A stretch of 39,733 bases of DNA. It comes from a virus. The position numbers and the translations under genes were made by a program. Position 1 is the first letter of the stretch; each line of letters starts with the position of its first letter. A model generated the notes under the pieces. The model was not told the DNA's origin. It saw nothing but the letters and a program-made list of their open reading frames with translations, and ran no database searches. The stretch covers positions 1-39,733 of the IMG/VR virus record IMGVR_UViG_3300031772_007143; one strand, written 5' to 3'. This document shows, one piece after another, positions 1-39,733 of the stretch.

Positions 1-48
1 CTCGAACACCCTGTGAAACACCGGGTACAGCCGGCTCAAGTCACTCAT
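1..48 (-). CDS. N-terminus of an unidentified protein (cut by window edge)
   Basis: An ATG at position 48 on the minus strand opens a frame of 16 codons (MSDLSRLYPVFHRVFE) that runs off the window. A good Shine-Dalgarno sequence (GAGGAG) lies just upstream, and the ATG is 10 bases after the stop of the clamp-like gene, as in the rest of the operon. Too little protein is visible to assign a function. Confidence 0.55.
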   Translation of the reverse strand, partial: MSDLSRLYPVFHRVFE

Positions 49-58
49 CGGCTACTCC

Positions 59-1102
59 TCACAGCCGCGGCCACAACAGCTCCAGCCGCCAGCCACTGTG
101 AATCGACAACGGGCTCGTCTTGCCCGCAAACTGCATGCCCAACATGGACGTCCGACACGCCTTCACCGCGGCCACTAGCGCCTTGGCCGAAACGAGCACT
201 GCGTCAACGATCGGATCGCCGAGTAGCCCGACGACCGGCACGGTCGCCCGATAGTCCCGCCCCTCAGTCGTCTGCACATGAGCCCGGATCTCCAACTCGT
301 CAGCGTTCGCGTGCAGCCGGAACGTCTGGGTATCGCTCACCCGCACACCCGCTTTCACGGCCTTGGCAAACGCCGCATGGTCGACCACGAACCCGTGGGC
401 AATCGCCTTCTCCCAATTCTCCTCCAGCTCGGGCGCCCGCTGCTCCTGCAACACCGCCCACCGAACTTCCGTGCCCACGCGCGCCCACACGTACTGGCCA
501 GCACGACCCACCTGCACCGACCCGACCGGCCAGCCGTCGAAGAACTCGACGGGCACCTGGCCCACGAACTCAGGGATCGCCAACCAGGCGACGGACACGC
601 GCTCCGCGTCCGTCGCGTCCACGAACGACTTGTGAAACCGGACGACCCGCAGCATCTCCGGACTGTGCCGGCCGCCCGCCGCATGCACGATGTCCAGGAC
701 CGTCCGCCAGTCCTCACCCGCGACCTCCCGCCAATTGATGGGGAACTCGGGGAATACCGGATAGGCCGTGGCATCCTCGGCCGTCAGGTCGAACCGGCGC
801 GACCGGCCGGCGAACAGCACCAGCTTGCCGTCCTCTTGCCCGGCCGTGACCGGCTGGTCCACCGCAGTCTTCAACCGCGCGGGCTCGACCAACACGCTCG
901 GCAGCGACTGGTCCACGTAACCGATGAAGCCCACCCGGGACGTCCGACACGTCACGTACGGCCAGGCCCATCCGTCCGGGGCACCGACCGCGCCCACCCC
1001 GAACTTCACCTTCTGGAGCACCAGGCCCAGGCGCTCGCGCTCTTCCTTCGACGCCCGGCCGAGCACGCGGATCGCCCGCTTGCACGCGGTTTGCACGTCC
1101 AT
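59..1102 (-). CDS. Sliding-clamp-like protein (DnaN/beta-clamp fold)
   Basis: A protein of 347 residues, close to the usual 360-370 of bacterial beta clamps. The match is by pattern. Around residues 105-117 there is an acidic stretch followed by FPEFP, like the daedFPxLP segment of DnaN. Residues 250-290 read like the strand pair before the last clamp subdomain. The C-terminus (DAVLVSAKALVAAVKAC, then an FAGKTSPL strand, ending LELLWPRL) copies the DnaN ending, where a long helix precedes a P-L strand and the MPxRL tail. A clamp would tether the family A polymerase encoded upstream. The start overlaps the preceding stop as TAATG, so it is probably translationally coupled. No clamp loader is seen in the window. 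Assignment is from family resemblance only. Confidence 0.6.
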   Translation of the reverse strand: MDVQTACKRAIRVLGRASKEERERLGLVLQKVKFGVGAVGAPDGWAWPYVTCRTSRVGFIGYVDQSLPSVLVEPARLKTAVDQPVTAGQEDGKLVLFAGRSRRFDLTAEDATAYPVFPEFPINWREVAGEDWRTVLDIVHAAGGRHSPEMLRVVRFHKSFVDATDAERVSVAWLAIPEFVGQVPVEFFDGWPVGSVQVGRAGQYVWARVGTEVRWAVLQEQRAPELEENWEKAIAHGFVVDHAAFAKAVKAGVRVSDTQTFRLHANADELEIRAHVQTTEGRDYRATVPVVGLLGDPIVDAVLVSAKALVAAVKACRTSMLGMQFAGKTSPLSIHSGWRLELLWPRL

Positions 1103-1335
1103 TAGTTCTCCCCCACCATCTTGGTCGACGCGTCCATGATCGCCTGAGCCTCTTGCTGCGCAGCCAGCACGGCCGGCCGATCATTGGGCGAGACCACCCG
1201 GCCCAGCAGCAACTGCGCCAGCTCACCGATGACTAGGATCTCGTGCTTGGTCAGCTCAGCATCGTGCGCCAGCTCGATATAGCTGGCCGCGATCGAGTCG
1301 GCGGCCATCATCGAAAATTGATCAACTCCCCGCAT
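1102..1335 (-). CDS. Small hypothetical protein
   Basis: A 77-residue, mostly helical, acidic protein with no motif I recognise. It sits between two other small genes. Its stop overlaps the clamp-like gene as TAATG, and its 5' end overlaps the end of the 70-residue gene upstream by 14 bases. An alternative start is the Met-Met pair at residues 9-10. It is kept because it fills the operon without gaps. Function unknown. Confidence 0.5.
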   Translation of the reverse strand: MRGVDQFSMMAADSIAASYIELAHDAELTKHEILVIGELAQLLLGRVVSPNDRPAVLAAQQEAQAIMDASTKMVGEN

Positions 1336-1534
1336 GGCCCACCCCTGCCCCTAGTTTCGTCCGCAGCTCGCGCACGCGATCCCGGTCCTCAGGCGTGAAC
1401 CCGGTCAGCGATTGCACGAGCGCCTGGCCTAGCGCATAGAGCAACAGACCCCGCTCGTCCTCAGTGATCACCATCGGCGCCACCGGACTGTCCAGCACCG
1501 CGATCAGCATCACCGGCTTTTTCGTATCGCCCAT
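1322..1534 (-). CDS. Small hypothetical protein, 70 aa
   Basis: The frame is open much further upstream, but the upstream part is an Arg/Pro-rich shadow of the next gene. The real start is taken as the ATG at 1534 (MGDTKKPVMLIAVLDSPVAP), two bases after the upstream stop. The C-terminal half is helical and charged (EDRDRVRELRTKL). No family recognised. Its position in a tightly packed operon supports it being a gene. Confidence 0.55.
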   Translation of the reverse strand: MGDTKKPVMLIAVLDSPVAPMVITEDERGLLLYALGQALVQSLTGFTPEDRDRVRELRTKLGAGVGHAGS

Positions 1535-1536
1535 AG

Positions 1537-2169
1537 TCACACCACCGTGGCCAGCCAATCGAGCTGGGTCTGCGACAACGCGCGACCCGCCGCCAGCTGC
1601 TCCTTCACAGTGTCCAGAATCTTGCCGTATTGGTCCAGCCCTGGCGTGCGCGCCAGGGCAGCTTGCTGCTCGGCCACCCCGGCGGGAACACCGATCGCCC
1701 GGCAGAATCGCCGGTATTGGTAATAGCAGCGAACGCAAAGCCCCAGCGCGTACGCCGGCCGCTTGTCCGACGTGCACCAGAGGCACGCGTAGAGCCGGTG
1801 GCGCGCCTGCCAGTAGTCGTGCTGCAACCAGCACAGGATGTCGTCCATCTGCTCGTCGGTGATGAGGTACGCGCCCCGCTGGCACAGCCGCTTCCACTTC
1901 TGGTGCAGCGCGCGCTGGGCGCGCAGGATCTGCGTCCGCGAGTACCCCGTGTCCTGAAGCAGCTGGTGGAGCGTCCACGCCCCGCGGGTGAACCCGCCTT
2001 GGCCGCCCGATCGATTGAGCTTTGCGTACAGGGCGCCGCGGCTGCGATGCTTCGGCGCGCCCGGCCAATCGTACCCCGGGTCGGTCTGGCGCTCGAACCA
2101 GACGAACCCGTAGATGCCCACGCCGTCGAGCAGCATCGCCTCTTCTTTTTTGCTCCACTTGCGCGCCAC
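1537..2169 (-). CDS. Putative DNA-binding protein with SANT/Myb-like and HTH segments and a CxxC pair
   Basis: A 210-residue basic protein. Residues 4-55 (WSKKEEAMLLDGVGIYG, then a conserved-looking RSRGALYAKLNR) resemble a SANT/Myb three-helix unit. Residues 60-95 (TLHQLLQDTGYSRTQILRAQRAL) read as a helix-turn-helix. Further on CLWC and CVRC, about 17 residues apart, could bind one zinc ion. The start is GTG at 2169, chosen because GAGGGATG lies at a normal distance; the ATG nearby is in another frame. It is likely a transcription or replication regulator, but no partner or target can be read from the sequence. Confidence 0.5.
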   Translation of the reverse strand: MARKWSKKEEAMLLDGVGIYGFVWFERQTDPGYDWPGAPKHRSRGALYAKLNRSGGQGGFTRGAWTLHQLLQDTGYSRTQILRAQRALHQKWKRLCQRGAYLITDEQMDDILCWLQHDYWQARHRLYACLWCTSDKRPAYALGLCVRCYYQYRRFCRAIGVPAGVAEQQAALARTPGLDQYGKILDTVKEQLAAGRALSQTQLDWLATVV

Positions 2170-2173
2170 CCGT

Positions 2174-2875
2174 TCATCCCTCGTCGTCCTTCATTGGAGT
2201 ATCGGTCGGCGGGGCCGCCGTGTCCTGCTGCACTTGCCCGCGCATAGCCTCCCGGCGAGCGCGCATCAGCTCGCGCCCGAGCAGCCGCGCCTCGTCCGGG
2301 GACAGCGGGGTCGCCCCGGCCGGCGCCAACGCGGCCGGGACCACCCCGACGGCCGCCCCGTTACCCGGGGCACTATCCGGCCGACGGGCCTCAATCTTCT
2401 GCCGCCACGTGTCCATCGTGCCCACCAGCTTGATAATCGCGCCCAACATGCCCTCGTAGGAATTGGGCATCGCGTTCTTCAGCTTGGCCGTCGCATCGTC
2501 GAACAACCCGACCAGGACCGCCAGCTCCGCCCGGTACATCCGGAGCAGTTGCGCGCCCATCTGGCTCTCGACCAGCCGGCGCGCCCGGTCCTCGCTTTCG
2601 CGCCGCCGGGCCACCCACCCGTCCTGCTGGCTCCACTGCGACAACATCTTGCCCGACACTTGGTCGAACGGCGGTTGGCGCACCATCTCCGCGATCGTCA
2701 CATCACTCAGCGCATAGTAGAACCCGGCCGACAGACGCAGCTTCTCCAAGTCACGCCCGCGCCCGCCCAACTGAGCCGCCACTACGTGCTCAGCCGTCAC
2801 CGGTTGCCGCCGCGACTTCTTCGGCGGCACCGGCGGGTCAACCGGGGGTACCCGCTTTTTCTTTGGCGGAACCAT
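2174..2875 (-). CDS. HTH protein, possible small-terminase-like
   Basis: 233 residues. The N-terminus is very basic and Pro-rich (PPKKKR, PPKKSRR). Residues 55-90 form a helix-turn-helix (VTIAEMVRQPPF, VSGKMLSQWSQQDGW) ending in the W-x3-DGW-x-R pattern common in phage small terminase subunits and related DNA-recognition proteins. The centre is helical, with a coiled-coil-like stretch after residue 95. The C-terminus is Ala/Pro-rich and probably disordered. No large terminase adjoins it, so a terminase role is only one option; a replication-origin or regulatory DNA-binding role is equally open. The ATG at 2875 overlaps the end of the upstream gene by 38 bases. Confidence 0.45.
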   Translation of the reverse strand: MVPPKKKRVPPVDPPVPPKKSRRQPVTAEHVVAAQLGGRGRDLEKLRLSAGFYYALSDVTIAEMVRQPPFDQVSGKMLSQWSQQDGWVARRRESEDRARRLVESQMGAQLLRMYRAELAVLVGLFDDATAKLKNAMPNSYEGMLGAIIKLVGTMDTWRQKIEARRPDSAPGNGAAVGVVPAALAPAGATPLSPDEARLLGRELMRARREAMRGQVQQDTAAPPTDTPMKDDEG

Positions 2876-3146
2876 AACGCCTCATCCTGTTCCCGTCCAC
2901 GCGCGCGGCCAACTCCACCTTGGTGTCCGTCCACACCTGGCGCACGATCGTCAGCGCCCCCTTCTGCCCCATCCGGGACACGGCCTCGTCCAGAACGCGG
3001 AACACCGGCTGCGCCGGCCCACCCGGCGACGGCTCGAACTGGACGTCCACGGCGGGCCGGCCGCGCAGACCCATCAGCCCGCTCATCCGCAGGCTCGCCC
3101 ACTCGACGGCCTCGACCAGCAGGTCCTCATTGAGCAGTGTGATCAT
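2838..3146 (-). CDS. Hypothetical protein, 102 aa
   Basis: The start overlaps the methyltransferase stop as ATGA, which supports translation. The first 75 residues form a plausible globular mix of helix and strand. The last 20 or so (RMRRYGSAKEKAGTPG) overlap the next gene and look less ordered. No known family recognised. Confidence 0.5.
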   Translation of the reverse strand: MITLLNEDLLVEAVEWASLRMSGLMGLRGRPAVDVQFEPSPGGPAQPVFRVLDEAVSRMGQKGALTIVRQVWTDTKVELAARVDGNRMRRYGSAKEKAGTPG

Positions 3147-4408
3147 CGGGGCGGCTCCTCCGCGTCCGGGTCGAACACCAGGTCGTCCTGGTTCATCACC
3201 GTCGTGACGGCCTTCAACTCACCGCCGAACACATTGTTCCGCGACCAGTCGACGCCCATGAACAACCGCAATTGCGCCCGCCCCCCGAACTGCGTCTGCA
3301 ACGCCGGGGGAATGGGGATCACGATCTCCCACGCACCTGGCGGGCAGGGCGTGGGCGGGGGCAAGGCCACGACCGGCCGCTCTTGCGGGGGCTCGGGCAG
3401 CGGCACACCCGGCAACGGGATCTGCTTGGCCTTCTTGGGCGTGGGCGGGACCGGCGGCAACTCCACCGGATCCATCTCATCCGGTACAATCGCCGGTTCA
3501 CCATCTGGTGTTTCCACCCGATCAACCTTCACTGGATTGCGCTTCTTCGCCACCATCTTCAACTCCTCCATCACAGCTTGAATAAACACCGACGCTACTT
3601 GCGGGACGATCGCGTTCCCGTAGGCGCGCAATTTGCCCACCCTATTGGATACCCCATGAGCCAACGGGAATGATCCGGGTTCAACTGGCCGGGACTTCCC
3701 GTCGCGGCAGGGAACCCAATCGCAGTTAGACCAGCTGCCCCCGGCAACCGATCCGATCCCTGCCCTGGCCCACCCTTTGGCCCGTCCTGCTGGCAAGGGG
3801 TTGGCCACGATGCTAATTTCGCCACCCCCGGCAACTTCAACACCCGCTTGTCGTGATCCCCCCGACTGTACGCGTACTGAGAACCCGTCGCGGCGTTGAC
3901 CACCGGAGATGGCCACGAACCACAACCGTTGTCGGATGTGCGGCGCACCGACGCCCGCCGCGCACAAATCCGCCGCCCTGACGGCGTAATCCGCTCCTTC
4001 CAGGTCAGCGCAAACAGCGTCGAACCAGCGGAGTCCATCAGGACTCGCAACCTGCTCGCCAAAGATGATTGCAGGGCGGCATTGGGCGATGAGCTTGAAC
4101 CAGGCAGGCCACAGGTGTCGGTCATCCGCAAACCCCTTATGCTTACCCGCCGCACTAAACGGCTGGCATGGGCACGAGCCGGTCCAGACCGGAACGTCCA
4201 CCGGCCAACCCGCCATCTGCAACGCCAGGTCCCAACCACCGATGCCGGCGAAGAAGTGACACCTAGTATAATCCCCCAGCTCGGCCGGCGTGACATCCAA
4301 AATGCTGCGCCCGTCCACCCGGCCGGCCAATAGATGGTCAGCCTCAATCAAGTTAACCAACCACTGCGCCGGGTACGCCGCATTCTCGTTGTAGTACGCA
4401 CCCGGCAT
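3143..4408 (-). CDS. DNA cytosine-C5 methyltransferase with C-terminal Pro-rich tail and extra domain
   Basis: Residues 1-280 are a Dcm-type C5 methyltransferase that transfers a methyl group from S-adenosylmethionine to cytosine in DNA. Motif I is FFAGIGGWDLAL (about 52-63), motif IV has the catalytic cysteine in GSCPCQPFS (77-85), the ENV motif is GEQV, motif VIII is IRQRLWFVA, and motif X is YGNAIVPQVA. After residue 284 comes a Pro-rich linker and an unrecognised domain (PGAWEIVIPIPPAL, FMGVDWSRNNVF). The ATG at 4408 is preferred over GTG at 4417 because GAGG precedes it. An ATG at 3556 with a strong GGAGGAG could start the C-terminal part separately. It probably protects phage DNA from host restriction; no matching nuclease is seen. 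Confidence 0.85.
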   Translation of the reverse strand: MPGAYYNENAAYPAQWLVNLIEADHLLAGRVDGRSILDVTPAELGDYTRCHFFAGIGGWDLALQMAGWPVDVPVWTGSCPCQPFSAAGKHKGFADDRHLWPAWFKLIAQCRPAIIFGEQVASPDGLRWFDAVCADLEGADYAVRAADLCAAGVGAPHIRQRLWFVAISGGQRRDGFSVRVQSGGSRQAGVEVAGGGEISIVANPLPAGRAKGWARAGIGSVAGGSWSNCDWVPCRDGKSRPVEPGSFPLAHGVSNRVGKLRAYGNAIVPQVASVFIQAVMEELKMVAKKRNPVKVDRVETPDGEPAIVPDEMDPVELPPVPPTPKKAKQIPLPGVPLPEPPQERPVVALPPPTPCPPGAWEIVIPIPPALQTQFGGRAQLRLFMGVDWSRNNVFGGELKAVTTVMNQDDLVFDPDAEEPPR

Positions 4409-4417
4409 CGACCTCAC

Positions 4418-4999
4418 CTACCCGACCAAAAACATATCCCGCAATCGTATCCACTCTTCGGCCGCCAGATACGCATGGGCCAACGCGTCCGTCACATGCT
4501 CCTGCTGTGACGGTACGATCCCATTCAACTTCTCTGACGCCCCAACTACCAACTCCGTGACAGCCACCCCTACGTCGCCCTTGCTCGCGTTCTTACGCCC
4601 GGCGAACACACGCTTCAGGTCGCCCGGCGTGAACACGAACGGGGTGATCCGACGCGCCCAACAAAAGCAACAAGCCGTCTGATAGGCCAAACCGACCTTC
4701 CACGCATTCCCGCCCTGCCGGCCCGCCCACGGCGTGTACGCTTCAATTCCCATGGCCATCACCGGCTGATACCGGTCCGCCACCAGGGTCAGCGCATCCC
4801 ACAGCTCGCGCAGACGCCGTTGGTCGTCGCCAGTCATCCGGGTCGACCGCAACTCCTTCTTCGACGCCTTCTCCGTCTTCACCAGCCGCAGGTCGATCAC
4901 CCGCAGGTCGGGCAGCTGAAGGACCGCCACACCCGTCGTCGCCAGCCCCGGGTCGACGCCGATCGCGTACGCGTGGCGCGGGACAATATCCGGCGTCAT
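4418..4999 (-). CDS. RuvC-like Holliday-junction resolvase
   Basis: 193 residues with the RNase H-fold of RuvC: GVDPGLATTGVAVL with the first catalytic Asp near residue 14, MGIEAYTPW with the Glu near residue 86, and near the end EHVTDALAHAYLAAEEW, which supplies the last acidic and His/Asp positions. RuvC-type enzymes cleave four-way junctions, in phages often to clear branched DNA before packaging. This fits beside UvsX, UvsW and gp46/47-like genes. The ATG at 4999 overlaps the preceding stop as ATGA and has AGAGG upstream. The open frame before it (to 5194) is Gly/Arg-rich shadow and was excluded. Confidence 0.8.
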   Translation of the reverse strand: MTPDIVPRHAYAIGVDPGLATTGVAVLQLPDLRVIDLRLVKTEKASKKELRSTRMTGDDQRRLRELWDALTLVADRYQPVMAMGIEAYTPWAGRQGGNAWKVGLAYQTACCFCWARRITPFVFTPGDLKRVFAGRKNASKGDVGVAVTELVVGASEKLNGIVPSQQEHVTDALAHAYLAAEEWIRLRDMFLVG

Positions 5000-5406
5000 G
5001 TGGTTACCTCTTCGGACTTCGCCTGCGCTTCCGCCTGCGCATCCGCTGCGGCCGTCTGCGTCTCCGCCTGCTTGATCACCCGTGCCGCCTCGGCCGTGCT
5101 CAGCTTGGTCGCGCGCAAAAACTCGACGTTGTGCGTGACGACCAGCACCGGCTTCCGCAGCTCCTTGACCGCCGCGTCGCGCAACCGATCGCACGACGCG
5201 CGGCTCGTCGTCTCGGGCACGCTCAGGACCACCCGGTTCCCCAGCTCGCCCTCGACGTAATGGGCGTGCCCGTCAATCAGCAGCTCTTCGCCGTCTCCGA
5301 CGCGGAACAGCGACTCCAGCTTGTAGACCAGGGCTGCCCGCCGCTCCCGCCGGTTGCGCTGGGGATTCGACGGCCGGGGAGACTTGGTGACCAACTTGCG
5401 CTTCAT
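4996..5406 (-). CDS. Hypothetical basic protein with Ala/Gln-rich tail
   Basis: 136 residues from the ATG at 5406, chosen because GGAGG lies about 9 bases upstream; another ATG lies at 5442. The N-terminal 25 residues are strongly basic (KRKLVTKSPRPSNPQRNRRERRA). The middle has strands (EELLIDGHAHYVEGELGNRVVLSVPE). The tail is a low-complexity Ala/Gln/Glu helix. The start lies 134 bases inside the SbcC-like gene, an unusually long overlap for this region; the overlapped SbcC end looks like unconstrained Pro/Ala/Arg sequence. No family recognised. Confidence 0.6.
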   Translation of the reverse strand: MKRKLVTKSPRPSNPQRNRRERRAALVYKLESLFRVGDGEELLIDGHAHYVEGELGNRVVLSVPETTSRASCDRLRDAAVKELRKPVLVVTHNVEFLRATKLSTAEAARVIKQAETQTAAADAQAEAQAKSEEVTT

Positions 5407-7333
5407 CGACGCGACCCTCCACAAGGATTTGACTCCGGCCACCCTGGCGCACGACCGTCAGTTGGTGGTCAAAATGACTTTGGAATGTGCTGTCGTGCTC
5501 GATCACAAAAATGCTGCCCCGCTCCGCCTTGAGCCCGCGCAACATCTCGACCACGGCCTCGCCGCCCGCCGCGTCCACGTGCTTGAATACTTCGTCCAGA
5601 ATCAGCAGGTCATACGCGTGCTTCGCCCGGGCTGCCACCAGCCGACTGAGCCCGAAATCGACGGCCCAGGCGATGCGCCGCTTCTCCCCGCCGCTCCAAC
5701 TCCGGTAATTGCGCTCGCTGATCGTCCCGTCCGGATTCCAACGGAACAGCCGGGGGTTGATCTGATTGGCCAGCCGGCCGGTCGTCCGACCTTGCGTCTG
5801 GGTCTCAAACCGCATCCAGAACGTACCACCCGTCAACAGCTGCACCCACCGGTTCGCCGCGTCCGTCAGCTCGTTCAACCGGTAGTCCAGGATGTACGAG
5901 ACCAGCCCCTTGGGCCCGAACGCCTTGTTCCAGAACTCCCAATGCGCGACATTCCGGGCCGCCTGCTGGACCGACACATCGTAGCCCGACCGGCGCTGCG
6001 TCAACTCGGCCACACGCCCCAGGTGCTCCTGCTGCTTCTGCACGAACGGGTTGACCGCCTGCTGCTCACGCGCCAGGTCCGCCTGGGCCAACTGCACCAC
6101 CTGCTGCGTCTGCTGCCACTCACGCTCACCGGCGCGTGCCCGCTCCAACTGCTCCATCTTCTGGTGCAGCCACTGCGAGCGCGCGAGCACCCGTTGGGAT
6201 TCCTGCGCCTCGGCCGCCACGACCTCCACCCGGATCTGCGCCAGCGTGGCCTCCCACTGGGGCAGCGCCCGGGCGGCATCCGCCTCGGCCGCCCGTTCCT
6301 TCTCCAACTCCACTTGCATCGCCACCAGCTCGCGCTGCACGTGCTCGCCCGTGATCTGCTGGCCACACGCCGAGCACACACCACCCGCCTGTTGGCGCAT
6401 CTGCTCCATCTGCCGCTCGATCTTCTGCGCCCGACGTCCCGCATCTACCCGCGCAATCGCCCACCGATCATACGCTAGCTGGGCTTCCTGTTTGCGGGCA
6501 GCAAACTCCATGGCCGGCGACGGATAAACCCGACGCTTCTCCCATTCAATCTCGCCCGCCAACTGCTGTACCACCTGGGCATCGTGGGCGGGCACCTGCT
6601 GCTGGGCGTGCTGCGCCATCTCCAGACGCATCCGCAACGTCCCCAGCGCTTCCGCGTGCCGCCCCTCCCACTGCTGAATCTGCGGCACCCAGTCGATGCC
6701 GCGCAACGCCATCAGCTCGCCGTCCATCTGCCGGGTCTGCCCGTCGAGCTGCACCTGCTGCTGCCGCAGGTCCACCAGCTTGGCGGCCACGCGCTCCCGG
6801 TAGACCTCCAGGTCGGACAGGCCCAGAATACGCGTCAGGATCTCGATCCGCTGGGCGTCCGTCGCGTCCATGAAATTCCACATCGCGTCCTGCGAGAAAT
6901 ACACGGCCGCGTGGAATACCTCGCGGTCCATGCCCAGCAACTCGTCCAGAATCTTCTGCGTCTCCGACAGGTCGAGCGCGTCCAACAGGTCGTTCCCGCG
7001 CTGCACGTGCAGCTCGGTCTTGCGCCCGCGCGTGCGCACCCGCTGGACCATCAGCTGCTGACCCTGGTCATCGACCAACCGGGCATCCACTTCGCACGCG
7101 GTCGCGTTGTCGTTGACCACGCTGTCCACGTTGTCCCCGCGCGGGACCTCCCCGTAGAGCACCCAGTCGAGCGCGTCGAACAACGTCGACTTGCCCGCCC
7201 CGTTGCTGTTCATCCGCGGCTCGTCCAGATTCTTGCCCAGCACCAGCGTGAGCCCGTGGCCCGCCAGCTCGAACTTCTGGCTGCCCGCGAACGAACCGAA
7301 ATTGACGACCCGAATGGATTCTATTTTCATCAT
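5273..7333 (-). CDS. SbcC/Rad50-like recombination ATPase (T4 gp46 type)
   Basis: 686 residues. The N-terminal ATPase half has Walker A in NSNGAGKST (42-50) and a Q-loop region (VYFSQDAMW, about 144-152). A long coiled coil is broken by a zinc-hook CSAC at 320-323. The C-terminal half has the ABC signature SWSGGEKRR (545-553) and Walker B LLILDEVF (576-583) with a D-loop. With the SbcD-like nuclease just upstream it should form the complex that resects DNA ends for recombination-dependent replication. The start ATGATGA overlaps the SbcD-like stop, so the two subunits are coupled. The last 50 or so residues are Pro/Ala/Arg-rich and overlap the next gene, probably a non-conserved extension. Confidence 0.93.
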   Translation of the reverse strand: MMKIESIRVVNFGSFAGSQKFELAGHGLTLVLGKNLDEPRMNSNGAGKSTLFDALDWVLYGEVPRGDNVDSVVNDNATACEVDARLVDDQGQQLMVQRVRTRGRKTELHVQRGNDLLDALDLSETQKILDELLGMDREVFHAAVYFSQDAMWNFMDATDAQRIEILTRILGLSDLEVYRERVAAKLVDLRQQQVQLDGQTRQMDGELMALRGIDWVPQIQQWEGRHAEALGTLRMRLEMAQHAQQQVPAHDAQVVQQLAGEIEWEKRRVYPSPAMEFAARKQEAQLAYDRWAIARVDAGRRAQKIERQMEQMRQQAGGVCSACGQQITGEHVQRELVAMQVELEKERAAEADAARALPQWEATLAQIRVEVVAAEAQESQRVLARSQWLHQKMEQLERARAGEREWQQTQQVVQLAQADLAREQQAVNPFVQKQQEHLGRVAELTQRRSGYDVSVQQAARNVAHWEFWNKAFGPKGLVSYILDYRLNELTDAANRWVQLLTGGTFWMRFETQTQGRTTGRLANQINPRLFRWNPDGTISERNYRSWSGGEKRRIAWAVDFGLSRLVAARAKHAYDLLILDEVFKHVDAAGGEAVVEMLRGLKAERGSIFVIEHDSTFQSHFDHQLTVVRQGGRSQILVEGRVDEAQVGHQVSPAVESPAQPAGAAGSPGLQAGVAVPRRRRRRAAD

Positions 7334-8295
7334 CGGGTCACCGTCTCGAAAAGGGCCATCAGCTGCGCCTTATCCAGCTCACCCGCCTGGGCCTCGACGT
7401 ACGAGCGAGCATACTCAGTCAACGACGCACCGGCCCCGACGGCCAGCCGGGACTCCACATGGTCGACCTCGGGGGTGACCGTGTGCCGCACGCCCACCGT
7501 GCGCAACGCCTGGGCCACGGACGCGACGTTCACGCCGCTCGCGGCGAGCACGCGCACCTCGTCGCCCGCCCTCACATTCGACAGATCCAGGTCCCCGCCC
7601 TTCTGGACAGCCAACACGTGGTAACACGGGCCCCAACGACGGGCATGGAACACCGGGGCCGCCCGGCCATCCCACTGGACGAACCCCTTGACCTGCCCTG
7701 CCTCGCCCGCACTCACCTGGTACGGGCTGCCCACGTACCACCCTTGGATGAACCCCGGGATCTGCTGGTGCATGTGATAGTGGCCGGCGAATACGTAAGC
7801 CCAGCCACCCAAGGCCATACCATCCAGACCGTCCGTGTCCACCTGGTTGGCCGCCAGCATCGCCCCCTTGAACGGCAGGTGCGCGAACAGCGTGCGCCCC
7901 CTGCCCTCCACCTTCGCGAGCGCCCACGGGTCCTTCCGGTAAGGCATCCAGAACCCCGTGCCATCCCATCCGGGCTCGCTGTGCACCCGGACAGCCCCGC
8001 CGCACGGGTCCAGGATGTCCGCCAGGTACTCCAGGGCGTGCCGGCCGTCCACCGTGTACTGGTCATGGTTGCCGGGCAGGATGTCCAAGAAGATTCCCGA
8101 CCAGCGCAACAGCTCGTCCCGCAACCCGTTGATCAGCGCCACGTCCACGCGGTTGCGAATGTGGAACACGTCGCCCAGGCACACCGCGTGGTGCTCGCCC
8201 AGCCGATTCATCTCCGCCCGCAGCCCCGGCAGCACCTGCCCGAGCACGACGTCCGCCGTCTCGTCCCGCAGATGTAGATCGCTGAATAGCAGCAT
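7330..8295 (-). CDS. SbcD/Mre11-like nuclease (T4 gp47 type)
   Basis: 321 residues of calcineurin-like metallophosphoesterase. Metal-binding motifs appear in order: SDLHL (5-9), GDVFH (41-45), GNHDQY (75-80), a His in FAHLPF, and AGHYHMH. The C-terminal part after the phosphoesterase core (YVGSPYQVSAGEAGQVKGF) matches the capping region of Mre11 proteins. It is the nuclease partner of the SbcC-like ATPase encoded next. The ATG at 8295 overlaps the zinc-ribbon gene stop (ATGA); a GTG one codon earlier is possible. Confidence 0.92.
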   Translation of the reverse strand: MLLFSDLHLRDETADVVLGQVLPGLRAEMNRLGEHHAVCLGDVFHIRNRVDVALINGLRDELLRWSGIFLDILPGNHDQYTVDGRHALEYLADILDPCGGAVRVHSEPGWDGTGFWMPYRKDPWALAKVEGRGRTLFAHLPFKGAMLAANQVDTDGLDGMALGGWAYVFAGHYHMHQQIPGFIQGWYVGSPYQVSAGEAGQVKGFVQWDGRAAPVFHARRWGPCYHVLAVQKGGDLDLSNVRAGDEVRVLAASGVNVASVAQALRTVGVRHTVTPEVDHVESRLAVGAGASLTEYARSYVEAQAGELDKAQLMALFETVTR

Positions 8296-8546
8296 CACGC
8301 ACCCCGCCGCCGGCGCTTCGCCGACTTCCCGAAATGCCCCTTCACATGCTGGCCGTTCGCCAGCACCGCCTTCATCTGGTAGCCCTCTTTGCCCGACAGC
8401 TTGCTCGGCATGGTCACACCCAGCAGGTGCATTTCGGACTCACAACTGGGGCACGTGTACGTAACATCCCGGTCCGCCCACTTGTTCACATGCTCCTCGA
8501 TCAGCCCGCACTGCTCGTTCTCGCACCGGTAACTATACAGCGGCAT
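8295..8546 (-). CDS. Zinc-ribbon protein (FmdB-like)
   Basis: 83 residues starting MPLYSYRCENEQCG, the typical FmdB opening (MPxYxYxC), followed by a second CPSC knuckle about 25 residues later, giving a four-cysteine zinc ribbon. The C-terminus is very basic (SAKRRRRGA), consistent with nucleic-acid binding. It lies between the UvsX-like and SbcD-like genes, 4 bases after the former. The open frame upstream of 8546 is a shadow. Whether it serves transcription or recombination is unknown. Confidence 0.7.
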   Translation of the reverse strand: MPLYSYRCENEQCGLIEEHVNKWADRDVTYTCPSCESEMHLLGVTMPSKLSGKEGYQMKAVLANGQHVKGHFGKSAKRRRRGA

Positions 8547-8550
8547 GCCC

Positions 8551-9747
8551 CTACTCCTCCGCGTCCTGACCCTCGATGGTCGACGACTGCCCTTCCGGCT
8601 GACCTTCCGCAGGGACGGTCGCCAGATCCAACTGCCAGACACTGACCAGCCGTGGGTACAACGTGGGGTCCTGGTCGATCGCGCGCCGCAGACCCAGCCA
8701 CCCTTGGAACTGGATCACCTGGCCGTCCAGATTCAAGGCCGCCCAACTCCCGGCCGCGGTAATCAGCTTACGCCGTCGCAAATCGTCATAGAGCGTCCAC
8801 ACGTTGTCCGTGCCGAACCCGGTGAGCATCGGCAGCACCGCCTGCACCGTCTTGCCCAACCGATTCTTCACGAGCTTCGCCACGACCTCACGCCCCAGGA
8901 TCACCCCGTCCGGGCCTTTGATGTAATCGCCCGCGTTGTAGAGCTGGATCCGCAGGGACGCCATGTGCCTCGTGCCCGATCCGCCGTAGGTCTCGCGCTT
9001 CTTCCCCGCGAACGCGCCGGTCTGGATATTCTGGTACTCGTGGTTGGCGATCAGGAACACAATGCGAGAACCCGCCAGCTTGGGCGTGAGCAGCCGGCTG
9101 GCCAACGCCATCGCCTTGGCCGCCGCGCCCGGCTTCGTCCGCTTCTCCCCGACCAGCCCGCGCTCGATCTCATCCTCGGTGGCCGTCCCACCCAGCGCGT
9201 CCCACCCGATCACAACGGGCACCAACGGGTGATGGGTACGCCACCAGTCGATGGTCATGGCGACCACCCGCAAGATATTTTCCACGTGCATGCCGTCTGG
9301 CGGGAACTCCAGATACTGGAGCTTCGACACGTCGCACTGAAGCCGCGACACGTAGTTGCGGTCGCGACTGATCTCCGTGTCCGCGAGGACGCCCACGCCG
9401 CCCACCCGCTGAACCGACGCGAACGCCTGGTCCATGAGCGTGCTCTTACCCACGTGCGGGGGGCCGAACAGCTCGACCACGCGGCTCAGCGGGTACCCCA
9501 TCCAATCCGCGGGCTCGCCCTCGTTGCGGAGGATCCGGTCGAGCGCCAACGACCCGCTGCTGATCCGCCCAGGGATATTGCTCACACACTCGTCTTGGGC
9601 GAGCGTGCTGATCGTCGCGATCCCCTGGTCCTTGACCGTCTGCTGGTACTCGGCGAGCGGGCTGAGCTTGACCTTCACCCGCTTGGCCGGCGGTCGGGGT
9701 GACCGCTTGGCCGACGTGTGCGCGGACTTCTTAGGCGAGCGGGGCAT
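8551..9747 (-). CDS. UvsX/RecA-like strand-exchange recombinase
   Basis: 398 residues. After a basic, probably disordered N-terminus, Walker A is GPPHVGKST (95-103). ADTEISRD carries a catalytic-type Glu, VVIGWDALGG is the Walker B strand, and KRETYGGSGTRHMASLRIQL corresponds to the L2 loop and following strand of RecA. The core order matches RecA/UvsX proteins, which form filaments on ssDNA and drive strand invasion. The C-terminus is acidic and Gln/Glu-rich, as in RecA. The ATG overlaps the stop of the small Cys-rich gene as ATGA. It belongs with the ssDNA-binding and UvsY-like proteins encoded just upstream. Confidence 0.88.
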   Translation of the reverse strand: MPRSPKKSAHTSAKRSPRPPAKRVKVKLSPLAEYQQTVKDQGIATISTLAQDECVSNIPGRISSGSLALDRILRNEGEPADWMGYPLSRVVELFGPPHVGKSTLMDQAFASVQRVGGVGVLADTEISRDRNYVSRLQCDVSKLQYLEFPPDGMHVENILRVVAMTIDWWRTHHPLVPVVIGWDALGGTATEDEIERGLVGEKRTKPGAAAKAMALASRLLTPKLAGSRIVFLIANHEYQNIQTGAFAGKKRETYGGSGTRHMASLRIQLYNAGDYIKGPDGVILGREVVAKLVKNRLGKTVQAVLPMLTGFGTDNVWTLYDDLRRRKLITAAGSWAALNLDGQVIQFQGWLGLRRAIDQDPTLYPRLVSVWQLDLATVPAEGQPEGQSSTIEGQDAEE

Positions 9748-9926
9748 CAGGTTATCCCGTCGAGCGCTCGGTGGAGCGCTTCACGTTTCTCGTCCCGCGC
9801 GACCCACCCGCTCTGTACGCCCGCGGCAGCCAGGCAGGCAGGGCGCACCCATTCTGGACATTCCCTGCACATTCGATCCTCCGCGAAGAACCGGGAGAAA
9901 CAGCGCTCCCGCCCGCCCGGCAGCAC
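9747..9926 (-). CDS. Small Cys4 protein (zinc or Fe-S candidate)
   Basis: Proposed from a GTG at 9926, six bases after the ssDNA-binding protein stop, giving 59 residues; an ATG ten codons after the first Cys is the alternative. The protein has CFSRFFAEDRMCREC and a further Cys eight residues on (C-x10-C-x2-C-x7-C), suggesting one metal site. Its stop overlaps the UvsX-like start as ATGA, good evidence that it is translated. The open frame upstream of 9932 is the Pro/Gly-rich shadow of the ssDNA-binding gene. Similar Cys4 patterns occur in the proteins at 15173-15928 and 19181-19828. Confidence 0.55.
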   Translation of the reverse strand: MLPGGRERCFSRFFAEDRMCRECPEWVRPACLAAAGVQSGWVARDEKREALHRALDGIT

Positions 9927-9931
9927 GCCCG

Positions 9932-11329
9932 TCAGTACGGGCGGCCCGCCGGCGGCGGGGGCGGCGGAGGCGGGTTGAACCCCTGACCCCCCTGGCCCGG
10001 GGGCGGCGGTGGGGGCGCTTGGAAAGGGCCGGACTGGCCCATCGGCGGGGGCGCCATCTGGCTGCCGCCCGGGGCCGTCGGAGGCGGAGGCGGGGGCAAC
10101 ATCTGCCCGGCCATCGCCGCGGGTGCCGAATGCACGGGCGGCGGGGGTGGGAGACTGCCCACCGGCGGGGTATACGCGGGCGCCTGCTGGTACTGAGGGG
10201 GCGCCTGGGTCATCGGTGGAGCCATGGGCGGACCTGGGGGGAGGTAGGAGCCCATGGCCCCGGCAGCCGCCTGCGGTGGGTACTGCGGGGGCTGCGAAGG
10301 ATACGGCGACGCGTAGGGGGGCTGCGCCGTCGGTTGGTAGCCCGCGGGAACCTGGAACTGCGCCGCCCCGGGCGGGACGGGCATGCCCAGCTCCTGGACC
10401 ACCCGGAGAATCTGGTCGGGAGGCGTCGGGTCGTTCTCTTTGGCCAGGTCCCACAGCTGGTACGTGGCGGCCCAGAAGTACTGGTCGAGCGGCTGCGCGT
10501 TCAGGTCGATTGCGCTCCACTCGACATTGATGTCCTCGGGCCCAGTCTTCTTCTTGAGCAGCTTGATCGGGTGGCCGTTAGCGTAGTCCACGACCGCCTT
10601 GATCCCGCGCGTGTTCATGATCGTCGCCAGCGCCTTCTGGAGAAGGCTGCTCGCCCCGAGCACGCACGGCCGCATCTGGTTGTCCTTGTACCAGTTGGCC
10701 CGCGCATCGCTCAGGTTGATCGCGTTGTAGAGGTATTGGCGGCGCTTGCGCCCCCACATTTGGGCCGCCTGATTCTGCCGCGGGTCGTGGCTCGACAGCG
10801 CCAACTCGCGCGACTGGCAGAACAGGCACTTGTCGTCGTCGCTGCACGGGATGACGACGCCTTTGGGCCGGCTCATCGTCTTCACGAAATGGGTGCACGT
10901 CTCGACCCACGGCAGCTGCATGCCCGGCGCGTACGGACCGCACAACCAGACCAGGACCTCGCCGGTGAACCCGACCGGCACGTCCGGCCCCCATTTGATC
11001 TGGCCCCGGGGGCCGAGCACCTTGACGTAATTGCTGAGCGGCCCGCCACTACCGCCGCGCGTGGCCGCCCGGGCCTCCGACTCCTGGAGCGCCGCGAGCG
11101 CCGCCTGCTCGTCGAACCCGATCGCCTGCTGGGGCGCGCCCACGGTCGGCGGCTGCGGCAGTGGCGGGGGCGGCATCTGCTGCTGCTGCCCGTACTGGGG
11201 CTGCCCGTACGTCGGCATGCCCTGCGGCGGCATCTGCCCGTACGGATTCTGGACACCCTGGGGTGGGTAGCCCTGGGGCATGCCCTGTTGCGGATAGGCC
11301 AGGGGATACTGACTTGGCTGGTAGGTCAT
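9932..11329 (-). CDS. gp32-like ssDNA-binding protein with Pro/Gln-rich tails
   Basis: 465 residues. A folded core (about 70-320) lies between low-complexity tails: Pro/Gln/Tyr/Gly/Met-rich at the N-terminus and Pro-rich from 330 to the end. The core holds CTHFVKTMSRPKG, then IPC and KCLFC, giving His-x14-Cys-x7-Cys-x2-Cys, close to the zinc site of T4 gp32 (His, then Cys-x9-Cys-x2-Cys). Position supports this: UvsY- and UvsX-like genes flank it. It would coat ssDNA during replication and recombination. Unlike gp32 or SSB the C-terminus is not acidic, so partner binding may differ. AAGGAG precedes the ATG at 11329. Confidence 0.65.
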   Translation of the reverse strand: MTYQPSQYPLAYPQQGMPQGYPPQGVQNPYGQMPPQGMPTYGQPQYGQQQQMPPPPLPQPPTVGAPQQAIGFDEQAALAALQESEARAATRGGSGGPLSNYVKVLGPRGQIKWGPDVPVGFTGEVLVWLCGPYAPGMQLPWVETCTHFVKTMSRPKGVVIPCSDDDKCLFCQSRELALSSHDPRQNQAAQMWGRKRRQYLYNAINLSDARANWYKDNQMRPCVLGASSLLQKALATIMNTRGIKAVVDYANGHPIKLLKKKTGPEDINVEWSAIDLNAQPLDQYFWAATYQLWDLAKENDPTPPDQILRVVQELGMPVPPGAAQFQVPAGYQPTAQPPYASPYPSQPPQYPPQAAAGAMGSYLPPGPPMAPPMTQAPPQYQQAPAYTPPVGSLPPPPPVHSAPAAMAGQMLPPPPPPTAPGGSQMAPPPMGQSGPFQAPPPPPPGQGGQGFNPPPPPPPPAGRPY

Positions 11330-11387
11330 CTCTGGACTCCTTCGTGGTTCTACCTATTCTGACGCCCCACCCGGGGTGATCGTGACA

Positions 11388-11882
11388 TTAAACGGCGAGC
11401 CTCGGCGCCCCGTCCTCCCGGTAGCGCACGGCAAACCTCTGTAGCATGTCCTTCTTGACCCGCCAAGCCTCCAACACGTGGTGGGTCGCCGTGTACGCCT
11501 CTTCGGCGCGCTCAATCGCCGTCTGGTACAGGTCGTAATCCTCGTGGGTCCGGTACAGCTGCTCGAACCGCGTTTCGGTCAGCCGCTTGCCCCCCGCTTG
11601 GCCCTCCAGCTCCAGCCAGAGGCGCGCCCTCCACGACCGGTACCGGCGCTCCGCCACTTCCCACACCCGCTTAGCCAGCGCCTCCAGCCGTCCCCACTTC
11701 TGGACCTGCGCGGTCACGCTCATCACCTGGCTCGCCAGGTCCATTTCGTTGACCACCAGCTCAGGCACCAGGTCTTCGGTTCGCACCTCGTACCAGGGCG
11801 TGGTCGCCCGCCCCTCGTCGACCAGCTGGTGGATATTCCAGGGCGGCAGATTCTGGAACCTGGCCAGATACTCGTCCACCAT
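11388..11882 (-). CDS. Putative UvsY-like recombination mediator
   Basis: 164 residues, almost wholly helical and charged. The order of elements (an early KWGRLEALAKRVWEVAERRYRSWRA helix, a RFEQLYRTHEDY segment, then a helix ending EAWRVKKDMLQRFAVRYRED) resembles T4 UvsY, where a similar late helix carries the conserved KK-x-ML region. UvsY loads UvsX onto ssDNA covered by gp32. Neighbouring genes supply both partners, which is half of the argument. The ATG at 11882 overlaps the upstream stop (TGATG); GTG at 11885 is the alternative. A generic coiled-coil protein cannot be excluded. Confidence 0.5.
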   Translation of the reverse strand: MVDEYLARFQNLPPWNIHQLVDEGRATTPWYEVRTEDLVPELVVNEMDLASQVMSVTAQVQKWGRLEALAKRVWEVAERRYRSWRARLWLELEGQAGGKRLTETRFEQLYRTHEDYDLYQTAIERAEEAYTATHHVLEAWRVKKDMLQRFAVRYREDGAPRLAV

Positions 11883-12103
11883 CACACCCCCATCTCGCGG
11901 ATGATCTGGGCCGCCGCCTCGGCGGCCACGGCCTCGCGCAGCACCTGGTTATGTTCGAGCACCCGCTGGTACAGCTGGAGTAACTGCATCGCCTCGGTGA
12001 GGATGACCTGCGTCTCCGCCAGCGCGGTCTCCAGAACGGCGCAATGCGCGCACTTCGGGGCCGGCGCGTCATCCTGCCCCACGGTCACCACCACCATGCC
12101 CAT
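11882..12103 (-). CDS. Small coiled-coil protein with CxxC
   Basis: 73 residues. KCAHC near residue 18 is followed by a long amphipathic helix (ALAETQVILTEAMQLLQLYQ) likely to form a coiled coil. GGAGGGCGGCG precedes the ATG, and the stop is coupled to the UvsY-like gene. No family recognised; a dimeric accessory factor of recombination is possible from context only. Confidence 0.55.
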   Translation of the reverse strand: MGMVVVTVGQDDAPAPKCAHCAVLETALAETQVILTEAMQLLQLYQRVLEHNQVLREAVAAEAAAQIIREMGV

Positions 12104-12121
12104 CGCCGCCCTCCGCGCCGA

Positions 12122-15001
12122 CTACCCGGCAACCTTGTACTCCTGTTTGTCCGCCCACGTCTCCGTCGACACCGCGCACTCGACCTTGATCGGGATCGGC
12201 TCGAACTCTGGATAGCGCTCCATCTCCTGCTTGACCACGCGCGTGACCTCGGGCAACAGCTCGGTCGGCAGGTCCATCAGGATCTCGTCATGTATCGTGC
12301 TCACCAGCTTCACCGGCCACCCGTGCGCCCGGCACTGGGCATCGATGCGCACCAACGATTCCTTGGTCAGCTCAGCAGCCGTACCTTGAATGAGCGAGCC
12401 GATCAACTGGCGCTCGCCCCGCCCGCGCTCGTAACTATCGGCACTCAGCAGGTTGGGGACCACCCGCCGGCGGCCGAACAGGTTGATCACCCGACCGTGC
12501 TCTCGCCGCGCCTGCGCGCACAGCTTTGTGCGGAAATCGACGATCCCGTGATACCGCTTGAAGAACATATCCAGAAACTTCTCGGCGTCCTCGTACGAAA
12601 TCTTCGCCTGCCGGCTGAGACCGGACGCGCTCAATCCGTACGAATTACTTACGATCTTCCCCGCCACAGTAAACCGATGCCGCGGGCCCGCATTCAGCAG
12701 ATCGTAGACTTTTGCGCGGCGCGACGTCGATCCCGAAACGCTTGATGGTAAGCCCGCATGCACGCCCGGCACACTCGTTGACCCCGTGGATGTAGATACA
12801 GATTTGCTCCCGCCAGCGGATGCCCGTGCGAGCAATAATCCCCCCCTCGTTTGCGCCGATTGCGCAAATTGAATGACCGGGACACCAACCTCATATTCCC
12901 CGGTTCGTAGTGGCCATCGTTGTCCACTCGATCGAAATCCAAACCCTTGAACCCAGATTCTGGATAAGTCGCTAAAGCCCAGCGAATGAAATGCTCGCGC
13001 GAGATAAATCGCACTTCGATGCCACGCCCTTTGTAATTCTTTGACGCAACGTGCGTATCCCGTCTGCACCGCTGCACCATAGAATCGTACCGCTCGCCCA
13101 AAGTATGCGCCCGCGGATCTTTGTACTTGCCCCGCTGGCAGGTGCAATTGCTCCGCTTCCCCCGAACCGCAGATACGTGAATCCAGCGCTGCTTCCCGCA
13201 GACACCACACACAACTTCCACAACGCGGGACCTCCCACGCATGCCCACTTTCCCCGTCAGCACGCGCGATGTACCGACGAGGAGCGGTGCCAATCGCGCC
13301 AATAGCAATTCGTCGGGGACGTACTTCGGATGCAAGACACCCAAGCCGAATTGCCCCCCCGTCTTCGGTGTAGACGATGTGATCTGGCGTTGCTGTGATG
13401 TCGTCATATTCGATCACCTCTTGTTCGCCGCGACAGACCAACCCGTCGTGCCGAACCCACTCTATCCCATCCCATAATAAATGTCTATCTTTAACTTCGT
13501 CCAATCTAACCAACCCCTCGTTGGTCAACACGTTTTGACTACCCAGCAGACACAAACCAAAGTTTACTACCTTGGCCACGCGCCTGGGCACCTTTTGTCC
13601 CAACAGCTTCCCAACCTCCAAGGCCGTGCGGTCGTGGATGTCCTCGTCCTTCAGATAGGCATCCACCATGATCGGGTCCATGCTGTACTTCGCCAGCACG
13701 CGAAGCTCCACTTGGCTATAATCCGCGAACAGCCGGGTCATCCCGGCGGGCACGGGGAACGCCCGTCGAATCGACCACGGGTCAACCCCGCCTTCCTTCA
13801 ACGGCTTACCCGTCCGCTCCTGCGCCCGCTCGTCATCGTCGGACGGGAAATTCTGCAAATTCGGTGACCTACAGCTCAGACGTCCTGTATTTGTACCCAC
13901 CGACTGCAAATCACCGTGGACATAGTGGTCCGCGTCCGCCCGGTCGATGATGCCCAGCACGTACGTACCCAGCAGCTTATCCAGGTCACGCCAATCCAGA
14001 ATCCAGCGGATGACCGGTGACTGAGACACGAACGGCTCCAACGACTCCCGGTCGACCGCCAGCTGGCCCTTCTTGGTCCGGCGCGTGAGCGGCAGGCCCA
14101 GCACGTTCGTACAGTAAAACAGCACCTCGGCGTCCGACGCCGGGTTAAACATGCTGGCGCCGAGCGCGTTGCGTAGCTTGGTCCTCACGTCGTCGAGCCC
14201 CACGTGTAGCTCGACCTGAAGACCTTCCAGATACTTGACGTCGACGAGCATGCCGTGCACTTCCATGTCGCACAGGATGCGCGTCAACCCCATCTCCGTC
14301 GGCCAGATCCGCGAGTAGTAGCCGCTGAGCCCGTGCGACTCGTACAGGCTGTGCAGCCCACCCGTCTGGAGGATGTCACCGCACGCATAGTACCCGCAGA
14401 CGCCCGTCCGGACCTCACTGTACCCGTACCGGCCCAGGTACTCGCTAATGCCCATCCGCCGGCCCCGCGCCTGCTCCTGCACGCACTGGCCCATCACCCG
14501 CTCACCCCGATGCGCCTCCTCACCCCAACCCAGGTCGCTGGCCGCCCGCTCCTTCAGCTTGGCCGACCGATTCTCGTCCCACAGGCGGGCGGCCACCATC
14601 GTGTCATACCGTGGGCCCCGCAACTGCCACCCTTCAACCCGGCTGAAGTGGTCCTCGAACTTTATATTGTGTGCGACCTTGCCCACCCGCTCGTCCGCCA
14701 GCAGCTCGCCGATCGCCGGCCCCACCTGCTCGAACGACAGCTGGGGCTCGCCCGTCTGGTGCCGGTATGGCACGTAGCTCGACCACAAGCGCCCCTGATC
14801 GTCCCACGCGCCCAGGGCGATACCGCAGCTCCGGGCGTCCCGGTACCAGGCCAACCCGCTCGTCTCGTAGTCGATGATCACCCACGGGCGGGTGCGGAGG
14901 AAGGACATCAGCCGCTCGAACTGCGCAGGCTCGACCACGACCGCCCGCTGGGGGTCGTCCGGCAGGTCGTACGGGTCGAACGCTTTAAGCTGTAAAGCCA
15001 C
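12122..15001 (-). CDS. Family A DNA polymerase interrupted by an intein
   Basis: 959 codons; 656 remain after removing the intein at residues 484-786. The 3'-5' exonuclease domain is intact: IIDYETSGL (Exo I), VAHNIKFEDHF (Exo II) and YYACGD (Exo III). The polymerase domain has motif A LFADYSQVELRVLA, motif B RRVAKVVNFGL joined to SYGLSASGL after splicing, and motif C STIHDEILMD. No 5' nuclease domain is present, as in T7-like and other phage family A enzymes. The start is GTG at 15001, with AGGTGGGG upstream, and overlaps the preceding gene by 17 bases. This is the probable replicative polymerase. Without splicing the O-helix would be broken, so intein removal should be needed for activity. 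Confidence 0.95.
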   Translation of the reverse strand: MALQLKAFDPYDLPDDPQRAVVVEPAQFERLMSFLRTRPWVIIDYETSGLAWYRDARSCGIALGAWDDQGRLWSSYVPYRHQTGEPQLSFEQVGPAIGELLADERVGKVAHNIKFEDHFSRVEGWQLRGPRYDTMVAARLWDENRSAKLKERAASDLGWGEEAHRGERVMGQCVQEQARGRRMGISEYLGRYGYSEVRTGVCGYYACGDILQTGGLHSLYESHGLSGYYSRIWPTEMGLTRILCDMEVHGMLVDVKYLEGLQVELHVGLDDVRTKLRNALGASMFNPASDAEVLFYCTNVLGLPLTRRTKKGQLAVDRESLEPFVSQSPVIRWILDWRDLDKLLGTYVLGIIDRADADHYVHGDLQSVGTNTGRLSCRSPNLQNFPSDDDERAQERTGKPLKEGGVDPWSIRRAFPVPAGMTRLFADYSQVELRVLAKYSMDPIMVDAYLKDEDIHDRTALEVGKLLGQKVPRRVAKVVNFGLCLLGSQNVLTNEGLVRLDEVKDRHLLWDGIEWVRHDGLVCRGEQEVIEYDDITATPDHIVYTEDGGAIRLGCLASEVRPRRIAIGAIGTAPRRYIARADGESGHAWEVPRCGSCVWCLREAALDSRICGSGEAEQLHLPAGQVQRSAGAYFGRAVRFYGAAVQTGYARCVKELQRAWHRSAIYLARAFHSLGFSDLSRIWVQGFGFRSSGQRWPLRTGEYEVGVPVIQFAQSAQTRGGLLLARASAGGSKSVSTSTGSTSVPGVHAGLPSSVSGSTSRRAKVYDLLNAGPRHRFTVAGKIVSNSYGLSASGLSRQAKISYEDAEKFLDMFFKRYHGIVDFRTKLCAQARREHGRVINLFGRRRVVPNLLSADSYERGRGERQLIGSLIQGTAAELTKESLVRIDAQCRAHGWPVKLVSTIHDEILMDLPTELLPEVTRVVKQEMERYPEFEPIPIKVECAVSTETWADKQEYKVAG
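12644..13552 (-). other. Intein in polymerase motif B (303 residues)
   Basis: The insert begins at Cys484 (CLLGSQNVLTNEGLVRLDEV, block A), with block B at ITATPDHIVYTEDG (a T-x-x-H motif, His541). It ends with block F/G VYDLLNAGPRHRFTVAGKIV, then Ser785-Asn786, followed by extein Ser787. These are the hallmarks of a Cys1...Asn/Ser+1 intein. Removing it yields the uninterrupted motif B NFGLSYGLSASGL, a precise fit. The penultimate residue is Ser instead of the usual His, a tolerated but less common variant. Between the two splicing halves the frame stays open, but most of that DNA codes for an HNH protein in another frame. Confidence 0.92.
12694..13407 (-). CDS. HNH homing endonuclease nested out of frame inside the intein
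   Basis: A 237-codon ORF in the +1 frame relative to the polymerase, lying wholly inside the intein DNA. After about 50 residues that may be unconstrained come a CxxC region (VCGVCGKQRW, NCTC), GERYDSMVQRCRRD, YKGRGIEV, and the HNH core LDFDRVDNDGHYEPGNMRLVSRSFNLRNRRK. A second zinc-like unit (CSHGHPLAGANLY, VCRAC) follows. This is the usual layout of phage HNH endonucleases. The ATG at 13407 is preceded by AGAGGTGATCGAAT, a strong ribosome site that itself lies in intein codons. The ORF ends as block F starts. It probably cleaves inteinless polymerase alleles to spread the element. Confidence 0.85.
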   Translation of the reverse strand: MTTSQQRQITSSTPKTGGQFGLGVLHPKYVPDELLLARLAPLLVGTSRVLTGKVGMRGRSRVVEVVCGVCGKQRWIHVSAVRGKRSNCTCQRGKYKDPRAHTLGERYDSMVQRCRRDTHVASKNYKGRGIEVRFISREHFIRWALATYPESGFKGLDFDRVDNDGHYEPGNMRLVSRSFNLRNRRKRGGDYCSHGHPLAGANLYLHPRGQRVCRACMRAYHQAFRDRRRAAQKSTIC

Positions 15002-15176
15002 GGCGCGTCCCCACCTGTTTCACCGCCTCATCCATCGGCCACCCGGCGGCCACCCAGGCCGCGACCTCGCGCGCGCCATCCCGGTCTATCCACATTCTCC
15101 GGTCGGACAACCAAAAGCACTCACGACCCCCGCTGTACTGGCCTATCCCGCGATAGCCCAGATCGGCCAGGATCAC
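14985..15176 (-). CDS. Small hypothetical protein, 63 aa
   Basis: Starts at GTG 15176, overlapping the upstream stop as GTGA, and ends 17 bases inside the polymerase gene. The sequence ILADLGYRGIGQYSGGRECFW followed by an amphipathic helix (AREVAAWVAAGWPMDEAVKQV) looks like a small folded protein. The open frame before the GTG is a shadow. No family recognised. Confidence 0.5.
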   Translation of the reverse strand: MILADLGYRGIGQYSGGRECFWLSDRRMWIDRDGAREVAAWVAAGWPMDEAVKQVGTRRGFTA

Positions 15177-15928
15177 GCTGTCCTGCTCTTCTTGGGCAGC
15201 CGCTTGTTCTCGTACCGCCCGAGCTTCCAGAACTTGGCCGCACTGTACGGGCTCAGGTACCGGACGCCCTCCGGCCGGTGGCCGTGCTTCAGCTGGCGCG
15301 GGACTTCCCGCACCCCCACCGCCGCCTTGGTCACCGCGTAGAGCGTCGGGTACAGACGATTCTGGAACACGTACCCGCGCTTCATCACCTTGCACTCGTA
15401 CCACTGATCGTGATGGCTCACCCGGAGGAGCCGGCCGGGCGTCAGCGCCGCGATCTCCGGGCTCCGCTCCCGCTCCCTGCGCCAACGCTTCTCGTCGTAC
15501 CGAGCCTTCCACTCCAGCCCAAGCCTCGGCGCCCGTTCCACCGCAGCGCCCGCAACTTTTCCGCTTGCTCCCCACGATTTCGGTGCCGGATCCGCCGCAG
15601 CATCGGCAGACCCGGCCATGGTAGGGCGGGCCGGCACCCGACGCTCGCGCTCCTTTTGGGCGTACACAATGGACTCGACGGCCAACCCGAGATCCTTGGC
15701 CAGCATCTCCGCGGTCGCCGGCTTCTTCCGACCCAGCCGCTCCTCCGCCGCGGGCAACGTCACTTCAAGGAAATGCGCCAGGCAGAGCGCGCCGAATATG
15801 CAGGACCGGCAATCGGCGCCCCCCTCGCCCGGCAGACCGCCCTCGTAGAACTGGCCGAAACAGTTGGGCTGGGCGTGTTGCCCGATCCACCACTGCCCGC
15901 CCCGCTTGATCGCCCGGTAGTCGGTCAT
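15173..15928 (-). CDS. Cys4 protein with C-terminal DUF2924-like region
   Basis: 251 residues from the ATG at 15928, which overlaps the sigma-like gene stop (ATGA). Near the N-terminus NCFGQFYEGG and DCRSCIFGALC give C-x16-C-x2-C-x5-C, the last three with WhiB-like spacing, so a metal or Fe-S site is likely. The middle is Ala-rich and probably flexible. Residues 170-215 (PGRLLRVSHHDQWYECKVMKRGYVFQNRLYPTLYAVTKAAVG region) resemble the small SH3-like fold of DUF2924-type proteins (GxxLxRxWxG, then dGfxxxgxxYxSLsaia). The C-terminus is basic. A DNA-associated role is plausible; no specific function can be given. Confidence 0.6.
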   Translation of the reverse strand: MTDYRAIKRGGQWWIGQHAQPNCFGQFYEGGLPGEGGADCRSCIFGALCLAHFLEVTLPAAEERLGRKKPATAEMLAKDLGLAVESIVYAQKERERRVPARPTMAGSADAAADPAPKSWGASGKVAGAAVERAPRLGLEWKARYDEKRWRRERERSPEIAALTPGRLLRVSHHDQWYECKVMKRGYVFQNRLYPTLYAVTKAAVGVREVPRQLKHGHRPEGVRYLSPYSAAKFWKLGRYENKRLPKKSRTA

Positions 15929-16407
15929 CGGATACCTCCCACAAGGCTGCGCATTCGCTGACGCAGCCGGCACAGCCGTTGACGGAACGCCTCGCGCGCT
16001 CCGTCCTGCTCGGCATCGTAAACCTCGCTCGCTTGGCCGTCCGCCTCGACCAGCCGGGCGAACAGCGTGGCGTCCGGACCACCCAGGCGCTCGATCAACA
16101 CGCGCAGGGCCTCGCGCGCCTGGAGCCGCGCGTCCTCTTGGTACGTTTCCTCCGGCACGTCCATCAGGTCGACGTACCGGCAATCCAGCCTCCAGCGGTC
16201 GCGCTCGATCTGCGCCGCCGCGTTCCACAAACTCTTCATCACGTACAGCCGCGGCGGCTTCTCCGGGGAGAACCGACGCTCGACCGCCATCGCGCGCAGG
16301 TGCAGCTCCTGCCGGTAATCGTCCCGGCTGCGGCCGTGCCGGTCAACCTCCCGCGGGTCTCGGCTGATTGATTTCGTAATTTGACTCACCGCCTGTCCGT
16401 ATTCCAT
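15925..16407 (-). CDS. Sigma-70-like transcription factor (divergent)
   Basis: 160 residues. Residues 25-75 (DRHGRSRDDYRQELHLRAMAVE, then RLYVMKSLWNAAAQIERDRWR) resemble sigma region 2, where helices carry acidic and aromatic residues used for core binding and promoter melting. A central linker leads to a C-terminal helix set (ALRVLIERLGGPDATLFARLVEAD, REAFRQRLCRLRQRMR) that could act as region 4. Size and layout fit small phage or ECF-type sigma factors. It is first behind a promoter at 16451-16479 and has a GGAGGGG ribosome site. It could redirect host RNA polymerase to phage promoters. Confidence 0.55.
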   Translation of the reverse strand: MEYGQAVSQITKSISRDPREVDRHGRSRDDYRQELHLRAMAVERRFSPEKPPRLYVMKSLWNAAAQIERDRWRLDCRYVDLMDVPEETYQEDARLQAREALRVLIERLGGPDATLFARLVEADGQASEVYDAEQDGAREAFRQRLCRLRQRMRSLVGGIR

Positions 16408-16422
16408 GGTCGTCCCCTCCGC

Positions 16423-16440
16423 GGTGGCCGGTTAGCCACC
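16423..16440 (-). promoter_or_regulatory. Leader hairpin before the sigma-like gene
   Basis: A perfect 6-bp inverted repeat GGTGGC/GCCACC with a 6-base loop lies between the proposed promoter and the ribosome site of the sigma-like gene. It would sit at or near the 5' end of the transcript, where it could protect the RNA or affect translation. No U-tract follows, so it is not a terminator. Confidence 0.35.
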
Positions 16441-16450
16441 ATGATTTCCT

Positions 16451-16479
16451 ATTGTACGGCATTCCACCGTAAAGCGCAA
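16451..16479 (-). promoter_or_regulatory. Sigma70-type promoter, minus strand
   Basis: On the minus strand TTGCGC (16479-16474) and TACAAT (16456-16451) are separated by 17 bases; the -10 matches consensus at five of six positions, the -35 at three. It lies in a 125-bp AT-rich gap without a gene, directly upstream of the sigma-like gene, and would serve the long operon running down to position 1. Confidence 0.5.
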
Positions 16480-16532
16480 TAGAAATCTTCCAGAAATTAA
16501 CATTATCGGAAACCCATTTGAATGTGCGGTAT

Positions 16533-16766
16533 TCACACGCCCCTCTTCGCATCCGCCAGTAGAATCTGGAACTCATGCTCTAACTCGTCCAGCAACTGAC
16601 GTCGTTTTTTCGGCACATCCGCGAACAGCCGGGACCACCGAATGGACTCCATGGCCACCGCCGCGGCGATGAACCCGTTGCGGGTCAGGCCCATCCGCCG
16701 CCCAACCTCGTCTGCGCCGATCAACATGGCCCGGGGCAGCGTCACCGTCGTCTTGATTCTGGACAT
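16533..16766 (-). CDS. Ribbon-helix-helix DNA-binding protein
   Basis: 77 residues starting MSRIKTTVTLPRAML, a short beta strand of the ribbon-helix-helix type, followed by two helices (GADEVGRRMGLTRNGFIAAAVAMESI) as in Arc/CopG-like repressors. The C-terminal tail is charged and helical. The ATG at 16766 overlaps the primase stop (ATGA) and has GGAG eight bases upstream. The open frame before it is excluded. It is the last gene before the promoter at 16451-16479, so it may regulate that or other phage promoters. Confidence 0.65.
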   Translation of the reverse strand: MSRIKTTVTLPRAMLIGADEVGRRMGLTRNGFIAAAVAMESIRWSRLFADVPKKRRQLLDELEHEFQILLADAKRGV

Positions 16767-17791
16767 CAAACAGCTCCTACGTAGTGAACCGGCGTGCCGC
16801 ACGGCATGGCCCGCGCACGCCACCAATCCAACTCCGCACGACTGCGCTCCCCCGGGTCACCCCCGGGCAGGCGAACCAACCGCACGTCGAACAGCGAGAC
16901 CAACCGCGGGGCGGCCAGCAGAATATCCTCCCACGCGTCGGCGTCCCACATCAGGTCCACCGCGCGCACGCCCGCCCGCACCAGCAACGCGATCTGCGCG
17001 TCGCTGATCTTCTTCCCGAACGAACAGACCGCGCTGGCACCCGCGTGCACGCAATCCACCGGCCCCTCGACGATGGCCACCCGCGAATAGAGCTTGGCCA
17101 CGTCCAGATTCATCAGCACATCACTCGACCGCACGGACACCCCATCATCCGGCGGATTAAGCGTTTTGATATACCGCTCGCCCGGCTGGGCCGCCCACAT
17201 GGCCCGCGCCTGATAGTAGATGAGCTGGTCGTGGTCGAAGACGGGGAAGACCAGCCGATGGGCATACCGGCCGGTCGTGCACACGAACAGGCGGAATTGC
17301 CGCACATCCTCGGGCGTAATACCCCGCGCCTGGAGGTAGGGCCAATCCTCGTACCGTGCGATCGGCTGGGCGCCCGGCGGGTAGGGGATGGGCGCGGCCA
17401 GGCGGGCCACCCCCGCGGCCGACCGGTCCGCGACTAACCGCTCGGGCAGCACGCCCAGCTCATGCGGAATGTGCCGGCCCGCCGCGATCACCTGGTCCAC
17501 CGCCTTGTCCCGCGGCACCCCGTCCAGAACGGCCACCAAGTCGACGAGCCCACCCGCCCCGGCGACCGCGCGCTTGCGCGGGCCAAACGGGGTCGTGACC
17601 GTGACGAACCGCTCGCACACCCAGCAGTGCCACTGCCGGCGCTCGATGTTCACGATCAGCTTCTCGTCCTTCCCGCACAACGGACACCGCAGCGCCCACT
17701 CGCCCAACTGGATCTCGCGCGCCCCGTGGTCCATCACGTACTGGACCAGATCGAACTGCTCGATCGCCAGCTGTAGCGTGCTCAGACCCAT
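16766..17791 (-). CDS. DnaG-like DNA primase
   Basis: 341 residues from the ATG at 17791, which overlaps the helicase stop (ATGA). A zinc-binding domain has CPLC (36-39) and HCWVC (C56, C59). The TOPRIM domain has VAIVEGPVD (238-246, catalytic Glu242) and MWDADAWED (281-289) with the paired Asp residues. This is the core layout of DnaG and of the primase half of T7 gp4, without a helicase-interacting C-terminal domain. It should make RNA primers for lagging-strand synthesis together with the helicase encoded just upstream. Confidence 0.85.
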   Translation of the reverse strand: MGLSTLQLAIEQFDLVQYVMDHGAREIQLGEWALRCPLCGKDEKLIVNIERRQWHCWVCERFVTVTTPFGPRKRAVAGAGGLVDLVAVLDGVPRDKAVDQVIAAGRHIPHELGVLPERLVADRSAAGVARLAAPIPYPPGAQPIARYEDWPYLQARGITPEDVRQFRLFVCTTGRYAHRLVFPVFDHDQLIYYQARAMWAAQPGERYIKTLNPPDDGVSVRSSDVLMNLDVAKLYSRVAIVEGPVDCVHAGASAVCSFGKKISDAQIALLVRAGVRAVDLMWDADAWEDILLAAPRLVSLFDVRLVRLPGGDPGERSRAELDWWRARAMPCGTPVHYVGAV

Positions 17792-19215
17792 CAGAAGGCC
17801 CTCTGCTGCTGGGGCGCCCCGGGATAGGCTGACTGGGGTGCACCCCCGTAGCCCAGCGCCGGCGGCGCGTCCAGGTCGGGCATGCTCGGGCTGGTCAGGC
17901 CGTCCCGCTGTTCGATCTTCATCTTCGCGAACTCGCACCACAGGAGCGTCTTGAACCCCGCCTCCGCGTCCCGGTACAGCTCGACCATCACGCGCATCAG
18001 ATTATTCGCCCGCTCCAGCACCGTCGCGTTGACCGAGCCCACCATGTCGGCCACGCGCACCTTGTCGTAGCAGTCGGCGATCTGACTGCTGTAAATCCAA
18101 TGCGCCCGGTCCTCGGAGCCCTTGTCCGGCCGCTGCGCCTGGCTGGCGGTCGTCACCACGTACCCACGGTTGGCCAGGCTCTTCAGGTCGCGACAGGCCG
18201 CCCTTTGCTTCTCCGTCTCGCTGTTGTACCGGCCAGCCCGACCGCCCAGCAGGTCCACGTAGTCGACGACCACGTGCTCGGCCTTCCACCCGTGCGCCCG
18301 CTCCAGCTCCTTCAGCTCCTGGTCGATGTCGATCACCGTGTAGTCCCACCGATCGACGAACCCGCGGATCACCAGGTGGCCCTTCAGGTCCTGGAACCGC
18401 GCCCACGTCTGCGCGTACTTCGCGGCGTCCACGTCCCCGTGCTTCACCTGCGTGTACCACTCGTCCAGAAACAGCGCGTCGTACCGGCACTCCACCTGCT
18501 GACGACTGCCCTCGAACACGAAATGGGCGGTCCGCCGGCGTGCCAACGCGGAGGCGGCGCCATGGTGGACGAGCATCGCGCTCTTGCCCGTCTTCGGATA
18601 GCCGATCCAGATGAGCAGTTGGCCCAGACTGGGCCCGCCGTCCATGATTTTATCCAGCCAGGGCAAGCCCGTGCTGACCGCCGCCTCCCACCCCTGCTGG
18701 TTCATCCGCCGGTTCTGCCGCGCGGGCAACTCCTCGAAGTACCAGCTGCGATCGACGGGCGCCCAGCGCACGCGCGTCAACTCCTCCATCCGCTGCATCA
18801 TCGTGTCGTACGCCTCATCCACGCGGCCCGTGTTGTAGAGCTGGCGCGTCTCGTGGAAGGTACGGACGAATATCTGGCGGCGCACGAAATCGACCGTCGC
18901 GTCCTGAAGCCACTCGCGATCCGTCAGGTCCGCCTGGCCAATCTGGTCGACCATCGCCTCGTAAAGCGGGCGCATCCGCACGTCCACGCCCCGCAGGTAC
19001 TGGCGGACCGTCGGCAACGACGGATAACCCGAATAGCGCTGGCGGTGCTGCTGGCACTGCTGGAGCACCCAGCTCAGCGCCTCGTGCTCGAAATACTCGG
19101 GCCGTAGGTACGGGTCCAGGAACTGGGCGATCCCGTCATCCTCGGTCAGGATGCGCAGGAGCCGTTTCTGGAACTCCAGGTCAAACGGCAGTCTTGGCTG
19201 TTGCGGCTGATCCAT
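17791..19215 (-). CDS. DnaB-like replicative helicase
   Basis: 474 residues. An N-terminal helical domain (1-150) is followed by the RecA-like motor with Walker A GYPKTGKS (205-212) and Walker B VVVDYVDLL (316-324). Then come ETEKQRAACRDLKSLANRGYVVTTASQ-type motif 3 elements with the Gln of the sensor, and an Arg-containing region before the end. This matches DnaB/T4 gp41 hexameric helicases. The C-terminus is a Pro/Gln/Tyr-rich tail (GYGGAPQSAYPGAPQQQRAF) like the tails of the ssDNA-binding protein. Its stop is coupled to the primase start. The start lies 35 bases inside the upstream gene. Confidence 0.85.
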   Translation of the reverse strand: MDQPQQPRLPFDLEFQKRLLRILTEDDGIAQFLDPYLRPEYFEHEALSWVLQQCQQHRQRYSGYPSLPTVRQYLRGVDVRMRPLYEAMVDQIGQADLTDREWLQDATVDFVRRQIFVRTFHETRQLYNTGRVDEAYDTMMQRMEELTRVRWAPVDRSWYFEELPARQNRRMNQQGWEAAVSTGLPWLDKIMDGGPSLGQLLIWIGYPKTGKSAMLVHHGAASALARRRTAHFVFEGSRQQVECRYDALFLDEWYTQVKHGDVDAAKYAQTWARFQDLKGHLVIRGFVDRWDYTVIDIDQELKELERAHGWKAEHVVVDYVDLLGGRAGRYNSETEKQRAACRDLKSLANRGYVVTTASQAQRPDKGSEDRAHWIYSSQIADCYDKVRVADMVGSVNATVLERANNLMRVMVELYRDAEAGFKTLLWCEFAKMKIEQRDGLTSPSMPDLDAPPALGYGGAPQSAYPGAPQQQRAF

Positions 19216-19828
19216 ATTGTCCCCCCGGCACCGTCGCCGCGGTGGTTTGTCCGCGGCGAAGGGCCAAGATGTCGAACGTAACCGACGCCTGCAACCGGAC
19301 CGCGCACTCGTGGGCGACCGGACAGCGCGCGCACACGGTCGACCGCGGGTGGTACCCGTACGTGTGGGTCGGCGTCTCGGCGATGCACCGCCGGAATTGC
19401 GCGGTTTCCAGATACCGGCGCTTCAACGCCTCGCTCGCGTGCGACAGATCCTTGTTTGGATCCCACACATGCGGCCGTCCCGTCCTGGCCGTCCGCGCCT
19501 GCTGTACTTGCGCGGCGACCACCCGCTGGAACATCGGGGTCTCGCGCAGCTGCTCGTACCGTGCGAGCGCCTTGCGCTCGGCCTGCTTCGACTTGGGGAC
19601 CAGCTGATGAAGCGGCGGGGCGAATACCCATTGGCGGCCGACAAACTGCGAGTAGATGAATCGGTGGGGATCGAGCTGACGGGCGGCGCACCACTGGAGC
19701 AGCTGGTGCAACTGTTCTTTTCGTACCGGCGTGGACTTCAACCACCGGGTGCACCGCTGCCGGAACTGCTGGGTGTGTGCACGGTAGTAGTTGTAGTGTT
19801 CCAACAGCTCACCGTGCACGTCCGGCAT
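19181..19828 (-). CDS. Hypothetical Cys4 protein next to the helicase (possible helicase accessory factor)
   Basis: About 215 residues; the ATG at 19828 is chosen because GAAGG lies nine bases upstream, while GTG at 19837 overlaps the preceding stop as GTGA. The N-terminal half is helical and basic. The C-terminal part has RRCIAE and, 17 residues on, CARCPVAHECAVRL: C-x17-C-x2-C-x5-C, with the CxxCPVxxxC pattern seen in WhiB-like iron-sulphur proteins. The overlap with the helicase start suggests coupled expression, so a helicase loader or adaptor is conceivable, but this rests on position alone. Confidence 0.6.
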   Translation of the reverse strand: MPDVHGELLEHYNYYRAHTQQFRQRCTRWLKSTPVRKEQLHQLLQWCAARQLDPHRFIYSQFVGRQWVFAPPLHQLVPKSKQAERKALARYEQLRETPMFQRVVAAQVQQARTARTGRPHVWDPNKDLSHASEALKRRYLETAQFRRCIAETPTHTYGYHPRSTVCARCPVAHECAVRLQASVTFDILALRRGQTTAATVPGGQYGSAATAKTAV

Positions 19829-19833
19829 GGGGC

Positions 19834-20163
19834 TCACCCTTCGCTTGGTTTGGCTGTTGGGTCGGGGCAGACGACGAGCCCCGGGCCCTTGTGGATTATC
19901 AGAATCTGCTTGATCTTAGCAGTGGCTGATGCCCCGCAGCCCGTGCCCCCCACTGCGATCGGGCGCGTCTGCTCGACGCCGATGCTGAATCGATCGACCC
20001 AGACCAACCGACCGGCCACATTATCACCCCCGCCGAGCATCCAGACCTGCACGGGCTGGCCCTTCAGCTGGTCCCACGTGACCGCCTCGGGCCCACGCTT
20101 GCGCACGTCCTTCATGAACGCGCTGCGCTCGTCGGCTACAACGCTGGGTTGGTCAGTCGCCAC
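19834..20163 (-). CDS. Hfq/Sm-like RNA-binding protein candidate
   Basis: 109 residues from GTG 20163. Residues 32-100 follow the Sm fold pattern of Hfq. QLKGQPVQVWMLGG matches strands 1-2 (VxVxLxnG). NVAGRLVWVDRFSIGVEQ matches GxvxxfDxfxvll. KIKQILIIHKGPGLVV matches the closing strand and HKxAIsxi-like signature, with Ile-His-Lys in place of Lys-His. The loop between strands 3 and 4 is Gly-rich and longer than usual. Hfq-like proteins anneal small RNAs to mRNAs or sequester them. A phage copy could act on its own or host transcripts. It overlaps the upstream gene by 28 bases. Confidence 0.55.
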   Translation of the reverse strand: MATDQPSVVADERSAFMKDVRKRGPEAVTWDQLKGQPVQVWMLGGGDNVAGRLVWVDRFSIGVEQTRPIAVGGTGCGASATAKIKQILIIHKGPGLVVCPDPTAKPSEG

Positions 20164-20522
20164 GAGGGATCCCTGTCGGTAATCTGGCCCACCAGGTACC
20201 TGATCGCCCGATCCAGCTCCTCGACTTCCAATTGCTCGCCCTTGTATATCGGTTGGGGCGGCGTCAGCGTTGCGTCAACCCGCCCGGTCTCCATGGTAGC
20301 CCGGTGGCCGCCGTACGCGGCCACCAACTGCTGCAACGCCTCATGGCCCGCCGGCCAAGGCAGCGCGTCCACCAAGTCGATCGCATTGAACACGAGCCAC
20401 CGGCGGGCGGACGACGCCAGCCACTGCTTCAGCTTGTCCGCGCTCGCCAGGCTCACCCGACGCACGGCCGCCGCCTGCTCCTCCAGCGTCATGTCACGCA
20501 CTTCCGACACCCGCACTTCCAT
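20136..20522 (-). CDS. Hypothetical protein, first gene behind the 20.6 kb promoter
   Basis: 128 residues from the ATG at 20522, chosen because GGAGG is seven bases upstream; the longer open frame lies across the promoter. The N-terminus has a helical EEQAAAVRRVSLASADKLKQWL segment, followed by helices and a C-terminal EELDRAIRYLVGQITDRD. No family recognised. It leads the gene group that includes the Hfq-like protein, helicase and primase. Confidence 0.6.
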   Translation of the reverse strand: MEVRVSEVRDMTLEEQAAAVRRVSLASADKLKQWLASSARRWLVFNAIDLVDALPWPAGHEALQQLVAAYGGHRATMETGRVDATLTPPQPIYKGEQLEVEELDRAIRYLVGQITDRDPSWRLTNPAL

Positions 20523-20601
20523 TGGATACCCTCCGGGAAACCAAGGGCGCGACGTGGCCGGGGACTGGTGGCCACGCCGCGCCTGTTCTTTCAGCCCTGC
20601 G

Positions 20602-20630
20602 ATCCTACGAGCCGCCGGGCAGCCCGTCAA
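20602..20630 (-). promoter_or_regulatory. Sigma70-type promoter with inverted repeat in the spacer
   Basis: On the minus strand TTGACG (20630-20625, five of six) and TAGGAT (20607-20602, four of six) are 17 bases apart, about 80 bases upstream of the gene at 20522. The spacer contains CGGGCTGCCCG (20616-20626), an inverted repeat that could be a repressor site. This promoter would start the helicase-primase operon. The surrounding 194-bp gap (20523-20716) otherwise holds only a weak TAAAAT -10 candidate reading plus at 20674-20679. Confidence 0.6.
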
Positions 20631-20716
20631 CTACTTTAACGGTCCAGACACGCTCAGCGTGACCACCCCGTCATAAAATGGCACTGCCCCCCGTCATCCC
20701 CAACAGGAGGTGCACC

Positions 20717-20977
20717 ATGACTACCTTTTTCGGAATATCGAACAAGGGGACCATCGGTGAATGGGTTGTGGGCCCGGCAATCCTGCCCGGGTGTAACCCC
20801 ATGGGTTTTTTCCTCGGGGACATCACCGTTCCCGCCGGGTGCGTAGCCCGGGTAGAACGGAACATCCAATTTAGCAATGGCGGGTCTGCCGCCATTGCGG
20901 TAGTGGCGAACCCGCGGCCAAACGCGGAAATAGTCCCCACTCACCGGGAAACCAGCTCCGGCGTACCCAACACCTGA
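20717..20977 (+). CDS. Small plus-strand protein of unknown function
   Basis: 86 residues starting at an ATG with a perfect AGGAGG six bases upstream; this site decides the start over the ATG at 20678. The product is Gly- and Val-rich with alternating hydrophobic residues (GEWVVGPAILPG, GDITVPAGCVARVERNIQF, SAAIAVVANP) and looks like a small beta-sandwich. Its last 37 bases overlap the convergent gene on the other strand. It is the only plus-strand gene I can support in the window. The opposite strand is also open here but gives a less protein-like sequence. Confidence 0.5.
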   Translation: MTTFFGISNKGTIGEWVVGPAILPGCNPMGFFLGDITVPAGCVARVERNIQFSNGGSAAIAVVANPRPNAEIVPTHRETSSGVPNT

Positions 20978-21321
20978 GCAACGAGCACCCGCATGTCCCG
21001 CAGGTGCGCCTTTGTCGCGGCCAGCTCACCGGCCGTCCCGTGCTCGGTCGGCCGCACGCCCACCCGGTACAGCTCGTCCATCAGCGACTGAAGCTGATCC
21101 TTCCGCAGCTTGAACGTCGGCCGCAGCTCCTGGCCCTCCTTGATATTCTCAAACTGAAGGTCCGTGACCATCGCGCGCTCCTGCGAATTGATCGGCCGGC
21201 CGACCAGGCAGAAGGCCACCCGATTCTCCCACGGCACTAGGTGCAGACGAATATCCAACTCCACGAATTGCCGATCCAGCTCATCCACCGTTACTTCCGT
21301 GATCCCCACCGTCGACCGCAT
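20941..21321 (-). CDS. Hypothetical protein, 126 aa
   Basis: AGGAG precedes the ATG, which lies 41 bases inside the UvsW-like gene. The N-terminal half is strand-rich (VTVDELDRQFVELDIRLHLV, ENRVAFCLVGRPI), followed by a charged helical half with KLRKDQLQSLMDELYRVGV. No family recognised. Transcription from the UvsW side would meet the small plus-strand gene head-on at 20977. Confidence 0.6.
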   Translation of the reverse strand: MRSTVGITEVTVDELDRQFVELDIRLHLVPWENRVAFCLVGRPINSQERAMVTDLQFENIKEGQELRPTFKLRKDQLQSLMDELYRVGVRPTEHGTAGELAATKAHLRDMRVLVAQVLGTPELVSR

Positions 21322-22825
21322 GTGCTTCTCCTATTGGTTTTGCGCACACCGTGCGCGCCCATTCCCCAAACTGCTGGCCCGCCTGGAGCACGTCGACCGA
21401 GAACGTCGGCTCATCCAGGTACGTGTTCAACCGCTCGTGGCTGTGCAGCATGAGCTTCCGGTGATGCCGGTCCGCGAAGTCGACGATGATGGCCGAGCGC
21501 TTGCCCGGCACGGCCGTGCCCACCCGGTACGCGTTCTGGACCAGCGAAACCTCGGCGGACTCGCCCCGCGCGTAGATGAGCGCGTCCGCGGCCGGCAGGT
21601 CCACGCCCTCGCCGAGCAGGCTGGTCCCGATGAGCACGCGCACCTCGTCGCTGGTCAGGAATGCGCTCAGAATCTTCCCCTGCTTCGGCCGGTCCATGTC
21701 CGTGCTCACGAACTCCACGGGCTCAAACTGGGTGCCACGCTGGGCCGGGAACAGCAGACGCATGAACGAGCGGATCTTGTACCCCTGCGCCTTCGTCCCG
21801 ACCAAGATGAGCACCCGCCGCCCCAACTCCGCCAACGTCCAGGCCGCCTGGGCGACCAGCTGGTTGCGCTCCTCGTGCTCATGAATCCCGAACTTGCCGT
21901 GCCCAGTGATGTACCCCTTGGGCACGCCGCGCAACTTTTTCGACTGCACGGGCACGAACACGATCTTGGTAGGCACCAAGTACCCGCGGCGCAGCAGCTC
22001 CGCGCTCGACACCTGGTAGATTGTGTTCGACAGCAGGCCCCACATTTCCAGGTCGTCCGTGCCGCTCCTGAAGTGGGTGCCGGTCATGCCGAACCGATAG
22101 AAAATGTGATCGCACAGCTTGAAAATGTCCCGGTACGTCTTGGCTGCGCTATGGTGCCACTCGTCCACGCACAGCATCTGGCGCGTCTGGTAGAACTCGG
22201 GGCTGAGCAGCGAAGCGGTCGCCGCGGTCGCGACCACCACGGGCATCCGCGCCGCCTTCGACTCTTCCCGCTGGCCCACCAGGTGCATGCTGTAGTTGGG
22301 GCCGTAGAACTCCTCGATCACCTGCTGGGTCTGCACGACAATCCGGTCAGTCGGGGCAATCCAGATGGTCGGCAGGCTGATCTGGCGATGCAACTCGACC
22401 ATCGTCCTGGTTTTGCCCGACCGGGGTGGCATGTCCAGAACCCCACGCCCAACCTCGACCCCCCGCTTGACCGCCGCCACCTGGTAGTCGCGTAATTCGA
22501 TTTTCCCCGCTGCCAGGTCGGGCATGCCCTCCAAGGGGCGAACCCGCGTGTCCTTCACGTCCACCTGGTGGCCCCACTTGTTCGCCAGCCTGGTCACCAG
22601 GTCGACCAGCCCGCTGGGGAAGTACCAGAGCTTCGTCTTCGGCTGGCGGAGGAGCCTGACCCATCCATCCCACCCAGGGCTCATGGTCTCCGGGTCTACC
22701 CATCCCTTGGTCAATAGGTCTGCCATGTCCGTGGGGTACTGTAATTCATGGCTGAGCATGGCCAATAGCTCAGGGTCTCCCCAGAGGATTTGGGCCCATG
22801 TGTTGCCGACCTCCAGGTTCAACAT
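21281..22825 (-). CDS. UvsW-like SF2 DNA helicase
   Basis: 514 residues. After an N-terminal domain of about 100 residues comes the helicase core: a Q-like LRDYQ, Walker A MPPRSGKTR (132-140), IWIAPTDR (motif Ia), the DEAH-box variant DEWHH (221-225), motif III GMTGT, and in the second RecA domain LIGTSLLGEGVDLP (motif V) and VSLVQNAYRVGT (motif VI). This arrangement matches T4 UvsW and related phage helicases that remodel branched DNA and R-loops and switch replication from origin- to recombination-dependent. GGGAGG precedes the ATG. It is the first gene downstream of the non-coding region. Confidence 0.85.
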   Translation of the reverse strand: MLNLEVGNTWAQILWGDPELLAMLSHELQYPTDMADLLTKGWVDPETMSPGWDGWVRLLRQPKTKLWYFPSGLVDLVTRLANKWGHQVDVKDTRVRPLEGMPDLAAGKIELRDYQVAAVKRGVEVGRGVLDMPPRSGKTRTMVELHRQISLPTIWIAPTDRIVVQTQQVIEEFYGPNYSMHLVGQREESKAARMPVVVATAATASLLSPEFYQTRQMLCVDEWHHSAAKTYRDIFKLCDHIFYRFGMTGTHFRSGTDDLEMWGLLSNTIYQVSSAELLRRGYLVPTKIVFVPVQSKKLRGVPKGYITGHGKFGIHEHEERNQLVAQAAWTLAELGRRVLILVGTKAQGYKIRSFMRLLFPAQRGTQFEPVEFVSTDMDRPKQGKILSAFLTSDEVRVLIGTSLLGEGVDLPAADALIYARGESAEVSLVQNAYRVGTAVPGKRSAIIVDFADRHHRKLMLHSHERLNTYLDEPTFSVDVLQAGQQFGEWARTVCAKPIGEAHAVDGGDHGSNGG

Positions 22826-22845
22826 CTTGCTTACCTCCCATATAG

Positions 22846-22859
22846 GGGCGTCGACGCCC
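22846..22859. promoter_or_regulatory. 14-bp perfect palindrome
   Basis: GGGCGTCGACGCCC reads the same on both strands. It lies 21 bases before the UvsW-like start codon and touches the hairpin at 22858-22885. Having no loop, it is more likely a binding site for a dimeric protein than an RNA hairpin. Confidence 0.45.
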
Positions 22860-22885
22860 TCTTATTCCCGTAAGGGAATAAGAGG
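22858..22885. promoter_or_regulatory. 12-bp hairpin with 4-base loop in the UvsW-like leader
   Basis: CCTCTTATTCCC and GGGAATAAGAGG are perfect complements around GTAA (TTAC on the minus strand). If transcribed toward the UvsW-like gene it forms a stable stem just upstream of the ribosome site. No U-tract follows on either strand, which argues against a simple intrinsic terminator; processing, stability or translational control are alternatives. Confidence 0.55.
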
Positions 22886-23072
22886 ATAGACTAAGGGCTT
22901 ATTACACTGCCGCCCCCTGCGCCTTTGGTGTAGGGCGGTATGGGGGAAGAGGTATGGGGTTCGGCTGTAGAGAATTTAATCTCATGCCCATTCTAACGAT
23001 CCATGTGACTCGATCGTGACAGGGGTGCCCCAAATAGTTGTAACCCCAGGCCGATACTCGGTTATTTTATTT

Positions 23073-23114
23073 GATTCGCGGATGTCGCAATTCATGTCGC
23101 GAATCTGTCGCAAT
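23073..23114. repeat. Three phased TGTCGCRAAT-like direct repeats inside an inverted repeat
   Basis: TGTCGCAAT (23083), TGTCGCGAAT (23095) and TGTCGCAAT (23106) are spaced 12 and 11 bases apart, about one helical turn. GATTCGCG (23073-23080) and CGCGAATC (23098-23105) form an 8-bp inverted repeat across them. An AT-rich tract adjoins. The layout suits iterons or a multi-site operator. Confidence 0.45.
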
Positions 23115-23163
23115 CTAACGCGCGTAAGATTGGATGTAAGGTCGGGGGTGGCCCCAGAACGCA

Positions 23164-23643
23164 CTAGGATGCCCGCAGAGCCTCGATCGCCAGCCGGGTA
23201 GACAACACCCCTACCACCAGGCCGACGACGCCGGCAACCGTGGCTACGAACGCTGGGTGGGCATACCAAGGGGGGATCTGTTGCTCCGCGTTCTGTTGCC
23301 ACAGCCGGGCCTCCGTTCGGGCACCGTCCAGCTGGATCTGGTGCTTCGTGGCCGCCAGGTCGAGCTTGACTTGCCACAGCGCCTCCGCCTCCGCGAGCTT
23401 CAACTGCGTCCTCTCGTCCGCCTGGTCGGCCCGGACGGCCAGCAGGGCGGCCCGCCGGCCGGTCAGCAGCTGGCCGGTGAACGGCGCGCGCTCGCCCTCC
23501 AGCAACGGCTGCACACAGCTCTTGGGGTCGGCCGGGTCGCAGCTGGCCGGCAAGGTCGGTTCAGCGGCTGAGCCGTTCGAGCAGACGAGCCAGAGCCACA
23601 GGATCGGACTCCAGGTCAGCCACGTCGGCACGTTGCTGCGCAT
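23164..23643 (-). CDS. Membrane protein with N-terminal signal and C-terminal TM segment (u-spanin-like candidate)
   Basis: 159 residues. The N-terminus (WLTWSPILWLWLVCSNGSAAEP) is a hydrophobic export signal; the Cys is in a poor lipobox because Val precedes it. A periplasmic part has two more Cys and a QLLTGRRAALLAVRADQADE helix leading into a charged coiled coil. HPAFVATVAGVVGLVVGVL is a C-terminal membrane segment. A tethered N-terminus plus C-terminal TM resembles unimolecular spanins. The gene starts inside the 3' end of the next spanin-like gene, in another frame, as Rz1 does in Rz. Lysis involvement is inferred from topology and neighbours. Confidence 0.5.
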   Translation of the reverse strand: MRSNVPTWLTWSPILWLWLVCSNGSAAEPTLPASCDPADPKSCVQPLLEGERAPFTGQLLTGRRAALLAVRADQADERTQLKLAEAEALWQVKLDLAATKHQIQLDGARTEARLWQQNAEQQIPPWYAHPAFVATVAGVVGLVVGVLSTRLAIEALRAS

Positions 23644-23872
23644 CCAGCGCCTCCATCTTCGCCGCGTACTTCTCGCGGATCAGCGTCGTTGCCTGGGCTG
23701 CCCCGTGCTCGGCCACTGCGGTCTGGGCGGCGACGCCCGCGCGCACGACCGCCAGCTCGGTCTGGATGACCTCGACGGGCGGGCGGCGACGCAGGAACAC
23801 CCAGGCGAGCCCGGCCACGATGGCCAGGACCGGGATGTACCAGTAGCGGCGGACGAGCAGCAACGCGGTCAT
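23561..23872 (-). CDS. Rz-like inner-membrane spanin candidate
   Basis: 103 residues from the ATG at 23872 (ATGA overlap with the holin-like gene). A single N-terminal TM helix (YWYIPVLAIVAGLAWVFL) is followed by a helical, coiled-coil periplasmic part ending DPVALARLLERLSR, the usual architecture of i-spanins. Its 3' 83 bases also code for the start of the downstream membrane protein in a different frame. Together with the holin-like protein it forms a probable lysis cassette; no endolysin is seen here. Confidence 0.5.
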   Translation of the reverse strand: MTALLLVRRYWYIPVLAIVAGLAWVFLRRRPPVEVIQTELAVVRAGVAAQTAVAEHGAAQATTLIREKYAAKMEALDAQQRADVADLESDPVALARLLERLSR

Positions 23873-24177
23873 TGCTCGGCCCCGTTCTTGTACGCGGTGA
23901 CCAACTTGGTCCCGCCGGTGATGCCCAGGAGCGCCCAGAACGTATACAGCGCTTCTTCGGGCATCTTCCGGTCGGGCGTGATCGCCCACCAGCCGACGGC
24001 CATGCAGCCGAGCGCCAGGGTGAACACGCGATGCAGGCTCACCGCCTGGACCCCGCCCTTGTCTTCCATGAACAGCGCGCCGAGGAACCGCCAGAGCAGC
24101 GACGGCTTAGCCTCCGGGCTGGCTGGGGGGTTGGGATTCGCTGGGCTGTCCGGGGTCGGGTTGCTGTTGTCGGCCAT
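23869..24177 (-). CDS. Holin-like membrane protein
   Basis: 102 residues. The N-terminal 30 are Pro/Asn/Ser-rich and polar; two membrane helices follow (VFTLALGCMAVGWWAI and ALYTFWALLGITGGTKLV), then a short charged tail. GGAGG lies upstream of the ATG at 24177. Size, topology and position before two spanin-like genes suggest a class II holin with both helices in the inner membrane. The function is inferred. It overlaps the upstream coiled-coil gene by 71 bases. Confidence 0.5.
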   Translation of the reverse strand: MADNSNPTPDSPANPNPPASPEAKPSLLWRFLGALFMEDKGGVQAVSLHRVFTLALGCMAVGWWAITPDRKMPEEALYTFWALLGITGGTKLVTAYKNGAEQ

Positions 24178-24505
24178 GGTGGTCCTCCCATCGGGTGATG
24201 GCGGTGGCAAATCCATCGATCTGCCCCTCCAGTTTGGTGATCCGGTCACGCGCGCCCGCCGCCGATTGCTCCAGCTGTTGTAGATACTGGACGGCCCGCG
24301 CGTGGTCGGCGATCGTCTGCCGCAGGTCGTTGACGATCGACCGGGCGTACGGGTTGTCGATCTTCGCCCCCGGGCTCGTCAGCTCGCGCAGTCGCTCCTT
24401 CTGCACCTTCGTCAGCGTCAGCTGCGCCGCGGGCGCGGCGACCGGTGGAACCGCCGCCACCGGGCGGACGATGGGTTCCCGACTTTTGATCTTTGTTTTG
24501 CCCAT
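24107..24505 (-). CDS. Hypothetical helical protein, 132 aa
   Basis: GGGAGGG precedes the ATG. The N-terminus is basic and Pro/Ala-rich; residues 30-105 form helices with a coiled-coil pattern (YLQQLEQSAAGARDRITKLEGQIDGF). The last 25 residues are Pro/Gln/Ser-rich and overlap the holin-like gene, so they may be unconstrained. No family recognised. Confidence 0.55.
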   Translation of the reverse strand: MGKTKIKSREPIVRPVAAVPPVAAPAAQLTLTKVQKERLRELTSPGAKIDNPYARSIVNDLRQTIADHARAVQYLQQLEQSAAGARDRITKLEGQIDGFATAITRWEDHHGRQQQPDPGQPSESQPPSQPGG

Positions 24506-24541
24506 GATGTTCCCTCCCGTGATGCCCCGCCCTGTGCGGGG

Positions 24542-24907
24542 CTAAGTGATGATCCCCGCGTAGTGGCCGTGGTCGATGAGCCACTGGTACAACGTGTTCG
24601 CCACCCCGTCGTACAGCCGTTGCCCGTCCTCCCCCTGCGTGCCCGCCAGGATGGTGAACGCGGGGTCGGCCGCGACGTACCCGGGCTCGCCCTCCACGCC
24701 CTGCACCGGGATGTCCTGGATCTCCCATCCGCGCTCGCGACCGTGCCGCCCGCGCACGAACTGGCCGTTCTGGATGTACCCCTCGACCGTCTGGAACTGG
24801 ATCGTCCTGGCCATCACGTCCAACGCAAACCGGATGATCCGCACGTGCGTGTAGTCGTTGCTGTCCAGGTCGCCCACGTCGATCGGGACCGTCAGTTGCA
24901 GGGCCAT
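24542..24907 (-). CDS. Hypothetical phage protein, probably tail-associated
   Basis: 121 residues from the ATG at 24907, with GAGGAG upstream. Strand-rich N-terminus (MALQLTVPIDVGDLDSNDY), then VRIIRFALDVMARTIQFQTVEGY, a Gly-rich middle and helical end (LYDGVANTLYQWLIDHGHY). It directly follows the long fibre gene, so a fibre-tip or assembly role is plausible, but no family is recognised. Confidence 0.55.
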   Translation of the reverse strand: MALQLTVPIDVGDLDSNDYTHVRIIRFALDVMARTIQFQTVEGYIQNGQFVRGRHGRERGWEIQDIPVQGVEGEPGYVAADPAFTILAGTQGEDGQRLYDGVANTLYQWLIDHGHYAGIIT

Positions 24908-24917
24908 CGGATTCTCC

Positions 24918-27611
24918 TCACGCGGTGGCGCGTACCTGTTGCCGGATCTCTTCATAGCTCAGGCCGAGCTTGTTGCGCAACACCCAGTCGAGCACCTGGA
25001 ACATCTCGCTCACTCCGCTGAGCCCCATGGCCAGGCCGTTCTGGAGGTTCAGGAATGTGCCGTCCATGACGCCCATTTTTTGCAGCCGCTCCGCCCCGTA
25101 CGCCCACACGTCGTTCCAGCGGCCGGCCATCGCGTACGCCAGGTCGTGGCATGCGAGCGCATCCTGCTGATCGTCGAACGTGCTGACCGCGCCGCCCGTG
25201 CCATTGGTCTGCACGTAAGTGGTGCCGTCTCCTTTGACCACAAATTCAGAAGTGGTCAAATTGGAGACCATGAAAATATTGTCCGCCGCCGCGAACGCGG
25301 TGGCACTCGTGCCACTTTTCTTCCCGACCACCAACCGAATCGCCGCGTCCGTCGAAGACGTCGTGGTGTCGCTGGTTGTCGCGTAGCCCTCGATCTGGGT
25401 ACCGCGGGCACCCTCGCCGAATCCGCGTAGACGCGCACCACCAGCGCTAGCGCCATGCGCGGATAAATCTAGGTAGCAATCGGTGTCAGCATACGTGGTC
25501 ATGCCGTGCGCAACGCCAGCGCTGTCGGTGAGCATCAGCATCGCCTCATTGCCCGTGGTTGCCCCCTCCAAGAGCAGACCGCCCACTTCCAAATGACCAC
25601 CTGCGGATGCGGCGTGGGCGTTCGTATACAAATGCCCCGTGCTGTCCACCCGCAGCCGCTCGGTGTTGGCGGTCAACAGGTACCAGTGGACCGCCGCGAT
25701 CGTCCCCGTGTAGAGCGCCTTCGCCCGGCTCATGATCCTGTTCTGCGCCGTGTTGCTGACCACGAAATCAATCGAACCCGAGTTGTCCGGGTCAGTACTG
25801 CGAATGAACCGAACCATCGGGTCCGCGCTGTCCGCGCTGGTCTGGACGCAGAATTGAAGATCGGAGTCGGTCAGCAGATAGTCGATACCGGTGGTCGCCC
25901 CGTTACTCACATTGCCGACCACCAGCCGCCTGATCCCGAGGTTGCCCGTCCCGTGCGCGCCGTACAACCAAGTACCGCCGGACGTCCGCCAATTCAGCGC
26001 GTCGTCGTCACTCGTGTCCACCCGCCACTCCCAATAGTTGGCGGTGTCCCGCACGACCGCGCGGTAGATGGGATCGAACCCGGTGTACGAGTTTTTGAGC
26101 TGCATGTGCGCTTCGCCGGACGCGTTAGCGAACATCCGGCCGAACCAATCGTTGGTCCCGCCACCGCTGGGCAGGTCGGAGTACAGTTGCCACGTCGTGG
26201 CCGTGTCAGGTGACGCGCCGCCGGTGAACAGGGCCATCACGTTGTCAGTCGCGGCCGTGGAGCCTTTGCGCCACAGCAGGGTCCCGCCGTCCATCATCGT
26301 GTACCAGTCGGCCACCGACGTTTCCCCGAAATGGAGAATCACGGCGACCGGGCTCACGAGATCCAGCTGGGTGTTCCCCGCGTCTGAACCCGTGAGACCC
26401 ATGATGCGGTTGCCGTGGTTGTTCGTCCACCACTGCATGTCACCGCCGTTACCCATATTCTGTATCAGGGCGTTCGACGCGTCCAGATACAGTTCACCGT
26501 CCGTCGCGTCGGAACTGTTCATCCACGCCAACGACTGCGCGTTCTGGAGCACGAGCTGGCCGTTGTACCTCCGGGGCACCCTACCCCGGAAATCATTGAC
26601 CTGCGTGACCACCCCGCCCGCGGACACGATCTGCCAGAGGGTCAGCCCGGTCGGTGCGGCCGACAGTTGGAGCACACCCGTGTTCAGCAGCTCGACGTAG
26701 CGCGTGGCCGCCGCCGGTTGGGTCAGGTCGATGTACCCGAGGGGCGTGGCGTTGCTGATCGCGATCCGGCGACCGGTCACGTAGGCGACGCCGCTGGTCA
26801 CCCGGATGGTCAGGCCCGCCGGGTTGGTCGCCGCGTAGCCGGACACGTGTCCACCGTTGACAAAGAAGTCGGCTTCGTCCGCCTTGGCGATCACGCCCGT
26901 GCCGTCCAGATTCTGTTTCCACCATTGCTGGCCACCCAGCTCGGTCAACCGGGTGCGCACGGCCGACGACCAGGTACGCAGGTCGCCCACGCCGTAGGCC
27001 GCCCGATTATCGCTCCGGTCGTTTGTGCCCGCGCCCCAGTCCAGCGGGTACGCACCGGCGACCGCGCCCTCGAAGTAGAACTGGCGCAGGTCGGTCAGGA
27101 CGAGCCCGCCGCCGCTCTTCACCACCTGGGCGATGCGTGTCCATTCGGCGCCCGGAGATCCGGCCTCGACCCGCATGCTCCATTCCGCGGCATACCGGGT
27201 GTTCATCGTTTGGGCGAACTCACTGCCCGTACCCGATGGGTTCCAGAAAATCCGGCTCTGGAGCGCGCTGTCCACGTACTCGAAGCGCACGTACACCTGG
27301 TACGTGCCGTCCGCGTACGCGTTCAGGTCGACCGCGCGCGAGGCATCGCCCTCGGCGGCGACCACACCGTACAGGACGTCCCCCCCGTCTCGCCGCGCGA
27401 GCAGCGCGACCCCGCGGGCCACCGACACGACGGTCCCCGACGGGTTGGTCGTGGCGAACCCGTTCATGATCCACGTGCGCTGCGCCGCCGCCGTCATCCA
27501 CGACTGGCCGGGTTGCCGCTGTGCCGCGTCCACCAGGTCCTCGGCCAGGTACTGGAAGTCGGTCAGGTCCAGCCGCTCATTGCTTTGGGTGCGGAGAATC
27601 GCAGGTGACAT
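24918..27611 (-). CDS. Long tail fibre / receptor-binding protein
   Basis: 897 residues, Gly/Thr/Ser/Asn-rich and beta-dominated throughout, with few charged helices. The N-terminal 200 residues (SNERLDLTDFQYLAEDLVDAAQ, ARGVALLARRDGG) resemble baseplate-attachment regions of phage fibres. The long middle consists of irregular strand-turn units. The C-terminal part changes to a helical module (DDQQDALACHDLAYAMAG, then helices to RNKLGLSYEEIRQQ), perhaps a trimerisation or chaperone-like cap. It lies right after the baseplate genes, the usual fibre position. The receptor cannot be inferred. Confidence 0.7.
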   Translation of the reverse strand: MSPAILRTQSNERLDLTDFQYLAEDLVDAAQRQPGQSWMTAAAQRTWIMNGFATTNPSGTVVSVARGVALLARRDGGDVLYGVVAAEGDASRAVDLNAYADGTYQVYVRFEYVDSALQSRIFWNPSGTGSEFAQTMNTRYAAEWSMRVEAGSPGAEWTRIAQVVKSGGGLVLTDLRQFYFEGAVAGAYPLDWGAGTNDRSDNRAAYGVGDLRTWSSAVRTRLTELGGQQWWKQNLDGTGVIAKADEADFFVNGGHVSGYAATNPAGLTIRVTSGVAYVTGRRIAISNATPLGYIDLTQPAAATRYVELLNTGVLQLSAAPTGLTLWQIVSAGGVVTQVNDFRGRVPRRYNGQLVLQNAQSLAWMNSSDATDGELYLDASNALIQNMGNGGDMQWWTNNHGNRIMGLTGSDAGNTQLDLVSPVAVILHFGETSVADWYTMMDGGTLLWRKGSTAATDNVMALFTGGASPDTATTWQLYSDLPSGGGTNDWFGRMFANASGEAHMQLKNSYTGFDPIYRAVVRDTANYWEWRVDTSDDDALNWRTSGGTWLYGAHGTGNLGIRRLVVGNVSNGATTGIDYLLTDSDLQFCVQTSADSADPMVRFIRSTDPDNSGSIDFVVSNTAQNRIMSRAKALYTGTIAAVHWYLLTANTERLRVDSTGHLYTNAHAASAGGHLEVGGLLLEGATTGNEAMLMLTDSAGVAHGMTTYADTDCYLDLSAHGASAGGARLRGFGEGARGTQIEGYATTSDTTTSSTDAAIRLVVGKKSGTSATAFAAADNIFMVSNLTTSEFVVKGDGTTYVQTNGTGGAVSTFDDQQDALACHDLAYAMAGRWNDVWAYGAERLQKMGVMDGTFLNLQNGLAMGLSGVSEMFQVLDWVLRNKLGLSYEEIRQQVRATA

Positions 27612-27620
27612 CGGGCACTC

Positions 27621-29753
27621 CTACTCGGCGATGAACTCGGGGATCACCCCGGCCGCGGTCAATTGATTCAGGTACTGGCGGATGAACCCCATGGGGTCGC
27701 TCAGGTAGATTGGGTAGTACAGGTAGCGCAGCGGCGAGTCATTGGTCTTGTAATTCTGGACCATCGCATCGCGCAGCAGCTGCCCGGTGACCACCCGGCT
27801 GGCCCGCACGGCCACCACCAGGGTCGCCCCAGGCAGATCGCGTGCTAGCGTCGCGGTCGATCCCGCGACCGTGCCCTTGTCACTCAGGCCCGCGATGGCC
27901 GGTAGGTCGTTGGTGAACACCGGCAAGATCGACCAGTCCAGATCCGTCTCCGACGTGAACGCCGCACTCGCGCACTCGCAGATGCTGGTCCAACCGGTGA
28001 CGCCCGGCGTTTGGTAGGATGCGAAATCGACGAGCGTCCCCAGCTCGATCAACTTGGTGATCACGTACGTGCCGTCGTTGCCGAGCGTGCTGCCCGCGAT
28101 CGTGATCGTCTTCCCCAGGTCTTCCGGATAGCGGAATGTCTGGTCCCCCTCGACGACCACGCGCGTGGGGTTCGTAGAATCCACGACGCCCGTGCTGCCG
28201 GCGGCGCCGCGTACGCTGATCACGCTCGTCGAAATCACGGCGTCCACGATGTACCGACCTTTGATCGACCCGCCTTGCGGGTTAATCGACGTGCCACCTT
28301 CAATCTGGAATGCCTTGCCCACGTCCCCAGCAACAAACGGGGTGGCCGGGGAGATCGCGGCGAATCGAGTGGGCTGGGCCACCGCCGTCTGACCCGCGAT
28401 CGGTAGGTGCCAATATTCCGACGGGTCCGTGGCCGCCCAGGTGACGTGCTTCATCCGGATGATCGGCGTGCCCGCCCCGACCACGAAATTACCGAACGAT
28501 AGGTTCACGCCAGATCCGGTTGGGAAAGACGATGGATCCAAACTGATGGCCAACACGCCGTCAACCCACAACTCCGCAGGTTTCCCCGGCCCATGCTTCA
28601 GCGCGAATGAATGCCAATCACCGAACACGAAAGGACCGGCGTAACCCGTCCCAACTTGGGCGCCACCCGCGTCGATCATAACCACAACATAAATACCAGG
28701 ACTTATATAAAACGCACCAAACCCAAGAAACGACGCGCCGTCGTCCACAAATAGACTTACGTATTGTCCGGTCGTACCGGCGGCTACAGGCAGAGATTGG
28801 ATAGCGATCAACCATTCCACGTACCAGGATGACTGACTGGTGATTCGCGGGGTGTGGGAATATAGCATCAGCCCGAACCCAGTGCTTGCCTGCATGATGC
28901 AATAATTCGGACTGACCACCACGTCAGCCGTCTCGCTGACGCCTGAGTACGCCCACAACGTCGTGCCGGGATCTCCCTCGTATTCAGGGATGATGTGCGC
29001 CGTGGGCCGCTGATTCCGGCACTCCGTGACGAACCCTTCGGGCGCGAGCGTCACACCACCGACGCGCAGCGGTTCCGTCCCCAGGTCCACGGTCGACTGC
29101 GACAGCGACAGTCTATTCTCTACCCCGGAGATGTAGTATTTGCCGATCGCCACATCGCTGATCGCGAGCGCGTTCAGCAGCCGCACGAACACCGTGCACG
29201 GGCTGTAAACGGGGTCCTCAATGATCTCGTAATTCCCGGGCCCGACCAGCGCGTCCAGCGCCAGCTCCAGCGAATAGGTCGTGCCCCGCGGGGTGTAGGC
29301 GATGGCTTTGACGATCTCCCGGAATTGGTCATCGCTGTTCAGGAACGGATAGCGCATGACCCCCAGATTGCGGGCCAGCGCGTTCAGGTCCTCGCCATCC
29401 GCGAAATCTACCAGCATGGCCCGCCGCGCCAGGTCGATCCCGCTAACCGCGCGGCTGACGTCCGCGACGACTGACGCCACTGCGTGGTCGCGCGCGGTCC
29501 CGGCCACGACGGCCCCGGCGTACTCGTGGGCCAGGTCGATGAGCAACGTGTCCGTCCGGCTACCGTAAGTGTAAGCCACGCCGTCGATGAGCACTGTGCC
29601 CGCGGCCGGCCAGTCCAGCATGTTCTCGACCGCCAGCGTCGTCTGGCCGATGAACGACGTGGCGGCGGTCGTGCGCGTCAGACGGATGCCGCCGATCTCG
29701 TTGTCGCTCTCGCCGATCGCGCCGAACAGCGCTTCCAGCAACCCGACGCTCAT
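27621..29753 (-). CDS. Baseplate/tail-appendage protein with concanavalin-like domain
   Basis: 710 residues. The N-terminal 230 (DLARRAMLVDFADGEDLNALARNLGV, FREIVKAIAYTPRGTTYSLELALDALVG) match the helical part of baseplate proteins that follow gpJ (gpI-like). Residues about 270-435 look like a LamG/concanavalin sandwich (SSWYVEWLIAIQSLPV, GDWHSFALKHGPGKPAELWVDGV), probably for binding sugars. A beta-rich linker and a C-terminal domain ending in SPLRYLYYPIYLSDP follow. The DNA coding the lectin-like part is less GC-rich than its surroundings. The ATG overlaps the upstream stop (ATGA). Confidence 0.65.
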   Translation of the reverse strand: MSVGLLEALFGAIGESDNEIGGIRLTRTTAATSFIGQTTLAVENMLDWPAAGTVLIDGVAYTYGSRTDTLLIDLAHEYAGAVVAGTARDHAVASVVADVSRAVSGIDLARRAMLVDFADGEDLNALARNLGVMRYPFLNSDDQFREIVKAIAYTPRGTTYSLELALDALVGPGNYEIIEDPVYSPCTVFVRLLNALAISDVAIGKYYISGVENRLSLSQSTVDLGTEPLRVGGVTLAPEGFVTECRNQRPTAHIIPEYEGDPGTTLWAYSGVSETADVVVSPNYCIMQASTGFGLMLYSHTPRITSQSSWYVEWLIAIQSLPVAAGTTGQYVSLFVDDGASFLGFGAFYISPGIYVVVMIDAGGAQVGTGYAGPFVFGDWHSFALKHGPGKPAELWVDGVLAISLDPSSFPTGSGVNLSFGNFVVGAGTPIIRMKHVTWAATDPSEYWHLPIAGQTAVAQPTRFAAISPATPFVAGDVGKAFQIEGGTSINPQGGSIKGRYIVDAVISTSVISVRGAAGSTGVVDSTNPTRVVVEGDQTFRYPEDLGKTITIAGSTLGNDGTYVITKLIELGTLVDFASYQTPGVTGWTSICECASAAFTSETDLDWSILPVFTNDLPAIAGLSDKGTVAGSTATLARDLPGATLVVAVRASRVVTGQLLRDAMVQNYKTNDSPLRYLYYPIYLSDPMGFIRQYLNQLTAAGVIPEFIAE

Positions 29754-30166
29754 GGGATCACCGCGGGCAACAGCGGCGGGCTGCGCGGCCCGACCCGCAG
29801 GTTAGGGGGCAGCGTGTTGCGCAGCGAAAACGTGGCCGTCCCGTGCTGGTCAGCAATCGTAGAGATCACCTCGACCAGCGTGTGCGATTCCAGATTGTCC
29901 ACCCGACGAACGAGCAGGGTGAACGGGTCGCCCGACCGCGGGAGCGTCGGCAGCCAGGCGAACATGAGCGTGTTCGACGCGGGGCGCACCCGCTGCCCCT
30001 GCCCGCGCCCCGCGTAACAGCGCGGGTCCGCCGCAGTCCCCGTGTCCCCGACGTGCACATAGAACTCGGTGGCCCGCTCGGCCGCGAAGTCGCCGACGAT
30101 CGTCAGCTTAGTCCCGCCCGAAACCGGGGCGGTCGGTGGGGTCATCGATGTCAAAGTGAACGCCAT
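29750..30166 (-). CDS. Ig-like (IPT/TIG-type) small baseplate protein
   Basis: 138 residues. The opening LTSMTPPTAPVSGGTKLTIVGDFA has the P-x-x-G-G-T-x-L-T-I-x-G pattern of IPT/TIG immunoglobulin-like domains. Strands follow through FTLLVRRVDNLESHTLVEVIST. It lies between baseplate J and the lectin-domain protein and is likely a decoration or connector of the baseplate or fibre. Confidence 0.55.
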   Translation of the reverse strand: MAFTLTSMTPPTAPVSGGTKLTIVGDFAAERATEFYVHVGDTGTAADPRCYAGRGQGQRVRPASNTLMFAWLPTLPRSGDPFTLLVRRVDNLESHTLVEVISTIADQHGTATFSLRNTLPPNLRVGPRSPPLLPAVIP

Positions 30167-30173
30167 ACGCTCC

Positions 30174-31583
30174 TCAACTGATCACGATGTTCGCGTCGGT
30201 CGTGCGTGCGAGCTGGTCGTCGAGCAAAGTCACGTCCGCCGCGGGCGTGACGAGCATGCAGTTGTAGACGCCGGCCACGCTCATGATCCGCTCGATCAGC
30301 GCGTTGCGCACGACGTCCCCGCTGATGCCCAGACCATTGATGTAGTCCATGACCGCCTGCTTCACCGCCGTCCCGACACTCGTGTTGTCGTACCCGTCGC
30401 TGACGGTCAGCGTGAGCAACACGTTCTGGATGAGCACCTGCGGGACGTTCACCCGGACGAGCACACCGGCCGCGCGGAGTCCCGGATAATTCTGACGGTC
30501 CGCCGGGTCACCGTCCACTATTTTCTGGACCAGCTCGATCAACCCGGTGTACCGGACGTACGTGGCGGTGATGACCTCGCCGGTGACCAGCGCAGGATCG
30601 AATAGGAGCAGCCCCCACGGGGCCACCAGATCGTAGTCCACGCCCTGGACGAGCGCGCCGCGAACACTACTCACCAGCACGAACGCCGATGCCGCGCGCA
30701 CCGCATTGTGGTTCAACCACAACCGGGTCTCCCCACCGACCGCGCTGTCCGCCGGCGGGCCGCTCAGCCCTTCGGTCACGTTCTCGCCGGTCACCGTCTC
30801 CGTCGTCTCCGCCTGGCCCGTCCCATCGTCGATGTAGAGCCAGACGTTCCCCCGGTTCACCGGGTCCTCCCACGTCTTGGCGAACCGCACGGTCTGCCCG
30901 GTCGACAGGGCTGCGCCCAGCGTGTTCGTCTCCAGCGCTTCGGGTGTGCACCGGGCGAGCCCCCGGATGTACGCCTTGAGCCGCGCACGGAACGAGTCAT
31001 CGGTCTCCTGGTCAGCCCCGCCGATGGCGCCCGCCAGGTTGGTCACCTCGTTCACACCCGCCGGTTTGGCCTCGAACATGGTGATTGTGTCGGCCGCGAC
31101 GTTGCCGGCTGCGCCGGCGACGACGGCGATGACGGTCACCGCGTTACTGTCCCGGCCGATCCCGTGGCCGGTGATCTGCTCTGCACTCGTCGGCGTGATC
31201 GTGCCCACTGCGGTCGTGGCGAACACGCTGCCCCCGGCGGTCCGCACTTTGCTGTTCGCCGGGATCGTGATCGTGCCCGTCGTACCCGGTCGGCTGAACA
31301 CGACCGTGGTCGTCGCGTTCGCGGCCTGCCCGCGCGTAATCACCGCCGGCTGGATCTCCGCCGCTCGCGCGTCCAGGTCTTCACCGGTTGCCGAGTCGAT
31401 GCTGAACAAGCGGAGGAGCAACACCATCTGGTAATACTGCTCGTCATCCTGCCGGGCCGCCGCGGCCAAGATGTGCTTGAACGGCGAGGCGTCGGTGATG
31501 TCCGTCAGACCGGCGCGGGTCACCACTTTAGCGAGCATCTGCGCCAGAATCTGCTCGTACTTTTTGGCCACGAACCGGGGCAT
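30174..31583 (-). CDS. Baseplate J-like protein
   Basis: 469 residues with the typical Baseplate_J layout: an N-terminal helical region (DASPFKHILAAAARQDDEQYYQM, SIDSATGEDLDARAAE), a beta domain with TITIPANSKVRTAGG and a long Thr/Val/Ala stretch, then GGADQETDDSFRARLKAYI, the family's most recognisable motif, and a C-terminal part with VLIQNVLLTLTVSDGYD. In T4 terms it corresponds to gp6, which with neighbours builds the wedge ring around the hub. Confidence 0.88.
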   Translation of the reverse strand: MPRFVAKKYEQILAQMLAKVVTRAGLTDITDASPFKHILAAAARQDDEQYYQMVLLLRLFSIDSATGEDLDARAAEIQPAVITRGQAANATTTVVFSRPGTTGTITIPANSKVRTAGGSVFATTAVGTITPTSAEQITGHGIGRDSNAVTVIAVVAGAAGNVAADTITMFEAKPAGVNEVTNLAGAIGGADQETDDSFRARLKAYIRGLARCTPEALETNTLGAALSTGQTVRFAKTWEDPVNRGNVWLYIDDGTGQAETTETVTGENVTEGLSGPPADSAVGGETRLWLNHNAVRAASAFVLVSSVRGALVQGVDYDLVAPWGLLLFDPALVTGEVITATYVRYTGLIELVQKIVDGDPADRQNYPGLRAAGVLVRVNVPQVLIQNVLLTLTVSDGYDNTSVGTAVKQAVMDYINGLGISGDVVRNALIERIMSVAGVYNCMLVTPAADVTLLDDQLARTTDANIVIS

Positions 31584-31592
31584 CGTCCACTC

Positions 31593-33491
31593 CTACGCGG
31601 CCACCTGGATCGCCAGCGGCTCGTCCAGCCCCCGGACTTCCACGCGGCCATCGACGTTCACGATGTCCTGATCGACCGAGAAATTCAACGTCCGGATAGA
31701 CGCAACCCGCGGGTCCTGCGTGATCGCCTGGCCCGCCCGGAACTTCGCGATCTCCAGGGTCGCCAGATCACCGGCGAGCCCGATCACGCGCTCCATGCCC
31801 AGCCCCTTGTAGAGGATGTCACTCCCGCGATCGGTGGTCATGCGCGTCCGCAGGTCCTGGGCCAGGCAGTCCAGGCCGGAGAGTACCACCGGCCCGACGC
31901 TCCCACGGTCCCGGTCGATCTCCAGATCCAGCAGGTCCGCGCCAGGCCGGCCGCCGACGACTACCAATTTCAGATCACGGCCGAGCAGCCGGGTCTCCAC
32001 CGGGTCATCCGGGCGCGCGCCCAGCACGGCCACGGCCGTCTGCTGCATGGTCGGCCGACCGAACGTGGGGACCATGATCTGCTCGCCCACGCGGAGCATC
32101 TGATCCCCGCCGAGCGTGGCCACCCCAATCGGTGCGTCCTCTTGGCCGGGCAGGTACGGTGGTTTGAGCCCGTTGACGACCGCGATCTCCTGCCAGCGGC
32201 GCGCGTCCCGCAGATACCGGGCGGCCAGGTTGGACAACGTGTCCCCGCGGGCGATGACGACCGCGCGCAGCCCCGTGTACGCCCGGGCAGTCCCCGATGT
32301 CGACAAGTTGGCCTTGGCGCTCTGGACATCTCCGGGCGTCAACGCCGTGCCCAGCGCGTCCGTCTGCGCGAACGTCGTGGGCGACGTGCCGGCCGCCGCC
32401 TGGTCCAACGTCGTCTGGTTCACCGATTGCGATAACTGGCTCTCATTGGCCGTCCCGCGAATGGCCGCCTGGGTGGCCAACAGGAACGCCTCCGGATGCA
32501 CGCCCAGTATCTCCAACCCGTCTACAAGCTGGCGCAGCTTGTTCGACACGGTGGCCGAAAACTGCACGTCCCCCAGCTCCTCGGCCGCGGCCACCAGCTC
32601 CTGGGCAGCCTCGACCTGGCCGATCAAGCCCTCGATCACGGCGTACGGGGATTCGATCAGCTCGGTCAATCCGGCGACGAAATTGGTGGCCGCGTCGATC
32701 ACACCGGCGATCGTGTCCAGAATGGTCGCGATGTTTTTCACGAACCGCTTGATCTCATCGATGAGCGCGGTGAGATCCTGGATGGCCCCGCTCACCAGGT
32801 CGATGGCCGCCTGGACCGCGCGCAGCAGATTCTTGATCGCGCCGAACAAACCGACCTCTTCGGAGAACGTGTTTTCGAGCGTGTGCGCCTTGTCGACGAC
32901 CAGCAGCTCGATCGAGTACCGGTACATCGTGCGCTCGCCCTTACCCCGCTTCAGGTCGAACTTTTGGGGGATCACCCGCCAGTGCTCGTCGTCCTTCGGG
33001 ACGTGGAAATAGAGCTTGGTCCCGTCGGCCGTCGCGGGGTCGCGCTTCAGGTCGGCGTACGTGCGGAACACCGCGTCCTGGAGGTACATGAAATGCGAAT
33101 GCCCCGACAGGTCGTCCCACGTGAATGGGGGTAGCGAGCGCGTGTACGAGCGGACGTCCGGCGACGTGGCGAGCAGCTGGCTCGTCCGGCCGCGCATCTT
33201 CCGCGGCTTGAACCCGGTGGTCCCTTCTAATCGGATGTTCCGCTGGATGATCCCGTTCTCCTCGACGAACAGCCCGCCCGCCTGGGTGGGGGTCACTTCG
33301 GCCGCGAACGGTTCGCCCAGCTCGTACGCCTCGGGCGGGATGACCAGGGGGAACAGGAACTTGTTGTCCGGCGTGGGCGAGACCTCGGCCGGGATTTGCA
33401 GCTCGAAAAACATGAGCCACTTGCGAAAATACTTATCATCCCCGGTGGCCGCGCGCCGCAAATTCTCCCGAATGATGTTGAACGCGCCCAT
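31593..33491 (-). CDS. LysM baseplate protein fused to a gp25-like domain
   Basis: 632 residues. The N-terminal 200 (FELQIPAEVSPTPDNKFLFPL, RKMRGRTSQLLATSP) look like the adaptor that contacts the hub. A helical, Ala/Ile/Val-rich stretch (210-300) could be a long amphipathic segment. A LysM motif follows near 415-450 (ARGDTLSNLAARYLRDARRWQEIAVVNG region). The C-terminal 130 residues (RLLGRDLKLVV, LAQDLRTRMTTDRGSDILY, QDPRVASIRTLNFSVD) match gp25/W-type wedge proteins. In many phages these are separate genes; here a gp53/LysM and a gp25 function seem joined. Confidence is high for LysM, moderate for the fusion partner. Confidence 0.75.
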   Translation of the reverse strand: MGAFNIIRENLRRAATGDDKYFRKWLMFFELQIPAEVSPTPDNKFLFPLVIPPEAYELGEPFAAEVTPTQAGGLFVEENGIIQRNIRLEGTTGFKPRKMRGRTSQLLATSPDVRSYTRSLPPFTWDDLSGHSHFMYLQDAVFRTYADLKRDPATADGTKLYFHVPKDDEHWRVIPQKFDLKRGKGERTMYRYSIELLVVDKAHTLENTFSEEVGLFGAIKNLLRAVQAAIDLVSGAIQDLTALIDEIKRFVKNIATILDTIAGVIDAATNFVAGLTELIESPYAVIEGLIGQVEAAQELVAAAEELGDVQFSATVSNKLRQLVDGLEILGVHPEAFLLATQAAIRGTANESQLSQSVNQTTLDQAAAGTSPTTFAQTDALGTALTPGDVQSAKANLSTSGTARAYTGLRAVVIARGDTLSNLAARYLRDARRWQEIAVVNGLKPPYLPGQEDAPIGVATLGGDQMLRVGEQIMVPTFGRPTMQQTAVAVLGARPDDPVETRLLGRDLKLVVVGGRPGADLLDLEIDRDRGSVGPVVLSGLDCLAQDLRTRMTTDRGSDILYKGLGMERVIGLAGDLATLEIAKFRAGQAITQDPRVASIRTLNFSVDQDIVNVDGRVEVRGLDEPLAIQVAA

Positions 33492-33500
33492 CTCTGCACC

Positions 33501-34448
33501 TCACCCGTTCGGCATCTTCACCTTGGTAGAGATAGCATTGGTAGGGAACGATTGGAAACTCCCGGCCAGCCAGGGCGCGAGCGCGGTCTTCAGAGCGGCA
33601 CCCCCATCACCGGCTAAGGGCACCCAGCCAGCGATGAGCGTCCGCAGCTGCTCCAGGTAGACCTTCGTCGTCGCGTCCCACCAAGTTTGCAGTTGCTCCG
33701 CGATGGTCGCGCTCTTGGTCCCGTCCCCGAGGACCAGCTTGGCCGTCGCGTCCGCACCCGTTGCCTCCAGCGTGGCGCCCGCGATGTCCACGTACCAGGT
33801 CGCGCCGGTCGGCAGGTAGTGCAGCTGATTACCCGCCCCGGCCGTCGGTGGCGGCTCCGACCCGTCCGGCTGGAGCTGGTCGCCCGAGTACGCAGCGGTC
33901 GTGTCCATCAGATAGTCGCCGTTGTCCTTCACCCCCCAGACGACCCCATGGTGCTTGGTCATCCGGGGGTCGCCGTCGACGAGCGTGATCTTCAACCGGC
34001 TGTCCGCCGCCGGGTGGGGGAGCGAGCGCAGGATGATCGGCTGGTTGCTGTTGCCGTCCAGAAACCCGACGAGCACGTGGTCGCCGTCCATGTTCGCGGG
34101 GTTCGTCGCCTTGTTGGGGTCGAACGGCGCGCCCGTGATGTCCATCGTGGCCGCGCGGGGGCGCCAGATCGCCCCGCTGTGAATGCTCGCCCCCTCTTGG
34201 CTGACCAGCGCGTGAGGGATCAACAGTTGCCGCCGGCCGTACGTCAGCACGTCGCAGTAGACGGCGAGCGGTGCGCTGGGCGAGCCGGCGAACGGGTGAT
34301 TCGGGTCGTCCGTCACATACGTGGCGAGCACGACGCCGCGCAGGAGCACGCCCGTCAGGTCCGCGGGGCGCATCAGGGGCGCGCGCTTCGGGATACCCGA
34401 CTGAAGAGCCACCCCGCCGCCGACCACTGGTGTATCGTACTGGCTCAT
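33501..34448 (-). CDS. Baseplate spike protein (gpV/gp5-like, OB-fold)
   Basis: 315 residues. HVLVGFLDGNSNQPIILRSLPH near residue 125 is the OB-fold strand pair shared by gpV, gp45 of Mu and VgrG-like spikes. The C-terminal half (LHYLPTGATWYVDIAGATLEATGADATAKLVLGD region) alternates strands as in the triple beta helix needle, followed by a short helical tail. No lysozyme domain is present. It follows the hub gene, as expected for the membrane-piercing tip. Confidence 0.75.
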   Translation of the reverse strand: MSQYDTPVVGGGVALQSGIPKRAPLMRPADLTGVLLRGVVLATYVTDDPNHPFAGSPSAPLAVYCDVLTYGRRQLLIPHALVSQEGASIHSGAIWRPRAATMDITGAPFDPNKATNPANMDGDHVLVGFLDGNSNQPIILRSLPHPAADSRLKITLVDGDPRMTKHHGVVWGVKDNGDYLMDTTAAYSGDQLQPDGSEPPPTAGAGNQLHYLPTGATWYVDIAGATLEATGADATAKLVLGDGTKSATIAEQLQTWWDATTKVYLEQLRTLIAGWVPLAGDGGAALKTALAPWLAGSFQSFPTNAISTKVKMPNG

Positions 34449-34458
34449 CTGCTACCCA

Positions 34459-36015
34459 CTAGGCTGGTGGCGTGTCGGGGGATCCCGCGACCACCTTGCC
34501 CTCCAGCGCGTACCCGCCACCCGCCTGGGCGACCGCGTTGACCAAACTCTGGTCGTCGCCAACCCACCCGCGGGTCACCCGCGCGCTCGTCCGCAATCCC
34601 GGTTGAAGTGACCAGTTATTCTGGACGGCCTCCACGTAGTACGTCTCGTCCTGAGCTGGGCCGGCCGGGCTCTTCACGCGCAACCGCACACCCACCCGCA
34701 GCTCGGGCAGCCCGCGCCCGAACGCGAGCTGGCCGCTCAGGAAGTACGGGTTCAGGCAGTACCAGTCCTTCACCATCGCCCGTTGCGCCTGGCTGAGATT
34801 GAGCAGATTTGAATTCTTGTCCTGGTATTTGCTGCTGATGTCGAACCGGCGGAGACCGTGGCGTTTAATGTCCCGCTTGTCCCACATCGGTTGCAGCAGA
34901 TCGATCACGGCCGCGCCCAACGACTCCTGGTGCAGTGGGCTGGTGGCGAAAAACGCATTGAACCGCTCGTACCCACTGCGCCCGACCGTCGACTTGGTGA
35001 CCAGCTGGGGGGCGACCTCGAACATGGGCAAGCTGAACCAGGGGCTGCTCAATCCCTTCGGCCCCGGCCACAGAGGGTCGACGATGACGAACGGCTTGTC
35101 CCGGAAATGGACGACCATATGCGTGTCCGCCACGGGCGCGTCGAAGTCTTGGCCGGCGTACGTCCCACTGCGGATGAACTGGGCGAGCGCGAGATCGGCG
35201 AACAGCTCGGTGAACAGCGGATCCGACCATTCTTTAGCTAGGTCCCACAGGGTACCCCCGGCCATGATGAAATTGGGGTCGATGCCCACACGTGCGGGTA
35301 AATTGATGAACCCGTTATTCTTGAAAAATACGCTTTGGGCAAAACTGCCGTTCCGGATACCCGGTAGTGCTGGCGGGGGTTCCCAATTTTCGCGCCCGAT
35401 GCCGCCCAGCTGTTCCAGGAAGCCAAACAGGTAGCCGCGCACGGCCGCCTGGGGGCTGCCCAGGACCAGCGTATCCCCCGCGACGTTCGACCCTTCTTTG
35501 TCCGCCCGGCGGGTCGTGAATACCTTGGCCGCGAAATGACCGTGCACATTCTCCGCGCAGTAGGTGCTGAACCACACGGGCGTCTGCTCCCACACCTTGC
35601 CGAAATCCCGGCCCGCGACCGTCCAGACTGTTTGAGTCGCACCCCTGGCCGAGACCGTGCGGTCGCGCGTGATCGTATCGACCAGCCCGCGCATCGTGTG
35701 GAACGGGCGACCGTGCCGGGTAAACACGATGTCCGCCCAGTCATCGTCGACGATCCGCCCGAACAGACCGTCCAGACTGGACGGCGTTTTGGCCGTGAAC
35801 GACCAGGTGCCCGAGGCGGCGCCGATCTCCTTCGCCGTCTGCACTTGGGTGAGCACGGGATTGAACGCCTGTTCGTCCCGCCCATCGAACGGCAGCGTCT
35901 GCCCCGCATTCAGCACGATCGGGTCACCCGTGTGCGAGTAGAGCGTGATCTGCGGCCGACTCGTCTCCGACCCGCGGAACCCCGGGGTCGTCTTTTCGGG
36001 TACTAGTTCAACCAT
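34459..36015 (-). CDS. Baseplate hub protein (gp27/gpD-like)
   Basis: 518 residues. The N-terminal half (GTWSFTAKTPSSLDGLFGRIVDDDWADIVF region) matches the tube-like beta barrels of hub proteins of the gp27/gp44 Mu class. Later come GGTLWDLAKEW and HMVVHFRDKPFVIVD, then a second barrel with LPELRVGVRLRV and ETYYVEAVQNNWSLQPG, which resembles the VxxVxHxxs end of hub proteins. Position between tape measure and spike is standard. The start overlaps the tape-measure stop by eight bases. Confidence 0.72.
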   Translation of the reverse strand: MVELVPEKTTPGFRGSETSRPQITLYSHTGDPIVLNAGQTLPFDGRDEQAFNPVLTQVQTAKEIGAASGTWSFTAKTPSSLDGLFGRIVDDDWADIVFTRHGRPFHTMRGLVDTITRDRTVSARGATQTVWTVAGRDFGKVWEQTPVWFSTYCAENVHGHFAAKVFTTRRADKEGSNVAGDTLVLGSPQAAVRGYLFGFLEQLGGIGRENWEPPPALPGIRNGSFAQSVFFKNNGFINLPARVGIDPNFIMAGGTLWDLAKEWSDPLFTELFADLALAQFIRSGTYAGQDFDAPVADTHMVVHFRDKPFVIVDPLWPGPKGLSSPWFSLPMFEVAPQLVTKSTVGRSGYERFNAFFATSPLHQESLGAAVIDLLQPMWDKRDIKRHGLRRFDISSKYQDKNSNLLNLSQAQRAMVKDWYCLNPYFLSGQLAFGRGLPELRVGVRLRVKSPAGPAQDETYYVEAVQNNWSLQPGLRTSARVTRGWVGDDQSLVNAVAQAGGGYALEGKVVAGSPDTPPA

Positions 36016-38158
36016 CGGTCGGCCCCACGACCGGGACCGCCCCGCCGGTACGGGACACCGTGTTGCCGATCACCGCGTTGGTCAACGCCTTCATGTCGAG
36101 CGAGAATTTTTCCAGCAACGGCTTGGCCGTCGCGGTGATCGCCGTGGTCACCGACTGCGCGGTGTGCTCCAACGTCAACATCGTCGCTACCATATTGGCC
36201 CCGGCTGTGATCTGCTCGTTCTGTAACGTGGCCTGCGACTTCAGCATGCCCGGGACCATGCCGGCCGCGGCGGCGGTAAGCCCGCCCGGGGCCATCATAT
36301 CCGCCGCCTCCGCGCCCCCGGCCGCCCGCGACTCCTGGATTTGGGTCAGCCGCTTCTGCTGGTCGTCGCTGAGCTGCCCGCCGGACAGCAGCTTCATCTC
36401 CTCACGGCTCATCTGGACGCCTTCTTTGCGGAGCGCCCCGTACGCAACCCGGCGGCCCTCGGCCCCGCCACCCCCGGCGGCCACGAGCTTCTGGATGATC
36501 GCCTGCGCATGCTCGCCCCCGAACTTTCCTTGTTCAAGCGCGATCATCGCGTCCTCAATGTCCTCTTGGTTCCCCTCGCCCACCTTTTTACCACCCGGCA
36601 TCATCGACTGGAGCATCATCAGACCGGCCACCGACTGCGGGCCCTGTTGGGAGATGCCCATGCTCATACCCCGGAACTGGTGAGCCATGGCGGCCCCGCG
36701 CTCGGCCCCGAGTCCCTTGTCCCCGAACGCCATGACCATGCTGGCCAAGGTTTCCCGGTTGAACTGGATGCCCGTCCTGTGCCACTCGTCGATGCCCTCG
36801 GCGATATTCTGGACGTACTCGGTGATCTCGCTGCCCTCCAACCCCGCTTTCAACGCGTCACCGATCGCGGCCGTCAGCTCCTCACCCGATCGGCCTTGGG
36901 CCCCGCGCAGACCTCCGCGGAAGCCGCCGCCGAGGAAGGCGCCGGACGTCCCCGCCTCGATGCCAAACAGCGTCTTGGCCGCCATGGCGGTCTCGCCCAT
37001 GCCCTCAGTGCGTAACTCCTTGCCGGTCCCACCGCCCGCGCCGGTCACACCGGCCAGGAACTGCCGGGTTTCCGGCAAGCCCGTGCCCATCAGGTTGATC
37101 CCTTGGCCGGCGATGTCGCCCAAATAGCCGCGCTCGGCCCGCGCCCGCGCCCGCCGCTCCCCCGCGGACAACGCCTGGTCGCGTCCACGCTCGGCGAACC
37201 CCTGCATGCGCTTGACCTCCGCCGCCTGGGCCGCCTGGCCGGTGATCATTCCGGGGAACCCACGTTTCAGCCCGGTCACCGATTCGATCGCCCCGCCAAT
37301 GGCCGCGGACGTCGGGCCCTCGGGCTCGCCCGGCCGATAGCGGCTGGCGAACTCAGAGGTTTTGGTGATGCCCATGATCGACGCGTACACCTTGTCCGCT
37401 TCGCCGCCGGCCTGCGCGCGCCCTCGCCGCCCGGCCGCCACGGCTGCCCGGTGCATGCCCAGCCCGCCCAGCATGGGCGCCGTCTGGAGCTTCATCTGCT
37501 CATACTGGATGGTCTGCTGCGCCTGTTCGAGCCCGCGCGCGATCGGCGCGGCGAGCGCGCCGCCCACGACGGGGATCGCTTGCAGCGCGGTCACCACCGA
37601 CTGGGCGCCCGTGAACGCCGTACCCCCCAACCCGGCGCCCACCCGGCCTGCCGCGCCGACACCGCCACGGATGCCCGCGCCGATGCCCTGACCGATCATC
37701 TGCTGGCGCATGCCCGGCCCGCGCTCCAGGAACGTGCCGACCGACGGGGCCAGCCCCTGCATGAGCCCCTGGCCGAACCCCTGCCGCTTGGCCGTTCGTT
37801 CCGACACCTTGAACGCGCGGTCCAGATTGTTTTGCAGCGTCGCGACCTGGCGGAACTGCTGCTCCACCCCCTTCAGCTCGTCCTTCAGCTTCTTGTACCC
37901 GGCCGTCCCCTTGTCGCCCACGGCCTCCATCGCCTCGTTCAGCCGCAGCTGCTCCTTCGCCAGCGTCTTGAGCGTGCCCTGGAGCTTGTCGATCTCCTTG
38001 GCCGCCCCCTTGGCGCCCGTCTGGAGCGCGGTGAACCCCTTGGTCTGCGAGGCGACCGCCTGGGCGGCCGACTTGGCCAGCGTCTCCGACGCCTTCTGGA
38101 CGTCCTTGAACCCGACGGGCTTGGCCGTGATTTTGATGTCCGTCCGGATCTCGGTCAT
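36008..38158 (-). CDS. Tail tape-measure protein
   Basis: 716 residues. The N-terminal 130 are a long coiled coil (KEIDKLQGTLKTLAKEQLRLNEAMEAVG). The middle is Gly/Ala-rich with membrane-active-looking stretches (GIRGGVGAAGRVGAGLGG, ALQAIPVVGGALAAPIARG). Then come helical, Gly/Met-rich segments and a C-terminal helix set. This is the usual composition of tape measures, placed right after the tail-assembly chaperones and before the hub. It is short for a myovirus tape measure; at roughly 0.15 nm per residue it would predict a tail of about 100 nm. Confidence 0.85.
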   Translation of the reverse strand: MTEIRTDIKITAKPVGFKDVQKASETLAKSAAQAVASQTKGFTALQTGAKGAAKEIDKLQGTLKTLAKEQLRLNEAMEAVGDKGTAGYKKLKDELKGVEQQFRQVATLQNNLDRAFKVSERTAKRQGFGQGLMQGLAPSVGTFLERGPGMRQQMIGQGIGAGIRGGVGAAGRVGAGLGGTAFTGAQSVVTALQAIPVVGGALAAPIARGLEQAQQTIQYEQMKLQTAPMLGGLGMHRAAVAAGRRGRAQAGGEADKVYASIMGITKTSEFASRYRPGEPEGPTSAAIGGAIESVTGLKRGFPGMITGQAAQAAEVKRMQGFAERGRDQALSAGERRARARAERGYLGDIAGQGINLMGTGLPETRQFLAGVTGAGGGTGKELRTEGMGETAMAAKTLFGIEAGTSGAFLGGGFRGGLRGAQGRSGEELTAAIGDALKAGLEGSEITEYVQNIAEGIDEWHRTGIQFNRETLASMVMAFGDKGLGAERGAAMAHQFRGMSMGISQQGPQSVAGLMMLQSMMPGGKKVGEGNQEDIEDAMIALEQGKFGGEHAQAIIQKLVAAGGGGAEGRRVAYGALRKEGVQMSREEMKLLSGGQLSDDQQKRLTQIQESRAAGGAEAADMMAPGGLTAAAAGMVPGMLKSQATLQNEQITAGANMVATMLTLEHTAQSVTTAITATAKPLLEKFSLDMKALTNAVIGNTVSRTGGAVPVVGPTDG

Positions 38159-38161
38159 GGG

Positions 38162-38494
38162 CTACTCCACAGCATCCAGGTCGGGCACGCGCCCGGCCGC
38201 CAAGTCCGCGTCCCACCGGTCGGCCAGCGGGTCGGCCACGTACACCTGTTCGCCCAGCGCCGCGTTGATCGCGTTCAACGCCTGGACCGCCTCGGCCGTC
38301 GGCGTCCCCTGCTCGATCGCGGCCATCAGCTCCGCGCGCCGACCGTACAGGTCCTCGTACATCTCGACCATCAGCTCGGCCAAGCTCTGCCCCTCAAACG
38401 CTGGGTGGTTGGGCGGCAAATGATACCGGTCGGCCCACCACCGTTTCACCGCCGCCAACCCGCTATCCAGGTTGGCCTTCGCCTGTGCCCGCAA
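38162..38494 (-). CDS. Tail-assembly chaperone, second ORF
   Basis: 110 residues from TTG 38494; the frame is open further upstream inside the first chaperone ORF. WWADRYHLPPNHPAFEGQSLAELMVEMYEDLYGRRAEL is typical of the second part of phage tail-assembly chaperone pairs. It precedes the tape measure directly, the usual site of gpG-T type frameshifted chaperones. The TTG has no well-spaced ribosome site, so it may be made mainly as an extension of the upstream ORF by frameshifting. GTG at codon 16 is another possible start. Confidence 0.7.
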   Translation of the reverse strand: MRAQAKANLDSGLAAVKRWWADRYHLPPNHPAFEGQSLAELMVEMYEDLYGRRAELMAAIEQGTPTAEAVQALNAINAALGEQVYVADPLADRWDADLAAGRVPDLDAVE

Positions 38495-38951
38495 CCTTTC
38501 CCCAGCCGAGAAACGTCGCCTCGTGCGCCGCGACCTCCGCGTATAGCGACTGGACGAGCCCCAGGTCTTCCATCTGCGCCAGATTCTTCGCCCAGTCCGG
38601 CCGATTGTCCAGCGAGACCTCCAGGTGGGCGAGCATCAGGTTGATCTCCGCGGTCAGCGGGTCCAGCGCCTCGACGGGCAGACCGCCGCCCAGGCGGGCG
38701 CGCATGATGCCCACCAGCTGGCGCTCGCGCAGGGTCAACACGTGGTTGGTGAACGGGCCGTCCCACACCTTGCCCGACCCGGCGCTCACGTACCGGAAGT
38801 GGAACGTGTGCACCTTGTTCGTCCGCCCGTCCGGTTGGGCCGTCCCGGCCAACCGCTTCTCCGCCTCGGCCCGCAGATCCGGCGTCTCGGGGACCAGCGT
38901 GTCCACTTTCATCCGCCGCGCCAACTCTTCCTGGGTCACCGTCGTCGTCAT
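38463..38951 (-). CDS. Tail-assembly chaperone, first ORF
   Basis: 162 residues with GGAGGGG before the ATG. The N-terminal 40 are charged and helical; TFHFRYVSAGSGKVWDGPFTNHVLTLRERQLVGIMRARL and PLTAEINLMLAHLEVSLDNRPDWA are strand and helix segments seen in tail-assembly chaperones of contractile phages. It is located between tail tube and tape measure. The end overlaps the second chaperone ORF by 32 bases in another frame. Confidence 0.65.
   Translation of the reverse strand: MTTTVTQEELARRMKVDTLVPETPDLRAEAEKRLAGTAQPDGRTNKVHTFHFRYVSAGSGKVWDGPFTNHVLTLRERQLVGIMRARLGGGLPVEALDPLTAEINLMLAHLEVSLDNRPDWAKNLAQMEDLGLVQSLYAEVAAHEATFLGWGKVAGTGEGQPG
38495..38513 (-). promoter_or_regulatory. Possible ribosomal frameshift region between the chaperone ORFs
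   Basis: Just before the second ORF the minus strand carries TTTC (38513-38510) and GGGGAAAGG (38503-38495). GGGAAAG, in the X-XXY-YYZ register used here, is the lambda G-T slippery site, but a -1 slip leads to a stop after 18 codons. Reaching the second ORF needs +1 (TTT to TTC re-pairing is one route) or -2. The exact site is uncertain. Confidence 0.35.
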
Positions 38952-39031
38952 GGGTTTCCCCTCCGTGGTTACGCACCACAGTCTGCCAGGCGGGCCCGGC
39001 GATTGCTAGTCCTGGATTGAACGGGGGAACA

Positions 39032-39069
39032 GGCGGGGCGCCCGTGGGGGGGAGAACGGACGCCCCGCC
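39032..39069. terminator. GC-rich hairpin between tail tube and chaperone genes
   Basis: GGCGGGGCG (39032-39040) pairs with CGCCCCGCC (39061-39069), extended after one mismatch by CCGT/ACGG, with a G-rich 10-base loop. It lies in the 144-bp gap after the tail-tube gene. There is no U-tract, so it is at best a weak or factor-assisted terminator or an mRNA stabiliser that would keep tail-tube expression high relative to later genes. Confidence 0.45.
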
Positions 39070-39095
39070 CTACCACCTACGCCGCGCGGCGCAGT

Positions 39096-39539
39096 CTAGA
39101 TTTCCGACTCGTCCTTGACGCGGATGGCGACGAACGTCATGTCCTCGCCGACGATCCCACGGGCGTCGCACGTCCAGTTGTGGGACGCGACCTTCACCTG
39201 CTCGACCGTGGCGATGATCTTGCCCGTCTTCGTGTCCTCGATCGTGGCCGTCAGATCACCGGTTGTCAGGATGTTCGTCAGGTGCTCCTCGGTGTTCCCG
39301 CCCACCTTGGGGAACCAGCCGAGCGACTTGACGGTCTCGCCGACGATCCGGAAATGGCTGGCCGAGAACGTCACGTCGTAGCCGACGGGCGCGAACTCCT
39401 CGGTCTCCACGTTGTCCAGCGTCTGGACCGGTTGGTAGTCGACGGTCTCGCCGACCTGCACGTTCCGCGCGTACCCGACCTTCACACCGTTCAGGCTGAA
39501 GCGGGCGCGCGCACCAGTGAGAATCCTACCCTTTTGCAT
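39096..39539 (-). CDS. Tail tube protein
   Basis: 147 residues. Strand-rich fold with RARFSLNGVKVGYARNVQVGET, a TLDNVETEEFAPVGYDVTFSA segment and TATIEDTKTGKIIATVEQVKVASHNW, matching small tail-tube proteins of contractile and related tails (the FII/Hcp-type barrel). It lies between the sheath-like gene and the chaperones, as expected. It forms the inner tube through which DNA passes. Confidence 0.75.
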   Translation of the reverse strand: MQKGRILTGARARFSLNGVKVGYARNVQVGETVDYQPVQTLDNVETEEFAPVGYDVTFSASHFRIVGETVKSLGWFPKVGGNTEEHLTNILTTGDLTATIEDTKTGKIIATVEQVKVASHNWTCDARGIVGEDMTFVAIRVKDESEI

Positions 39540-39563
39540 CGTAGACCTCCACGCGAACCCGCG

Positions 39564-39733
39564 TTATGCGGCCGTCTGGCGCACCGTCACCAGGTGCAGG
39601 ATCGAACGCACGAAATTGATCGGCAGGACCGGCGCGATCTCGACGCTCACTTCCATGACGTCCAGAACCAGCTCCAGATTGAGCGCCCGGTGGGCGACCA
39701 GAATTTGATTGTCAACGAGCAGGCCGAGCGTGT
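39564..39733 (-). CDS. C-terminus of an upstream tail protein, possibly the sheath (cut by window edge)
   Basis: The last 56 codons of a minus-strand gene ending at TAA 39564. The visible end (NLELVLDVMEVSVEIAPVLP, INFVRSILHLVTVRQTAA) has alternating strand residues and an IAPVLPINF segment reminiscent of the final strand of contractile sheath proteins, which insert into the neighbouring subunit. It lies directly before the tail tube, the standard sheath position. Too short for a firm assignment. Confidence 0.5.
   Translation of the reverse strand, partial: TLGLLVDNQILVAHRALNLELVLDVMEVSVEIAPVLPINFVRSILHLVTVRQTAA

Follow-up and report, generated by a model that had tools for sequence, protein, structure and literature searches.

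A second conserved frame within phage C5-cytosine methyltransferase genes is a candidate recognition subunit

In the 39,733-nucleotide stretch of viral DNA analyzed here (IMG/VR record IMGVR_UViG_3300031772_007143, hereafter the window), one C5-cytosine methyltransferase gene on the minus strand is open in two frames over the same DNA, which raises the question of whether the second frame is a gene of its own, a shadow of the first, or a part of it reached by frameshifting. The original prediction, made from the sequence alone, had placed all C5-methyltransferase motifs in the main frame, here called F1, and had likened the second open frame, here called F2, to the target-recognition part of such enzymes, offering overprinting and a switch of frame as explanations.

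F1 (3143..4417, on the minus strand like all features below) encodes 424 amino acids with matches to PF00145 (7e-17) and phrog_363 (1.3e-76), and corresponds to the large, or alpha-like, chain of a C5-cytosine methyltransferase. It has motif I (HFFAGIGG, 4235..4258; conserved in alignments A3 and A5), motif IV with the catalytic Cys (GSCPCQPFS, 4154..4180; conservation of 90% or more at almost every column of the family alignments), a motif VI that reads EQV, not ENV, across the whole family, and, also from the family alignments, motifs VIII (GAPHIRQRL, 3923..3949) and X (YGNAIVPQVA, 3593..3622). Motifs I, IV (PCQ), VI, and VIII, which mark the PF00145 catalytic domain, are thus all present, but whereas PF00145 has both IX and X in the catalytic chain, here X lies in F1 and IX in F2. 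The view that the main frame carries the full set of motifs stands for I-VIII and X and fails for IX. A model of F1 residues 1-292 has M.HaeIII and M.HhaI as structural matches and is good at residues 1-175 and at the motif X helix; residues 176-227 (3737..3892), at the place of the recognition domain, are predicted to be unfolded (pLDDT 32-46). The homologous part of F1 covers approximately 4417-3560, and the frame then runs on without a stop into a 137-amino-acid proline-rich extension (3556-3143) with no match in Pfam. An internal ATG at 3556 has GGAG just before it, and the extension from this point could be a separate gene downstream, either joined to the methyltransferase or also given its own start.

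F2 (3595..4347) consists of 250 codons without a stop, read at +1 relative to F1 and lying wholly inside it, from just upstream of motif I to motif X, and the three phrases that the original prediction had quoted from it are present exactly. The third frame of the minus strand has many stops, as does the F2 frame beyond 4347-3595. The TTG at 4347, listed as the start, was assigned mechanically; it is the ATG at 4296 (4294..4296), within the F1 codons for D41-V42, that occupies the conserved start position. As had been proposed, both translations were searched against databases, and F2 has its own match, independent of those of F1: the phrog_1008 profile, annotated as DNA methyltransferase, with an E value of 6.6e-24 over positions 45-284 of 329. 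No match to F2 was found in Pfam or NCBIfam, nor between the F2 profile and solved structures. The F2 model is poor overall (pLDDT 57, pTM 0.22), being confident for a helix, a hairpin, and, in the motif IX region, a pair of short helices, and a Foldseek search with this poor model gave no meaningful match. Poor modeling of F2 alone and the lack of a fold match might be expected if the chain folds with a partner. The best-predicted part of F2, with block means of 60-90, is a conserved helix plus beta-hairpin core (SSLASRLRxxxxSxGSTLFxLTWKxRxTPSGRxxxxxRASxRRTS, 3937..4086).

To see the locus in its family, 131 relative loci were fetched: 45 chosen with F2, 80 chosen with F1 alone, and 6 phage records. 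Both frames are open and homologous to F1 and F2 of the window in all 131, and the offset of F2 is +1 in all 132 genes. Hundreds of related phages and prophages have the overlap, mostly annotated as one gene; its distribution includes Escherichia N15, Kagunavirus, Klebsiella, Xanthomonas, and Paenibacillus phages, while actinophages have a partial form in which F2 lacks motif IX. No F2 gene was found on its own without F1. Both frames are annotated in phage K1ind2 (ORF29, "C-specific methylase," with the nested ORF28, "Mte8-like"), in PhiXhv-28 (both as DNA methyltransferase), in Paenibacillus phage Lily, where one is a "g62 internal gene," and in Bloom; the annotation of Cr-LKS3 includes F2 only. 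The origin of the name "Mte8-like protein," given by the depositors to F2 of K1ind2, was searched for and not found.

The GC content of the set is 53-71%, a range in which extra open frames are common, so F2 could in principle be open and similar between phages merely through the conservation of F1 and this GC richness. The pattern, however, holds down to 42% GC, and stop codons argue against such a shadow. Under a null in which codons are sampled from the codon usage of each gene, F1 residues 61-240 of the 132 genes should contain about 360 F2-frame stops, and none is observed. Just before the F2 start (residues 24-34) there are 77 against 55 expected, and past its end (residues 277-285) 121 against 55, so that the depletion coincides with F2. 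The same holds for the set selected with F1 only, whose 62 distinct genes have no F2 stop between motif IV and motif IX (151 expected). In contrast, chromosomal PF00145 genes, which by inspection are mostly canonical and carry motif IX in F1, have no such depletion, with 254 stops in the F2 frame versus 267 expected. In each of 22 tests in which F1 was recoded synonymously, using profiles trained on sequences of <60% identity, the F2 profile score fell from 252-406 bits to at most 206.

Substitution patterns, the comparison of codon positions that the original prediction had called for, also bear on F2. When first-position differences are divided by third-position differences over 29 disjoint pairs, the ratio is ~0.35 before F2, rises to 1.05-2.2 across residues 166-255, and is 0.44 after F2. 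In residues 106-165, the class values are 0.147 for changes synonymous in both frames, 0.042 for those synonymous in F1 and nonsynonymous in F2, 0.021 for the converse, and 0.008 for those nonsynonymous in both; both frames are constrained here. The corresponding values in residues 166-255 are 0.122, 0.046, 0.066, and 0.044, and F2 is constrained while F1 hardly is: given a change in F2, changes that are silent in F1 are about as frequent as those that alter it (0.046 and 0.044), indicating little constraint of its own on F1. Amino acid identity over the same residues is 0.737 for F2, 0.675 for F1, and 0.664 for the third frame. A shadow frame is thus ruled out at the sequence level by four independent tests (the codon-usage-matched nulls, the bounded stop depletion, the recoding, and the substitution classes) together with the chromosomal control, and we give it next to no credence. 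The original prediction had named two outcomes that would speak against overprinting, an absence of database matches to the second frame and an absence of selection in it; both were looked for, and F2 was found to match phrog_1008 and to be under purifying selection. With the independent family matches and the annotation of both ORFs in four phages, overprinting is borne out, and it is near certain, as judged from these sequence comparisons, that F2 is a second conserved coding sequence under purifying selection (a beta-like chain).

Could F2 instead be reached from F1? In a programmed frameshift, translation would start in F1, shift to F2 near motif VIII for the cassettes described below and motif IX, and return to F1 for motif X. 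The functional parts do alternate in this order, with motifs I-VIII belonging to F1, the cassettes and IX to F2, and X to F1 again, but two shifts would be required, F1 is open all the way, and F2, starting at its own ATG a long way ahead of motif VIII, is open and depleted of stops, with 60-100 open codons preceding any plausible switch point. F2 also has start signals of its own. In the family of the window, an ATG with a Shine-Dalgarno 4-mer lies within the F1 RSIxDV codons in 68 of 131 genes, where 20.7 are expected, and control windows have no meaningful excess of this pair over expectation; the window's own ATG at 4296 is without a strong Shine-Dalgarno sequence. In three distant groups, the F2 start lies instead at F1 D[DE]RHLW, with an ATG in 42 of 48 (23.5 expected), 24 of 26 (12.0 expected), and 68 of 69 genes (34.7 expected), a site at which the window family shuns ATG (14 of 78 versus 29.4 expected). 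A start codon and Shine-Dalgarno sequence are therefore conserved beyond the needs of F1 at two alternative places in different subfamilies, which supports separate initiation and argues against frameshifting. In a frameshift fusion, the second frame is needed only past the slip site and has no start of its own, and F2 does not conform to this. The start signals and the upstream openness reject frameshifting as the main mode, and the switch of frame suggested at the outset is, in our judgment, quite improbable.

What F2 might contribute is suggested by its contents. It contains, in most cases, one to six units that begin W-P-T-P ("WPTPxxxD" cassettes), and unit types recur at differing places and in differing order and number across phages. 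The window has two, cassette 1 (WPSPVVNAATGSQYAYSRGDHDKRVLKLPGVAKLAS, 3808..3915), a type found elsewhere at other positions, and cassette 2 (WPTPCQQDGPKGGPGQGSDRLPGAA, 3733..3807), whose CQQDGPxGGP unit occurs in 34 loci at the first, second, or third place. As single-linkage clustering lumped most cassettes into one cluster, recurrence was counted by signature. Units that recur in shifting places form the pattern of exchangeable recognition modules, and by sequence the F2 cassettes look like such modules. The cassettes together with motif IX agree with the target-recognition character that had been ascribed to the second frame.

Motif IX of the window (QLNPDHSRWLMGYPIGW, 3637..3687; LNPxHSRWLMGYPxxW) is downstream of the cassettes. 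The 20 actinophage-type methyltransferases of A6 have both motif IX (LSPxFVEWMMGLPxGWVT) and motif X in F1. In profile comparison (hhalign), F1 aligns to motifs I-VIII of A6, and GQLNPAHSRWLMGYPPxW of F2 aligns to exactly the stretch of their in-frame motif IX (P=91, E=1e-6). Motif IX is in F2 in 69 of 74 Lily-like and 51 of 55 C72C1-like genes and never in F1. The JKSyngboy-like genes are the reverse, with motif IX in F1 in 71 of 78 and never in F2. Nevertheless, F2 of these actinophage-type genes (L218, L215, L219, and L368-L447) stays open between motif IV and a point some 45 codons short of motif IX, with 15 stops against 347 expected, and that of JKSyngboy still matches phrog_1008. As F2 is kept even though motif IX is in F1, there seem to be two forms of F2, one with cassettes and motif IX and one with cassettes only.

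The motif layout favors a two-subunit methyltransferase of which F2 would be the second subunit, a reading to which we assign a probability of roughly 0.8. In this scheme, one gene region would yield two proteins. F1, the catalytic chain, would bind the cofactor, carry out catalysis, and contribute motif X. F2 would have a start of its own inside the F1 gene, on the shared message, and would be read at +1, contributing an interface or core segment, between one and six exchangeable recognition cassettes, and motif IX. The two would combine as a single active methyltransferase that has one target site or several, comparable to the polypeptides of M.EcoHK31I, and the cassettes would decide the target sequences. 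Translation of F2, its binding to F1, the need for it in activity, and target choice by the cassettes are all inferred from sequence. Points that weigh against this scheme are the poor F2 model with its lack of a fold match, the predicted location of the M.EcoHK31I recognition domain in the large chain, the weak Shine-Dalgarno context of the F2 ATG in the window, and the failure to find F2 apart from F1. F2 may alternatively be a real overprinted protein with another job, such as anti-restriction or regulation, beside an F1 that is a complete methyltransferase alone. F1 does read through to motif X, F2 has no fold match, and the actinophage type retains F2 although its F1 has motif IX; in the window family, however, motif IX is absent from F1 and present in F2, the recognition region of F1 is barely constrained and predicted to be unfolded, and the cassette architecture resembles recognition modules, all of which make a separate job for F2 unlikely, if less so than frameshifting. 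For the two-subunit enzyme, no restriction enzyme gene was recognized nearby, and the genes upstream encode a RuvC-like protein, an SbcC-like ATPase, and RecA. The simplest role would therefore be that of an orphan phage enzyme with a protective function, which would probably shield phage DNA from host restriction.

How does this arrangement compare with known enzymes? The small chain of M.EcoHK31I (YGGCCR) was reportedly found by Lee, Kam and Shaw in 1995 to be nested in the large-chain gene in another frame, just as F2 is nested in F1. Multispecific phage C5-methyltransferases of the SPbeta and phi3T type have several exchangeable recognition modules per enzyme in the frame of the catalytic part, whereas here the modules are in an overlapping frame. 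M.EcoHK31I, described as naturally split (PMC3439449), comprises two polypeptides, of which the large chain has motifs I-VIII and X and the smaller only motif IX (PMC3404938), and in this motif layout it is like F1 and F2. Its recognition domain is predicted in the large chain (PMC3404938), whereas here that region of F1 is unfolded in the model and F2 is the constrained frame. F2 differs further in its multiple shuffled cassettes, and the present system in being phage borne, very widely distributed, and with no restriction enzyme recognized next to it. M.AquI (CYCGRG) is likewise a split C5-methyltransferase whose two chains form one enzyme (PMC3404938), but it is split in the variable region with IX and X both in the second chain, whereas here X is in F1 and the genes overlap fully. 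F2 of the window and of distant phages belongs to PHROG 1008 and PHROG 31772, both "DNA methyltransferase," entries that are silent on an origin inside PHROG 363-type genes and on being noncatalytic.

Given the precedent of M.EcoHK31I, a nested two-chain arrangement is itself of a known kind; what appears to be new is its breadth across phages, cassettes with selection in the overlapping frame, and the change of frame of motif IX between branches. A literature search, partial and covering few subscription papers, found no nested frame in phage methyltransferases, which is weak evidence of novelty. That nearly the whole phage C5-methyltransferase branch (enterobacterial, Paenibacillus, and actinobacterial) is an ancient overprinted two-protein system, with specificity cassettes in the overlapping frame and a motif IX that has moved between frames, is to us an even bet. 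With specificity cassettes overlapping the catalytic chain, each exchanged cassette would have to be open in both frames. If the two-subunit reading is right, many phage and prophage "DNA cytosine methyltransferase" records are half an enzyme, recoding the annotated frame for cloning silently destroys the other half, and prediction of phage methyltransferase specificity belongs in the other frame. The family would also be a large natural set of fully overlapping genes whose two proteins probably act in the same reaction, and the alternate placement of a motif between frames would allow direct tests of how overprinted genes arise and are maintained.

Several loci depart from the common form. 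Two prophage loci (L206:3874-5085 and L209:3739-4767) have a stop within F1 and an intact F2, and may represent decay, a fault in the assembly, or a loss confined to the catalytic chain. Krischvirus LF73P4 (L223) has an F1 that is interrupted past motif VIII; further downstream, motifs X and IX are each shifted over by one frame, as a one-base indel would produce, and the relative offset of both frames is preserved. F2 of Klebsiella phage KpV2811 (L128:1450-2808) and of an unrelated metagenomic phage contig (L024:2983-4830) runs, uninterrupted by a stop, into an in-frame endonuclease VII domain (PF02945, 6e-24 and 5e-23, respectively), possibly as F2-endonuclease fusions or as chance read-through into the frame of the next gene. 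Lastly, a distant methyltransferase on Leptospira interrogans plasmid p2 (L449), at 48% GC, has an F2 that is open over nearly the whole gene, with the C-terminal end LNPMWVEWLMGWPLGWTDL.
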